This document shows positions 1 through 64,000 of a stretch of 64,000 nt of DNA, piece after piece. The notes beneath the pieces were generated by a model, which was not told the DNA's origin, did no database searches, and saw nothing but the letters and a program-made list of their open reading frames with translations. This DNA comes from a bacterium. GTDB taxonomy: Bacteria; Bdellovibrionota; Bdellovibrionia; Bdellovibrionales; Bdellovibrionaceae. The DNA is taken from assembly GCA_019752925.1 (NCBI GenBank), contig JAIELP010000004.1, positions 392,258-456,257 of the forward strand, in the 5' to 3' direction. Numbering within the stretch: the first letter of the stretch is position 1; each line of letters begins with the position of its first letter. A program made the position numbers and the translations under genes.

Positions 1-175
1 GAGCCTAACAACGGATAACGAATAAGAGTATCGATGGACCACATCAGAGTGCCTAGAATAATGAATAAAAAACCCACAATTTCCCCTTACTGATAGGCGT
101 TGTAGTACAAAGCTATAACATTGTAAATAGCCCTGATTTAACTTAGTATTTGTAAGCCCAACAACAGGAGAAATT

Positions 176-679
176 ATGAATAAAAAATTCGTAGAACAAT
201 ATATTAAAATGCTTAACAATTTAGACGGTCTTTTAGTTAAAGCAGCAGCGCATGCTGATGCTAACAAATTTGATGTAAACAACTTTGTGACGGACAGATT
301 GGCTGTTGATATGTTGCCATTTGCTCGCCAAATTCAGATTGCATGTGATACTGCTAAATTAGCGGTTGCAAGCTTTAGTTTTTCAGAGGCTCCTAAATTT
401 GAAGACAATGAAAAAACAATCGCTGAATTGCGCGAAAGAATCAAAAAGACTTTAGACTTTTTAAAATCAAAAGTAGAAGCCGACTTTTCTAAGTTTAAAG
501 ATGCGAAGTATGCACCTTTTTGGGCCAATGGAATGTGGTTGGATGGTGAATCATATTTTTATGAGCACGCTATGCCTAACTTTTACTTCCATGTACAAAC
601 CGCCTATGCAATTTTAAGAACTCGCGGTGTAAATGTAGGAAAAGCCGATTACATCGGAGCTTTAAACTTTCAAAAGTAA
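176..679 (+). CDS. DUF1993-like protein
   Basis: ORF with upstream AGGAG; DUF1993-like pattern (MLNNLDGLLVKAAAHADAN..., YFHVQTAYAILRTRGVNVGKADYIG). Confidence 0.75.
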   Translation: MNKKFVEQYIKMLNNLDGLLVKAAAHADANKFDVNNFVTDRLAVDMLPFARQIQIACDTAKLAVASFSFSEAPKFEDNEKTIAELRERIKKTLDFLKSKVEADFSKFKDAKYAPFWANGMWLDGESYFYEHAMPNFYFHVQTAYAILRTRGVNVGKADYIGALNFQK

Positions 680-825
680 TAAAAATTAGCCTCATTTAAA
701 AGCTAATCAGTCTAAAAAATATTAAAAAGTAAGCATTACAACGCTTTAACGCGTCGCGGATGCGTGGAGGGCTTGATTTTAAGTCCTCTTTACCCCTTGA
801 ATGAAAAGGTAAATAACTGAAATTG

Positions 826-891
826 ACCTTCAGATACATGCTTTTTTCGCTAAAAAATGTGAGAAAAACATCATTTTTTGAAGGTTTTTTT
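826..891 (+). terminator. terminator/attenuator-like hairpin upstream of topoisomerase VI subunit B
   Basis: ACCTTCA (826-832) / TGAAGGT (879-885) followed by a T run; alternative inner stem AAAAAATG (852-859) / CATTTTTT (872-879). Confidence 0.4.
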
Positions 892-911
892 GACCTAAAA
901 AGGGGTTTTAA

Positions 912-2627
912 GTGAGCAAAATCACCAAAAGTAGTACCGCAGAGTATTTTGCAAAGAATCTACAGCAGGTGGGGTTTTCTTCTCCATTAAAAGCTGTTTT
1001 AACAACTTTAAAAGAAGCTGTAGATAATTCTCTAGATGCATGTGAACAGCATGAAATATTACCTGAACTTGAGGTTGAAGTAACTAAGGTTGGCGTAGGT
1101 TCTACAAAAAATACAGATTTAATTAAAATTGTAGTTGAAGATAATGGTCCCGGGATTGAAGCCGATGATCTGGCTAAAGTTTTCGGTGAATACTTAGCAT
1201 CTTCTAAGTTTGGCCGTGGGCAATGTTCTCGCGGACAACAAGGTATTGGTATTTCGGCAGCAACAACTTGGGCACAGATGACTAATGCTAAAGGTGTGCA
1301 GGTTATATCGAAAACCAAAGGTATGCGTAAAGCTATATCGGCGCAAGTTGACGTAGATATCAAAACTAATACCGGTATTTTACGTAATAAAGAAATGATC
1401 GACTGGAAAAATAAAAGCAACGGAGTACGCGTTGAATTTTTAATGGATGGTCGTATTCAATTAAACGGTGACGGTGGTTTGTTAACATATATTGAGGGGA
1501 CTGTTTTATTAAATCCTCACGTAACTGTTAAGTATAAATTAGCAGATGCGGACTGGGTAAAAACGGAACGCGTAAGTAACGTAACTCCTGAAATTCCGGA
1601 AGCTACTTTACCGCATCCACATACATTTAAATTAGGTGAGTTCATCACTCACTCTCATTTATATGGTAAAATTTCTTTATCTAAATTTTTAAAAACAGGT
1701 TTTTCCCGTATTTCAGATCAATCTATTAAAGATTTTATCAAAGCTGGAATGCCAAAAGCTTTGGCTGATAAAACTTTAACTTCAATGAGCGAAGAAGACT
1801 TCAAAAAAGTTTTCCAAGCCATTCAGGCTACACAGCTAATGGCTCCTTCTACAAAATCAGTTTTAACTGTAGGTGAAGAAGCTCTTTCTAAATCGATTAA
1901 TCGTTTAGGTCAGGTCGATTTCTTCTCAGTTATGACAAGAAAGCCGACTATTTGTGACTTTAAACCTGTGGTGGTAGAAGTTGCTTTGGCGCGTTTTGTA
2001 AATCGTGGTGCTGAAGATCAGCCAGTTCAATTATTACGTTTTGCCAATCGTGTTCCATTGCAATTTGATAAATCAGGTTGTGCAATTACTTGGGCTATTG
2101 AAAGCGTAAACTGGAAATCATACGGTTTGGCTCAACCTAAGGATTCATTACCACTGGGTTCTTATGTATTCGCGGTTTCGGTTGTATCGCCATTTATTAA
2201 ATTTAAAAATGCATCAAAAGAAACAATCGATGCTTCCGATGAATTAGTTGAAGAAATCCGTCGTGCCTTAATGCAAGCCGGACAAAAACTTTCACGTCAT
2301 ATTAAACATGAAATGAAAGAGGCTGATTTAGAAAGAAAATTAGCTCACATTGAGCAATTCGGTCCGATTTTAGTAGAAAAACTGGTTTTAATTGCTGAAG
2401 CCAATGATTCACGCCGTAAAAAAGCCGAAGATGGTCTTAAGAAAATTTTAGGTCGTGATTCTGAAGCTGCGATGAGTGATTTAGAAGATGCTCAATCAAA
2501 ACTGGCAGAGCAAAAGAAAAAGCAGGCTAAGATTACCGGCGAAGAGGGCGAAGAAGTTGTAGAAACTTCTGAAGACACGGCTGAAGAACAGTCTAAAAAA
2601 ACTGAAACTAAGAAAACTAAAAAGTAG
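912..2627 (+). CDS. top6B: DNA topoisomerase VI subunit B (GHKL ATPase)
   Basis: GTG start; GHKL motifs LKEAVDNSLDACE, VEDNGPGIE, RGQQGIGISAA; followed by the A subunit. Confidence 0.93.
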   Translation: MSKITKSSTAEYFAKNLQQVGFSSPLKAVLTTLKEAVDNSLDACEQHEILPELEVEVTKVGVGSTKNTDLIKIVVEDNGPGIEADDLAKVFGEYLASSKFGRGQCSRGQQGIGISAATTWAQMTNAKGVQVISKTKGMRKAISAQVDVDIKTNTGILRNKEMIDWKNKSNGVRVEFLMDGRIQLNGDGGLLTYIEGTVLLNPHVTVKYKLADADWVKTERVSNVTPEIPEATLPHPHTFKLGEFITHSHLYGKISLSKFLKTGFSRISDQSIKDFIKAGMPKALADKTLTSMSEEDFKKVFQAIQATQLMAPSTKSVLTVGEEALSKSINRLGQVDFFSVMTRKPTICDFKPVVVEVALARFVNRGAEDQPVQLLRFANRVPLQFDKSGCAITWAIESVNWKSYGLAQPKDSLPLGSYVFAVSVVSPFIKFKNASKETIDASDELVEEIRRALMQAGQKLSRHIKHEMKEADLERKLAHIEQFGPILVEKLVLIAEANDSRRKKAEDGLKKILGRDSEAAMSDLEDAQSKLAEQKKKQAKITGEEGEEVVETSEDTAEEQSKKTETKKTKK

Positions 2628-2633
2628 GTAAGC

Positions 2634-3794
2634 ATGGCCTTATTAAAAGTACGTGAACTTAATTTAAATATACCAAAAGAAGCAAAAGCTTTAGCTGAAA
2701 GAATGCTGAAGGATCTTGAGAGCTCAAGACGTCCATATTTAGAAGCGGTTAAAACTTCTTTAGACAATTCAGAATATAATTCAAAAGTGGGTTTCTTAAC
2801 TCCAGGTGATAAAGTTGTAAGAACCGAATTAAACGTATCATCAGTTCAGAAATTAGCCCGCGTTGTATTTATGTTAGAAATTCTTCTGCGCAATTTAGAT
2901 ATCGGCGCAGTCAATACGAAGCGTGAATTGTACTATATCTGTAAAGGTTTAATTAAAGGTAACGCCCGTTATAAACCTTTAGATTTTGAAGACCAAACTG
3001 AATCGGACAGTATTATCGATTTTATTGGTGATATGCTTGAAGCTTACCGTGAAGAATTAAACTGTTACGCCAATGACCGCGGCGGACAAACTTACTCGCA
3101 ACAATTAGTTGTGACGGAAGCTTTACCTGATGGCGACAAAGCTACAGTTGATTTATCAACTCTGGGTACGTCTCCGTTTCAGCCTAAGAACAGACCTCAG
3201 TCTTTAAAACTTAAAGCTAAAAAGAAAATTGATTTCTGCTTGGTGGTTGAGTCGGAAGGTACGGCGGGTACCCTGCAATCTATGGGTTTCACTAAGCGTA
3301 ACAACTGTATTTTAATGGGTGCTCAAGGTGTTCCATCAAACGGTGTGCGTGGTTGGTGTAAATTGATTGAAAACCAATTAGACGTTCCAATGTATTTCTT
3401 CGGAGATCTGGATGCGTACACCATTCAAAATATCTTCAGAACTTTAAAAGCCGGTTCGGCCGCTTCGTTAATTCGTAACAGTGATTTCAGTGCGCCTAAT
3501 GTAAGATTCTTGGGAGTTTTACCTGGCGACGTAAAGAAGTATGATCTTCACACTTATAAAGTAAAAGAAAATGACGTAGCTGATGCAAGATCATTGAAAA
3601 AAGCTAAAGATGCTTTAGAAAACGACCCATTCTTTAAAGATAAAAAGAATAAAGATTTATCTGATATTTTAAGATGGCTTATTAAAGAAAAAGTACGTTG
3701 TGAGCAGCAAAGTTACTTCATGGTTGATCCTAAAGATCCAATCAAAACAGAAAAAATCATTTTAGAAAAAATTAAAAAGGGCGATTACGTTTAA
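2634..3794 (+). CDS. top6A: DNA topoisomerase VI subunit A (Spo11-like)
   Basis: TKRELYYICKG catalytic Tyr motif; Toprim-like VVESEGTAGTL and FFGDLDAYTIQNI. Confidence 0.92.
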   Translation: MALLKVRELNLNIPKEAKALAERMLKDLESSRRPYLEAVKTSLDNSEYNSKVGFLTPGDKVVRTELNVSSVQKLARVVFMLEILLRNLDIGAVNTKRELYYICKGLIKGNARYKPLDFEDQTESDSIIDFIGDMLEAYREELNCYANDRGGQTYSQQLVVTEALPDGDKATVDLSTLGTSPFQPKNRPQSLKLKAKKKIDFCLVVESEGTAGTLQSMGFTKRNNCILMGAQGVPSNGVRGWCKLIENQLDVPMYFFGDLDAYTIQNIFRTLKAGSAASLIRNSDFSAPNVRFLGVLPGDVKKYDLHTYKVKENDVADARSLKKAKDALENDPFFKDKKNKDLSDILRWLIKEKVRCEQQSYFMVDPKDPIKTEKIILEKIKKGDYV

Positions 3795-3796
3795 TT

Positions 3797-4225
3797 ATGC
3801 AAAATGAAAACAAGCTTCTGCTCGCAATAGTTGTGCTGGGGGCTTGGACTATGTTTATGTGGTTTTGGATGTACTATACGCGCATTCCTGCCATTTTAAA
3901 AATGAAACTTAAGTTAGATCCCAAGGCGGCCAGAGGAGAGCAGATGAATTCATTACCTGCTCAGGTAAGATGGAAGGCCGACAATTACAATCATTTATTT
4001 GAGCAACCCACGTTATTCTATGCAGTCGTTTTAGTATTGTTTTTGCTTCGAGATTCGAGTGACTGGGCCGTATATTTAGCGTGGTCTTATGTGGTTATCA
4101 GAATTTTACACAGTTTAGTTCAGGCTATAATAAATAAAATTGAATTACGATTCAGTTTATTCGTTCTTTCAAGCTTAAGTTTGATTGGATTAATTGTGAA
4201 GAGCTTGTTTCTCATCTTTAAATAA
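3797..4225 (+). CDS. MAPEG family membrane protein
   Basis: four hydrophobic segments; ADNYNHLFEQPTLFYAVVLVLFL motif. Confidence 0.8.
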   Translation: MQNENKLLLAIVVLGAWTMFMWFWMYYTRIPAILKMKLKLDPKAARGEQMNSLPAQVRWKADNYNHLFEQPTLFYAVVLVLFLLRDSSDWAVYLAWSYVVIRILHSLVQAIINKIELRFSLFVLSSLSLIGLIVKSLFLIFK

Positions 4226-4228
4226 AAA

Positions 4229-4251
4229 AAGGGATGCTGTGTGCATCCCTT
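4229..4251. terminator. bidirectional intrinsic terminator
   Basis: AAGGGATGC-TGTGT-GCATCCCTT between convergent genes. Confidence 0.8.
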
Positions 4252-4275
4252 AAATAAGTAAATTTTAAATCTTAA

Positions 4276-4872
4276 TTACTTAGTTTTAACGTTTAATTCA
4301 ACTTTGATATTGTCTTGAATTAATTTGTCGCCCAAAGCAGAAACGGCTTTAAATTTACCAGAGTTGTAAATGATATCGTACTGAGTGCGGTCTTTAATTT
4401 CAGTAGCCGCTGAAGCAGCAAAGCCTTTTCCTTCTTTAGTGATTGATGCAGCAAAAACTTCTTTGTGTGTTTTACCTTTAATAGTTAAATCACCAGTGAT
4501 TTTGTGTGTTGGATCGCCAGCTTTACCACCTTTGATTGATTCAACTTTAGTAATTTTGAATGTGCCTTCTTTAAATTTTTCTACGTCAAAGAAATCTGGA
4601 GATTTTAAGTGGCCTTCTAATTTAGGTGAGTCGCCAGTTTTTAAAGAAGTCATATCGATTACGAATTCTCCGCCAACTAATTCTTCGCCTTTTAATTCTA
4701 CTGAGCCGGATTTAATAGTTAAATCTCCAGCATGGCTTTTTCCTACTCCATAGCCAGTCCATTTAAGAGAACCAGTTACATCCATTTTTACTGCTGCTTT
4801 AGCATCTTTTTTTCCAGCAGCAAAAGACATTGAGGCAACTAAGGCCATCGCGATTATAATAAGTTTTTTCAT
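4276..4872 (-). CDS. YceI family protein, secreted
   Basis: signal peptide MKKLIIIAMALVASMSFA; YceI pattern (SLKWTGYGVGKSHAGDLTIKSG..., LTIKGKTHKEVF). Confidence 0.88.
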   Translation of the reverse strand: MKKLIIIAMALVASMSFAAGKKDAKAAVKMDVTGSLKWTGYGVGKSHAGDLTIKSGSVELKGEELVGGEFVIDMTSLKTGDSPKLEGHLKSPDFFDVEKFKEGTFKITKVESIKGGKAGDPTHKITGDLTIKGKTHKEVFAASITKEGKGFAASAATEIKDRTQYDIIYNSGKFKAVSALGDKLIQDNIKVELNVKTK

Positions 4873-5084
4873 ATGACTTCCTTTTCGTTTGTGGTTAACG
4901 CTTATGTAAGCGAGTGTTCAATTTAATCACAAACATGAAGAGTTTTCAAAAGCTGGTCCGGTTATTGTAAGCAAGACAGCAAACTAATGGGTTTTGGGGA
5001 CATTTTAGTCTTTTTGATGGCCTAAATCGCTCAAATGGCCTAAAACCTCAGCACTTATCTTGATTTGTTTAACGGGGGTTATTC

Positions 5085-8000
5085 ATGAAATCAAAAATGA
5101 CGGCTACTTTTGCCGTTTTGTCACTACTGGCCTTAACATCTGCTTGTACACGTAATAATAATTTAAACCCGCTTATGGAGCTTTCGGGCAATATCGTAAG
5201 TACTCGCTCGCAGAATTCAACTCAGTTTATAGCTATTGTTAAACTTAAGACTCCGGCTTTATTAGAAACTGCAAAAGTACAAAATGGTCGTACTGTTGTA
5301 GATGAAAAACAATTAGCGGAAGTAACTAAAGAGCAAGATGCAGTGATAGCTTCATTAAAGGCTTTATCTTCAGAAGTACAAATTGTTTACCGTTATAAAA
5401 TGGTTCTAAATGCTGTTGCTGTTTTAGCTCCGGTTTCTTTGGAAGAAAAAATCAAAGAACATGGATTAGTGGCTTACCAAGAGGGTAGCTTTGAAAAACC
5501 AATTACTTTTGCTTTAAGTAATTCAGTAACAGCACCTGTTTTTGCTGAAAGAAATTCTTCTAAGTTTATTGGTGCGGCTGCTTTGAACTCAATTGGCATC
5601 ACGGGTAAAGGTATGAAGGTTGGTGTTATCGATACCGGTATTGACTACACTCACGCGATGTTTAAAGGTGCGGGAACTTCGGCCGCTTACGAAGAAATTG
5701 ATCCTTCGGAGCCTAATGCCGCTTTCCCGAATGCTAAAGTTGTAGGTGGTATTGATTTAGTGGGTACTGAGTACAATGCAGCCTCTCCGGATTTTGCTAA
5801 ACATATTCCTAAACCAGACATGAATCCGATTGATGAGGCCGGTCACGGTACTCACGTTGCGGGAACTGTTGCAGGTATCGGTGACGGCATTAATACTTAT
5901 AATGGTATGGCTCCGGATGCAGATTTACATGCCATTAAAGTTTTCGGTGCTAATGGCTCAACAAGTGATTCAGTAGTAATTGCAGCTTTAGAATACTCAG
6001 CAGATCCAAATGCTGACGGCAAAACAGATGACCAATTGGACGTTGTTAATTTATCTTTAGGTAGTAGTTACGGCAACCCACATATTCTTTACGCTGAAGC
6101 TATTAAAAATTTAGTAGATGGCGGTACAGTAGTTGTGGCTTCTGCGGGTAACTCTGGTCACCAAAACTATATTGTAGGTGCTCCGGGTACTTCTGATGCG
6201 GCTCTTTCTGTTGCAGCTTCTGTTGATAATGGTGATCACTTATGGAGATTTGACGCTTCAAGATTTAACTTCAATTCTGAAATTCTTTTGGTTGAAGCAA
6301 TTGAAGCAGCAACTTCTAAAAAAATTGCAGACGCAGGAGTGGTATCAGGAAAAATCGTTCATATCGGTACAGCTGCAGAAGAGTTAACAGAGGAGCAAAA
6401 AGCAGCTGTTAAAGGTAATGTGGCTTTAATCGACCGCGGTGTTGTTAACTTTAACGACAAAATTAAGCGCGCAGCCGCGGCTGGTGCTGTTGGTGTGGTT
6501 GTAGCTAACAATAAAGAGGGTACTCCTTTTGTTATGGGAACAACGGATAAGTTTGAAATTCCTGCGATTATGATCACTTTGGCTGATGCCAATAAAGTTA
6601 AAGCTAATATGAAAATTTCAGCTGTAACTTTTGACTTCAAAACGAGCGCTAAAATTGAAAAACCGGAATTGATTGATACTTTGACAGATTTCACATCAAA
6701 AGGTCCGCGATCAATTGACGGATTTATTAAACCAGAAATTTCAGCACCTGGTGAAAATGTAATTTCAGCTGCTATGGGTGGCGGTGCTGAAGCCGTTCAG
6801 ATGTCGGGTACCTCAATGGCGGCTCCGCATATGGCCGGTGTTATGGCTTTAGTTAAGCAAGCTCATAAAAATTTAACAGCTGCTGAATTAAAATCTATCG
6901 TAATGGGTACATCAAAAACTATAGGTGAAAAAGGCGAGCGTTATGCAATCAGTATGCAGGGTTCTGGCCGTATTCAAGCTGATAAAGCTGCTGCAAGTAA
7001 AATTATAGTTGTTGAGCCATCATTATCTTTAGGTGAAGTGGCTATTGAAAGTAAAAAAGCTATTCGCCGCCAATTAACAGTTAAAAACTTATCAGCTGAG
7101 AAGTTAACTTTAAGTGTTGAATTTGAAGGTAACGGCTTTATTTCAATGTCGGCTGATCCACAATTAGTTTTAGAAGCTAATAGCACAAAAGCTGTTTCTG
7201 TAAATTTAGTTTTAGATGCAGCTAATATGGGTTCTGAAAAAATCCGCGAAATGGACGGCTGGGTTAAGTTAATGGATGGTAAAGAAGAAGTTTACCGTGT
7301 TCCGGTTTTAGCAGTAGCTCACAAATTGGCAGCTCTTGAGGCTCAAGGTTTGGTTGTGAACTCAACTTCTGAGTTAGACTCTGCGGGTGCTTCTGCGGAA
7401 TTAACTCTTAAAAACTTAAATGCAAACGCTGGAGAAGCTTTATTGTTCAACTTAATAGGAAAAGATGAGCGTAAACCAAAAGCCAACTCATTCATGACCT
7501 CTGACTGTGACTTACAATCAGCAGGTTATAAATTAGTAAGCCGTAAAAACAGCCGTGGTAAAGATGAAACTGTTTTGCAGGTGGCAGTTAAGTTATTTAA
7601 ACCTATGACCACATGGCATGCATGTGACATCAGCTTATTAATTGACTCAAATAATGATGGCGTGGCTGAGCAGGAATTATTAGGTTCCAGTCTTAGCAGT
7701 ATTCCAGGACAAAACTCCTCTGAATTTGCGACAACTTTAATTGACGCAGCTAAAGCTCGTGAAATCCGCAAAGACTATGAAAAGTTAGTTGCTGATGCCA
7801 AAGGCGACACCACTAAATTAGCAGAGCTAAAAGGTGCTGAAGACTACAGTGATGCTTTGTTGGATCAAAAAGGTTTAAAGCTTTACAACAACTCGACAGT
7901 TGTAGTGTTAGAGATTTCTGCCGATAAGCTGGCGTTAACAGCTGATGGCGCTTTGGCATTTAAAGTACTTGTTACTCATAATGAACAAAGCACTGTGGAG

Positions 8001-8249
8001 TTTGACGACTACTTAAGTTCAACTGTTAAATCTGATATGAGAATTTCTCTTAAAAAAGAAGATCAGTCTTTTGTGGATCTTCCGGAGGCTATCACTTTAA
8101 CAGGTGCGGCTGAACAAAAGGTAGAATTAACTAAAGGTGAAGGTCGTGAAAAATTATTAGTGTTATTGCCTAATAACAAATTCTCGCTTTCTAATTTACA
8201 TGAAGATTCTCAGTCTCAGATTTTGACGCCGGTTTATTTAGTTAAATAA
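5085..8249 (+). CDS. S8 family serine peptidase (subtilisin-like, PA-domain insert), putative lipoprotein
   Basis: LTSAC lipobox; VGVIDTGIDYTH, GHGTHVAGTVAG, MSGTSMAAPHMAG catalytic motifs; PA-like AAAGAVGVVVANN segment. Confidence 0.93.
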   Translation: MKSKMTATFAVLSLLALTSACTRNNNLNPLMELSGNIVSTRSQNSTQFIAIVKLKTPALLETAKVQNGRTVVDEKQLAEVTKEQDAVIASLKALSSEVQIVYRYKMVLNAVAVLAPVSLEEKIKEHGLVAYQEGSFEKPITFALSNSVTAPVFAERNSSKFIGAAALNSIGITGKGMKVGVIDTGIDYTHAMFKGAGTSAAYEEIDPSEPNAAFPNAKVVGGIDLVGTEYNAASPDFAKHIPKPDMNPIDEAGHGTHVAGTVAGIGDGINTYNGMAPDADLHAIKVFGANGSTSDSVVIAALEYSADPNADGKTDDQLDVVNLSLGSSYGNPHILYAEAIKNLVDGGTVVVASAGNSGHQNYIVGAPGTSDAALSVAASVDNGDHLWRFDASRFNFNSEILLVEAIEAATSKKIADAGVVSGKIVHIGTAAEELTEEQKAAVKGNVALIDRGVVNFNDKIKRAAAAGAVGVVVANNKEGTPFVMGTTDKFEIPAIMITLADANKVKANMKISAVTFDFKTSAKIEKPELIDTLTDFTSKGPRSIDGFIKPEISAPGENVISAAMGGGAEAVQMSGTSMAAPHMAGVMALVKQAHKNLTAAELKSIVMGTSKTIGEKGERYAISMQGSGRIQADKAAASKIIVVEPSLSLGEVAIESKKAIRRQLTVKNLSAEKLTLSVEFEGNGFISMSADPQLVLEANSTKAVSVNLVLDAANMGSEKIREMDGWVKLMDGKEEVYRVPVLAVAHKLAALEAQGLVVNSTSELDSAGASAELTLKNLNANAGEALLFNLIGKDERKPKANSFMTSDCDLQSAGYKLVSRKNSRGKDETVLQVAVKLFKPMTTWHACDISLLIDSNNDGVAEQELLGSSLSSIPGQNSSEFATTLIDAAKAREIRKDYEKLVADAKGDTTKLAELKGAEDYSDALLDQKGLKLYNNSTVVVLEISADKLALTADGALAFKVLVTHNEQSTVEFDDYLSSTVKSDMRISLKKEDQSFVDLPEAITLTGAAEQKVELTKGEGREKLLVLLPNNKFSLSNLHEDSQSQILTPVYLVK

Positions 8250-8275
8250 ATTAAGTTATAAATTTTTATGTATTC

Positions 8276-8302
8276 AAAGCCCTTAGAAATAAGGGCTTTT
8301 TT
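8276..8302. terminator. intrinsic terminator
   Basis: AAAGCCCTTA-GAAA-TAAGGGCTTT followed by T run. Confidence 0.85.
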
Positions 8303-9135
8303 TATAATTCTTTGGATAAATCTTTTAATAATTTTTGAAATTCTTCGACAATAGGTAATTGTGCAATATTCTTGCGCGAGATCAACTTAATTTGACGTTT
8401 AATATTCGGAGTTAATACTAAAATATCTTTTTTAGATACTTGCATGGTCTGTGCTATTCCAAGTGGAACCAAGCCATTGCCGAAGCCTTCATTCACCATT
8501 TGCACAATGGCCGCAAAAGATTCAACGTGCGACCATTCGTAATTTTTTAACTTAGGCTGTTTAGATATTTTATCTTCTGCCGCTTTCCAAGTGCCTGAGC
8601 TTTTTTCGATGGTGATGAGTTTATTTGTTTCATTCTGACATCTTAAAAAAACCAAAGGCTCTTCAAAAATAACATTTGAAACCATTTGTGGATCGTTGCT
8701 GCTAGTGATGCAAAGGCCTAAGTGATATTTGCCGAGCTTTACGTTTTCTTCCACCAACGTACTTCTGTGAACGTGAATTTCGAACTCGACGCCTTTTAAT
8801 TTTTTTGCAGCTAGGCGAATGAGTTTTGGCCCCCAGGAGGCAGCAATTGAGTCCGATATTGCGATTGAGAATTTTTTGATTTCGTTATCGGATTCGAGCT
8901 GTTTCAGATTTTTGAGCTCGGATATTAACAAACGGGCTTTATTTAAGAAGGAAAGGCCCTTGGCGGTGAGGCGAACTCGCCTTCCGTCTGGTTCGATGAG
9001 TTTAAACTTGAGGTCATTCTCGAGCGACTGGATGCGTTTACTGACCGCAGACTGAGTTAAGCGAAGTTGCGCAGCGGCCTCACTTATGGTTCCTGTTCTT
9101 TCTAGGGCTAATAAAGCCTCAATCCCGTCCAACAT
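8302..9135 (-). CDS. LysR family transcriptional regulator
   Basis: N-terminal HTH LERTGTISEAAAQLRLTQSAVSKRIQSLEN; divergent from aconitase gene. Confidence 0.88.
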   Translation of the reverse strand: MLDGIEALLALERTGTISEAAAQLRLTQSAVSKRIQSLENDLKFKLIEPDGRRVRLTAKGLSFLNKARLLISELKNLKQLESDNEIKKFSIAISDSIAASWGPKLIRLAAKKLKGVEFEIHVHRSTLVEENVKLGKYHLGLCITSSNDPQMVSNVIFEEPLVFLRCQNETNKLITIEKSSGTWKAAEDKISKQPKLKNYEWSHVESFAAIVQMVNEGFGNGLVPLGIAQTMQVSKKDILVLTPNIKRQIKLISRKNIAQLPIVEEFQKLLKDLSKEL

Positions 9136-9320
9136 AATCCACTTTCCGTCCCAAAAAAGTGCCAGCTACTTTTTTGCCAACCCTTGGTCCTGATTTATTC
9201 CTTATACTACTACATTATATTCCTATTATTCAATTTTTTCTTTAATGATTTTGGTCGATTATTAGGGTGTAATTGAAAACCAAATAAGAATTAGACTGAA
9301 AATCATCAAAGGAGCCCAGC

Positions 9321-11579
9321 ATGGCACAAATAGAAACAACACCAGACATGGTCAAAAAGGTTTATGAAACCACTCGTACTAAAACAGCGGTTATCCGTAA
9401 GCGTTTAGGTCGTGATTTAACTTTAGCTGAAAAAATCGTATATGGACATTTAGATGATCCGCAAAACCAGGAAATAGAACGCGGTAAAAGCTTCTTGTTA
9501 TTAAGACCTGACCGTGTAGCTATGCAAGATGCCACAGCACAGATGGCTATCCTTCAATTTATGTTAGCAGGTAAATCTGAAGCGGCAGTTCCTTCAACAG
9601 TTCACTGTGATCACTTAATTCAAGCCTATCAAGGTAAAGAAAAAGACATGGCCGCTTCGAATATGTCGAACAAAGAAGTATTTAACTTCTTAGCATCATC
9701 GTCTTCAAAATATAATATCGGCTTCTGGAAACCGGGTGCTGGTATCATCCATCAAGTGATTTTAGAAAATTACGCATTTCCAGGTGGTTTGATGATTGGT
9801 ACGGATTCTCACACTCCAAATGCGGGCGGCTTAGGTATGTGCGCAGTTGGTGTGGGTGGATCTGATGCGTCTGACGTTATGGTGGGCTTACCTTGGGAAG
9901 TTAAAAATCCTAAACTTATTGGTGTACACTTAAAAGGTAAATTAAACGGTTGGGCAGCAGCCAAAGATGTGATCTTAAAACTTTGCGGAATGTTAACCGT
10001 AAAAGGTGGAACAGATAAAATTGTTGAGTACTTCGGTGAAGGCGCAAATGCATTATCTTGTACAGGTAAAGCTACAATCACAAATATGGGTGCTGAGTTA
10101 GGTGCAACCTGTTCGGTGTTCCCTTACGACGCTAAAATGGGTGCTTACTTAGCAGCTACCGGTCGTAAAGAATTAGCGCAAATTGCAGATGCTAATAAAG
10201 ATATCTTAACGGCTGATGCTGACGTAATTGCGAACCCTAAAAAATACTTCGACGAAGTTTACGAAATCGATTTATCAACTTTAGAGCCACACTTAGTTGG
10301 CCCGCACACTCCGGATTTAGCACGCCCGATTTCAAAAGTAGCGGAAGAAGCTAAAGCTAACGGTTGGACTTTAAAATTATCAAGCGCCTTAATCGGCTCT
10401 TGCACAAACTCTTCTTACGAAGATATCGGCCGTTCTGCGATGATAGCTGAACAGGCGATGCAAATCGGCGTTAAGATGAATCAACCATTCTTAGTTTCTC
10501 CGGGTTCAACGCAAATTCAAAATACAATCACTCGCGATGGTCAGATGAAAACATTTGAAGCGGTGGGTGCAACGGTGTTAGCCAATGCCTGTGGTCCTTG
10601 TATCGGTCAATGGAAACGTGACGATATTAAATCAGGGGAGAAAAATACGATTTTAACTTCATTCAACCGTAACTTCCGTGGTCGTAACGATGCTAATATG
10701 GAAACTTTAGCTTTCATAGGTTCACCTGAAATGGTGATGGCATTAGGTTTAGCCGGTCGTTTAGATTTCAATCCAATGACGGATGAGTTAGAAGGTCCAA
10801 AAGGTAAAATTAAATTAAAAGCTCCTCATGCTCCGGAGCTTCCTGAAAAAGGTTTTGTTCCTGATACTGAGGGTTACCAAAAACCTGCAGGTGCGGCAGC
10901 GACTGTTGATGTAGATCCTAAATCTGAGCGCTTACAATTACTTTCTCCGTTTACAAAATGGGATGGTAAAGACTTTGTTGATCACTTGGTTTTAGCTAAA
11001 GCTAAAGGTAAATGTACGACAGATCATATCAGCCCGGGCGGTAAATGGCTTAACTTCCGTGGTCACTTAGATAATATTTCTAATAATATGTTATTAGGTG
11101 CAGACAACGCATTTATACCTGGCGAAATCGGTAAAGGTAATAACCAATTAACTGGCGAGAAAAAAGAATTTGCACAGGTGGCTCGTGAATATCAAAAAGC
11201 CAGCAAAGCTTGGATGATCATCGGTGATGAAAACTACGGTGAAGGTTCTTCTCGTGAGCACGCGGCGATGAGCCCTCGTTTCTTGGGTTGCACGGCAGTT
11301 ATTACTAAATCATTCGCACGTATCCATGAAACCAATTTGAAAAAACAAGGCGTATTGGCAGCAACTTTTGTTAACCCTGCTGACTATACTAAAATTCAAG
11401 AAAAAGATTTATTATCAATCCGTGGATTAAATGATTTAGCTCCGGGTAAAAATTTAACTCTTGAAGCTAAACATGCTGATGGTTCAGTTGATAAAATTGA
11501 AATCAAGCATACGTACAATGCTGAGCAGATTAAATGGTTTAAAGCTGGTTCGGCCTTAAACTTAATCCGCGGCGTTTAA
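9321..11579 (+). CDS. acn: aconitate hydratase
   Basis: motifs [41 protein letters not shown]. Confidence 0.96.
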
Positions 11580-11600
11580 GAATTTTTGGTAAAACAAAAT

Positions 11601-11633
11601 AAAAAGAGGAAGTGTAAAGCACTTCCTCTTTTT
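11601..11633. terminator. intrinsic terminator after acn
   Basis: perfect AAAAAGAGGAAGTG-TAAAG-CACTTCCTCTTTTT stem. Confidence 0.88.
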
Positions 11634-11671
11634 ATTTTTAATTGAAAAGATTAGCGACCATTTCCTGATCT

Positions 11672-12607
11672 TTATTGATTGAATGAGCCTGGTTTTCCTT
11701 TGCTAGGTGGGGTTGAACTGGACCCTTTGGTAGGTGAGGTTGCAAACAATCTACGTAAGTACTCTTGATGGCGTTGATCTTTTTCAAACCAAGCAGCATT
11801 ACTGGCACACTCAGATGAGTGATCTATTAAATCTTCATATTTTAATAGTGTCGGGTGTGGTTTAGAGCTAGTAACTTTAACACTGGCAGCAATTCTTAGG
11901 CCTTTGTCGGCTCGAGTAGAGTCATCAAACTGAGTTTCTAAGTCTTTCTGCGAATTTTTTAAATCTCCTTGAAATATTTGCACAGCTCTGAGTCTTGCTC
12001 TGTCGATTTTAGCAAATAAATCTGTGCACTCGCGTGCTTTTTCCATGTCGCCATTAACTAATCCACTTTCTTTATTTATAAAGTTAAGCCATTCGCTACA
12101 TTTGTTTTGAGAATACTCATGACAGTTTTTAAGGCTTCCTTCGTCGACAGTAAGTTTAGTAGTGAGCATACTCTTGCACTTAATAACACTACTCAGTACT
12201 CCAGTATTTTTATCAACCCTGTAAAGCGAGTAATTTCCCAAGTGATCTTCATCGGCAAATGGATTCATTTGATTGCCACGAATTTTACTACTATCTCTAT
12301 TATAAACGCTAAGGCAGTTGTATTGTTTGTTTTGTGGACAGAGTTTTGAGCCAATGTGCCAAGCACTAGTACCAGAACTTTTGCTAAAAACTCTCTGACT
12401 TTCGCTAGACAATTCGTGGGTAACACTCGGATGATGAATAGTTCCGTCACGACTTGTAACTTTCGAAGAAATAACCCCTTTTGAGGAAATAACAAAACTA
12501 TTGCTAAATTCGGGAGGTAAGTTATCGATTTGTTCAGCCTGCGAAAGACCACATATAATTAAAATAAAAGCTACTAGGGTTATTTTTGTATATTTTGAGT
12601 AATTGAT
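11672..12607 (-). CDS. hypothetical secreted protein; ORF extends upstream of the listed TTG start to a putative ATC start
   Basis: same frame open for 65 codons upstream of 12412, encoding INYSKYTKITLVAFILIICGLSQA signal-like sequence; AGGTG four nt before ATC at 12607-12605; in-frame TAG further upstream. Confidence 0.6.
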   Translation of the reverse strand: MNYSKYTKITLVAFILIICGLSQAEQIDNLPPEFSNSFVISSKGVISSKVTSRDGTIHHPSVTHELSSESQRVFSKSSGTSAWHIGSKLCPQNKQYNCLSVYNRDSSKIRGNQMNPFADEDHLGNYSLYRVDKNTGVLSSVIKCKSMLTTKLTVDEGSLKNCHEYSQNKCSEWLNFINKESGLVNGDMEKARECTDLFAKIDRARLRAVQIFQGDLKNSQKDLETQFDDSTRADKGLRIAASVKVTSSKPHPTLLKYEDLIDHSSECASNAAWFEKDQRHQEYLRRLFATSPTKGSSSTPPSKGKPGSFNQ

Positions 12608-12726
12608 GTTGCACCTCGCAATTATAGTCTAATATTGCATCGGCATTTTAATAGGGATTCTTAATTTGACTAAGGTCTTGATTCAACTCTAAGCTAATTA
12701 GAACAGTTTTAAACGCAGAGGAAATT

Positions 12727-13173
12727 ATGAATAAATTTTTAGTACTTCTATTATTGGTTTTTGGTTCTGTATCTCAAGCTAAATTGGCCGGCAACTGGAC
12801 TGGGTGGGGTACATGGAAGTTTAAAGGCGAGGGCGAAGGAACTTATTGCTCACCTATGCAAATGCAGTGGAGTGAAAGTAAAAATAAAATTGCTATCGTA
12901 AAAGGTATGTTCGATTGCGAAGTTGTAGTTATGCATCTGGATAAGACCGAATGGACATTAAAAGATGGTCTTTTATTTGATGACGAGCAAAAACAAGTCG
13001 GTTCTTACGATGGGTCTTATTTTACTGTTTATTTGCCTAGCCCTAATGAAAATACAACTATTGAGATAAAAGTAAAACGCGAAGCCAATCATTATGATTA
13101 TCAGGAAATCTGGTTCAATAAGTATGAAAAAGTTTATGTTATTGAAGGTCGTTTGTTTACATCAGGAGAGTAG
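12727..13173 (+). CDS. hypothetical secreted protein
   Basis: signal peptide MNKFLVLLLLVFGSVSQA. Confidence 0.65.
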   Translation: MNKFLVLLLLVFGSVSQAKLAGNWTGWGTWKFKGEGEGTYCSPMQMQWSESKNKIAIVKGMFDCEVVVMHLDKTEWTLKDGLLFDDEQKQVGSYDGSYFTVYLPSPNENTTIEIKVKREANHYDYQEIWFNKYEKVYVIEGRLFTSGE

Positions 13174-13174
13174 T

Positions 13175-13879
13175 ATGAAATTTTTTGCTGTTTTATTTTT
13201 TGTAGGTCTGACTTCTTTTGCAGATACGGATATGCATTTAATTTATGTTAATGGTGTTGCTGAAAAAACTGTTGAACCTAATATGGTGTTAATACATTTA
13301 GAGTCTTGGGCTAAGGCCCCAACTGCTACGGCAGCGCAAGAACAGCAGGCATTGCAGTTTGGTAAAGTTAAGAGCTCTCTTGAAAAATTTAAAATTAAAA
13401 AAGAAGATATTCAGACGCAGGGGTTTTCGGTTTACCCAGAATACACGTATGACCAAAAAGCCCAGTTAAATAAAATTTCCGGATATCGTGTAAGTCATTC
13501 AGTTTTGCTGACCTATCGTAAAACAGAAGATGCAGGAACTTTATTGGATTCTTTAGTTACGAGTAAGGGCGAAATAAGTGGTGTGAATATTCAGAGTGTT
13601 TCTTGGGATTATGATAAGAAGGCTGAAGTAGAGACGGCAACTTTAGGAGATGCTGTTAAAAATGCACGTAGTAAAGCTGAAGATTTGGCAAAAGCTGCGG
13701 ATGTTATTATTAAAGCGGTTCATAAAATACAGCATACATCGTATGCGCCTCCTGTTGCGCAACCTATGTATGAACGTGCTGCGATGAAGTCTATGGATGC
13801 GGGGGTTGCTGCACCTACAGAGCTTTCATCGGGGCAGATTAAAGTGCGTGTTGAAGTTCAGATGGAGTTTGAGATTTAG
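13175..13879 (+). CDS. SIMPL domain (DUF541) protein
   Basis: start moved from 13094 to ATG 13175 (GGAG upstream, signal peptide MKFFAVLFFVGLTSFA); SIMPL-type pattern VNGVAEKTVEPNMVLIHLESWA. Confidence 0.8.
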   Translation: MKFFAVLFFVGLTSFADTDMHLIYVNGVAEKTVEPNMVLIHLESWAKAPTATAAQEQQALQFGKVKSSLEKFKIKKEDIQTQGFSVYPEYTYDQKAQLNKISGYRVSHSVLLTYRKTEDAGTLLDSLVTSKGEISGVNIQSVSWDYDKKAEVETATLGDAVKNARSKAEDLAKAADVIIKAVHKIQHTSYAPPVAQPMYERAAMKSMDAGVAAPTELSSGQIKVRVEVQMEFEI

Positions 13880-13946
13880 CGACCGCGTGCTTTATAAGCA
13901 CATAGCTTTCCGCGTCGGCGTTTTTTGTTATATTGCCTGACAGAAT

Positions 13947-13984
13947 CTTGTTTTTGTTTTCATTGCCAATAAAAACAAGCAATG
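13947..13984 (+). promoter_or_regulatory. mutually exclusive hairpins in 5' UTR of 14032 CDS
   Basis: CTTGTTTTT (13947-13955)/AAAAACAAG (13971-13979) versus CATTGC (13961-13966)/GCAATG (13979-13984). Confidence 0.35.
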
Positions 13985-14031
13985 GCATGTTTTTGGGGTC
14001 AACAAAACAAACCTAAAACAGGAGAATACAA

Positions 14032-14430
14032 ATGTTTAAATCACTTTTAGCAATCGCAACAGCACTTTCAATGAATATTGCCTTCGCAGCCGAAGCCGTT
14101 ATTCCATTCAAAGAAGCTCCAAAATTTTACAACCAAACTAAAACAGTTGAAGGCACTATCGTAGCTACTCACTGCACAGAAAAAATGTGCTTCCTTAACT
14201 TCGATAAAGATTACGCAACTAATTTATCTGCAGTTATCATGGCTTCTGACTTTGCAAAGTTCTCAAAAGCTACTGGTAAAGAATTACAAGCTGAGATGGA
14301 TAAAATGTACTTAAATAAAAAAGTACAAATCACTGGCGCGGTAAATGAATACAAAAGCAAAGACGCTTCTAAACCAGGCCGTCCACAAATCGCTTTAACT
14401 GATTCTGTAAATATTAAAGTTGTAAAATAG
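14032..14430 (+). CDS. hypothetical periplasmic protein, possibly OB-fold-like
   Basis: signal peptide MFKSLLAIATALSMNIAFA; VEGTIVATHCTEKMCFLNFDKDY and VQITGAVNEYKSK segments. Confidence 0.6.
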   Translation: MFKSLLAIATALSMNIAFAAEAVIPFKEAPKFYNQTKTVEGTIVATHCTEKMCFLNFDKDYATNLSAVIMASDFAKFSKATGKELQAEMDKMYLNKKVQITGAVNEYKSKDASKPGRPQIALTDSVNIKVVK

Positions 14431-14460
14431 TTTAATATTTAAAATTATTTAATACTGAAT

Positions 14461-14490
14461 AAAAAAGCTCCATTTAATGGGGCTTTTTTA
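14461..14490 (+). terminator. intrinsic terminator
   Basis: AAAAAAGCTCCAT-TTA-ATGGGGCTTTTTT (one G-T wobble). Confidence 0.75.
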
Positions 14491-14518
14491 TTATGATGCC
14501 AACAACCCGAGGTTTTAA

Positions 14519-15040
14519 GTGATAAAATTTAAAGTATTAATGTTTTCAGTTTTTTTTGCTAATTCGGTTTTTGCAGCAGAGTTTGGCAAAACCACAATGG
14601 GTGGCTTTGGTTGTCCTAAAGTAGAAGTTGCACAAATAGGTTTGGGTAATAATGTATTACCTCTGAAAATCGATATTGAAAAACCCGGAGAACAAGATCT
14701 GGCACGTGTTGCGTGTAATCTGCGTGTTCCTGTTAAACTCAAAAAAGATGAAATGCTTAAGATTGTTTCGGGCGGAGCTGATTACAAAGTTGAATTTGAT
14801 AAAGGTGGTTCGGCATCTGTTTCTTTATATGCAGGTTTCGGTGGTAAAAAAGAAACTACTTCGCAAGCAAGCATAGTTGAAAGTAATAGTTCAACTATCC
14901 ATATTCCTAAAAATGAATCAGGGTGCGGCAAAGATGTGATGTTAAGAATTAATTTTGATGCGAGTATTTCGGGTAAATTCAAAAGTAGTTTTAAAGCACA
15001 AAATCTGAAATTTGAGATAAAAACAATTAAATGTAATTAA
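14519..15040 (+). CDS. hypothetical secreted protein (DUF4360-like)
   Basis: GTG start with GAGG upstream; signal peptide; GGFGCPKVEVAQ...GCGKDVMLRINFDASISG. Confidence 0.55.
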   Translation: MIKFKVLMFSVFFANSVFAAEFGKTTMGGFGCPKVEVAQIGLGNNVLPLKIDIEKPGEQDLARVACNLRVPVKLKKDEMLKIVSGGADYKVEFDKGGSASVSLYAGFGGKKETTSQASIVESNSSTIHIPKNESGCGKDVMLRINFDASISGKFKSSFKAQNLKFEIKTIKCN

Positions 15041-15603
15041 TTCTGTATCGGCCAGATGTAAGTGGTTTGCATAGATTTATTATCATTACCTTCGTATATT
15101 TCGATAACAGACCCTTTACGAGTCAATTTATTTTCGACGATAAAATCTTCCGCTTTGGGATATACTTTTAAAGGGCCAATGCCCGGTGCTCCTGTGAATA
15201 ATGCAACAACAGCTTTAGTTTTTTGAATCTCATCAATTTTGTAATCTTGTGGGAGTTGGCTTTTAAGTTTTTCCAATACAATTTTTTCGTCAGGAACTAA
15301 AGGATCAATAAGACAGCCGACACGTGAGTTTAAACGGCCTTCTTCAACAACGCGAGGGTCGTCAAAAAATTCTCCGAAACTTAAACGGCATTTTAAACCG
15401 TTTTCACGGGACCACTTTTCAATTTCTTGAATAGTGCTTACAATTTTGTGATATGCTCCAACATGAGTTTTATAAATAATGGTGTAAGGTCCTCGCTCGT
15501 CTTGATCAATTGTTACCGATTTAAACGCACCTGTGTATTGGAATAAATATAAAAAAAACAAAATCAATCCGAGAGATACGGCATAAAGAGTGTGCTTAAC
15601 CAT
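15037..15603 (-). CDS. membrane-anchored GyrI-like effector-binding domain protein
   Basis: single N-terminal TM; GPYTIIYKTHVGAYHKIVSTIQEIEKW pattern. Confidence 0.55.
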   Translation of the reverse strand: MVKHTLYAVSLGLILFFLYLFQYTGAFKSVTIDQDERGPYTIIYKTHVGAYHKIVSTIQEIEKWSRENGLKCRLSFGEFFDDPRVVEEGRLNSRVGCLIDPLVPDEKIVLEKLKSQLPQDYKIDEIQKTKAVVALFTGAPGIGPLKVYPKAEDFIVENKLTRKGSVIEIYEGNDNKSMQTTYIWPIQN

Positions 15604-16155
15604 TTATTTAACCCACTTAATTGAGCAACCCATAGAAGGTGTCTGTGGATGCGATATTTTTTTATTCTCTGAAAGCTCGATAACTGCATTGTAAAGTTCG
15701 CGGTTTTTAACGTATTCAGGTTCTTTCCACGAGTCATCTAAACGGCCACGGTACGCTAATTTAGCTTCGTTATTATAAACAAAGTAATCAGGAGTGCATA
15801 CAGCCCCAAAGCTTTTGGCAACATCCTGTGATTTGTCGTAAAGATAAGTAAATGAGTAATTTTTTTCTTCCGCACGTTTTTTGATGTTTTCAAAACTGTC
15901 TTCGGGGTAGCTGATTTCGTCGTTAGAGCATATCGCCACAACATTTATGTTTTTTATTTTTAAATCATTGCCGAGAGTGATTAAGCGCTCTTCAATAGCT
16001 TTAACATAAGGGCAGTGGTTACAGATAAACATAAACACCACAGGTTGGCCATTGATGAAATCTTTTTTTGAATAAGTTTTGCCATCAGTGGCGGGTAAAG
16101 AAAACTCCGGGATTTGTGTACCGAATTCTACTTTTTCGGGTGTGTAAGTGGGCAT
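15604..16155 (-). CDS. thioredoxin-like / AhpC-TSA (redoxin) family protein
   Basis: FSLPATDGKTYSKKDF, MFICNHCPYVKAIEERL. Confidence 0.85.
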   Translation of the reverse strand: MPTYTPEKVEFGTQIPEFSLPATDGKTYSKKDFINGQPVVFMFICNHCPYVKAIEERLITLGNDLKIKNINVVAICSNDEISYPEDSFENIKKRAEEKNYSFTYLYDKSQDVAKSFGAVCTPDYFVYNNEAKLAYRGRLDDSWKEPEYVKNRELYNAVIELSENKKISHPQTPSMGCSIKWVK

Positions 16156-16162
16156 AAAATTC

Positions 16163-16927
16163 CTATAGCTCCATCCACGATATTTTTTTACTATCGATGC
16201 TTAAGTTTCCAGATTCATCCAGAGCTGTATATTTTTGTTTTAATAAAGGATGCTTGTTTAAAGCTGATAACAGAGCTGCGGTGCTGGTTGTATTCATGGG
16301 CTCAAAAGACATTTGCAATGAAAATGAAAACTCAAATAAGAGTCTTTCTAAAAATGAAATCCAATCCTGCGCCAGCAGCGGTGTTGCAGCTGAAAGCTCG
16401 CGTGCGAGGGAGCTTGCTGTACTAATGCTGCCGGGAGATGAAATGATATTAAACCCCAGGCCGATTAACAGACGGTTGTCATCGCCCTGTGATACGGTTT
16501 CAAGTAGCAAGCCCGCCACCTTTTTGTCATTAATGTAGAGATCATTTGGAGCTTTTAAATTCCAATTAATAAAAGGCCATGTTGACGAAGCCGCACGGTA
16601 AAGCGCTAAACCTATCATAGGTGAAACAGTGGGGTGCGGAGCTGAATCAATCATGAAAGACCAAGTTGATAAAAGCTGCGAGCCTAGAATATCAGAGTCG
16701 GACCAGGTATTTTGACCGCGGCCTTTTCCAGCTGTTTGTCTTTCAGCTAAATAAACAATTAAGTGTTCGTTAAAAGCACTTTCACTGAAGGCTTCGGCTT
16801 TGGCTTTAACATTAGTACTATCAATGGATTTAAAATACTCAGAAGAAATATTTTGTTTTTTAGCCCAATGGTGAGTTACTTCACCAATTAGAATTTGATC
16901 AGACTGATTTTTATGTGATGCAGTCAT
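16163..16927 (-). CDS. birA: biotin--[acetyl-CoA-carboxylase] ligase
   Basis: SIDSTNVKAKAEAF, AERQTAGKGRGQNTW, LKAPNDLYINDKKVAGLLLE. Confidence 0.85.
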   Translation of the reverse strand: MTASHKNQSDQILIGEVTHHWAKKQNISSEYFKSIDSTNVKAKAEAFSESAFNEHLIVYLAERQTAGKGRGQNTWSDSDILGSQLLSTWSFMIDSAPHPTVSPMIGLALYRAASSTWPFINWNLKAPNDLYINDKKVAGLLLETVSQGDDNRLLIGLGFNIISSPGSISTASSLARELSAATPLLAQDWISFLERLLFEFSFSLQMSFEPMNTTSTAALLSALNKHPLLKQKYTALDESGNLSIDSKKISWMEL

Positions 16928-17751
16928 TAATTACCCCAGTCAAAAAGTAAACTCACATCTGCACAGTTTGCTGAGTGGGTAAGGGCACCTACAGAAATGT
17001 AATCTACACCGATTTCAGCAACGGATTTAACGCGTGCCAAATTCATATTACCGCTGGCTTCAGTTTTTATTTCTTTAGGAATCATTTTTAGAGCTAGAGC
17101 CATGGTTTCGTTCGACATATTATCCAGTAAAATTCTTTCAACATTTAAAGAAACACATTCTTTAACCTGTTCTAAATTACTGGCTTCAACTTCTAAAGGA
17201 AGATTGCAGTGTTGACGTAAGCGTCCGACGGCCTGAGTGATTCCGCCCATAAGAGATATATGATTATCTTTAATTAAAACGGCTTCTGATAAATTAAAAC
17301 GGTGATTAGAGCCGCCGCCGTGATGAACGGCGCGTTTTTCCAAATCTCTTAAAAGTGGAGTGGTTTTACGTGTGTCTAAAATTTTTGTTTGAGTACCTTC
17401 AACTGCCTTAACAAACTGACGGGTTAAAGTTGCAATACCTGACAGACGTCCTAAAAAATTAAGCGCCACGCGCTCGGCTTTTAAAATTTGAATTAAATCG
17501 CCTTCAATTGAACAGATGTTTTGGCCTTTGTAAATTAAGTCACCTTCATTGAATTGCCATTTAACTTTAACCTGAGGTTCTAAAAACAAAAGTGTTTCTT
17601 CAAATGCGTTAGCACCAGAGAGTACTAGATCTTCTTTAGCTTTTAAAAGAGCTTCGCCTTGTTTTGGCTTCATGGCCATAGACTCAGTAGTAACATCGCC
17701 AGAAGGCATGTCTTCCTTCAGTGCGGCTTTAATAAGTTCCAGAATGTTCAT
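16927..17751 (-). CDS. nadC: nicotinate-nucleotide diphosphorylase (carboxylating)
   Basis: ALKEDMPSGDVTTE, LDTRKTTPLLRDLEKRAVHHGGGSNHRFNL, ISVGALTHS. Confidence 0.95.
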   Translation of the reverse strand: MNILELIKAALKEDMPSGDVTTESMAMKPKQGEALLKAKEDLVLSGANAFEETLLFLEPQVKVKWQFNEGDLIYKGQNICSIEGDLIQILKAERVALNFLGRLSGIATLTRQFVKAVEGTQTKILDTRKTTPLLRDLEKRAVHHGGGSNHRFNLSEAVLIKDNHISLMGGITQAVGRLRQHCNLPLEVEASNLEQVKECVSLNVERILLDNMSNETMALALKMIPKEIKTEASGNMNLARVKSVAEIGVDYISVGALTHSANCADVSLLFDWGN

Positions 17752-18851
17752 ATGTTATTTTCGATCCCTTGAAGTAATTTGTTAAGTTCTTCACGAACTA
17801 CTTTTTCAGTTACTTCCGGGATTACTTGCCAACAGATTCTTTCGGCAATTTGGCGAATTTCTTCACGCATGAGTTGTTCATCAAAGCTGGAATACGAATT
17901 TTGTTTCTGTTGCAGATTACTTTGGGCTGCTTTATGGCTAGCCACCGGAGAATCTTTTAAGTAGTTCTGAATTTGTTCGTTAATTTTTTTTTGTAAATCG
18001 GGAGTATCTTCACTGCGAGAATTAATAACCTTAACTTCTTCAAACTCGCCAAAACTTTCAGTTTCGATTACAAATTGATTGGCTTTTGCAGAAGTCCACT
18101 CGTCTTGTTGCTGAGCAACTTTGTTAAGACCGGTATTATTTGAAAATTGTTCTTCATGACTATCAATCGGTACCTGCAATGTCGATTTTTCAATTTTACC
18201 TTTTTTGGTAGCAGTGGGTTCGTCAATTACATATGGAGTTGATGGAGTATTGGCTTTTGATGTTTCGGGTATAGAAAAGTCAGATGAAGTTTCTGGTAGT
18301 ACAAAGCCGGTATTACCCGCTGTTTCCGGCGCGCCTGGAATACTTGGAACGGACGGAGTGCTTGGCTGTGCTAAGGTGTTACGGGTTGTTTTTTGTCTTA
18401 CAAAAGTGTCTGACTCTTCAAAGTCAGGCAATTGGGCGTGATTTAAAAAACCTTTGAGAGGAAATGTCTGAAGCTTCGGAACCAGCTTTTCAACTAAGTT
18501 ACGAATAGTTTCGGTTTCAAAAGGTTTTTCAAGAGAAGCATCGGCGCGTGAACCCTTAAAAAGCTGTTCATCGAGCTGCATGAAGCTACTCCACATTAAA
18601 ACCACCGGAATACTTTTGGTATCTTCGTTGTTTTTAAGCTCCAGACAAACTTCATAACCATTTTTTTTATTTAATAAAACATCGGCAATAATGATGTCAG
18701 GAATAAATGACTGCGTAACCGATAGTACATCAATTCCCGTAGGGACTGTTTTGACCTCGACGCCATAATCCGACAATACCATTTGTATCGCTTTTTTTAT
18801 GGTCGAGCTTTCATCTGCCAATAATACGCGCAAAGCCATACCTAAGTACAT
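17748..18851 (-). CDS. response regulator with N-terminal receiver domain and low-complexity linker
   Basis: receiver pattern VLLADESSTIKKAIQMVLSDYGVEV...PDIIIADVLL; C-terminal EIRQIAERICWQVIPEVTEKVVREELNKLL. Confidence 0.8.
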   Translation of the reverse strand: MYLGMALRVLLADESSTIKKAIQMVLSDYGVEVKTVPTGIDVLSVTQSFIPDIIIADVLLNKKNGYEVCLELKNNEDTKSIPVVLMWSSFMQLDEQLFKGSRADASLEKPFETETIRNLVEKLVPKLQTFPLKGFLNHAQLPDFEESDTFVRQKTTRNTLAQPSTPSVPSIPGAPETAGNTGFVLPETSSDFSIPETSKANTPSTPYVIDEPTATKKGKIEKSTLQVPIDSHEEQFSNNTGLNKVAQQQDEWTSAKANQFVIETESFGEFEEVKVINSRSEDTPDLQKKINEQIQNYLKDSPVASHKAAQSNLQQKQNSYSSFDEQLMREEIRQIAERICWQVIPEVTEKVVREELNKLLQGIENNI

Positions 18852-18892
18852 ATCACAATAGCAAATGAGTCAAGTTCAAGGCATGATAAATA

Positions 18893-19981
18893 TTGATGTT
18901 TTCGCGTATTGACCGTTATTTATTGGGTTTGTTTTGGGCTGCATTTGCAGCCGGGCTGATGGTTTTTTTAACTTTATTTTTGGCCACCGATGCTATGACG
19001 ACTTTGGTTAAATACAAAGATGTGAGTTCAGTAATTTTAGCCCGCTATTATGGCTTTTACTCGGCAGAAGTAATTTATAAAATGTTACCAATTGCTTGCG
19101 TGGTAGGCATGGTAATGACTATATCGTCTCTTAATAAAGGCAGCGAGTTAGTAGCGCTTTTTGCATCAGGTCTTAGCTTATTCCGCATTTCACGCGTGAT
19201 TTTTATTTCTATTTTTTTAGTCGGTATTTTTTCATATTATCTGAGTGACCAATTGATGCCAGCGTTCAATAAGCAGAAGAATTTTATATATTACAACGAT
19301 ATGGAACGAACACCTTCGCGTTTTCAAACCATCAAGACAAATAAAATCTGGTACCGCTCCAAAAATTCAATTTTTAATATCAAAACTCTGAATGCTGAGG
19401 GTAATAAAGCTCAGGGGCTTTCGCTTTATTTTTTCAATGATAAATGGGATTTGGTGCAAATGTTGACGGCCGACTCGGTACTTCTTAACGGACGACAATG
19501 GATTTTAAAACATGGCACAATTACAGTATTTGACCAGTCGTCGAGCTTTCCGCTGAATGACAAATTTGTAGAAAAAACCATTGTGATGACTGAAGATGCG
19601 CAGGACTTGCGTAGTACGGGGCAAACATCAGATGTGTTAACTCAAGCTGAACTTTCAAGATATATCAGTAAAAATAAAGATGCCGGGCTTGATACGATTC
19701 GCTATGAGGTGGATTTTCACACTAAATTTGCATTTGCTTTTGCTGGCCTTGTTATGAGTCTTTTGGCATTACCTTTTTGCGTTGGTCAGGCACGGGGCGG
19801 TGGCGGGATGGTAAAAAATTTGGGTATTAGCATTGGTTTAGTAGTTTTATACTGGATTGCCCATAGCACTTCACAAACTCTTGGCTCTCATGGCCAAATT
19901 GCACCAATTTTAGCGGCTTGGCTGCCCAATTTCAGTATGCTCGGTTTAGGCGTGTTCTTATTGTTGCGCTCTAATCGTTAA
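18893..19981 (+). CDS. LptF/LptG family LPS-export permease
   Basis: RIDRYLLGLFWAAFAAGLMVFL... and C-terminal TM block with PILAAWLPN. Confidence 0.85.
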   Translation: MMFSRIDRYLLGLFWAAFAAGLMVFLTLFLATDAMTTLVKYKDVSSVILARYYGFYSAEVIYKMLPIACVVGMVMTISSLNKGSELVALFASGLSLFRISRVIFISIFLVGIFSYYLSDQLMPAFNKQKNFIYYNDMERTPSRFQTIKTNKIWYRSKNSIFNIKTLNAEGNKAQGLSLYFFNDKWDLVQMLTADSVLLNGRQWILKHGTITVFDQSSSFPLNDKFVEKTIVMTEDAQDLRSTGQTSDVLTQAELSRYISKNKDAGLDTIRYEVDFHTKFAFAFAGLVMSLLALPFCVGQARGGGGMVKNLGISIGLVVLYWIAHSTSQTLGSHGQIAPILAAWLPNFSMLGLGVFLLLRSNR

Positions 19982-19998
19982 TCGTCTAAAAATAAGCT

Positions 19999-20604
19999 AT
20001 GAAGCTTGAAATATTGACCTACCCAAACCCATTGTTGAGAGAAGTGTCAGAGCCTGTAAAAGAGTTCGGACCTGAATTAAAAAAACTGGCAGAAGATATG
20101 CTCGAAACAATGTACGACGCTAACGGTATTGGTTTAGCTGCGCCTCAGGTAGGACATCTTCTGCGTATGCTGGTTATCGATACACGTCCGCGTGACCCAG
20201 AAAATTCACGTTATGAAAACGACGATCAAACTGAATTAGAAAGAAAAATTAAGCAACCTTTGATTTTGATCAATCCCGAAATTGTTAAAGGTGAAGGTAA
20301 AACAACTTTCGATGAAGGCTGTTTATCTGTACCTAGTTTTTTTGAAACAGTTGAACGTTACGAAAAAGTTGAAGTGAAAGCTTTTGATCTAAACGGAAAA
20401 GAAATTCGTTTGGTGACCGATGGCTTACTTGCAATTTGCATCCAGCATGAAATGGATCATTTGGCCGGAACACTTTTTATTGATCACATCAGCTTTACAA
20501 AAAGTAATAAAATTAAAAATCAGATTAAAAAAAGCGGTTACCCTACCAAAGAAGAAATTGAAGAGAAGCGCTCTGAAAAAAGAAAGGCTCCTGTTAAAGC
20601 ATGA
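19999..20604 (+). CDS. def: peptide deformylase
   Basis: GIGLAAPQVG, EGCLSVP, QHEMDHLAGTLF. Confidence 0.95.
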   Translation: MKLEILTYPNPLLREVSEPVKEFGPELKKLAEDMLETMYDANGIGLAAPQVGHLLRMLVIDTRPRDPENSRYENDDQTELERKIKQPLILINPEIVKGEGKTTFDEGCLSVPSFFETVERYEKVEVKAFDLNGKEIRLVTDGLLAICIQHEMDHLAGTLFIDHISFTKSNKIKNQIKKSGYPTKEEIEEKRSEKRKAPVKA

Positions 20605-21560
20605 GCCTTTTATCACAGGGGCCTATTAAGATTTGCTTTTTAGGAACGCCGGACTTTGCTGCCGCCCATTTAAAATCTATTTTAAATAATTCAAATTTTA
20701 AAATTGTAGGCGTAGTAACGCAGCCGGATCGCCCAGCCGGACGAAAAATGCAACTCACTCCTTCCGCTGTGAAAATTGTAGCACTTGAAAATAATTTACC
20801 CGTACTAACACCTGAAAATTTGCGTAAAGAACCTGATACATTTGAAAAAATTAAATCCTGGAATGCGGATGTGGCTGTGGTTGTGGCTTTCGGACAAATT
20901 GTATCGCAGGAGTTTTTAGATAGTTTTAAATTTGGCGCTGTGAATGTACACGGAAGCTTATTACCCAGATGGCGTGGAGCGGCTCCAATCCAGCGATCTA
21001 TTGAAGCTGGAGATACCGAAACAGGTGTGTCTTTGCAACGTATGGTGAAAAAGCTGGATGCCGGCCCTATCATTGGCGAAAGAACGATCATGTTAAACAA
21101 TGAAATCACTGCAACTGAGCTGTATGACAAACTTGCGGTTTACGGCTGTGAATTGTTAAATGAAGATCTGATAAAATATGTAACAGGTGAAATTCAACCT
21201 TTCGAACAGGACGAAGCCAAAGTTACATTGGCTACTAAAATTGAAAAAGAAGAAAGTTTGCTGAGCTGGCAAATGCCGGCTGAAAAAATGCATAACAAAG
21301 TACGGGCTTTTACAATGGGGCCGGGAACTTATGTGATGTATCAGGGAAAACGTTTAAAAATTCACAAAACTAAAGTTATTGAAGGGACACCTAAAAAAAC
21401 TCCGGCAACTGTTTTGTTTATGACTCATGATCAACTGGTTATTCAGTGCTTTGAAAGCCAGATTTCATTATTAGAAGTGCAACCTGAATCTAAAGCCAAA
21501 ATTTCTATTGCAGATTTTTTAAAGTCTCACCCGTTAAAAGAAGGAGATCTGTTTGTCTAA
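20601..21560 (+). CDS. fmt: methionyl-tRNA formyltransferase
   Basis: FLGTPDFAAAHL, VNVHGSLLPRWRGAAPIQR; overlaps def. Confidence 0.95.
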   Translation: MSLLSQGPIKICFLGTPDFAAAHLKSILNNSNFKIVGVVTQPDRPAGRKMQLTPSAVKIVALENNLPVLTPENLRKEPDTFEKIKSWNADVAVVVAFGQIVSQEFLDSFKFGAVNVHGSLLPRWRGAAPIQRSIEAGDTETGVSLQRMVKKLDAGPIIGERTIMLNNEITATELYDKLAVYGCELLNEDLIKYVTGEIQPFEQDEAKVTLATKIEKEESLLSWQMPAEKMHNKVRAFTMGPGTYVMYQGKRLKIHKTKVIEGTPKKTPATVLFMTHDQLVIQCFESQISLLEVQPESKAKISIADFLKSHPLKEGDLFV

Positions 21561-22212
21561 AGTTTTAGTTGCTCCCAGTATTTTGTCGGCGGACTTTTCA
21601 GATTTGCGTAATGAAATGAATAAAGTAACTGATGCCGGAGCAGACTGGCTTCATGTGGACGTGATGGATGGCAACTTTGTTCCTAACTTAACTTTGGGAA
21701 TGCCGATTGTAAAATCGATTAAGCCTCATGCTAAAATTCCATTAGATGTTCATTTAATGATTGAACGACCGGAGCGCTATATTGAAGAATTTATTAAAGC
21801 GGGAAGCGATTATTTAACATTACATGTAGAATCGACTGATGTCCTGGAAGAATCTTTAAAAAAAATCCGAAGCTTAGGTGCTAAACCCGGAATTACCTTA
21901 AGGCCTAAAACAAAATTGGAAGATATTAAAGCTTATCTCGGTTTAGTGGATTTAGTTTTAGTGATGACTGTTGAGCCGGGCTTCGGTGGACAGAGTTTCA
22001 TGGCAGATCAGGTTGAAAAAATCCGCCAGCTTAAAAAATGGCGCGAAGAGGGGCTTGGAAATTACTTAATTGAAGTCGACGGCGGAGTGGCTGAGGGTAC
22101 ATCAAAAATATGTATCGATGCAGGTGCTGATGTATTAGTGGCAGGTAGTGCGGTCTTTAAAGGCGAAAAAACTGTAGCCAATTATCAGATTAATATTCAG
22201 AAATTAAAATAG
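21553..22212 (+). CDS. rpe: ribulose-phosphate 3-epimerase
   Basis: PSILSADFSDL, HVDVMDGNFVPNLT, MTVEPGFGGQSF. Confidence 0.95.
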   Translation: MSKVLVAPSILSADFSDLRNEMNKVTDAGADWLHVDVMDGNFVPNLTLGMPIVKSIKPHAKIPLDVHLMIERPERYIEEFIKAGSDYLTLHVESTDVLEESLKKIRSLGAKPGITLRPKTKLEDIKAYLGLVDLVLVMTVEPGFGGQSFMADQVEKIRQLKKWREEGLGNYLIEVDGGVAEGTSKICIDAGADVLVAGSAVFKGEKTVANYQINIQKLK

Positions 22213-22219
22213 GGAAGTT

Positions 22220-23728
22220 ATGAAAAAATTTATTTTAGACGGAAATTCGATCACCATTGATTCTTTGCATGAAATGACTTTCAGCAAAGGTATTTTTGAA
22301 CTAGCACCTGAAGCAAAATCTAAAGTGAAAGCTTCGCGCGATTATATTGAAGGACGCATTAAAAATGGCGAAGTGATGTATGGCGTAAATACCGGTTTTG
22401 GTGCCTTTTCTTCAGTAAGAATTTCGGATTCTGAAATTGAGCAATTACAAAAAAACTTAATTCGTTCCCATTCAATGGGAATAGGGGAGCCATTTACAAA
22501 AGATCAGTCAAAGGCCATGATGATCCTGCGAGCCAATACGTTAGCCCGTGGTCATAGCGGAGTGCGCGTTGAAGTAATCGAAAAAATATTAGAATTTTTA
22601 AATGAAGATGTAATTCCTGTAATTCCGCAGCAGGGTAGCGTTGGAGCTAGCGGTGATCTAGCACCTTTATCACATTTAGCTTTAGCCTTAATCGGCGAAG
22701 GTGAAGTGTGGGGCGACAGTCTGAATGGTGTTCAGCCTCTAGAATTAAAAGCTAAAGAAGGTTTATCGCTGATCAACGGTTGTCAGGTGATGACAGCAGT
22801 AGGACTATTAGCGCTTTTTGAAGCACGTGATTTATTAAAAATTGCAGATATCACCGGTGCTATGTCGATTGAAGGCCTACGTGGTTCAAGAAAACCTTTT
22901 GATCCTTTAATTGCAGCCACTCGTCCACACGGCGGTGAAGCTCCAACAGCGCGAAACTTATTAAAAGTAATGGCAGCTAGCAGTGAAATTTCTGAAAGCC
23001 ATGCGGTTAATGATCCTCGCGTACAAGATGCGTATTCATTGCGTTGTATGCCTGCGGTTCACGGGGCTGCGAAGATGTCGTTAGCTTATTGTATTAAAGT
23101 TTTAGAAACCGAAGCCAACTCCAGCACGGACAATCCGTTAGTTTTTGCTGATGCCGGAAAAATTTTATCCTGCGGCAATTTTCACGGTATGCCTGTAGCG
23201 CATGCTATGGATTTTGCGGGCATTGCGATTTCATCATTAGCGAGTATTTCACACGAAAGAATTTCAAAATTTATTTCAACACAAATGAGTGAGCTTCCTG
23301 CGTTTTTAGCACCTAATGGCGGTTTGAACTCTGGACATATGATAGTTCAGGTGGCAAGTGCCAGCTTAGTGAGTGAAAATAAAGTTTTAGCTCATCCTGC
23401 CAGCGTGGATTCTATGCCGACTTCAGCTGAAAAAGAAGATCATGTATCTATGGGAACAATTGCCGCACGTAAGTTTACGCAAATTGTAAAGAATGCTCAG
23501 AATGTTTTTGCAATGGAATTTTTAGCCGGTACGCAAGCGCTTGATATGATAGCTCCTTTGAAACCTGCAGCAGGAGTTCTTGCGGCTTACAACGAAATAC
23601 GTAAGTCGGTTCCTTTTGCAAAAGAAGATCGTATTTTCGCAAAGGATGTCGAGAAAATTCGTCAGTTGATTGTAAACCGCGACATTTTAAAACATGTTGA
23701 ATCTAAAACGGGTACGTTAGAAGTTTAG
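22220..23728 (+). CDS. hutH: histidine ammonia-lyase
   Basis: YGVNTGFGAF, GSVGASGDLAPLSHLAL (MIO motif ASG). Confidence 0.95.
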   Translation: MKKFILDGNSITIDSLHEMTFSKGIFELAPEAKSKVKASRDYIEGRIKNGEVMYGVNTGFGAFSSVRISDSEIEQLQKNLIRSHSMGIGEPFTKDQSKAMMILRANTLARGHSGVRVEVIEKILEFLNEDVIPVIPQQGSVGASGDLAPLSHLALALIGEGEVWGDSLNGVQPLELKAKEGLSLINGCQVMTAVGLLALFEARDLLKIADITGAMSIEGLRGSRKPFDPLIAATRPHGGEAPTARNLLKVMAASSEISESHAVNDPRVQDAYSLRCMPAVHGAAKMSLAYCIKVLETEANSSTDNPLVFADAGKILSCGNFHGMPVAHAMDFAGIAISSLASISHERISKFISTQMSELPAFLAPNGGLNSGHMIVQVASASLVSENKVLAHPASVDSMPTSAEKEDHVSMGTIAARKFTQIVKNAQNVFAMEFLAGTQALDMIAPLKPAAGVLAAYNEIRKSVPFAKEDRIFAKDVEKIRQLIVNRDILKHVESKTGTLEV

Positions 23729-23738
23729 TTTTTAAGAA

Positions 23739-24290
23739 TTAAGTATATTCAATTTTTAAAACATCTTCGGGATTTTTAAGTTCCCTGATTAAACTCATAT
23801 GTTCACTGCGTATAAAACCCTGCTCATGTGAATGTTTAATATATTTTAAAAGGTGATCGTAAAAACCGAACTGATTTAAAATATAGATGGGCTTACTGTG
23901 AAGTTTTAATTGAGCCCAAGTTAAAATTTCAAACATTTCATCGAGCGTTCCCATGCCGCCGGGTAATACTAAAAATGCATTCGAAAAATCATACATCATT
24001 CTTTTGCGCTCGTGCATATCTTGCACAATGTGGAGTTTTGTTACTTTGTAATGAGCCACTTCATATTCAACTAAATTTTTGGGAATAACTCCGATAACAT
24101 CGCCGCCATTCTTAAGAACTTCATCGGCTAATGTTCCCATTACGCCTACAGTGGCGCCACCGTAAACTAAACCTATTTTTTGATCAGCAATGAGCTTTCC
24201 TACTTTAACGGCCTGCTCTAAATACTGCTCTGAATTACCCTTAGCTGACCCACAGAACACACATAATCTTTTAATCATGTTTGAGAGCAT
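23739..24290 (-). CDS. LOG family protein (TIGR00730-type)
   Basis: CVFCGSAKGN, VYGGATVGVMG, LPGGMGTLDEMFE. Confidence 0.92.
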   Translation of the reverse strand: MLSNMIKRLCVFCGSAKGNSEQYLEQAVKVGKLIADQKIGLVYGGATVGVMGTLADEVLKNGGDVIGVIPKNLVEYEVAHYKVTKLHIVQDMHERKRMMYDFSNAFLVLPGGMGTLDEMFEILTWAQLKLHSKPIYILNQFGFYDHLLKYIKHSHEQGFIRSEHMSLIRELKNPEDVLKIEYT

Positions 24291-24393
24291 AACTTTAAAA
24301 AATAATTTTGAGAACTGTTTGTTTTATGTGCATTAAAATTTGACAAATTTCAGGAGCTTGCTATGTTTCTGGAATTATTAAATGAGGTTTAAA

Positions 24394-26040
24394 ATGTCGC
24401 GCTCAATTAAGGCACCTACTGGAACAAAATTGACTTGTAAAGGCTGGCTTCAGGAAGCTGCATACCGCATGATTCAAAATAATTTAGATTCTGAAGTAGC
24501 TGAAAATCCTGATCAGCTTGTGGTTTATGGTGGTATTGGAAAAGCAGCCCGTAATTGGGAAAGCTACGACAAAATTTTAGAGGCTCTTAAAAAATTAGAA
24601 AATCATGAAACACTTTTAGTTCAATCCGGAAAACCTATTGGTGTATTGCAAACTCATGAAGATGCTCCAAGAGTATTAATTGCCAACTCAAATCTCGTAC
24701 CTAAGTGGGCCACTTGGGATCACTTTCACGAACTCGACAAAAAAGGTTTGATGATGTACGGCCAGATGACGGCGGGCTCTTGGATTTACATCGGTACTCA
24801 GGGAATCATTCAAGGGACCTATGAAACATTTGCCGAAATCGGACGTCAGCATTTTGGTGGTAGTCTTGAGGGTAAAATTATTTTAACCGCTGGTTTGGGT
24901 GGCATGGGTGGAGCTCAGCCATTAGCTGGAGTATTTGCTGGAGCTACGGTTTTAGCTATTGAAGTTGATCCGGCCAGCATCGAAAAACGATTAAAAACAA
25001 AATACGTGGATGAATCCGTAACAAATGTTGATGAGGCCATTGCATTGGTTCGTAAGTATGCTGCAAACAAGGAAGCTAAGTCGGTGGCCTTATTAGGTAA
25101 TGCGGCCACCATCATTCATGAAATGATTCAGAAAAATTTTATTCCGGATGTTTTAACCGATCAAACTTCTGCACATGATCCTTTAGTGGGTTATATTCCT
25201 GAAGGTTATACAGTGCAAACAGCTGCTGATTTCCGTAATAAAGATCAGAAAGCGTATTTAGATGCAGCTTACAAGGCTATGGCTAAACACGTAGAAGGCA
25301 TGCTTGAAATGAAAAAGCGTGGTGCAATTACTTTCGACTACGGAAATAATCTTCGCGCTCGTGCGTTGGAGTATGGTGTTAAAAATGCTTTTGATTATCC
25401 GGGATTTGTTCCGGCCTATATTCGCCCGTTATTCTGTAAAGGCAGTGGACCCTTCAGATGGGTGGCTTTGTCGGGAGACCCGAATGATATAAAAGTGACT
25501 GATGAAGCGATTAAAAAATTATTCCCTCACAAAAAAGATTTAATTCGTTGGATTGATATGGCCAGCGAAAGAATTAAGTTTCAAGGATTACCAGCCCGTA
25601 TCTGCTGGCTTGAGTACGGCGAGCGTGAGTTGGCAGGTCTTATGCTTAATAATCTGGTTAAAGAAGGAAAAGTAAAAGCACCTATCGTAATTGGACGTGA
25701 TCATTTGGATTGCGGTTCAGTGGCAAGCCCTAACCGCGAAACTGAGGCAATGAAAGATGGCTCAGATGCGGTAAGCGACTGGCCAATGTTAAGTGCTATG
25801 GCGTTGGTTGCTAGTGGATCCACTTGGGTTTCGTTGCATCACGGAGGCGGTGTGGGTATGGGATATTCACAGCACTCAGGACAAGTCATTGTGGCTGATG
25901 GAACTGATGCGGCGGCCAAACGTTTAAAGCGAGTTTTAACCACTGATCCTGCAATGGGAGTGTTTAGACATCTCGATGCGGGTTACGATTTAGCCAAAGA
26001 AACAGCTATTAGTAGAGATGTTAAAAGCTGTTGGATTTAA
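24394..26040 (+). CDS. hutU: urocanate hydratase
   Basis: start moved to ATG 24394 (GAGG upstream); [38 protein letters not shown]. Confidence 0.95.
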
Positions 26041-26100
26041 ACGTTTCATAGCTTAACAAACCAGACCTTAGTTCAGTTAGAAATTCTCTTATATATGTCG

Positions 26101-26131
26101 ATAAGTTCTCTGTAATCACCGGAGAACTTAT
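26101..26131 (+). promoter_or_regulatory. RBS/start-codon sequestering hairpin
   Basis: perfect ATAAGTTCTC (26101-26110) / GAGAACTTAT (26122-26131); GGAG at 26121-26124 and ATG at 26130. Confidence 0.5.
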
Positions 26132-26432
26132 GCATACGAATCCGTTATTAAACTTTCTTTCCAAGTGGATTAATCATCCGGCCTATTTTTTGTTCTGCTT
26201 TACCATCGCTTTGTTTGCGTGGAGTTTTAGTTTTGAAAGTAAGCAGCCGCCTGAACAGATCGTACTTTCATCGTTTGCTACTAATATTCATGAAATTAAA
26301 AAACAAGAAGAATCTGTTATTGAACGCTTACCGAGCAGTAATGAGTTCAATAAAAAATCTAAGCTACCTAAGCGCTTCAGAAGAAATCCAGCATTTCAGG
26401 CTTTTGAAAAATTTAAAGAAATAACTGAATAG
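26130..26432 (+). CDS. hypothetical single-TM protein
   Basis: ORF with RBS, one hydrophobic segment (AYFLFCFTIALFAWSF), followed by a LysR gene. Confidence 0.55.
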   Translation: MHTNPLLNFLSKWINHPAYFLFCFTIALFAWSFSFESKQPPEQIVLSSFATNIHEIKKQEESVIERLPSSNEFNKKSKLPKRFRRNPAFQAFEKFKEITE

Positions 26433-26433
26433 T

Positions 26434-27282
26434 ATGCTCAGCCAAGCCGACCTACGCTACTTCATTGAATTAGCTAAAACTCTGCATTTAACTCGTGCTG
26501 CAGAGAGGCTGGCGGTTACTCAGCCCACATTAAGTCATAGCTTAAAGCGTCTTGAAAACGAAATAGGCTGCGAACTTTTTGTAAGATCTAAAAAAGGTTT
26601 AAAGCTCACTTCTGCCGGTGAAAAACTTCAGAACTCTGCGTCTGATCTATTGAACCGCTGGGATGAAATTAAGAGTTCTGCCTTGGGCGACGTAGAGCTT
26701 GAACAAGGCGTAATTAAAGTGGGTTGCCACGCAGCCGTTGCACAATACGTACTGAAAGAATTTGTTCCTGAATTTTTAAAAAAACATCCTAAGATCAATA
26801 TTCAGTTAGTTCATGGTCTTTCGCGCCATATGACTGAACAAGTTGTAAGTTCCCAGTTAGATGTGGCCTTTGCTGTAAATCCAACGGAACATCCGGATTT
26901 AATTATTAAAGAAATTTGTCAGGATGAAGTTTGTTTGTGGAAAGCCAAGGGTTGCCTGAATGATGATGTGCTTTTTGTAGATTCAAATTTAATTCAGTCA
27001 CAGAATATAATGTCTAAACTGCAAAAAAAAGGTCATAGATTTAATCGCATTATAGAATCGTCGAGTTTGGAAGTTATTTCTAATATGGTAGCTAATCGCG
27101 CAGGAATGGCTATTGTTCCTTCTAGAGTTGTTAAACAGTATGAAGAGTCTAAACTTGAAAAAGTAAAAGACTCTCCCGTATTTCACGATCGAATTTGTCT
27201 AGTTTATAAAAACGAATTCCGCAAACTTAAAAGAGGACAGCTTTTTATTGAGGCTGTCAAAAAAAGTTTAGCACAAAATTAA
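26434..27282 (+). CDS. LysR family transcriptional regulator
   Basis: LAKTLHLTRAAERLAVTQPTLSHSLKRLENEIGCELF. Confidence 0.92.
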   Translation: MLSQADLRYFIELAKTLHLTRAAERLAVTQPTLSHSLKRLENEIGCELFVRSKKGLKLTSAGEKLQNSASDLLNRWDEIKSSALGDVELEQGVIKVGCHAAVAQYVLKEFVPEFLKKHPKINIQLVHGLSRHMTEQVVSSQLDVAFAVNPTEHPDLIIKEICQDEVCLWKAKGCLNDDVLFVDSNLIQSQNIMSKLQKKGHRFNRIIESSSLEVISNMVANRAGMAIVPSRVVKQYEESKLEKVKDSPVFHDRICLVYKNEFRKLKRGQLFIEAVKKSLAQN

Positions 27283-27914
27283 ATTTTTTCGATCTGGATG
27301 TTGAAAGTGCCTACAGGATGTGGAGCCGCAGGTACTTTTTTCAGCTCGACAATAACTTCATTTTGCTCTTCAGAGCTTAAGCGCTGTAAAATTAAATCCT
27401 GAGAGTTTAATTCGTTATCTGCAAAATACATCTGAGTAATGAGTTCAATATAACCTAATTTCGCTACTTTGTAATGGATATGCGGGGGGCGAATCCAATT
27501 TGTGTCGGCAGGGTATGCACCTGGTATTATTGTTCGGAAACGATAAAAGCCATTTTTATCAGTAACAGCTTTACCCCAGTATTGAAAATTGGGATCTAGC
27601 TCTGCTGTATTGGGATCGGCAGGATGATTGTATCTGCCGGTTTCACATGCTTGCCAGATCTCTACTAAAGCGCCTGCTACAGGACGTTTACGTTGATCAG
27701 TTACAACGCCTTCAATAATCACAATTTCGCCCTTAGCGCTGATTTTAGAATCGCCTACATAAATCAGGTCAGAATTAGTATCCACTTGGTCTACAACCGG
27801 ATAAAAAGGCCCTTTAGGTTGAGTGGGTGTAAGCGCTAATGCTCTTTCAATAGCTACTAACGAAACCGCAGCAGTTGCACCCATTTTCAATAAATTACGT
27901 CTGTTCATAGTCAT
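27279..27914 (-). CDS. intradiol ring-cleavage dioxygenase-like protein with Tat-type leader
   Basis: NRRNLLKMGATAAVSLVAI leader; QPKGPFYP, VVTDQRKRPVAGALVEIWQACETGRYNHP, RPPHIHYKV. Confidence 0.85.
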   Translation of the reverse strand: MTMNRRNLLKMGATAAVSLVAIERALALTPTQPKGPFYPVVDQVDTNSDLIYVGDSKISAKGEIVIIEGVVTDQRKRPVAGALVEIWQACETGRYNHPADPNTAELDPNFQYWGKAVTDKNGFYRFRTIIPGAYPADTNWIRPPHIHYKVAKLGYIELITQMYFADNELNSQDLILQRLSSEEQNEVIVELKKVPAAPHPVGTFNIQIEKI

Positions 27915-28011
27915 TTAGATTTCTCCGTTGTTAAGTTAGGAAAAATCTAAATCAATTTCAGACTTAAAAATAATTAATAACAGTGCGAGTTTTGATTAAT
28001 ATTATTAATGA

Positions 28012-29418
28012 TTAGCCTTGGCGTTGACGTTTATCAACGGCTAGGGCTGCTTCACGTATGACTTCGCTCATTGTCGGGTGAGAATGGAAACTGCGGGCTA
28101 AATCTTCACTAGATCCACCGAATTCCATCGCTACAACGATTTCGCCAAGCATTTCAGAAGAGCCGGCACCTACGATATGGCCACCGATAATACGGTCAGT
28201 TGCTTTATCTGCTATGATTTTAACAAAACCTTCAGTGGCGCCGCGGGCTTTCGCGCGCGCATTAGCCGAGAACGGGAATTTACCAACGGCTACTTCGATA
28301 CCTGCATTTTTGGCTTCAGCTTCAGTCATACCAACCGAAGAAACTTCAGGGAAAGTGTAAATGACAGAAGGAACTGTGCCGTAGTTAACGTGTCCGTGAC
28401 CAGTTGCTAAAATTTCTGCAACAGCAACGCCTTCTTCTTCAGCCTTATGAGCTAACATCGGTCCAAAAGTAACATCACCCACAGCAAAGATGTTTGGAAC
28501 ATTGGTTTGGTAGTGATCATTGATTTTCACTCGACCACGTTCGTCTTTTTCAACTCCTACATTTTCTAAACCTAAACCATCAGTAAATGGTTTACGTCCC
28601 GTGGAAACTAAAACTACATCGCCTTGAATAGAAGCTTTTTTACCGTCGGCTACGCCTTCATAATCGAGTTCAACACGACCACCTACAGAGCGCGAGGCAG
28701 TTACTTTAGTTGAAGTTAAAAAGTTCATTCCTAAGTTTTTCTTTAATGAACGCTGTAATACAGTAATACAATCCTGATCCATCATGGCGCAGATTTTATC
28801 AGCGTACTCGATAACCGTTACTTTAGAGCCTAAGCGAGCCCATACAGAGCCCATTTCAAGCCCGATAACGCCGCCGCCAACAACAAGCATTTCTTTAGGA
28901 ACATAATCTAATTCTAAAGCTCCTGTTGAAGATAAAATTTTCTTTTCATCATATTTTAAAAACGGAAGTTCAACCGGAACAGAGCCGGTTGCAATCATAA
29001 TGTTTTTAGCTTGTATCTGAACTTTAGTTCCATTGGCATCAGTTACTTCAATAGTATTCGCATTAAGGATTTGGCCTTTACCTTTGATGCCTGTGATTTT
29101 ATTTTTTTTGAATAAAAATTCGATACCGCCGGTGAGCTCGCCAACAATTTTATTTTTACGCGCCATCATTGCTGCTAAATCTAATTTTACAGACTCAAGC
29201 ATAATGCCGTGAGTAGCAAAATCATGCTGAGCTTCGTGATAAAATTCAGAGCTTTGTAAAAGGGCTTTAGAAGGAATACAGCCTACGTTTAAGCAAGTGC
29301 CGCCTAAAGTTTTGTCTTTTTCGATAACAGCTACTTTAAAGCCTAACTGAGCTGCGCGTATAGCGCCTGTGTAACCACCGGGACCGGCACCGATAACAAC
29401 TAAATCAAATGATTCCAT
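28012..29418 (-). CDS. lpd: dihydrolipoyl dehydrogenase
   Basis: GAGPGGYTGAIRAAQLG, GGTCLNVGCIPSKALL, HSHPTMSEVIREAAL. Confidence 0.96.
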   Translation of the reverse strand: MESFDLVVIGAGPGGYTGAIRAAQLGFKVAVIEKDKTLGGTCLNVGCIPSKALLQSSEFYHEAQHDFATHGIMLESVKLDLAAMMARKNKIVGELTGGIEFLFKKNKITGIKGKGQILNANTIEVTDANGTKVQIQAKNIMIATGSVPVELPFLKYDEKKILSSTGALELDYVPKEMLVVGGGVIGLEMGSVWARLGSKVTVIEYADKICAMMDQDCITVLQRSLKKNLGMNFLTSTKVTASRSVGGRVELDYEGVADGKKASIQGDVVLVSTGRKPFTDGLGLENVGVEKDERGRVKINDHYQTNVPNIFAVGDVTFGPMLAHKAEEEGVAVAEILATGHGHVNYGTVPSVIYTFPEVSSVGMTEAEAKNAGIEVAVGKFPFSANARAKARGATEGFVKIIADKATDRIIGGHIVGAGSSEMLGEIVVAMEFGGSSEDLARSFHSHPTMSEVIREAALAVDKRQRQG

Positions 29419-29419
29419 A

Positions 29420-30199
29420 TTAACTCCGTTTTTCCTGTAACTTCATAACTAATTTTCTAATTAAAGATCGAGGTACAAGCCCTGTACTGCGGGCCATGAT
29501 ACTGTTTACAAAACCATGAATGGCCACGGCTTCGTTGTTCATTAATGCTGTAAAAGCAAATTCAGCCACATCTTTTGAGGTGGGTAGTTTCATTGTATTG
29601 AGTAATGCTACGTCCGACATATTTGCGGCATCCTGAAAGCCTGATACTGTAGGGCCAGGACAAACAGCCGTTGTTGAAACTCCTGTTCCTTTTAGTTCCT
29701 CGTAAAGTCCCTCTGTGAATGAAAGCACATAGGCTTTTGTAGCATAGTACACACTCATGAGTGGACCCGGTTGAAATGCGGCCGTTGAAGCCACATTTAA
29801 AATCTTACCATGTTGCTTTTCAACCATGGCCGGTAAAAATAATTTAGTAAGTTTAGTTAAAGTCAGGATATTCAATAAAATCATTTCTTCGATTTTATTT
29901 TTATCTTCAGTTAAAAATAATCCGTGGTCGCCGAAGCCTGCGTTATTAACTAAAACATCAATGCTGATATTTTTTTTCTGTATGGCATTAAATAAATCTT
30001 CGGCGGCATTTTGCTTGGATAGGTCTATGGCGATAACTTCAGCTACCACAGCAGAAGTTTTTTCGATCTCTGCTTTTAGAGCTTTCAGTTTTTCTTCAGA
30101 ACGGGCCACCAGAACCAAGTTATGATTATTTTTTGCAAACACATGAGCTAACTCAAAGCCAATGCCTGAAGAAGCTCCGGTGATTAAGGTGTAATTCAT
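29420..30199 (-). CDS. short-chain dehydrogenase/reductase
   Basis: TGASSGIGFELA, VNNAGFGDHG, YYATKAYVLSF. Confidence 0.9.
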   Translation of the reverse strand: MNYTLITGASSGIGFELAHVFAKNNHNLVLVARSEEKLKALKAEIEKTSAVVAEVIAIDLSKQNAAEDLFNAIQKKNISIDVLVNNAGFGDHGLFLTEDKNKIEEMILLNILTLTKLTKLFLPAMVEKQHGKILNVASTAAFQPGPLMSVYYATKAYVLSFTEGLYEELKGTGVSTTAVCPGPTVSGFQDAANMSDVALLNTMKLPTSKDVAEFAFTALMNNEAVAIHGFVNSIMARSTGLVPRSLIRKLVMKLQEKRS

Positions 30200-30200
30200 A

Positions 30201-31436
30201 TTACACCTCGATTAATAATCTTTCAGGATCCTCTACGCCTTCTTTAATTTTCACTAAGAAACCAACAGCCTCTTTGCCGTCGATAATTCTGTGATCGTAA
30301 GAAAGGGCTACGTACATCATTGAACGAACTTCAACCTTGCCGTTGATCGCTACAGGGCGTTCTTCAATTTTATGTAAACCTAAGATCGCACTTTGTGGAG
30401 GATTTAAAATCGGAGTTGAAAGTAAAGAGCCAAACACGCCACCGTTAGTGATTGAGAATGTTCCGCCGTTTAAGTCGTCCGGAGTAATTTTACCATCGCG
30501 GCCTTTTAAAGCTAAATCGCGTATAGCCATTTCAATTCCCGCTACAGAGTATTGGTCTGCATCTTTGATATTTGGAACCATTAATCCGCGCTCAGTGGAA
30601 ACCGCCATGCCGATGTTGTAGTAATTATGGTATTCGATTTCTTGTCCGTCGATCCAAGCATTAACAGCAGGGAAAGCTTTAAGAGCTTCGATAACAGCTT
30701 TAACAAAGAATCCGTTGAAACCTAAGTTAACGCCGTATTTTTCTTTGAATTTATCTTTATATTTTGCACGAAGCTCGATGATTTTAGTCATGTCGACTTC
30801 ATTGAAAGTCGTTAAGATCGCAGCATTGTGCTGAGCCTGAACTAATCTTTCAGCAATACGTTTACGGATGTTAGTCATCGGTACACGTTTGATGTCGCCT
30901 TGCTTAGAAGGGCCATTTAAAATAGGAGCTGGAGCCGGTGCTTTAGCTTTGGCTTCAGGTGCCGGAGCCGCCGCAGCTGGTTTAGCATTAACAACATCAG
31001 ACTTAGTTAAGCGTCCGCCTAAGCCAGTTCCTGTAACGCTAGCCGGGTTAACGCCAGTTTCATTAACTACACGTTGAACTGCAGGAGACAGGTGAGATTG
31101 TAAATCAGGGTGAGTGGCGCGTCCGCCGCCACCAGAAGAAGCTGCCGGTGCAGAAGTTTGAGCTGCAGGAGTCGGAGCTGCTGCGCTTACTGTAGGTTTT
31201 GCATCAGTATCGATAGTAGCTACTGTTGCGCCGATTTTTACGGTGTCGCCGGCGTTAGCTGAAGTTGTGATAACGCCGTCTTTTTCGGCCACAACTTCCA
31301 CTGAAGCTTTGTCGGTTTCAAGTAACATGATCACTTCGTTCATTTTTACGAATTCGCCGGACTTCTTTGTCCAGCTTCCTATAACAGCTTCTGTGATCGA
31401 TTCGCCTACTGCGGGTACTTTTACTTCTAGTTTCAT
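30201..31436 (-). CDS. odhB: dihydrolipoamide succinyltransferase (E2 of 2-oxoglutarate dehydrogenase)
   Basis: lipoyl motif [32 protein letters not shown]. Confidence 0.95.
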
Positions 31437-31459
31437 TTTAAAATCCTTTTCTTCAATTC

Positions 31460-34171
31460 TTAAGCTTTAAAAACGTCTGCAATAATTTGTTGTTGTTCTG
31501 CCTTGTGACGGTAAATAGAACCGGTGGCAGGAGAAGAGCGGTCCGGTCTTCCCACATACGTAACGCCCAATTTTAAATTCATTTGGTTGATAATTTCCAT
31601 GAACTTAAAGAACACAAAGTGGAATGAACCCATATTTTTAGGTTCTTCCTGAGTCCAAATTAATTTCTTAGCATTTGTGTACTGGCTTAAAACTTCTTTT
31701 ACTTTGTGAGCCGGGAACGGCGCAATTTGTTCTAAACGAACAAGTGCCGTCGACATGTCACGGGTTTTTTCGCGCTCTTCAAGAAGTTCGTAATATAATT
31801 TACCGGATACAAAAACAATTTTTTCAACTTTTTTAGCATCGGTAATAAATGGATCGTTAATAACTTCCTGGAACGAGCCTTTAGCCATTTCTTCAATGGT
31901 GCTAGTTGCGCGTGGATGACGAAGTAAAGATTTAGGCGACATAACAATCAATGGTTTTCTGAAATCGCGTTTAACTTGACGGCGTAACGCATGGAAAATC
32001 TGCGCCGGAGTTGTTAAGTTAGCCACTTGAATATTATTTTGCGCCGATAGCTGTAAGAATCTTTCTAAGCGAGCCGATGAATGTTCTGGGCCTTGGCCTT
32101 CGTAGCCATGAGGCAACAATAATACTAAGCCGCTCATTTGCTGCCATTTAGACTCACCAGCAGTTAAGAACTGATCGATAATAATTTGAGCTCCGTTACA
32201 GAAATCGCCGAACTGTGCTTCCCACATTGTTAAGAAGCTTGGGTCTGTAATTGAGTTGCCGTATTCAAAACCCATAACGGCGTATTCAGATAAAATAGAA
32301 TCGTAAACGCAGAAATTAGTTTTTTCAGAATTCAATGTTTTAAGCGGTGAGTACTGCTCGCCGGTTTTAGTATCGTAAAAACCTGAGTGACGGTGAGTGA
32401 ATGTGCCACGTACGCAGTCTTGACCGGTTAAGCGAACCGAAGTTCCTTCGTTAATTAAGCTACCGTACGCTAATAACTCAGCCATACCCCAATCAACTGG
32501 CTCAGCGCCATTTGCCATAGCTCTACGAGTTTCAACTAATTTTGTTAATTTAGGATGTAAGTTAAATCCGGCCGGAACAGTTGAAATAAGCTCGCCCACT
32601 TTTTTAAGTGAAGCTAAATCAACAGAAGTGTTAACTGGTTTTTCAATGTCAGTCTGAGTGGCTTTTTTCAAGCCCTTCCATCCGCCGTCAAACTTAAATA
32701 CTTTAACTTTAGGCGGAGTGGCTTTAGCCGTTTCGTAAATTTGCTGGAGTTCATTCATACGGTTTGTCATCAGCGTGTCGGCAAAAGCCTGATCGCATGC
32801 GCCCGATTGAATTAACTGTTTAGAATATTTTTCTCTTAATGTCGGATGCTTACGGATGATGTCGTACATTAAGGGTTGAGTGTATGCAGGTTCATCGCCC
32901 TCATTGTGACCGAATCTGCGGTAGCAGATCATATTGATTACGATATCGCGTTTCCATTCCTGACGGTAACGGATAGCTATATCCATTGCGCGTACGCAGG
33001 CTTCAACGTCATCACCGTTACAGTGAATAACCGGAATTGCTAAAACTTTCGCAACATCTGAAGAGTAGTGAGCTGAGCGCGTATTTTCAGGGTTAGCTGT
33101 AAAGCCAACTTGGTTATCGATAACGATATGAAGAGTTCCGCCAACTGTGTAACCGCGCACATGAGCCATTTGGAATGTTTCAAGCACAACGCCCTGGCCG
33201 GCAAAAGCCGCATCGCCGTGAATTAATACAGGGATTACACGAGATCTGTCTTTAGTATCTTTACGTTTACGTTGAGACGCGCGCGCCATACCCAGAACCA
33301 CCGGGTTAACAGCTTCTAAGTGAGATGGATTGAAAGCCAAGTGAGCTTCAACATCGCCATTTTTTGTTTTTTTAACTTTTGAATAACCTAAGTGATATTT
33401 TACGTCGCCGTCAAAATCTTCAAGGGGAGTTTCTAATTCAGTGGGGCCGTTGAAGTCTGCGAACATAGCCGCAATGTCTTTTTGCATGTAGTTGGCTAAA
33501 ACGTTAACGCGTCCACGGTGAGCCATGCCCAAAATAACTTCTTCAACTTTTAATGCCGCAGCTTTTGAAGTCATGCGATCTAGCATCGGAAGTAAAGCGT
33601 CGCCGCCCTCTACTGAAAATCTTTTTGTACCCACATAACGAGTGTGAATAAATTTTTCTAAAGATTCAGCTTGAGTAACAGAAGTTAAAATTTCTTTTTT
33701 TTCTTCATTAGTTAATTTGTAGCCAGTTGGGTTTTGCTCGAACTCTTTAATGAACCAGTCGCGCACATCAGGTAAAGCTTCTGCACATTGAACAGTTAAA
33801 GTTCCACAGTAAACTGATTTTAAATGCGCAATGATTTCGGCTAATGTTGCATTCGGTTTGCCGATGATAGAACCAATTTGGAATTTTGCAGTTAAATCGC
33901 TTTCAGATAATTTAAATTTATTGAGACTCAATTGGTCACTGTGCGCCGGTGAGTTGGTCAATGGATCAAGGTCGGCTTCGAAGTGACCATAGTTACGGTA
34001 AGCGCTGATTAAGTGATAAACGTGTAATTCTTTTTCAGATAAACCGAAGGCGCCGTCTTTAGCGAAATCCACTCCTTCGAAAAATCTTTTCCACTCAAGA
34101 CCTATTGAGTCAGGAGAAACTTTAAACTGGTTGTAGAGTGATTCTAAATATTCAAGATTCATGTGATTCAT
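31460..34171 (-). CDS. sucA: 2-oxoglutarate dehydrogenase E1 component
   Basis: [46 protein letters not shown]. Confidence 0.96.
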
Positions 34172-34300
34172 TGTGCTTTGACCTCAACTGTTTTTAGAAC
34201 AATAATAATCTCATAAAAAGCCTTTGAGATAAAACAAAAAGAGAGATTTTTTTGTTAGAGTTTCGTAGGCAAAAATTTAAATTTAAACAGGAGTTGTAGA

Positions 34301-35047
34301 GTGTACACACTAGTCGTAATTCGCCATGGAGAATCTGTTTGGAACCAAGCTAACCGTTTTACGGGCTGGAAAGATGTTGATTTAACCGACAAAGGAACTG
34401 CTGAAGCACAAAAGGCGGGCAAAATCTTGAAAGAAAAAGGTTTCGAGTTTAATTATGCTTATACGAGTCGATTGACACGAGCCATTAAAACTCTGAACCA
34501 CATACTGGATCAAATGAACTTGCATTGGATTCCGGTCACAAAAGAGTGGCAACTAAACGAGCGTCACTATGGTGGATTGCAAGGTTTAAATAAAGCTGAA
34601 ACCGCTGAAAAGCATGGTGAAGAGCAAGTTAAAATCTGGAGACGCAGCTTTGATACTCCACCTCCGATGATGGAAAAATCAAATCCGGAACATCCTTCAA
34701 ACGATCCGCGCTACAGTGATGTACCAGCAGCAAACATTCCAAGTGGTGAGTCTTTAAAAGATACGGTGGCTAGAGTTCTTCCGCTTTGGAATCAAAAGAT
34801 TACTAAAGACATCGTAGCTGGAAAAAAAATATTAATTGCGGCTCATGGTAACTCAATCCGTGCGCTGGTGATGCATCTTGAAAACTTAACTCCTGCCGAA
34901 ATTATGGAAATTAACATTCCGACAGGAATTCCATTGGTTTATAAGCTAGATGCAAGCTTTAAAGTTCTTCACAAAGAGTATTTAGGTAGCGAAGAAGAAA
35001 TCGCAGCGGCTATGCACCATGTTGCCAGCCAAGGTAAGAAGAAATAG
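34301..35047 (+). CDS. gpmA: 2,3-bisphosphoglycerate-dependent phosphoglycerate mutase
   Basis: VVIRHGESVWNQANRFTGWKDVDLTDKG; ERHYGGLQGLNK. Confidence 0.95.
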   Translation: MYTLVVIRHGESVWNQANRFTGWKDVDLTDKGTAEAQKAGKILKEKGFEFNYAYTSRLTRAIKTLNHILDQMNLHWIPVTKEWQLNERHYGGLQGLNKAETAEKHGEEQVKIWRRSFDTPPPMMEKSNPEHPSNDPRYSDVPAANIPSGESLKDTVARVLPLWNQKITKDIVAGKKILIAAHGNSIRALVMHLENLTPAEIMEINIPTGIPLVYKLDASFKVLHKEYLGSEEEIAAAMHHVASQGKKK

Positions 35048-35053
35048 ATATGC

Positions 35054-36250
35054 ATGCAAATATTTAAAAATTTTCGTTTAGTAGGTGCAGATTTCAAGGG
35101 CTCTCAGGCTAAGTCGGCGATGCTTGTTGATAAGGGAATTATTCAATGGGTAGGTTTGCAAAGTAAGGTTCCTAAAAATCTGAAAATTAAAAAAACCATC
35201 GATTTAAAAAACCAATTAGTGTTTCCATCATTTATTGAATGCCATACGCATACTGTATTTGCAGGTTCTCGTGCTGAAGAATTTGAAATGCGCAACAACG
35301 GAGTCAGTTATCTCGAAATAGCCGAAAAGGGTGGTGGGATTATTTCAACCGTTAAGGCTACTCGCAAGGCATCATCTCAGCAATTGGTAGAGTTAACGCA
35401 AAAGCGTGTGGATGAATTTTTAAAGCAGGGCGTTTCAACTCTTGAAATTAAATCCGGTTATGCTCTGGATTTAAAAAATGAAATTAAAACTCTGGAAATT
35501 TTAAAAAAGATAAAAGGTCCTCGCATAATTCCAACCTTTCTCGGAGCCCATGCCAGAGCGCCCGAATATAACAGTAACTCTGAGTATCTTGAATATTTGG
35601 CCAAAGAAGTTTTGCCGGTTATTAAAAAGAAAAATCTTTCAAACCGCGTTGATATATTTATAGAAAATAAATTTTTTGAAAAAGCCGAATCAGAAAAATA
35701 TTTAAAAGCTGCTGCTGATTTAGGGTTTGAAATTACTATTCACGCGAACCAGCTATCGGTTTCTGCCGGAGCGGAGTTAGCTTTGCAGTTTATGGCAAAA
35801 TCGGCTGATCATATGATTAATTTAAATGATGAAATCATTAAATCCTATGCTCGTTCCAAAACAGTGGCGGTTCTTCTGCCAACGGCCGACCTCTATATGA
35901 AGTGTGCCTATCCGCCTGCGCGTAAGTTAATTGATGCAGGCGTAAGAGTGGCACTTGCGACAGATTACAATCCAGGAACCGCTCCATCGCAGGATTTATC
36001 TTTAGTTGGGTTACTGGCACGCTTGGAAATGAAGATGACTTTGCCGGAAGTATTTAAGGCTTACACAATAGCTGCAGCCCAAGCACTGGGTATAGACGCC
36101 GAAGAGGGGAGTCTCGAAGTTGGGAAACGTGCTAACTTTATATGCACGGAATCTGATTTAAGCGATTTCTTCTATTCAGCAGGTAAGATGCCAGAACATC
36201 AACTTTTCATTCTTGGAGAATCGACTACGACGAGGCAAAAAACTTCATAA
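35054..36250 (+). CDS. hutI: imidazolonepropionase
   Basis: PSFIECHTHTVFAGSRAEEFEMRNNGVSYLEIAEKGGGIISTV. Confidence 0.95.
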   Translation: MQIFKNFRLVGADFKGSQAKSAMLVDKGIIQWVGLQSKVPKNLKIKKTIDLKNQLVFPSFIECHTHTVFAGSRAEEFEMRNNGVSYLEIAEKGGGIISTVKATRKASSQQLVELTQKRVDEFLKQGVSTLEIKSGYALDLKNEIKTLEILKKIKGPRIIPTFLGAHARAPEYNSNSEYLEYLAKEVLPVIKKKNLSNRVDIFIENKFFEKAESEKYLKAAADLGFEITIHANQLSVSAGAELALQFMAKSADHMINLNDEIIKSYARSKTVAVLLPTADLYMKCAYPPARKLIDAGVRVALATDYNPGTAPSQDLSLVGLLARLEMKMTLPEVFKAYTIAAAQALGIDAEEGSLEVGKRANFICTESDLSDFFYSAGKMPEHQLFILGESTTTRQKTS

Positions 36251-36254
36251 TTAC

Positions 36255-36289
36255 ATGATGCATCATAAAATTTAAGATTCTTAAATTTT
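36255..36289. terminator. adjacent palindromes, probable terminator after hutI
   Basis: ATGATGCATCAT (36255-36266), then AAAATTTAAG-ATT-CTTAAATTTT (36267-36289). Confidence 0.5.
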
Positions 36290-36349
36290 TACTTGTTAAA
36301 GGGACTAAAGCTTTTCTAGTGTTAGAGTTATACAAGGATGTAACTAAAC

Positions 36350-36763
36350 ATGGCAGCAACGTACTCATCATTTATGACAACAAGATTCTACAGCCCAGTT
36401 TTTAACACCGCATTGTTTGATGGGCCGCTCAGAATTTATTTTTCACAAAGCTATGAATCCGCAGCACTTAAAGTATATCATTTGTTACAGAGCCAGTACC
36501 CAGAGCAATGGAGTCGGTTAAAAGAGTGTTCACAACAATCTAAAGAACATGTTTTTTTAATGATGTATCCGGAGAAGAAAGATCTCGAAATGGTATTTTC
36601 AGATGGCTCTAAACCCATTCAAACGCAGGAATGGGAAGAAGGCGTTGCAATTGGCTTCTGCCAGCCTCAGAATGATTTAGAATTAACACATCAGTTAGAT
36701 TTAATTACTAAATCTATAGACGTGTGGATTCAGAAAATCAAAAATCATGAAATCTCTTTATAA
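36350..36763 (+). CDS. hypothetical protein
   Basis: ORF overlapping downstream pilin-like ORF. Confidence 0.6.
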   Translation: MAATYSSFMTTRFYSPVFNTALFDGPLRIYFSQSYESAALKVYHLLQSQYPEQWSRLKECSQQSKEHVFLMMYPEKKDLEMVFSDGSKPIQTQEWEEGVAIGFCQPQNDLELTHQLDLITKSIDVWIQKIKNHEISL

Positions 36764-36956
36764 AAGCCAAAAAGGTCAGATCTTAGTTGAGTATCTTTTG
36801 CTAATGGTTATTGCTATTGGCTGCGCCACATTTTTAACCAAGCAGTTAGTTGGCCGTAATGAAAATAGCCCTGGTATGCTCATTAAAGCATGGGACAGCC
36901 TAATCAAAAATATTGCTAACGACATTCCAGACTGCGCTGAGCCTACTTGTAAGTAA
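36747..36956 (+). CDS. Flp/TadE-type prepilin-like small protein
   Basis: QKG|QILVEYLLLMVIAIG: cleavage G, E at +5, Y at +6, then hydrophobic helix. Confidence 0.55.
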   Translation: MKSLYKSQKGQILVEYLLLMVIAIGCATFLTKQLVGRNENSPGMLIKAWDSLIKNIANDIPDCAEPTCK

Positions 36957-36968
36957 ACTAGCAAATTT

Positions 36969-37742
36969 TTATCCAAAGTATCCCGAACCTCGTAGTTTAA
37001 CTTCTTTATTTATTTTTTTCTGCATAGATTCCTGTATTTCATTGGCTAAATCATGACAAAGTTCACTGTCGCTTACTTTTTCAGGTTTAAACGGTAAATG
37101 TACAGGTTTTTCAAAAACAATTTTCCACTTAGCTGGAAGCGGAATCACATTCAGTGGCAAAGGTAAAACTAAACCTCTTAAAAATTTAGTAAATTTAAGT
37201 TGTTGCAGGTTAATGTGGGTTTCTTCTGCGCCCAAGATAATTGTAGGTACGATTTGCGCATTAGTTTGGATGGCCATACGAATGAAACCACGCTTAAATT
37301 CCTGCAACTGATAGCGTTTACTAGTGGGTTTAAAATTTCCGTGTTCACCCTCTGGGAAAAGTACAACAAGATTATTTTTTTTAAGAAGAGAAACACCGTT
37401 ATCAAAGGTGGCTTCAGTAAAACCCAGTTTATTAGCTGGTAAAGCTGTGGTTTCAGTTAAAAACCACAGATGATGAGTCATAACGCGGGGAATGCGTTTA
37501 GTGTTTTGTTGCAAAATATAAGATAAAATAAGCGCATCAAAACCCGAATAGCCTGAATGGTTAGGTGCAATAATAACCGGGCCCTTTGTCGGGATATTCT
37601 CAAGACCTTCTATTTCCAGACGGAAATATTTTTTCATCAGTTCCATAAAAAAACGCGGAAAAACTTTATACATAAGTGCGTCGGCACTGAGTTCCTTGAG
37701 ATTAAAAACTTTTTCATTGGGTTTTTTAAAAAAATTGATCAT
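36969..37742 (-). CDS. lysophospholipid acyltransferase family protein
   Basis: PNHSGYSGFDAL (HX4D) and VVLFPEGEHGN motifs. Confidence 0.88.
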   Translation of the reverse strand: MINFFKKPNEKVFNLKELSADALMYKVFPRFFMELMKKYFRLEIEGLENIPTKGPVIIAPNHSGYSGFDALILSYILQQNTKRIPRVMTHHLWFLTETTALPANKLGFTEATFDNGVSLLKKNNLVVLFPEGEHGNFKPTSKRYQLQEFKRGFIRMAIQTNAQIVPTIILGAEETHINLQQLKFTKFLRGLVLPLPLNVIPLPAKWKIVFEKPVHLPFKPEKVSDSELCHDLANEIQESMQKKINKEVKLRGSGYFG

Positions 37743-37791
37743 GATAGTGTTTTAATCTTATCCTAATTTTTATAAGAAAGAATCTATATTT

Positions 37792-39279
37792 ATGAAAAAA
37801 TTTATTATGGCTATTGACCAAGGTACTACGGGATCCACAGTTTTATTGATGGATCAGTCCGGTAAGGTGGTTTCTAAAGCAACGGTGGACTATAAGCAGA
37901 TTTATCCGCAGCCAGGCTGGGTTGAGCATAATCCGGATGACATCTGGCAATCAGTACAGGCTTCAGCTGAGCAATGCCTAAAAAAAATCAATGCCTCTCA
38001 GGATGAGATTTTTACTATAGGTATAACGAACCAGCGTGAAACAGTGGTGGCTTTCCGAAAATCCACCGGGGAAATTCTGCACAATGCAATTGTATGGCAA
38101 TGCCGCCGTACTTCTAAAATGTGCGATCAGTTACGCAAGAAGTGGTCTGTTAAAATTAAATCAAAAACCGGATTGGTGCTAGACCCCTATTTTTCAGCTA
38201 CAAAAATGCGTTGGTTAATTGAAAATGTCGACAGTGTTAAGCGGGCATTAAAAGATAACGATTTAGCTTTCGGTAATATAGATACTTTTTTAATGTGGAA
38301 ACTTTCAGGTGGTCAGGTGTATGCAACAGATGTAAGTAATGCTTCCCGAACTATGTTAATGAATTTAAAAACCGGCCAGTGGGACAGTGAACTTTTAAAA
38401 TTATTTAAAGTTCCGGTAAGTTCTTTACCTGAAATAAAGTCTTCATCAGGTTTATTCGGTAAAACTTCCTCACAAAAATTTGTTGCGGCTAACACGCCGA
38501 TTACAGGTGTAGCCGGCGATCAGCAGTCGGCTCTGTTCGGGCAGGCCTGTTTTTCGGAAGGTGAAAGCAAATGCACTTTTGGTACAGGCAGTTTTATTTT
38601 AATGAATACGGGATCTAAAATTTTAAAATCAAAAGCCGGTTGTTTAACAACTGTAGCCTGGAAATTAGGTAACGGAAAAATTCAGTATGCGCTTGAGGGT
38701 GGCGCCTTCATTTGCGGAGCAGCAGTAGGTTGGTTACGTGATGGACTTAATCTTATTGAGAAAAGCTCTGACGTTGAAGCTTTAGCAAAACAGGTTGATT
38801 CAACTGACGGTGTTGAGTTTGTTCCTGCGTTGACCGGTTTAGGCGCGCCTTATTGGAACGCTAATGCCCGTGGCGAGATTACGGGTCTTACCCGCGGAAC
38901 AACCAAAGCTCATATTGCCAGAGCCACCTTGGAAGCTATGGCTTTGCAAAACGCGGATATTCTACTGGCTATGCAGAAAGACCTAAAAAAGAAAATGAAG
39001 CGTTTACGCGTAGATGGCGGCGCTGCAGCCAATAATTTATTGATGCAACTGCAGTCAGATTATATTCAAACAGTTGTTGATCGTCCTGTACAGATAGAAA
39101 CCACAGCAATTGGTGCGGCTTATTTAGCCGGACTTGGTATCGGGCACTGGAAAAGTTCAGATGAAATACGTGAGATCTGGAAAAAAGAAAGTGAATTCAA
39201 ACCAGCGCAGTCACTGAAAAGTGTAAATAAGCGCAGAGAGTCGTGGAAGCTGGCTATTAAAAAAGTTCAGATTAAATAA
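37792..39279 (+). CDS. glpK: glycerol kinase
   Basis: MAIDQGTTGSTVLL, GWVEHNPDDIW, GVAGDQQSALFGQ. Confidence 0.95.
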   Translation: MKKFIMAIDQGTTGSTVLLMDQSGKVVSKATVDYKQIYPQPGWVEHNPDDIWQSVQASAEQCLKKINASQDEIFTIGITNQRETVVAFRKSTGEILHNAIVWQCRRTSKMCDQLRKKWSVKIKSKTGLVLDPYFSATKMRWLIENVDSVKRALKDNDLAFGNIDTFLMWKLSGGQVYATDVSNASRTMLMNLKTGQWDSELLKLFKVPVSSLPEIKSSSGLFGKTSSQKFVAANTPITGVAGDQQSALFGQACFSEGESKCTFGTGSFILMNTGSKILKSKAGCLTTVAWKLGNGKIQYALEGGAFICGAAVGWLRDGLNLIEKSSDVEALAKQVDSTDGVEFVPALTGLGAPYWNANARGEITGLTRGTTKAHIARATLEAMALQNADILLAMQKDLKKKMKRLRVDGGAAANNLLMQLQSDYIQTVVDRPVQIETTAIGAAYLAGLGIGHWKSSDEIREIWKKESEFKPAQSLKSVNKRRESWKLAIKKVQIK

Positions 39280-39298
39280 AGAGAGGGTCTTTTTAAAA

Positions 39299-39331
39299 TA
39301 AAAAAGGCTCAATTTTCATTGAGCCTTTTTT
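39299..39331. terminator. bidirectional intrinsic terminator
   Basis: AAAAAAGGCTCAA-TTTTCA-TTGAGCCTTTTTT between convergent genes. Confidence 0.85.
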
Positions 39332-39361
39332 AATGGTAGGTTTTAATTTAAAAAAAATTAA

Positions 39362-40084
39362 TTACTCTTCAGTTTCAGCTTTATCAGAAGTTTTTTTAGC
39401 AGCTCCTACTTCATCACCAACTAAGATGTGAGTTGAAACAGCGAATGGTTTTTCAGAAACATTTAAAATAGACTTTGCTTCATTATAGTCAGTTTTTTCG
39501 TTATCTAAAACACCATGTTTTTCAACTTTTAAAGCAGTTACTTCAACTAAACCGAAAGTTTCGTTTAACTGAGCAGGTGATTGAAACTGTATAGCATCTA
39601 ATTCAGTAACCATTTGAGCTTGAGCCTGAGGGTTTATTTCTTTAGCTAAATCTTTAAGTTTAGAAATGAAAGCTTTAGATGTCAGTTGAGTACCTAAAGT
39701 GTTATTAACTTCAGGAACAACTTTCATGATTTTGATTTGGTCGTTTAATACGACTAAAGCAATAGCGCCAGTTTTTAAATGTTCGTTAATTGCATTTTTG
39801 TTAGCGTCGATGCTTACTTTTTTAAGTAAATCCTGAACTTTTGAACCTTCAAGTTTTGTTTGTTCAAATGTACCGGCTACATTTAAAGTTTTTTCGCCAC
39901 CTTGAACATAAACTGCTTGTCCTTCAGCAGTTAATTCAGCGATTTCGCTTAATTCAAAAACTTTCGAAGCTATTTTAGAATTAATTTCCGCTTCTCTTGC
40001 TGTTGGGCGGCTACAACCTGTAAATAGAGTTGCTGTTGCGGCCATTCCTAATACTGCTGTTAATACAATTACGTGCTTTTTCAT
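39362..40084 (-). CDS. hypothetical lipoprotein
   Basis: MKKHVIVLTAVLGMAATATLFTGC lipobox. Confidence 0.7.
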   Translation of the reverse strand: MKKHVIVLTAVLGMAATATLFTGCSRPTAREAEINSKIASKVFELSEIAELTAEGQAVYVQGGEKTLNVAGTFEQTKLEGSKVQDLLKKVSIDANKNAINEHLKTGAIALVVLNDQIKIMKVVPEVNNTLGTQLTSKAFISKLKDLAKEINPQAQAQMVTELDAIQFQSPAQLNETFGLVEVTALKVEKHGVLDNEKTDYNEAKSILNVSEKPFAVSTHILVGDEVGAAKKTSDKAETEE

Positions 40085-40101
40085 TTTAACAATCCCCTAT
40101 G

Positions 40102-41013
40102 TTATAAAGAAACCGAAAGACTGACTGCGTAGCTTGAGCTCTCAGAGTCATATAATTTAAAGTTATTTTGGTAATCTTTTTGGCTGTTTAAGTAGTTAGC
40201 GGCATTTGAGTGTGAAATGCCTACAGATACGTTGTCGTTTAATGAGTAACTTAAAGACTCTGATAAAATGAAAAAGTTAGTAACTACCCCATTTACAGAG
40301 TAGTTAGAGTCTAATCTACCTAATCCCTCAACAGACAGTGAATCAGTAATATTATAGCCAATCACAGTTTGGTTGCGTATACGGTGCGATCTGCTTGGAC
40401 TTCCACTTGATGTAGTGTCATAGTTGGTGAAGAATTTAGTAGCCGAAACTGCGTGTGATACACTTAAACTATCCATAGCAAAAGCTTTAGTATTTAATGT
40501 TAACTTAAGGCCACCACCAATTGAATACTGTAGACCAGTAGCATTTCTTGTGCTGTCTTTTAAAGGTAATCCCAAACTCATAGAAGGGCCAAGTTTGAAA
40601 TACTCACCTAACTTCCAAGCTTTCTTACTTGCGCCTAGCGAAGCGTCGCTCCAAGCACTGGCGTTAGAGTCAAGTAAGTCTTGTTCGTAAGTCATGGTTG
40701 CAAAACTATTATAATCTCCATAACCCATAGTTCCTGTAAAGGTATGTGATAGGCCTTGAGATCGAGTTTTAACACCTGTTTTCTCGTCAGTTTGGGTTTC
40801 CGCTTGCAACGAGTATTTGGCATCATAAGATAAGCCCAGTTTTACTTTTGGAGCTTCCTCTTTTGTTGGAGCAGCAGTGCTAGTAGCTGCCGGAGCGGCC
40901 GCTGTTGTGGTAGCTGTAGTTGCGGTGGTTGTTGTTGTAGATGCTGTTCCTTGCGCGTTAGCAAGTACACAGATCATGCTTAATGGAAGTGTTATCCATA
41001 AATTTAGTTTCAT
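40102..41013 (-). CDS. putative outer-membrane beta-barrel protein
   Basis: start moved from 41172 to ATG 41013 (signal peptide MKLNLWITLPLSMICVLANA); Thr/Ala-rich linker; alternating strands, C-terminal SYAVSLSVSL. Confidence 0.6.
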   Translation of the reverse strand: MKLNLWITLPLSMICVLANAQGTASTTTTTATTATTTAAAPAATSTAAPTKEEAPKVKLGLSYDAKYSLQAETQTDEKTGVKTRSQGLSHTFTGTMGYGDYNSFATMTYEQDLLDSNASAWSDASLGASKKAWKLGEYFKLGPSMSLGLPLKDSTRNATGLQYSIGGGLKLTLNTKAFAMDSLSVSHAVSATKFFTNYDTTSSGSPSRSHRIRNQTVIGYNITDSLSVEGLGRLDSNYSVNGVVTNFFILSESLSYSLNDNVSVGISHSNAANYLNSQKDYQNNFKLYDSESSSYAVSLSVSL

Positions 41014-41311
41014 AATGGCCCTCTTTTTTAAAGTCGCAGTTATGCTTTCAATTCGCGTGCCCTGTTTAAGTACGCTATAATGTCCCTGAAGTGTACAATA
41101 ATGATACAAATGGCCCAAACTTTGTAAATTAGTGAAAAAAATGAAGATATTGGAGTTTGTGGGGTTTTGCATTTGCTTGAATATTAATCACGCTAGTTGT
41201 GTCACTTTATCAAATTTTTAAGCATTTTTTAGACGCCTAAGCAAATTAAAAGACTTTTGAGCTTGGTATATTTGTAGCAATGCGATTGAGGTATTTAAAA
41301 AGGCGGAATTT

Positions 41312-41671
41312 ATGAAGATGTTAATTTTATCTATATTATTAGTGGGTTCTATATCGCAGGCTCGTGTAGCCCATCCTGCTTGTGAGGAGCGCGTAGGTTG
41401 TAGTGCCGCTTCAAATTCGCAAATTTATAAATACCGTGACTTGATATACGATGTTTTATTGCAAAAAAGAGAAAAAATTAATTTAAGTTCTCAGGAATTT
41501 CAAAAATTATCAGAAGGCGATAAGTATACGATGCAGCTTTTCAGAAACGATGCCAGTCTTGCTAAAAGCGTGAAATTTATTGACGAGGCTATTGATGGAA
41601 CTTGTAACTGCAATGAAACCTTAGATTTTTTATCGACGACTTTATATAACGTAAATCAATTATCTAAATAA
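41312..41671 (+). CDS. hypothetical secreted protein
   Basis: signal peptide MKMLILSILLVGSISQA; cysteine-containing mature part. Confidence 0.6.
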   Translation: MKMLILSILLVGSISQARVAHPACEERVGCSAASNSQIYKYRDLIYDVLLQKREKINLSSQEFQKLSEGDKYTMQLFRNDASLAKSVKFIDEAIDGTCNCNETLDFLSTTLYNVNQLSK

Positions 41672-41674
41672 ATC

Positions 41675-42049
41675 CTAAGGCTGCTTAGCGCGTAACTCTT
41701 TCATATTCGTATTCATTTGTTTTAAGCGGCTTGAAAATGATCTCAGCATTGATGAGGCCCATAAAGGTAACTCATTGAGCATCATTTCGTAACCCTCTGA
41801 CGAAATCTTCATCGCTTTTACAGGCGTAACAGCTTGAGCACTGGCGCTTCGGGCACCCTTGTCGATGAGTGCAAATTCACCGAAAGTTTCACCGTCTTTT
41901 AAGCGGGCCACTTCAATTTTTTGCCCTTTTTTATCTTTCATAAAAATAGAAACTTCACCGGATTCAATAATAAAAAAATGGGCTTCGATGTCGCCTTCAA
42001 AAAATATAAAATCGCCGGCTTTAAAAGATTCTTTAGTTATGCTGCTCAT
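41675..42049 (-). CDS. cyclic nucleotide-binding domain protein
   Basis: FKAGDFIFFEGDIEAHFFIIESGEVSIF...GETFGEFALIDKGARSASAQA. Confidence 0.88.
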   Translation of the reverse strand: MSSITKESFKAGDFIFFEGDIEAHFFIIESGEVSIFMKDKKGQKIEVARLKDGETFGEFALIDKGARSASAQAVTPVKAMKISSEGYEMMLNELPLWASSMLRSFSSRLKQMNTNMKELRAKQP

Positions 42050-42276
42050 ATTGTATCCTTCTTAAAAGTTACCCTATATAAATCATGCACAGATTTTAAA
42101 AAATTCTCACGGATATTCTTTAAAAATCTTTACACAGTCTAATCTGTTTATGTCTGTGAGCTGTAGCGTCGGTGATTGCTGGGGCTTTGGTCCAGCTTTA
42201 CAGTTTTTTTGTTCTTTGATTTTACTGAAAAAAAAGAGTTAACATAGCTAATGCTAACAGCAAAGGTAATTGAGCT

Positions 42277-44589
42277 TTGATTCAACGTAAAATACATTTT
42301 TTAACGAAGGCTTTTATTGCAATAATTATTTTGTGTTTTGCTTCGCAGGCAATGGCCCTCAATCATCTGGATCAGTACTTTAAATTTAAATCAGAAGGTA
42401 AGCATAAAAGTGCCAGAACCATTTTAAACAAGTGGAGCCCGAAGGGCTTTGAGGAAGCGTCTTATAAAAAATATTTTTTGGCTGTTAATGATAATACTAC
42501 AACTGAATTCTGGGGCTTATATCAGGATTTGTCTAAAAATAAAAAGCTACTAAAGCTTCAGCATGAGTCTATTAGGCGCATTTTAGAAATAGATCTTGAG
42601 TCTAAAAAAGACACCACTAAAAAATTAAAAAATTTCAATAAAGTGGCTAAACAGATGCTCGAAAACTTACGGGCTCAGCCGGAAGGGCTCGAGTACGAAC
42701 TAATTTATTTAAAATGGATTCTGAAAAACAAAAATATTGCAGAGCTTTGTAAAACCGAGCGTAACCGTTGGCTTTCGCAGACGACTTTGAACTTAAGCGA
42801 AGTGGTATTGGGCCTTCAGAGTTGCCCGATTACCTATAAAGATTTTATTTACCGCCTACGCATGCTTATTTTCTCAGGTGAAGAAAAAAAAGCACAAGCT
42901 GAAATTAATGAGTTTGTCGACAAACAGAAACTAGCCGAATGGGAAAAGGCTTACTTACAGGCCGTATATTTTTCGAATATTGGCGATCCTACATCGGCGT
43001 TTAATAAAGTTATATCTTACCAAAGTGACATAGCTAAAAATCCGGATTACTACGTTAATTTATTTTATATTTCGCAAAGAGCAGGCGAGTTAGCTAAGGC
43101 CGAACAGATTATCAATCAGGTCATCGATTCGTCTGTAAATGCAAAACAAAAAAAAGAATTGTTATTTCAAAAAGCTTTTTTGTTTTACCAAACACGTCGT
43201 TATTCGGAAGCGCTTAAAATTTTAAATAGTTTGGTAGTTACACATGCGTCACACCATCGCAAAGTAAAATCCCGAGAGTATGATGATTTAACTTGGCTCA
43301 GAGCTTGGTGTTACTATCTTGCCGGGGATTTTGAAAAGGCTCAGGAAGCTCTTATGGAAAACCGCAAGTGGGCCCGCGATAAAGCCAGAAACCTCTATTG
43401 GCTGGCACAAACGGAATGGGCTTTAGATAACCGCATGATGTCTGTGGCCTTATTTCGCCAGTTAGCCTTACCGGTAATTGATGGAAAGTTTTTCAGTTAC
43501 TACAATTATATAGCTTGGCTCAGATTTGAAGCTTACAAAGCCTATGCAACATCTGAAATGCTAAAAACACAGTTAAGCGCTATTAAGTCGCGTCGTGAAA
43601 TGTATATGATTGCAGACCCGAATATGAATCCACTGGAGTTGCTGAATGAATATGAATCTTACTTTGAAGACATAGGTCTTACCGATGAAGGAAGTATTGC
43701 GATTATCAATCAGGAAGAGCAGACACATGATGCCGGTGAAATTAAAGGTATTAAAATTAAAACATCGGCGGAACTTAAGAATGAAATGTCTTGGGCCGAT
43801 GATTTAATTAGATGGGGTTATCGCGATTTGGCTAAATGGCATTTGTTTGAAGTGGAAAAAACTTTATCAACTAAGTCAGAAGCAGAGCCTCTTGTGAAGT
43901 ACTATACCGATAACAAGTATTATAACCGCGCTTTGTCCTTAACTCAGAACGTGCTTTCACCATCGGGCCGTACGTTGAGTTTTAAAAGTGATCCTTTGTT
44001 ATGGGGTTCATTGTTTCCAAAGGCTTATCAATCCAGTGTTGAAAGTGAAGCTAAAAAAAGAAAAGTTCATACTCATTTAATTTGGTCAATTATGAAGGCC
44101 GAAACTCAATACAAATATGATGCAATATCGCCAGTAGGTGCTGTTGGGTTAATGCAGTTTATGCCGTACACCTCGCAAAAAGTAGCCATCATGCTGAAAG
44201 AAGAACACAACACCGAAAACATGTTTGACCCAGAAACGGCCATTAAATACGGCGCTACTTATTTGCGAAAATTATCAGATGAATTGGGCGGGGAGTTTCC
44301 GTTAGTGGCGGCGGCGTATAACGGCGGTCCGCATCGAGTAAAATTATGGATGCGAAATTTTAAGGAAAAAGACGGCACCAACATGGAGTACGACATGTTC
44401 GTAGAACACATCCCGTTTAATGAAACCCGCACCTATGTAAAACGTGTGATGAGTTTTGTTTTAACTTACCAGAAGCTTTATGAAGACAAGCTGGATTATA
44501 AATCCTCAAAATGGCTAGTAGAAAAAATACCATTCAAACTAAAAGAGCCAATCGTCTTAAAAGAAGAATGGCCCTTTGATAAAAAATAA
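42277..44589 (+). CDS. lytic transglycosylase (Slt-like)
   Basis: SLT domain IMKAETQYKYDAISPVGAVGLMQFMPYT...AAYNGGPHRV. Confidence 0.9.
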   Translation: MIQRKIHFLTKAFIAIIILCFASQAMALNHLDQYFKFKSEGKHKSARTILNKWSPKGFEEASYKKYFLAVNDNTTTEFWGLYQDLSKNKKLLKLQHESIRRILEIDLESKKDTTKKLKNFNKVAKQMLENLRAQPEGLEYELIYLKWILKNKNIAELCKTERNRWLSQTTLNLSEVVLGLQSCPITYKDFIYRLRMLIFSGEEKKAQAEINEFVDKQKLAEWEKAYLQAVYFSNIGDPTSAFNKVISYQSDIAKNPDYYVNLFYISQRAGELAKAEQIINQVIDSSVNAKQKKELLFQKAFLFYQTRRYSEALKILNSLVVTHASHHRKVKSREYDDLTWLRAWCYYLAGDFEKAQEALMENRKWARDKARNLYWLAQTEWALDNRMMSVALFRQLALPVIDGKFFSYYNYIAWLRFEAYKAYATSEMLKTQLSAIKSRREMYMIADPNMNPLELLNEYESYFEDIGLTDEGSIAIINQEEQTHDAGEIKGIKIKTSAELKNEMSWADDLIRWGYRDLAKWHLFEVEKTLSTKSEAEPLVKYYTDNKYYNRALSLTQNVLSPSGRTLSFKSDPLLWGSLFPKAYQSSVESEAKKRKVHTHLIWSIMKAETQYKYDAISPVGAVGLMQFMPYTSQKVAIMLKEEHNTENMFDPETAIKYGATYLRKLSDELGGEFPLVAAAYNGGPHRVKLWMRNFKEKDGTNMEYDMFVEHIPFNETRTYVKRVMSFVLTYQKLYEDKLDYKSSKWLVEKIPFKLKEPIVLKEEWPFDKK

Positions 44590-44597
44590 TTTTTTTA

Positions 44598-45698
44598 CTA
44601 AACGTTAAATCTGAAAAATAATACATCGCCATCTTTCACGATATACTCTTTTCCTTCAGAACGGTATTTACCGGCTTCTTTAATAGCGGCTTCTGATTTT
44701 AAGTTAAATAAATCTTCGCAATGGTAAGTTTCGGCACGGATGAAACCTTTTTCAAAGTCGGTGTGAATAACACCAGCTGCTTGAGGGGCCTTCATTCCGG
44801 TTTTAATGGTCCATGCACGAACTTCTTTTTCACCAGCCGTAAAGTATGTAGCTAAACCTAATAGTGCGTAAGCTTCGCGGATTAAACGGTTTAGGCCTGG
44901 TTCGGTGGCGCCTAAGCTGTCTAAGAAATCTTTTCTTTCTTCAGGAGGCAATTGTGCAATTTCGGCTTCCATTGCTGAACAGATTAAAATTGTTTTGTTA
45001 TTTTCTTCAGCGGCACGTTTTTCAACAGAGCGTACCCAGTCATTTCCACCGGCAGCAAAGTCGGTGTCGGAAACGTTACAAGCGTACAATACGGGTTTGC
45101 TTGTTAATAAGTGCATGTCTTTAGCAAAAGGAGCTTCTAAGTCGTTGAGTACAACCGAACGGGCAGGACGTCCTTCGCCCAAAGCTTTATGAATTCTTTG
45201 GGTTACATCAACTTCCATTTTTACTTTTGGATCAGTTGAAGTTTTAGCGGCCTTTTCAATACGTTTTAATTTTTTATCTGCTGTATCATAATCGGCTAAC
45301 ATTAATTCGGTATTGATAACATCCATATCACGAAGTGGATCAACACTGCCTGATACGTGAATAACGTTTGGATCATCAAAACAACGAACAACGTGAACAA
45401 TAGCATCTGTTTGTTTGATGTGACCTAAGAATTGATTTCCTAAGCCTTCACCTTGGCTGGCACCTTTTACGATACCGGCAATATCAACGAATTCCATTGT
45501 GGTCGGAACTACGCTTTGAGGTTTTACAAAGCCAGTGATTTTATCTAATCGTGCATCAGGAACTGTTACGATACCTACGTTAGGATCAATAGTGCAAAAC
45601 GGATAGTTAGCTGCCTCAGCTTTTGCTGAAGTTAAAGCATTAAATAATGTTGATTTTCCTACGTTCGGAAGTCCGACGATTCCCACTTGTAAAGCCAT
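44598..45698 (-). CDS. ychF: redox-regulated ATPase YchF
   Basis: GIVGLPNVGKSTLFNALT, CTIDPNVGIV, VHVVRCFDD. Confidence 0.97.
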   Translation of the reverse strand: MALQVGIVGLPNVGKSTLFNALTSAKAEAANYPFCTIDPNVGIVTVPDARLDKITGFVKPQSVVPTTMEFVDIAGIVKGASQGEGLGNQFLGHIKQTDAIVHVVRCFDDPNVIHVSGSVDPLRDMDVINTELMLADYDTADKKLKRIEKAAKTSTDPKVKMEVDVTQRIHKALGEGRPARSVVLNDLEAPFAKDMHLLTSKPVLYACNVSDTDFAAGGNDWVRSVEKRAAEENNKTILICSAMEAEIAQLPPEERKDFLDSLGATEPGLNRLIREAYALLGLATYFTAGEKEVRAWTIKTGMKAPQAAGVIHTDFEKGFIRAETYHCEDLFNLKSEAAIKEAGKYRSEGKEYIVKDGDVLFFRFNV

Positions 45699-45721
45699 AT
45701 GAAGTCCTTATTTAAAAAATT

Positions 45722-46300
45722 CTAGGTGAATTTAACAGGCCCGTTAAATTTTGTCGATGCTTTACTGAGTCCATCGAAGATAAAACTTTCGATCGCATCG
45801 CAGGCTTTTTCTAGGTATTGGTCCATGAAAACAGCTTCTTCTTTAGCGAAGTTACCTAAAACCCAATCTGAAACAGCATAATCCGGATGAGGAGGGCGGC
45901 TTACGCCAAGCCTAAGGCGAGCATACTCATTTGTACCTAACTGCTCAGATACACTCTTAACGCCGTTTTGTCCGCCAGGGCTGCGATTAAACATGAGTTT
46001 CATAGTACCAAAAGGGAAATCAATTTCGTCATGAATGATTAACAGATTTTCTTTAGGGATTTTATAAAAGTTCATCAAAGCCACCACAGACTGGCCGGAT
46101 AAATTCATAAAAGTCTGAGGTTTAGCTAGCAGAATTTCAGTATCTTCAATTTTAAAACGGCGAGTAAGTGCTTTATGTTCTTCGCGGTAGTCAGAGCCAT
46201 TGAGTGATTTAAGCCAGTAATCACAGGCCATAAAACCGATGTTATGTCGGTTCATAGAATATTTCTGTCCTGGATTTCCTAGGCCTACAATTAAATACAT
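45722..46300 (-). CDS. pth: peptidyl-tRNA hydrolase
   Basis: VGLGNPGQKYSMNRHNIGF, KPQTFMNLSGQSV, IIHDEIDFPFG. Confidence 0.96.
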   Translation of the reverse strand: MYLIVGLGNPGQKYSMNRHNIGFMACDYWLKSLNGSDYREEHKALTRRFKIEDTEILLAKPQTFMNLSGQSVVALMNFYKIPKENLLIIHDEIDFPFGTMKLMFNRSPGGQNGVKSVSEQLGTNEYARLRLGVSRPPHPDYAVSDWVLGNFAKEEAVFMDQYLEKACDAIESFIFDGLSKASTKFNGPVKFT

Positions 46301-46320
46301 GAGTTTATGATACCTGAAAT

Positions 46321-46348
46321 TAAAACGGCGACAAGTGTCGCCGTTTTA
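46321..46348. terminator. intrinsic terminator
   Basis: TAAAACGGCGAC-AAGT-GTCGCCGTTTTA. Confidence 0.85.
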
Positions 46349-46372
46349 GTAAATAAATTTAAGTTAATTAAA

Positions 46373-47056
46373 TTATTTTTTTGCTGCTGGAGCTTTTGCA
46401 TCTTTAGCTGCTGCCGGAGCTGCTGCGCCCGCTGCTGGAGCTGCTGCACCTGCTGCTGGAGTAGCTGCCGCTGCTGCAACTGGAGTAGCAATAACTTCTT
46501 CTTCAATCTCAACAACCGCTGCGATTGTTAATTCTGGACGAGAAATTAATTTAACGCCAGCCGGGATTGTTAATTCAGAAGCATGGATAGAGTCGCCAAC
46601 GTTTAATTCAGTAACATCGATAAGGATGAATTCAGGGATTGCAGTTGGTAAACACTCAACTTCAACTTGACGAGTAACGATATTCAGTAAACCGCCTTCA
46701 GCGATACCGATAGCTTTACCTTCAACTTTGATCTCAACAGATACGCGAACTGCTTTAGTAAGATCAAGAGCGAATAAGTCAACGTGTTCAGGTCTTCTAG
46801 ATAATGGATTTACAGACACTTCTTTGAAAAGTGCTACTTTACCATTTAATTTTGCATCAGAGCTTTTGATAGTCATTAAAGCATTCTCGTAAGCACGAGA
46901 GTTGTATTTTAAAACGTCATTTACGTGTAAAGAGATGTTTGCGTTTTCGATAGCTCCGTAGATGATACCCGGAACCATTTTGTTGACGCGTAAGCCACGA
47001 GCGTCTGCGCGACCGGCTGTGCGTGCTTCTACTGTTAATTCAATTTGCTTTTTCAT
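46373..47056 (-). CDS. rplY: 50S ribosomal protein L25/general stress protein Ctc with Ala/Pro-rich tail
   Basis: L25/TL5 pattern; synteny prs-rplY-pth-ychF. Confidence 0.92.
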   Translation of the reverse strand: MKKQIELTVEARTAGRADARGLRVNKMVPGIIYGAIENANISLHVNDVLKYNSRAYENALMTIKSSDAKLNGKVALFKEVSVNPLSRRPEHVDLFALDLTKAVRVSVEIKVEGKAIGIAEGGLLNIVTRQVEVECLPTAIPEFILIDVTELNVGDSIHASELTIPAGVKLISRPELTIAAVVEIEEEVIATPVAAAAATPAAGAAAPAAGAAAPAAAKDAKAPAAKK

Positions 47057-47142
47057 TTTTACTCCTGACTACTTCCTCCAAACGTCCGCACCATGCAGCC
47101 GCCTGAGGCCATTGTCTTTTTGGTTTCTAAAATTAAATCCGA

Positions 47143-48096
47143 CTAATCAAAAAGAGAACTCACTGAATCGTGATCGTGAATTCTTTTGATAGCCTCTGCT
47201 AGAACTGGGGCCACGCTTATAACCTGGATTTTACCGGATTTTAAAGCGGCCTCACTTAAAGGAATTGTGTCGGACACAAAAACTTTCTCCAAACGGCTTT
47301 CAACGATTCTGCTGATAGCAGGGCCTGAAAGAACAGGGTGGGTAGCAACGGCGAACACTCGTTTTGCCCCATTTTTAAGTAGGCTGTCAACAGCTTGTGT
47401 TAAGGTTCCGGCTGTATCTATCATATCGTCTACGATAACCGCTGTTTTATTGGTCACATCCCCTATGAGATGCATGGCTTTGGCCTCATTTGGACCCGAA
47501 CGGCGTTTATCAATAATGGCTAAGCTAGAATCTATACGTTTTGCAAAGGCACGAGCTCTTTCAACCCCACCTGCGTCTGGACTCACTGTGACAATGTCGT
47601 CGCCTGTGCCCACTTGTTCTTTAAAGGCGCGGGCTAAGGTTGGAGTGGCAAATAAGTGATCAAAAGGACAGTTAAAGAAACCCTGAATTTGCGCGGCGTG
47701 AAGGTCAACCGATACTACGCGGCCCGCTCCGGCTGTAGTTAAAAGATCGGCCATACATTTTGCCGAAATCGGAGCCCTCGGCTGAACTTTACGGTCTTGG
47801 CGGGCATAACCGTAATATGGAATAACTGCGGTGACAGAGGCTGAAGAAGCTCTTTTTAAAGCATCCAGCATTATAAATAACTCAACATAATTTTGATTTA
47901 CCGGAGTGCATGTGCTGTGAATGATAAAAACATGTTTTCCGCGAACGCTCTCTTTAATTTCGACTTGGGTTTCGCCGTCGGCGAATGAATTCACCTGGCT
48001 TTGTCCGAGGGGAACACCCATCAAACGCGAAACTTCCGTAGCTAAATGTTTTGTTGAATTGCCAGCAAAGATTTTTAAGTTCGAGAGCGACGACAT
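47143..48096 (-). CDS. prs: ribose-phosphate pyrophosphokinase
   Basis: FADGETQVEIKESVRGKHVFIIHST, YYGYARQDRK, VIVDDMIDTAGTL. Confidence 0.97.
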   Translation of the reverse strand: MSSLSNLKIFAGNSTKHLATEVSRLMGVPLGQSQVNSFADGETQVEIKESVRGKHVFIIHSTCTPVNQNYVELFIMLDALKRASSASVTAVIPYYGYARQDRKVQPRAPISAKCMADLLTTAGAGRVVSVDLHAAQIQGFFNCPFDHLFATPTLARAFKEQVGTGDDIVTVSPDAGGVERARAFAKRIDSSLAIIDKRRSGPNEAKAMHLIGDVTNKTAVIVDDMIDTAGTLTQAVDSLLKNGAKRVFAVATHPVLSGPAISRIVESRLEKVFVSDTIPLSEAALKSGKIQVISVAPVLAEAIKRIHDHDSVSSLFD

Positions 48097-48165
48097 AAAA
48101 CCTCTTAAGTGTATGAGGCAAAGTAGCAGTTAGTTTTCTGAGTGTCGAGGGAAGATTTTTTGAAC

Positions 48166-48771
48166 TTAAGATATGAGCGCAGCGTCTTTGAGTTTGGTTA
48201 AAAACTGAGCCAAAGCAATAGCTCTATGAGATTTTTGAATTTTATAAGCAGGGCCTAACTCAGCTAATGTTTTGGTTTCACCCTCGGGTATAAACACGGG
48301 ATCGTAGCCAAAACCCATGGTGCCAGCTACTTTTGTGGAAATTTGCCCTTTTAGTACGCCTTCAAATACCCATTCTTCGTTTTGCGGAGTTAACACAACA
48401 GTAACGCATTTAAATTGGGCTTTACGGTTGGCGGCGCTGCGAATTTGTATCATTTTCAAAAGTTTAGCGACGTTTTCTGAGTCGCGTGCATTGGGGCCGG
48501 CGTAACGGGCGGTATGAACGCCTGGTAAATTATTTAACCCCTCTACTTCCAGGCCGGCATCTTCACCTAAAATCCAGTGTTCAGATTTTAGAGCTTTTAC
48601 GGATTTTGCTTTAATGCGGGCGTTATCTAAAAACGTCGCACCATCTTCAGGTTTTGGAGTGAAGTGTGGAAGGTCGGCCTGTGAGTAAACTTTAAATTCA
48701 GGAATTTTTCCTAACGACAGTTTGTATTCTTCTAATTTACCTTTGTTGCCGGTTGCAATCCACAATTCCAT
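48166..48771 (-). CDS. rdgB: XTP/dITP diphosphatase (RdgB/HAM1)
   Basis: ATGNKGKLEEYK, LGEDAGLEVEGLNNLPGVHTARYAG, GFGYDPVFIPEG. Confidence 0.93.
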   Translation of the reverse strand: MELWIATGNKGKLEEYKLSLGKIPEFKVYSQADLPHFTPKPEDGATFLDNARIKAKSVKALKSEHWILGEDAGLEVEGLNNLPGVHTARYAGPNARDSENVAKLLKMIQIRSAANRKAQFKCVTVVLTPQNEEWVFEGVLKGQISTKVAGTMGFGYDPVFIPEGETKTLAELGPAYKIQKSHRAIALAQFLTKLKDAALIS

Positions 48772-48782
48772 TTAGTCAAAAC

Positions 48783-49526
48783 CTATCTTTGTAACGGGAA
48801 GAAACTTCCTACGATTTTTTCTTGTGCTTTGAACAGTTCCTGACAGCCGCTTTCGGCAAGTGCCATCATTCCTAGTAACTGTTGTTTTGAAAAAGTTCCG
48901 TCTTCAGCGGTTCCTTGAATTTCGATGAATTCATTTTTATCCGTCATAACAAAATTCATATCAGTGCTAATTTCAGAATCTTCAATGTAATCTAAATCTA
49001 AAATCGGAGAAATCATTCCGTTGTGATCATGTAAGCCAACAGATACAGCTGAAACATAATGTTTGATTGGAATGCTTTTAATTTCAGAAAGATCATGCAA
49101 TTTTTTAAGAGCTAAGCATAAGGCTACAAAACCACCGGTAACAGCAGCGGTGCGGGTTCCGCCGTCGGCGTTGATGACATCACAATCGATCGTGATTTGT
49201 TTTTCGCCGAGCGCTTTTAAATCAACACAGGCTCTTAAAGAACGTCCTACTAATCTTGAAATTTCCTGAGTGCGACCGCCACTTTGCGATTTTTCACGTT
49301 TAATGCGTGTGTGAGTTGAGCGGGGTAACATCCCGTACTCAGCTGTAACCCAGCCAGCACCGGAGCCAGAAAGCCATGGAGGTGGTTTTGGCTCATAACT
49401 GGCAGCGCATAACACGCGTGTATTTCCGAATTCAACCATAACAGAACCTTCTGCATAATCCAGAACATTGGGAGTAATTTTAATTTCACGTAATTGATTT
49501 TGAGATCGGTTATCGTGTCTTTTCAT
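48783..49526 (-). CDS. rph: ribonuclease PH
   Basis: EGSVMVEFGNTRVLCAAS, EYGMLPRSTHTR, DCDVINADGGTRTAAVTG. Confidence 0.96.
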   Translation of the reverse strand: MKRHDNRSQNQLREIKITPNVLDYAEGSVMVEFGNTRVLCAASYEPKPPPWLSGSGAGWVTAEYGMLPRSTHTRIKREKSQSGGRTQEISRLVGRSLRACVDLKALGEKQITIDCDVINADGGTRTAAVTGGFVALCLALKKLHDLSEIKSIPIKHYVSAVSVGLHDHNGMISPILDLDYIEDSEISTDMNFVMTDKNEFIEIQGTAEDGTFSKQQLLGMMALAESGCQELFKAQEKIVGSFFPLQR

Positions 49527-49565
49527 ATAGGCGCCTTTGTTGTTAAAACGGGATACTTACTTTTC

Positions 49566-50291
49566 TTACAGCCTATGGAGTTTGTCACTCTTTTCTTTGT
49601 ACTCAAGTATGGCGTTAGTCAGTAAGTTGGCGACTTCGTTCTGGTATTCTTCAGAGGTTAATTTTTTGGCTTCGCGGCGATTGGAAAGAAAACCCAGCTC
49701 GATTAAAGCTGACGGCATGCTGGTTCTATCAACAACATAAAATGGAGCTCGCTTTATGATACTTTTTTGTTCGGTTTCGGAGCTTTTATTTTTGATTGAT
49801 CTGGTTAAAAGCAGGCTCTTTTCAGTTTTATCGTAAAATAAGAAATCGTTTTTAATTTTATCGATGACCTGCTGGCTATTGGGATTTCTAATTTTGGGTT
49901 TCGTTTCGTCGGTGAGTTCTGCGAATTTATAAGAGTCTGCGGAGTTAAAATAAAACTCCATTCCTTGCATGGAGCTTGATACAGAAGTGTTGGCGTGCAG
50001 GCTTAAAAATAAATCGGCGTTAAGTTCCTGTGCTAATTGTACGCGGCTCTTGAGTGTCATACCCACATCGGCGTGGCGTGTGAGGGAGGCTTGGATATTA
50101 TGTTTTTCAAGAGATACTTTAACTTTTTTTGCAATTTCTAAAGCAATCTGTGATTCAACAAATGAATCGCGAACGGCACCTAAGTCAGCACCGCCATGTC
50201 CGGGATCTAATACAACATGAAAAGTTTTTTCAGCCGCTAAAGCGTTGAAAGAAAATAATGATATAATCAAAATTAAAGAGCGAAAAATCAT
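49566..50291 (-). CDS. N-acetylmuramoyl-L-alanine amidase
   Basis: start moved from 50369 to ATG 50291 (signal peptide MIFRSLILIISLFSFNALA); VVLDPGHGGADLGA, FLSLHAN. Confidence 0.9.
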   Translation of the reverse strand: MIFRSLILIISLFSFNALAAEKTFHVVLDPGHGGADLGAVRDSFVESQIALEIAKKVKVSLEKHNIQASLTRHADVGMTLKSRVQLAQELNADLFLSLHANTSVSSSMQGMEFYFNSADSYKFAELTDETKPKIRNPNSQQVIDKIKNDFLFYDKTEKSLLLTRSIKNKSSETEQKSIIKRAPFYVVDRTSMPSALIELGFLSNRREAKKLTSEEYQNEVANLLTNAILEYKEKSDKLHRL

Positions 50292-50327
50292 TAACTTAAG
50301 ACTAGCTGGTTCTGGGTAAAAAAGGAA

Positions 50328-50365
50328 AAAAAAAGACGGCCAGGTTGGGGGGGGATTCCTAGCCG
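50328..50365 (-). terminator. terminator/attenuator-like hairpin with C8 loop upstream of amidase gene
   Basis: minus strand CGGCTAGG-aatccccccccaa-CCTGGCCG (one mismatch) followed by TC and a T run. Confidence 0.55.
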
Positions 50366-50443
50366 CCATGGGGGTACCTTAGTTAAAAGCAAGACTTAAA
50401 CCCACATTATGGGCGCTATATGCAATATGAGGTGTTTATGGTT

Positions 50444-50472
50444 TTGACAGTGACAATACATGACGGTAAATT
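50444..50472 (+). promoter_or_regulatory. putative sigma70-type promoter for PilZ-like gene
   Basis: TTGACA, 17 nt spacer, TAAATT, ending 18 nt before the TTG start at 50491. Confidence 0.4.
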
Positions 50473-50490
50473 TGGGCATAGGGAGCTAAC

Positions 50491-51084
50491 TTGAGTTCAT
50501 CTGAGACAACTTGGGCTTTACATAATGCACTGAAATCATGGACTTTATATAATCTGAGCGAAGATCAGATTTGCATGCTTCTTTTGACAATGAGCCCTTC
50601 CGAATTAAAGCTTATAAAAGTTTGTCCTAAAAATGAAAAAATTTGGGAGTCTTTGGACCGTACTAAACACTCACAATTTTTTAAATCTGAAGAAACTAAA
50701 CTTTTTTTAAATGCGAACCATTATCCACCTGTAGATATACGCAGCGACTCAGTAAGCGAAACCGGGTATTTTGTAATTAAACCTAATAAGGTCGTGCAAC
50801 CGCGCTTACATAAACGTCATGAAATAGCTGTTAATTGTGTTTTAGTCGGGGCTAATGATCAGGAATTTGTCACTGAAACAATGGATCTGTCAGAAGGTGG
50901 TTTGTTTTTTAAAGATACAATACCCAGTTGGGTAGCAGGATATTTTTTAGTTACTGTAAAATCGCAATTTCAACTTATGTGCAGTTTGGTTGAAGATCAA
51001 AAAGAAAAAAAACGTGTTCAAATCGTTTCTGAAGAATCAGATTTTAACTTTATTCAGTACAAAAACTGGCTGAGTCAGCTTTAA
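50491..51084 (+). CDS. PilZ-like domain protein
   Basis: RLHKRHEIAVNCVL...TMDLSEGGLFFKD. Confidence 0.7.
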   Translation: MSSSETTWALHNALKSWTLYNLSEDQICMLLLTMSPSELKLIKVCPKNEKIWESLDRTKHSQFFKSEETKLFLNANHYPPVDIRSDSVSETGYFVIKPNKVVQPRLHKRHEIAVNCVLVGANDQEFVTETMDLSEGGLFFKDTIPSWVAGYFLVTVKSQFQLMCSLVEDQKEKKRVQIVSEESDFNFIQYKNWLSQL

Positions 51085-52230
51085 TTACTGTATTGCCGAT
51101 TTTTCCTTTACGGATTGTTGCATAATCATCGTACGTGTTGGGAATGCAAACGACAATTTCTGCTCAGTAGCTACTTTATAAATTAAATCTAAATAAGAGT
51201 TAATGCGTGCAAGATCCACATCGCCTTCGTCTAAATGATAGTGGAAATTTACAATTACATTTAAAGCCGAATCTCCAAAGCTGTTGAAGTGGATAGCAAT
51301 GCGTTCACGGTCGACATTAGGATCCTGCAATAACTGATATTTTAAATTTTCTGAAAACGCCTGCATCATTTCAGGAGTCGCTTCATAGGTAAATCCAATG
51401 GTATGGCGGAACCGCATCCAGCCGTTGCGTTCAGAAAGATTATCTATTTTTTCTTTTGCAACAACTGAATTAGGTAAAGTTACTACGGAATTGTAGAAAG
51501 TTTTAATGTGAGTTGATCTGAAACCAATTTCAATAACAGTGCCTTCAGTGTCGCCGATTTTAATCCAATCGCCGAGCTTAAAAGGTGAGTCCAATAAAAT
51601 TGTAATGGTTCCGAAAACATTAGAAACAGTGTCTTGAGCTGCGAAAGCTAAAGCAATACCACCAATACCGAGACCGGCAAGTAAAGCTGTAACATTAACG
51701 CCGAAATTCTGTAAAATAATTAACCCACCAACGACTACAACAATTACTTTTAAAGTTTTGTTGGCGAACGGTGCTAATTGATCGTCTAATTTTGTATCTG
51801 TAGTTTTGGCCCACTCTTCGATTGTTAGCCCGAAAGCTTCAGCAGCTAAGTAACACGTGCGGATAACATTAATAGATAAGAATAATTTAATAGTCAGGCC
51901 TAAATACTTATCTAAATTCGGCGTCAGTTCGAGCGAATCCATAAAGATAAGGCCAGTTGTACTGATTATAACCCAGCTTAAGCCTTTTTCGATAGGCTGC
52001 TCCAGAAAAAAATGCATGAAGGTTTTTTCCGGAAAATAATTTTCGGCTTTTTTAAGCTTTGTTAAAATCCACAAAACAACAAATCTTACAAAATAAAGTA
52101 CAACAACTGCTGCAATTAGGCTTAACCACTTCCAGTTTGGAAGGCCCATCACAAAAGTATTTAAAAAATCTTGTACTTCGCTGGAAATATATCGTTGTCC
52201 AGCTTCTAAGGAAAAGGTTGAGTCGTTCAT
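51085..52230 (-). CDS. mechanosensitive ion channel family protein (MscS-like)
   Basis: LLAGLGIGGIALAFAAQDTVSNVFGTITILLDSPFKLGDWIKIG. Confidence 0.93.
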   Translation of the reverse strand: MNDSTFSLEAGQRYISSEVQDFLNTFVMGLPNWKWLSLIAAVVVLYFVRFVVLWILTKLKKAENYFPEKTFMHFFLEQPIEKGLSWVIISTTGLIFMDSLELTPNLDKYLGLTIKLFLSINVIRTCYLAAEAFGLTIEEWAKTTDTKLDDQLAPFANKTLKVIVVVVGGLIILQNFGVNVTALLAGLGIGGIALAFAAQDTVSNVFGTITILLDSPFKLGDWIKIGDTEGTVIEIGFRSTHIKTFYNSVVTLPNSVVAKEKIDNLSERNGWMRFRHTIGFTYEATPEMMQAFSENLKYQLLQDPNVDRERIAIHFNSFGDSALNVIVNFHYHLDEGDVDLARINSYLDLIYKVATEQKLSFAFPTRTMIMQQSVKEKSAIQ

Positions 52231-52991
52231 AAAGCTCCAAAGTAAGTTAAAATTAAAACTAAAGTTCCGATGATAATGCGGTAATAACCGAAGTATTTAA
52301 AACCGTAACGGTTTAATACCGAGATAAAGAATTTAATCGCAAGTACCGCAAATATAAATGAAAAAAACACGCCTAGCGCAAGATTCAAACTTTGTGACGA
52401 GTCAATGATGTGGCGAATTTTCCATAACTTGTAGGCGGTTGCGGCACCTAAGGTTGGAATGGCCAGAATAAAAGAAAACTCTGCTGCTTTTTCGCGCGAT
52501 AGCCCGAAAATTTGACCACCGATTATAGTGGCTGCTGAGCGTGAAACACCCGGAATCATCGCGATACTTTGAAATAGCCCTATTAATAAAGAGGATTTTT
52601 CATTTAACTCTTTTTCTGTACGGTGTTTGAACCAAGAATCAATTCCAATCAAAATAAATCCACCCACAATAAGCGAAACCGCAACGACAGTTGTGCTCTC
52701 GAGTAGGGCATCAATTTTGTTTTTCAGTAAAAATCCCAGAATGGCCGTAGGAATAAAGGCCAAAGTTACATTTTTATAAAATTTAAAATCCCATTTAAGT
52801 TTGGAGCGGTACAAATAAATGACGGCTAAGATCGCACCGAACTGAATGATGACATCAAAGGCTTTAGTAAACTCCGTGCTTTCCATTTTTAAAAGAGCAC
52901 CGGTTAAAATTAAATGTCCAGTAGATGAAACGGGAATAAACTCTGTGAGACCTTCAATAAACGACAGTATGAGAACTTCTAGAAATGACAT
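52227..52991 (-). CDS. uppP: undecaprenyl-diphosphatase
   Basis: start moved from 53033 to ATG 52991; GLTEFIPVSSTGHL, IPGVSRSAATIIGG. Confidence 0.92.
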   Translation of the reverse strand: MSFLEVLILSFIEGLTEFIPVSSTGHLILTGALLKMESTEFTKAFDVIIQFGAILAVIYLYRSKLKWDFKFYKNVTLAFIPTAILGFLLKNKIDALLESTTVVAVSLIVGGFILIGIDSWFKHRTEKELNEKSSLLIGLFQSIAMIPGVSRSAATIIGGQIFGLSREKAAEFSFILAIPTLGAATAYKLWKIRHIIDSSQSLNLALGVFFSFIFAVLAIKFFISVLNRYGFKYFGYYRIIIGTLVLILTYFGAL

Positions 52992-53118
52992 ATATATAGT
53001 ATGGTTCGGTGTAACGCCGAATACCTCAACCAATGTCTAGGTGCGTAAACTGACAAAAAAATAATTATTTACTATTTTTTTATAAAAAAGTCGCGATACG
53101 ATCTTTCCAAAGTTTAAC

Positions 53119-53135
53119 GGTTCCAAGTCGGAACC
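53119..53135 (+). promoter_or_regulatory. short inverted repeat in leader of S8 peptidase gene
   Basis: GGTTCC-AAGTC-GGAACC, about 24 nt before the start codon. Confidence 0.3.
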
Positions 53136-53159
53136 AGATATTTCACGGAAGGAAATAAC

Positions 53160-54704
53160 ATGAAACTAAGAAATCTTGGTTTATTTTTAGCTCTGGCATT
53201 AGCAGCTCAAGTATCTTCAGCTGGCGAATACTTAGTTAAATACAAAAACACCAACGCACTTAACAAAATCGCAGCAATGCAAACTGAGGCTTTCGGTCTT
53301 GAGATGAAGGGTATTCATCGTCCAGGTCAATTAGCTACAGTTAATATCGCTAAGAAAAACGAAGCTAGAACTTTAGCAGCTTTATTTGCTGATAAAAACG
53401 TTGAGTACGTTGTTCCTAACTTCACTATCAGAGCTTTTACTACTCCGGTAAATACTGAAGCTTTAAAAGAGCAATATGCATTAGCGAAAGTAAATGCTGA
53501 AGCGGCTTGGAAGCGCGCAGGTAACAAAGGTAGCAAAAATGTATTATTAGCTGTTATCGACACTGGTGTAGACTACAGACACAAAAATTTAGCTCCAAAT
53601 ACAGTTCCAGGTTATGACTTCCGCGATAACGATGCAGATCCAATGGATCAAACTTCTGCACAAAATCCAGGTCACGGTACTCACTGTGCTGGTATTGTTG
53701 GTGCAACTGGTTTAATCGATGGCGGTATCTCAGGTTTATCTCCTGAAGTTTCTATCATGCCTTTACGTTTCTTAGGTGCTGATGGTTCTGGTTCTTTAGA
53801 AGGTGGTATCAAAGCTATCGACTACGCAATCGAGAAAAAAGTACAAGTTATCTCGGCTAGTTGGGGCGCATCTGTTCCTCCTGCAACGGCTCAACCATTA
53901 GTTGAAGCTATTGCTAGAGCTGAAGCTGCGGGAATCATCTTCGTAACTGCGGCTGCAAATGACGGTAAAAACAATGATAAAACTGACGTTTACCCTGCAA
54001 ATGCTGGTTTACCAAACATGATCACTGTTGCGGCTTCTGGCGCAACTGATGCAAAACCATCTTGGTCAAACTATGGTAAAGCTAAAGTATCTTTAGCTGC
54101 TCCAGGTGAAAACATCATGTCAACTGTACCATCTGACAAATACTCAAATATGTCTGGTACTTCAATGGCAACTCCACTTGTTGCAGGTTTAGTAGCTTTC
54201 TTAAAAGCTCAAGATGCAACTCTTACTGGTGCAGAGATCAAAGCTTTATTACAAACAACTGGTTCAAAAGTACAAATCGAAACAGCATGTAACTGCCGTA
54301 TCGATGCTTTCGCGTCAGTAGATACTTTGTTATCTAAAAAAGCTTGGTTAGTTCCTGCTGCAGCAACTATCGGCGAAAAAGCAACTTTACAATTCACTCT
54401 TAAAAATGCTTCTGGCGCGGTTAAATTTGAATCTTCTAACCCTGCAATCTTAGCTGTTGATGCTAACGGTTTAGCTTCTGCAGTAGCAAAAGGTACAGCT
54501 TCTATTAAAGCAACTGATGCTAACGGAACTGTTCAATCATTAGATATCAATGTTGGAGCAGTTACTTCAAAACCACCAACTGATCCAGGTCAGCCACCTA
54601 CAGATCCAGGCCAACCTGGTGATGGTGAATGCCCACTCGGTGACGCGGCTATGTGCCAAATCCTTTGCCAAATCATGCCGACAGCTCCTTGGTGTTCGAA
54701 ATAG
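53160..54704 (+). CDS. secreted S8 family peptidase with Pro-rich linker and Cys-rich C-terminus
   Basis: VIDTGVDYRH, GHGTHCAGIVGA, MSGTSMATPLVAG; Big2-like domain; PPTDPGQPPTDPGQ linker. Confidence 0.93.
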   Translation: MKLRNLGLFLALALAAQVSSAGEYLVKYKNTNALNKIAAMQTEAFGLEMKGIHRPGQLATVNIAKKNEARTLAALFADKNVEYVVPNFTIRAFTTPVNTEALKEQYALAKVNAEAAWKRAGNKGSKNVLLAVIDTGVDYRHKNLAPNTVPGYDFRDNDADPMDQTSAQNPGHGTHCAGIVGATGLIDGGISGLSPEVSIMPLRFLGADGSGSLEGGIKAIDYAIEKKVQVISASWGASVPPATAQPLVEAIARAEAAGIIFVTAAANDGKNNDKTDVYPANAGLPNMITVAASGATDAKPSWSNYGKAKVSLAAPGENIMSTVPSDKYSNMSGTSMATPLVAGLVAFLKAQDATLTGAEIKALLQTTGSKVQIETACNCRIDAFASVDTLLSKKAWLVPAAATIGEKATLQFTLKNASGAVKFESSNPAILAVDANGLASAVAKGTASIKATDANGTVQSLDINVGAVTSKPPTDPGQPPTDPGQPGDGECPLGDAAMCQILCQIMPTAPWCSK

Positions 54705-54740
54705 TAGAACTATAGTCGAGTAAATTGATTTTTAACTCAA

Positions 54741-54775
54741 AAAAAAGGCCCTTCTAAGGGCCTTTTTTTATAGAT
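54741..54775 (+). terminator. intrinsic terminator
   Basis: AAAAAAAGGCCCTTCTAAGGGCCTTTTTTT. Confidence 0.85.
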
Positions 54776-54838
54776 TTTTAACAACTTTGATATGCATTTA
54801 ATCCCTCAACTCTCTCATTAAAGTGCCGATAAGAGTAC

Positions 54839-55957
54839 GTGGAAAATAATCAAAATAGTTCAGACTCATTTGGCTCATTTTTAGACTTTTATGAAACGTC
54901 GGCAATTTTGATCGATAGCCAAGATTCTATCATTCGTTGTAATCAAAAGCTCAAATCCGAAAATGGTATATTTCATTTTTTTGATTTTAACGAGAATGAA
55001 AAAAATTATTCATTGAATCAGATTGATAAAGAAGATTGGTATAAGTACTTAAGCATCTGTTTTTCTACTGGTGGAGCAAAGTTTATTTTACGTTCCTGTT
55101 TTTATGAATGTGTAATGACCCGTCTTGAAAAGGGTGATGAAAAGTATGTGTTGGTTAATTTCTTTGAAAATAAGTCTTTAAAAGAAGATGTGGCGGATTT
55201 CTTTTTGAATGATTTCCGTTTGTCTCAGCTTAAAGAATTAAGCGAAATGGCAGCCAGCATCGCTCATGAAATTAACAACCCATTAACGGTTATTTCTGCG
55301 CGCACGCAATTATTGAAGCAATCAATTAAAGATAATAAGCAGATTTCAAACGATATTCTGGCTCAGAATCTTGAAAAGATTTATCAGCAATCCGACAGGA
55401 TCAAAAAAATTGTAGATGGTATGCGTGTTTATTCTAGAAATTCTAATCAGGACAACCGTACGGTTTATAACATTAAGTCGATAGTTGAAGAGGCTCACTC
55501 GTTAGTGGCGGGTGGTATGCGAGATATGGGAATTGAGTTCAGCTTTAATCTTTCTCAAAATGAAAAATACATTAACTGTAAGCCGAATGAGCTCATTCAG
55601 GTTTTCGTTAATTTGTTTAACAACTCAATCTATGCATTATCGAAAACAAATTTTCCTAAAATTGAAATTCAATTCGTTGAAGATGAAAATGATTTCCATC
55701 TTTATTTTTCAGATAATGGACCAGGTGTACCTGTGGATTATGATACCAAGATATTTGCACCATTTTTTACCACGAAGCTGGTTGGTGCAGGAACGGGGCT
55801 GGGACTTAGCATTTCCAATAAAATTATTCAGTCATACGGTGGGTCTCTTACTTTAGACCGTAGCCGTGGAAATAGCTGTTTTCATGTTAAGTTGTCCAAA
55901 AAGAATGAGCACAAGCAGACTGGCTCCGATGCCGAAATTTATAAGTTCAGTTCGTAA
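54839..55957 (+). CDS. sensor histidine kinase
   Basis: GTG start; SIAHEINNPLTVISARTQLL H-box, NLFNNSIYAL N-box, FSDNGPGVP, GTGLGLSISNKII. Confidence 0.9.
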   Translation: MENNQNSSDSFGSFLDFYETSAILIDSQDSIIRCNQKLKSENGIFHFFDFNENEKNYSLNQIDKEDWYKYLSICFSTGGAKFILRSCFYECVMTRLEKGDEKYVLVNFFENKSLKEDVADFFLNDFRLSQLKELSEMAASIAHEINNPLTVISARTQLLKQSIKDNKQISNDILAQNLEKIYQQSDRIKKIVDGMRVYSRNSNQDNRTVYNIKSIVEEAHSLVAGGMRDMGIEFSFNLSQNEKYINCKPNELIQVFVNLFNNSIYALSKTNFPKIEIQFVEDENDFHLYFSDNGPGVPVDYDTKIFAPFFTTKLVGAGTGLGLSISNKIIQSYGGSLTLDRSRGNSCFHVKLSKKNEHKQTGSDAEIYKFSS

Positions 55958-55997
55958 TTAACAGGTTTAAGCATATATTGCGAAAGAGGCACCAAAG

Positions 55998-56501
55998 ATG
56001 AGTCAACAAATAAAAAAGCATAAGCCGGATTACAGTGAATATAGTATTGAAGAAGAACGCTCAAATCTAAGAAAATTCTTAAATGACAATAATCTTTGGA
56101 TACCGGAAAATTTTTATGAGCATATCCGATCGGGTGATGTTATAGACATTTATGAATTACCACCTAATCGCTCTCAGCTATATGGAAATCCGCAGTTTAA
56201 AAAGCTTTGTTCTTATACAGATGAGATGATGAAATCGATTCCTTTTCCTAAGTTATTCTGGAGATCTGACGAAATTCAACTGCAACTTATGAAAAAAATG
56301 TCCCATGTTGCAATCACAATGGACCAAGCTGTGCCGTGGGATATTGAAAGACACGAATTGATTGAAAGTATGCATCCAAACAAGCGTACTTTCGAAATTG
56401 ACCTGGGCTGGGTTGGTCCATGCTTTAAAAAAGACACAAACGAAAGAGTTGGGTTTGTGTCTTCTTTGAATGTTGCTTTAATATTTGAATGGGCTAATTA
56501 A
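55998..56501 (+). CDS. hypothetical protein
   Basis: ORF with RBS downstream of histidine kinase. Confidence 0.6.
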   Translation: MSQQIKKHKPDYSEYSIEEERSNLRKFLNDNNLWIPENFYEHIRSGDVIDIYELPPNRSQLYGNPQFKKLCSYTDEMMKSIPFPKLFWRSDEIQLQLMKKMSHVAITMDQAVPWDIERHELIESMHPNKRTFEIDLGWVGPCFKKDTNERVGFVSSLNVALIFEWAN

Positions 56502-57144
56502 CAAACATTTCTGCTGAGCTGTTTGCATTAGCTGAGCTATTTTTATGTATAGCTAAGCATTCCTGTAAAAACATACTGTAATTACGCGATGATTGAATCA
56601 GGTTTTCAAGAATTATTTCTTGCTGATCAGCAGGAAGTTGAGCAATCACGTCCAGAGCTTTTTCTACGTGCCCGGGATCTTCTTCAACATGAAGTTTTAA
56701 GAATAATGAGTTTTCCACTCCATGTGCTGAGTAAATTCGTTGAATGAAATTAGGTATGATCAGGCTAGCTACGCCCTCTAAAGACAGGATGTAACCAAAA
56801 AGACTGGCTGGATGTATGCGCTCAATTTTATAATATTGAGTTTCATACAAATTTCTTGTTACGCCAGATTCTGGTTGTAAATTGGTAATGCCCATTTTTT
56901 TTAAATCGTTAAGTGCTATTTTCTCATGTCCTTTTTCTTCAGCAATATGATCAGAGAAGCGTCTGTGTAATGCATTTTCGGTTAGTTTTGTATTGCCGCT
57001 AGCTAAAGCCAGCAATCTTGTTGAGTGACAAACAAAGTAATATGTTTGTGTTAAGTAGGTTGCATAGAAGTTTTTGTCTTCCCATGGCAAACCGGTCATT
57101 AAAGTCGAAATTTTCTTAATTTCAGATTCGAATACTTGTTTCAT
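56494..57144 (-). CDS. heme-oxygenase-like (TenA/iron-containing redox enzyme) family protein
   Basis: helical fold with HIAEEKGHEKIALNDLKKMG and LHVEEDPGHVEKALDVI metal-ligand-like motifs. Confidence 0.65.
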   Translation of the reverse strand: MKQVFESEIKKISTLMTGLPWEDKNFYATYLTQTYYFVCHSTRLLALASGNTKLTENALHRRFSDHIAEEKGHEKIALNDLKKMGITNLQPESGVTRNLYETQYYKIERIHPASLFGYILSLEGVASLIIPNFIQRIYSAHGVENSLFLKLHVEEDPGHVEKALDVIAQLPADQQEIILENLIQSSRNYSMFLQECLAIHKNSSANANSSAEMFVN

Positions 57145-57808
57145 AAGCTTCCTTTTTGTTCGTGTAGTCTTTTCTTTTTTTCCATAGCAGCGAGGCTTCG
57201 CTGCTAAATTTTACTTTTTTTATTTCTTCTATAAAAAAACAAACTAAATCAACTAAAACACCATGGTAGGTTATGTCTTTAAAAACGGCAACCGCTCCGG
57301 CATTTTCTAAAAGTTTGTCAACGGATCTGTCTTTTCTTGGTGAGCTGAACGTTACATCCACATTCTCATGAATAGTAACAAGACTCATGATTTCTGAAAG
57401 AATTTGTGCAAGATTAAGTTCAGTTTTTCCTTTAGATCTTCGATAGTCTTGATGAATAGTAAACCAACTGGGAACAATAGCTGAGTCAACATCCTGTGCG
57501 AGTTGGAATAAAAAATCTTTTGGCCAAGGATTGAACCAAGAATCCTCAATAGTGGCATAGACTTTTAAGTCAACTTTGCGGAAACAGCAAAGGCCAATTG
57601 CTTCTTTTTTATATGAGATAACCACAAAAAAATCATGGCGTGTGAAGTCTTCGCTATAAAGATTTTCGATATTGTCGAGTTTTTTAAGAGTATTAAGCCA
57701 ATTGGTTTTCCATAAATTATAAGACGAATTGTAGAGTTCAATATTTTGCTGCTGGTATGTAGACGATTTTAAAACACTTAATGTTAGGTCCTGAATTTCA
57801 ATTTTCAT
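57122..57808 (-). CDS. acyltransferase-like (GNAT-fold-like) hypothetical protein
   Basis: FFVVISYKKEAIGLCCFRKVD ... WFTIHQDYRRSKGKTELNLAQILSEIM; position between SDR and HDO-like genes. Confidence 0.5.
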   Translation of the reverse strand: MKIEIQDLTLSVLKSSTYQQQNIELYNSSYNLWKTNWLNTLKKLDNIENLYSEDFTRHDFFVVISYKKEAIGLCCFRKVDLKVYATIEDSWFNPWPKDFLFQLAQDVDSAIVPSWFTIHQDYRRSKGKTELNLAQILSEIMSLVTIHENVDVTFSSPRKDRSVDKLLENAGAVAVFKDITYHGVLVDLVCFFIEEIKKVKFSSEASLLWKKRKDYTNKKEAYETSIRI

Positions 57809-58539
57809 TAATAAAGCCCCCCATTTAATCTAATACTTTGGCCCGTAACATATGAGGAGTTATCATTTAAAAGATATTCTACGAGGCTTCCGATGTCTTC
57901 TTTGTTGCCGAAACGTTTAGCTGGTATTTTCTGCTTTATTTCGTTCTGAAATTTTTCTGGAACTTCATTTATTAGACCGTATTCAAAGTAACCGAGCGCA
58001 ATAGAGTTGACGGTAATATTTTTATTAGCAAGCTCAAGAGATAAAGATTTGGTTAATCCATTTATTCCGGCCTTGGCCGCGGAGTAATGGCTCGCGCCAA
58101 CAACACCCATATCGGCAACAACACTGGAAAAATTGATAATTCTACCGCAATTTTCGTGTCGCATTTGCGGTATAAATTCTTTTGAGCATAGAAACGTAAT
58201 AAGTAAATTATTATTAATGACAGAGCTGAATTCATCTTGCGATATATTCCACGACATGCTGTTTTTTGACATTCCAGCAACGTTCACTAATGCGTATATT
58301 TTGCCGATATTATTTTCGATTTTTTCGCGTAACTCTCTTACTTCATTTTCATTAGTTAGCTCAGCTTTGTATAAATGTTTTTCCGGATTAAGGTCGTAAG
58401 CAGTTAAAAGTTTTGATATTAAAGAATTTTCAGATCTATACTGGCAAGCTAAATTTCTATAACCTTTTTCCAGAAGATAATTAGTTATTGCAAGACCAAT
58501 TCCACCATTTGATCCTGTAATGAGTATATTTTTAGACAT
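57808..58539 (-). CDS. SDR family oxidoreductase (FabG-like)
   Basis: ITGSNGGIGLAITNYL, LVNVAGMSKNS, SAAKAGINGLTKSLSLELA, YVTGQSIRLNGGLY. Confidence 0.92.
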   Translation of the reverse strand: MSKNILITGSNGGIGLAITNYLLEKGYRNLACQYRSENSLISKLLTAYDLNPEKHLYKAELTNENEVRELREKIENNIGKIYALVNVAGMSKNSMSWNISQDEFSSVINNNLLITFLCSKEFIPQMRHENCGRIINFSSVVADMGVVGASHYSAAKAGINGLTKSLSLELANKNITVNSIALGYFEYGLINEVPEKFQNEIKQKIPAKRFGNKEDIGSLVEYLLNDNSSYVTGQSIRLNGGLY

Positions 58540-58678
58540 AATTCTCCTTACAAATTGATTGATGAGTAATTTGCTTGAGTATTGAATAGTTAAAATTTTT
58601 TTTTATAGGCTGAAGTACTGACGGCAGAATGCATGATATAGCATGGCTAGTTTTTGAAGCATTTTGAGCTTTTTTCAT
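58532..58678 (-). CDS. unlisted 48-codon ORF translationally coupled to SDR gene
   Basis: ATG at 58678 with GGAG upstream; MKKAQNASKTSHAISCILPSVLQPIKKNFNYSILKQITHQSICKENYV; stop overlaps SDR start by 8 nt (ATGTCTAA). Confidence 0.5.
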   Translation of the reverse strand: MKKAQNASKTSHAISCILPSVLQPIKKNFNYSILKQITHQSICKENYV

Positions 58679-58751
58679 GGTTTCTCCGTGTATTTTTCGG
58701 ACGCAATGAAGATACTTTTAAATAATACAGACTGCTTCTGTATACAAATTA

Positions 58752-58791
58752 AGTTTCTGTTAAATATAATTTGTAGAAAATAACAGAAACT
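58752..58791. promoter_or_regulatory. perfect 11-bp inverted repeat, candidate operator
   Basis: AGTTTCTGTTA (58752-58762) / TAACAGAAACT (58781-58791), 18-nt spacer. Confidence 0.5.
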
Positions 58792-58916
58792 AAAATAAGT
58801 ATTCGGTGAATTTTAACAGTAAATTAATTTTGTAAAGAAATTGTTAAATTTAAGTTTTAAATCTTATCAGTTTAACTTCATTTTAAAAAAAATAAACAAC
58901 TTATTAATTAAATCAA

Positions 58917-60293
58917 TCAAACCAATCTAGATGTTTCGTCCGGTAGAAGTAAGGCTTCAATGGATTTTGGAGGAGCTAGATTGAATATTATGTACAGAGA
59001 CTTAAGCACTTGTTCGCTAATCGATTTACCTAATACGGTATACATATGATCTAAAATTAGTTTAATGTCGGACTTATGTTCGTTTTCATATACAGTTTCT
59101 ATAAATTCTCCAACAGTGTGTATTATTTTAGAATATGAATGAACTTTGGATCTAGGCAGCTTTTGAGGAAACCCAAAGCCTGCAGAGTCTTCGTGATGCT
59201 GAAGGGCTACGTGTAGTATTTCATCTGGGATGCCTTCTATTTGTCTGAGTATCTCGAAGCTTCTCACTGGATGTTGCTCATAAGCCTTTCTTTCATCCGG
59301 GCTGTATTCAAATTTTGTTTTATTTAAGAGCTCTTTGTGGTCTTTTAAGCCGATATCAGCAAGTAGTGCAGACAAAATCACGCGGCTTTGTGCTTTTGGA
59401 GAGCGCCATTTCCAAAGCGTGATAATTGAGTGGGAAATAATGGCTTTGAGTGCTGATTTGTCAGCTAAGCTTGGATTATCGTTTTGAATGTATTCAATAA
59501 TACTATTTATCTGGCTGTGTTTTAAGGAAACACTTGTATAGCATTCAAATGCAACTAACGAGTTGTTTAAAAATTTTTTATCTATTTCTTTAGCTACTGA
59601 GTTCTGGCTAATTGCAGACATTAATTGATTCATAATGCGAATTTTTTTTACTTCTTCGATAGGGCGCTTGATAACAGTTTTAGAGATGGCAAAATGCAAG
59701 TCTGTATACTTAGCGAAATCTTCTGAATTTAAATAGACGTGCGTAGCACCTTTTTTTGCGAAATTGCTTAACCTTTCCGAAGTGAAGTCCTGCCCGCTCT
59801 TAGTAACGCGTATGAAGTTTTGGTCTACTTTAAGAAATATATTGTAGTCGCTGGTTTTTGAAAGCATAAACTCTTCTATAGGTACTGAAAAAAAATCTTC
59901 ATTAGGATTTGCTTTTGAGCTGTCCTTTTCGAGTAAGTAATTAACCACTAGAGCTACGGCTTCTAAGTCATAAGGTTTTGCGATAAGTTCGTCGACACCT
60001 ATTTTGAATGCGTTCTGTACTGTTATAATATCCGCAAAGCCTGTTACGAGAATAAAAGGTGTAAGATTGTCTGTATCAATTTCTTTTTTAAATATTTCAT
60101 AAAGTTCTAATCCGCTTTTTTGCGGCATTTTTATATCGGATATAATTAAATCTACCTTGTTAGAGCTTAAATATGTAATTGCATCTTCGGCTGTGTGGCA
60201 GAGTTTTATTTTGAAACCGTTTAAATTTTCTAAATATTCTTTTAAAGCTTCTGCAATTTCAACATCATCTTCGACTACAAGTATTTGATTCAT
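58917..60293 (-). CDS. response regulator with HD-GYP/HDOD-like output domain
   Basis: receiver ILVVEDDVEIAEALKEYL...DLIISDIKMPQKSGLELYE; YEQHPVRSFEILRQIEGIPDEILHVALQHHEDSAGFGFPQ. Confidence 0.88.
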   Translation of the reverse strand: MNQILVVEDDVEIAEALKEYLENLNGFKIKLCHTAEDAITYLSSNKVDLIISDIKMPQKSGLELYEIFKKEIDTDNLTPFILVTGFADIITVQNAFKIGVDELIAKPYDLEAVALVVNYLLEKDSSKANPNEDFFSVPIEEFMLSKTSDYNIFLKVDQNFIRVTKSGQDFTSERLSNFAKKGATHVYLNSEDFAKYTDLHFAISKTVIKRPIEEVKKIRIMNQLMSAISQNSVAKEIDKKFLNNSLVAFECYTSVSLKHSQINSIIEYIQNDNPSLADKSALKAIISHSIITLWKWRSPKAQSRVILSALLADIGLKDHKELLNKTKFEYSPDERKAYEQHPVRSFEILRQIEGIPDEILHVALQHHEDSAGFGFPQKLPRSKVHSYSKIIHTVGEFIETVYENEHKSDIKLILDHMYTVLGKSISEQVLKSLYIIFNLAPPKSIEALLLPDETSRLV

Positions 60294-60359
60294 TGTTTGA
60301 GTATGATCAAGAACGAAATAAAACTAAATTTTTTAATTTTTTTTCTTAAATTAGTTCGA

Positions 60360-60387
60360 TGTTAAAAATAGGTAAATATTTTTAACA
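60360..60387. repeat. AT-rich palindrome
   Basis: TGTTAAAAATA (60360-60370) - GGTAAA - TATTTTTAACA (60377-60387), perfect 11-bp arms. Confidence 0.6.
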
Positions 60388-60515
60388 AAATACTATCACG
60401 TTGAAGATCTACTATGGGGTTAAAGTAAAAACAGGACTTTTGTATTGAAATAGAAAAAGTTCTCATTATGGGACGCTTCTGTTAAGGAATTGTTAAATTT
60501 GTGATAGTATTTTGT
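60385..60515. repeat. perfect 15-bp inverted repeat flanking 101 bp
   Basis: ACAAAATACTATCAC (60385-60399) and GTGATAGTATTTTGT (60501-60515). Confidence 0.85.
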
Positions 60516-60568
60516 AAAATTCATATATAATAAAGACGATATCAATATTGTACGTATATGGAGTTAAA

Positions 60569-60826
60569 TTGCTGTTAAGAATACTTTTAGGTTTAATATT
60601 AAGTATATTGTTATCTGCTTGCGGTGGGCAAAGCGGTGGTTTGGCTCCGTCTAAAGATCAAAATCAACCAACATCACCAATTGCCGATATATCTTATGAA
60701 AGTAATTTTAAATTTGCAGAATCTAAAACCACCGGCAACGGTTGGGAAGTGACATTAGATACAACCGATCCGGTCGAACACGTTGCACTGGGAAATGGCT
60801 GGACAGTAGAGGTCATGCATGAGTAG
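60569..60826 (+). CDS. small putative lipoprotein upstream of fibre gene
   Basis: TTG start with GGAG upstream (ORF track start 60548 is also in frame); MLLRILLGLILSILLSAC lipobox; stop overlaps fibre start. Confidence 0.65.
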   Translation: MLLRILLGLILSILLSACGGQSGGLAPSKDQNQPTSPIADISYESNFKFAESKTTGNGWEVTLDTTDPVEHVALGNGWTVEVMHE

Positions 60827-63800
60827 GTCTTTAATATCATTTTTAATTTTGGTATTCAGCACGGTAACTGCATTTGCAGAAATGGGTGTGCCGATACAGC
60901 TTAAACTTAAATCGCCTTCGGGAACTTATCCGACTGAAGCCGGTCTTTCATTTAAACTTTTAATTTTATCACCGGGTTCAAATTGTATTTTAAGAGAAGA
61001 AAATTTTTCATCTCAGGTTATTAATAACGGCAGCATTTCGCTTGTTTTAGGTAATGGAGCCAGAGGTGTTAATGATCCAGCTTTAAGCCTGAATCAGGTG
61101 TATGACAATTCTAAACCTAAAACAGGTTTGTCGTGTGTAGATGGAAATAATAATATAGTTTCAGTTTCTCAGGTTTATAATCCAGTAGCAGGCGATCAAA
61201 GAACTATACGTGTAACTTCAACCATTTCAGGTGATCCGATTTTAGTTAACTTCACAATGCGTGCTACTCCTTTTGCTATTCAGGCTGAATCCGTTGGCGG
61301 TAAGCCTGCAGCCGATATCATTGTTAACGACGCGGCTTCGCAGATGAACCAAACTAACCTGAATGATCTATTATTGGATGTTGGTCGCTTTAATAATTTA
61401 AGAAATTTAGCGGTGAGTGGTCAGGCTATAACTGCCAACTCAGCAGTGAACTTTACCGGAACTTTAGTTGGCGATGTGAGTGGTACTCAGGGTGCAACTT
61501 CTGTAGATCGCATCAAAGGGGTACCTGTAAGTGCAACGGCACCGTCAAATAATCAGATTTTACAATTTAATGGTGCTCAATATGTTCCTGTAAATTTACC
61601 TCCGGCTCCGGTTACTAGTGTAGCTGGCCGTACTGGTGCAATCGTATTATCCAGTTCAGATATTTCAGGTTTAACATTTGGTACAGCGGCCAACACATTT
61701 GCTCAAGGTAATGACTCCCGCATTACCGGTGCTTTACAAAGTTCATCAGTGTTTTCCGGTGATGTATCCGGAACAGTATCTTCAATTACTGTTAACCGCG
61801 TAGGCGGAAAAACTAGTGCTGAAATTGCTAACTCAGTTAATGATACGCAAGCCGCAACATCGGCCAATACAGTTAGTACAATTGTAAAAAGGGACGGAAG
61901 CGGAAATATTTCGGCTTCTTCAGTTTCAGCCACCAATAATTCAACGCAGAATGTTTATGTGTACGAAGCAACAAATACGAACAGCGTTCGTATTAAAGCT
62001 CCGGGTTCTTTTTCGAATTATACTTTAACATTACCAGTTGATGCTGGGACCAGCGGACAAGTATTACAAACCGATGGTTCTGGAAACTTATCGTGGTTGA
62101 ACCCATCTACCGGGTCAGTAACGGCTGTTTCGGCTTCAGCTCCTTTAGCTTCTTCAGGCGGAACAACTCCTAATATTACAATTGCGCAGGCAAATGCTAC
62201 AGCTTCAGGATATTTGTCATCAGCTGATTGGACTTCTTTCAATAATAAACAAGCTGCTTTAGGATATGTACCCTTAAACGCAGCTAGCAATTTAAGTGAT
62301 GTGGCTTCTGCAGCAACAGCTAGAACTAATCTGGGTTTAGGCGGTGCTGCTGTATTAAATGTTGGAACTTCTGCTGGCACAGTGGCGGCCGGTGATGATG
62401 TACGTATTACCGGTGCATTACAAAGTTCAGCGTTTAATGCTTATGTAGCTTCTGCAAGTTGTACATCAACTCAATCAATGTACTGGAACAGTGTTAGCAG
62501 TCAATTTGAATGTCAGTCTATAAACTTCCCTGCAGATGCAGTTACCAGTGTGGCGGGTCGTACGGGTGCGGTAGTATTATCGAGTTCAGACATTTCTGGT
62601 TTAGGAAATTCGGCTTCGCGTAATGTTGGTACTTCAGCCGGCACAGTTGCTGCTGGTGATGACTCACGTATTACGGGAGCACTACAAAGCTCTTCAATTT
62701 TCTCAGGTGATGTTTCCGGAACAGTTTCTTCTATTAATGTAAACAAAATCCGCGGTGTAACTGTTAGTGCAACAGCACCGACTTTAAATCAAGTACTTCA
62801 ATATAATGGTACTCAGTATGTACCATCAACTTTACCTTCAGCGCCTGTTACAACAGTAGCAGGTCGTACGGGTGCAGTTGTATTATCAAGTTCAGACATT
62901 TCTGGTTTAAGTTTCGGTACAGCAGCTAATACATTTGCTCAAGGTAATGATTCTAGAATTGTAAATGCAGTCCAAACATCAAGTGTTCATTCAGGTGATG
63001 TGTCGGGCACGTTAACTACATTAAGCGTTGATCGTATTAAAGGTGTGGCAGTAAGTGCAACAGCTCCGACATTAAATCAAGTATTACAATACGATGGTTC
63101 GCAATACGTTCCAGTAGCTATTCCATCAGCACCGGTAACTACTGTAGCCGGTCGTACAGGAGCAATAGTATTAACAAGCTCAGATATTTCTGGGTTAGGT
63201 GCCGCAGCAGCTTTAAACCTAGGAACTTCAGCCGGAACAGTAGCAGCTGGTGATGACTCAAGAATCACAGGCGCATTACAAAGCTCTGTATTTAATGGAT
63301 ATGTTGCCTCTGCAAGTTGTACCTCAGGTCAGTCAATGTACTGGAACAGCGTAAGCAGTCAGTTTGATTGTCAGGCTATTAACTTCCCAGCTGATGCAGT
63401 AACCTCTGTTGCTGGACGTACCGGCGCGGTGGTCTTAACAAGCTCGGATATTTCGGGTTTAGGAAACTCTGCTTCGCTTAATGTGGGAACAACTGCAGGC
63501 ACGGTAGCGGCCGGTGACGATTCACGAATTACTGGAGCATTACAAGCTTCGTCAGTATTCTCAGGCGACGTATCAGGAACTTCAACAACAGTTGCAGTTA
63601 ACAGAATACGTGGCATAGCAGTAAGTGCAACGACACCGACATTAAATCAAGTACTTCAATATAATGGTACTCAGTATGTACCAGCTAATTTACCTGCAGA
63701 CGCAGTAACAACAGTAGCAGGTCGTACAGGTGCGGTGGTATTATCGAGTTCAGACATTTCTGGTTTAGGAAACTCAGCTTCGCTTAACGTGGGAACATCA

Positions 63801-64000
63801 GCAGGAACAGTTGCTGCTGGAGATGATTCAAGAATTACAGGCGCCTTGCAGAGTTCATCTATTTTCTCTGGAGATGTATCAGGAACTATTTCTTCTATTA
63901 ATGTAAATAAAATCCGCGGTGTTGCAGTAAGTGCAACGACACCGACATTAAATCAAGTACTTCAATATAATGGTACTCAGTATGTACCAGCTAATTTACC
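60819..64000 (+). CDS. phage tail-fibre-like repetitive secreted fibre/adhesin (partial, runs off window)
   Basis: not in ORF track; read by eye from ATG 60819 with no in-frame stop to 64000; signal peptide MSRSLISFLILVFSTVTAFA; repeated VAGRTGAxVLSSSDISGL, GDVSGT, AAGDDSRITGALQSS. Confidence 0.92.
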   Translation, partial: MSRSLISFLILVFSTVTAFAEMGVPIQLKLKSPSGTYPTEAGLSFKLLILSPGSNCILREENFSSQVINNGSISLVLGNGARGVNDPALSLNQVYDNSKPKTGLSCVDGNNNIVSVSQVYNPVAGDQRTIRVTSTISGDPILVNFTMRATPFAIQAESVGGKPAADIIVNDAASQMNQTNLNDLLLDVGRFNNLRNLAVSGQAITANSAVNFTGTLVGDVSGTQGATSVDRIKGVPVSATAPSNNQILQFNGAQYVPVNLPPAPVTSVAGRTGAIVLSSSDISGLTFGTAANTFAQGNDSRITGALQSSSVFSGDVSGTVSSITVNRVGGKTSAEIANSVNDTQAATSANTVSTIVKRDGSGNISASSVSATNNSTQNVYVYEATNTNSVRIKAPGSFSNYTLTLPVDAGTSGQVLQTDGSGNLSWLNPSTGSVTAVSASAPLASSGGTTPNITIAQANATASGYLSSADWTSFNNKQAALGYVPLNAASNLSDVASAATARTNLGLGGAAVLNVGTSAGTVAAGDDVRITGALQSSAFNAYVASASCTSTQSMYWNSVSSQFECQSINFPADAVTSVAGRTGAVVLSSSDISGLGNSASRNVGTSAGTVAAGDDSRITGALQSSSIFSGDVSGTVSSINVNKIRGVTVSATAPTLNQVLQYNGTQYVPSTLPSAPVTTVAGRTGAVVLSSSDISGLSFGTAANTFAQGNDSRIVNAVQTSSVHSGDVSGTLTTLSVDRIKGVAVSATAPTLNQVLQYDGSQYVPVAIPSAPVTTVAGRTGAIVLTSSDISGLGAAAALNLGTSAGTVAAGDDSRITGALQSSVFNGYVASASCTSGQSMYWNSVSSQFDCQAINFPADAVTSVAGRTGAVVLTSSDISGLGNSASLNVGTTAGTVAAGDDSRITGALQASSVFSGDVSGTSTTVAVNRIRGIAVSATTPTLNQVLQYNGTQYVPANLPADAVTTVAGRTGAVVLSSSDISGLGNSASLNVGTSAGTVAAGDDSRITGALQSSSIFSGDVSGTISSINVNKIRGVAVSATTPTLNQVLQYNGTQYVPANL
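61620..64000 (+). repeat. modular in-frame repeats inside fibre gene
   Basis: VAGRTGA codon starts at 61620, 62550, 62856, 63144, 63408, 63714; exact repeat of at least 77 bp at 63618-63694 and 63924-64000. Confidence 0.9.

Follow-up and report, generated by a model that had tools for sequence, protein, structure and literature searches.

What does a perfect inverted repeat do between a gene for a response regulator and the genes of a large surface fibre in a Pseudobdellovibrio-like predatory member of the Bdellovibrionaceae? A sequence-only reading of this locus had taken its size and placement to fit an invertible, phase-variable promoter switch or, alternatively, one operator duplicated so that each of the two divergent genes has the same box in its own orientation. 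We examined both proposals, together with further explanations, starting from the whole 64,000-nucleotide stretch of DNA that contains the repeat (hereafter the window, to which positions refer), which forms the end of contig 2 in a genome of 2.74 Mb in 14 contigs.

The inverted repeat and its chance expectation

The sequence ACAAAATACTATCAC (60385-60399) is the exact inverted copy of GTGATAGTATTTTGT (60501-60515), with 101 bp between them. On recheck, the 15-bp repeat was found precisely where the sequence-only reading had placed it and proved even longer than described, extending to 60381-60399 and 60501-60519 (19 nt with one mismatch, 95% complementary, 101 nt between). The left arm (60381-60399, minus strand; perfect 15-bp core 60385-60399) reads GTGATAGTATTTTGT toward the response-regulator gene, and the right arm (60501-60519, plus strand; perfect 15-bp core 60501-60515) reads it toward the fibre genes. 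The box thus has the same orientation relative to the genes on either side, and in both arms it is followed by one differing base and then AAA. The arm centres are 116 bp apart, corresponding to 11.05 helical turns at 10.5 bp per turn, and enclose a core (60400-60500) of 31% GC without a good-quality outward promoter.

A genome-wide search for the 15-mer, as the sequence-only reading had proposed, returned only the two arms and no third copy. Fifteen further sites match the box with at most two mismatches, 13 of them inside genes; these scattered, mostly intragenic matches pointed to no other convincing promoter with the box in the genome. The 15-mer was absent from 59 related genomes, all of them from other species, the exact repeat pair was missing from the genome and viral collections searched, and a plasmid search gave no match. 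A separate, shorter perfect inverted repeat, TGTTAAAAATA-N6-TATTTTTAACA (60360-60387), overlaps the left arm by 3 bp and is a possible operator, though inverted repeats with 11-bp arms are common in the window.

When the 275-bp intergenic spacer is modelled as an order-1 Markov chain, a perfect inverted repeat with arms of 15 bp or more, separated by 20 bp or more, arises with P = 0.0013. For a repeat of this length and spacers of 20-400, models of order 1 to 3 predict 0.02-0.03 such pairs by chance across the noncoding DNA in an 856-kb sample of this genome (stretches plus the window), bearing in mind that real DNA is patchier than Markov models allow. Two pairs were observed there: the repeat at 60385-60515 and an extended terminator. 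The latter, following an rpoD-like gene (C1:222765-222880), is an unusually long perfect palindrome with 28-bp outer arms around an inner hairpin, and was rejected as a comparable element on account of its terminator identity. Chance is therefore a poor explanation of the repeat, as the sequence-only reading had judged, and we regard the repeat as real and non-random.

The genes on either side of the repeat

The response regulator (58917-60293, minus strand) comprises a receiver domain and an HD_5 domain; a domain search found no DNA-binding domain in it. On the other side, a small lipoprotein gene (60569-60826, plus strand; 85 aa from a TTG at 60569 behind GGAG, the reading frame being also open from a TTG at 60548) overlaps the large fibre gene (60819-63998, plus strand), which is cut by the contig end, a break probably caused by internal repeats. 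The fibre begins with a signal peptide followed by a conserved N-terminal domain that aligns with relatives, the feature by which membership in the family of mosaic adhesive trimer (MAT) fibres (PMC10769870) was assigned. In the complete genome of one member of a sister genus, presumably Bdellovibrio, a profile of this domain matched 21 genes, and 21 MAT adhesins have been reported for B. bacteriovorus HD100 (PMC10769870). Judged by the aligned domain and the matching gene count, the fibre gene thus very probably encodes a MAT-type prey-recognition adhesin. Its named relatives belong to Pseudobdellovibrio sp. and other Bdellovibrionales assemblies.

Small lipoproteins (~85-168 aa) ending in GNGWTVEV.E or VEGAFYE are encoded immediately ahead of MAT fibre genes, which they overlap, at many loci in two genera (60569-60826 in the window; loci L052-L058, L129, L130, L132-L134 and L137). 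The surface element holding the N-terminal domain of MAT fibres still awaits identification (PMC10769870), and these lipoproteins are natural candidates for the surface anchor.

Orthologs of the response regulator occur in a few genomes of the genus, at 37-43% identity. In two relatives, the regulator gene diverges from an operon of acetyltransferase-like and haem-oxygenase-like genes; in the window, this operon is encoded farther along the strand that carries the regulator. The lipoprotein-fibre unit has relatives in eight further genomes of the genus, where other genes adjoin it. Since both partners have other neighbours in relatives, the comparison indicates that the divergent regulator-fibre pair is particular to this lineage. 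The repeat was likewise not found upstream of the 8 orthologous fibre units or of 29 other MAT loci; a box-like GTGATAGTGTTTT upstream of the ortholog L057, an isolated case at another position relative to the gene, was discounted.

Two further observations concern the surroundings. Genes for a subtilase, the response regulator, the acetyltransferase-like and haem-oxygenase-like pair, and the lipoprotein with its MAT fibre are neighbours in the genus in varying order and orientation (53160-60293 of the window; loci L019, L020, L055 and L057). Upstream of an SDR gene (58752-58791), AGTTTCTGTTA forms a short inverted repeat, and the 13-bp sequence AATTGTTAAATTT is also present in the region upstream of the fibre.

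A candidate attack-phase promoter beside the right arm

Attack-phase promoters of B. bacteriovorus carry the FliA-type signal TTAAG-N16-CCGATA (PMC3627812). Between the right arm and the fibre genes, the window contains a candidate sigma28/FliA-type element, TAAAA-N16-ACGATA (60515-60541, plus strand), that starts at the end of the right arm, which thereby abuts the -35 of the candidate promoter. With 3/5 and 5/6 matches to the two halves of the consensus, the element is weak when taken alone (p = 0.09). Most relatives carry a sigma28-type signal at the matching place upstream of the lipoprotein-fibre unit, several orthologs being clear matches (such as TTAAC-N16-CCGATA in L054 and TTAAT-N16-CCGATA in L055), and the summed score lay above all 400 shuffled sets. 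Its position and the signals in relatives suggest that TAAAA-N16-ACGATA is likely the fibre promoter.

The sequence-only reading had instead pointed to a TATAAT (60526-60531, plus strand) 10 nt past the right arm. This hexamer is indeed present at that position, and it falls inside the spacer of the sigma28-type element; a consensus scan revealed no sigma70 -35 partner for it. On the response-regulator side, the search assigned no promoter, and no terminator was found in the intergenic region. More broadly, MAT fibre genes are widely preceded by FliA-type CCGATA promoters (upstream regions of loci L138-L157 and L052-L061), a pattern that suggests attack-phase control of the MAT adhesin set across the family.

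Readings of the repeat

Our preferred reading, to which we give somewhat less than an even chance, is that the arms represent two copies of one regulator-binding box at a divergent promoter, each facing its own gene. Paired operators are favoured over a flip switch because the likely fibre promoter is not part of the segment that would invert. If transcription starts ~6-8 nt after ACGATA, the midpoint of the fibre-side box would fall at about -40, a position from which an activator would touch polymerase or a repressor would obstruct it. One protein on both boxes could loop out the 101 bp, with which the ~11-turn spacing is compatible, and such looping could link fibre expression in the attack phase with that of the divergently transcribed response regulator.

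The duplicated operator of the sequence-only reading thus gains from the orientation shared by both genes, the abutment to the -35 and the helical phasing, and the locus provides two box copies with a candidate promoter on the fibre side. It loses on conservation, in that related genomes lack both the box and the divergent pair; this weakens the operator reading, conservation being supportive rather than strictly required, and no regulon emerged from the genome either. With the box seen at no further convincing promoter and in none of the relatives, the paired-box arrangement is lineage-specific and unproven. The weak promoter match in the genome itself (p = 0.09) and the lack of an assigned promoter on the regulator side also count against paired operators. 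Were they real, they would add a lineage-specific layer of control to a fibre for prey recognition whose expression is otherwise probably governed by the attack-phase sigma factor, and would illustrate how individual adhesins are rewired in predators.

The main rival is an evolutionary accident, in which the rearrangement that joined the regulator to the fibre left behind a functionless short inverted duplication, or the two arms match by chance. That the divergent pair is new to the lineage (the regulator of relatives sitting beside the acetyltransferase-like/haem-oxygenase-like operon and the fibre beside other genes) and that the repeat occurs in no relative are both in keeping with such an event. 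Against it stand the low local chance (~0.001) and the extent of the repeat itself: a fresh duplication should match past 19 bp, whereas both arms of an old one without function should have degenerated. We consider an accident rather unlikely on balance.

Under the invertible-switch proposal, a site-specific recombinase would act on the arms and flip the 101 bp between them, thereby switching the fibre or the regulator between on and off states. Inverted repeats do flank a segment here, whose size and placement resemble known switches, such as that of C. difficile, which spans 154 bp and has imperfect inverted repeats (PMC7446863); the target gene encodes a surface adhesin, and the genome encodes nine tyrosine and three serine recombinases. 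The anatomy of the locus nevertheless speaks against an invertible promoter. In known cases the promoter lies inside the repeats, and resistance-gene examples sit beside their invertase (PMC8748976), whereas our scan detected no good promoter inside the 101-bp core. With the sigma28-type element located outside the arms, at a position conserved in relatives, inverting the core changes no good core promoter: in-silico inversion of 60400-60500 left this element intact and moved only one weak sigma70-like match, itself using the arm. The C. difficile flagellar switch has no promoter inside and regulates after transcription initiation (PMC7446863), but a promoterless switch requires the segment to be transcribed with its gene, a misfit here if transcription starts downstream of both arms.

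As for recombinases, the sequence-only reading had seen none in the window, which holds for the tyrosine and serine families, the nearest member (C2:306192) lying ~146 kb from the repeat. A search elsewhere in the genome, which it had also suggested, yielded the 12 genes mentioned; the flanking sequence examined showed no matching pair of repeats at any of them, and the arm has no other copy in the genome. With the likely promoter outside the core and no linked or matching recombinase, a switch is therefore improbable. The fuller version, in which an unlinked recombinase flips the segment and varies the MAT fibre, the response regulator or both, would amount to a phase-variable prey adhesin and would explain how varied prey specificity is kept within a clonal predator population; we give it little credence, and our literature search found no report of a phase-variable prey adhesin in a predatory bacterium.

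We attach a similarly low probability to a structured RNA or DNA hairpin, with the arms as the long stem of a leader, a small RNA or a cruciform. The region does fold better than shuffled sequences, both as RNA (60385-60575; z = -2.9) and as DNA (60375-60525; z = -3.3), but much of this stability derives from the arms themselves, and neither an Rfam match nor a terminator was found. Since both arms lie upstream of the predicted fibre start, they would be missing from the fibre transcript. Least probable is an origin as the terminal inverted repeats of a small, MITE-like mobile element, of which the short AT-rich core and its flanking 19-bp arms with a single mismatch are reminiscent: the pair exists in a single copy, which largely refutes this origin, the spacer matches only itself in the genome and short AT-rich stretches elsewhere in the family, plasmids returned nothing, the same pair is absent from the genome and viral collections, and the repeat ends show no clear target duplication.

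For the time being, the repeat offers a genuine, if minor, lead on regulation. The E. coli gal operon provides a precedent for paired operator sites of the divergent-promoter type in helical phase. The arrangement in the window resembles such duplicated operators in having two box copies spaced near whole helical turns; it differs in that the box is non-palindromic by itself and that no regulator or regulon was found. With the invertible promoters of Bacteroidales (PMC8748976) and the C. difficile switch (PMC7446863), the locus shares short inverted repeats that flank 100-200 bp ahead of a gene for a surface structure, while here the likely core promoter lies outside the flanked segment and no invertase is linked. 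The fibre has the same conserved N-terminal domain as the MAT fibres of Bdellovibrio bacteriovorus (PMC10769870), although the contig end cuts it before its tip can be seen. Like the FliA-type attack-phase promoters of Bdellovibrio (PMC3627812), finally, the fibre unit has an element resembling TTAAG-N16-CCGATA at a conserved place upstream; the copy in the window is degenerate (TAAAA-N16-ACGATA) and bears an extra box directly upstream.
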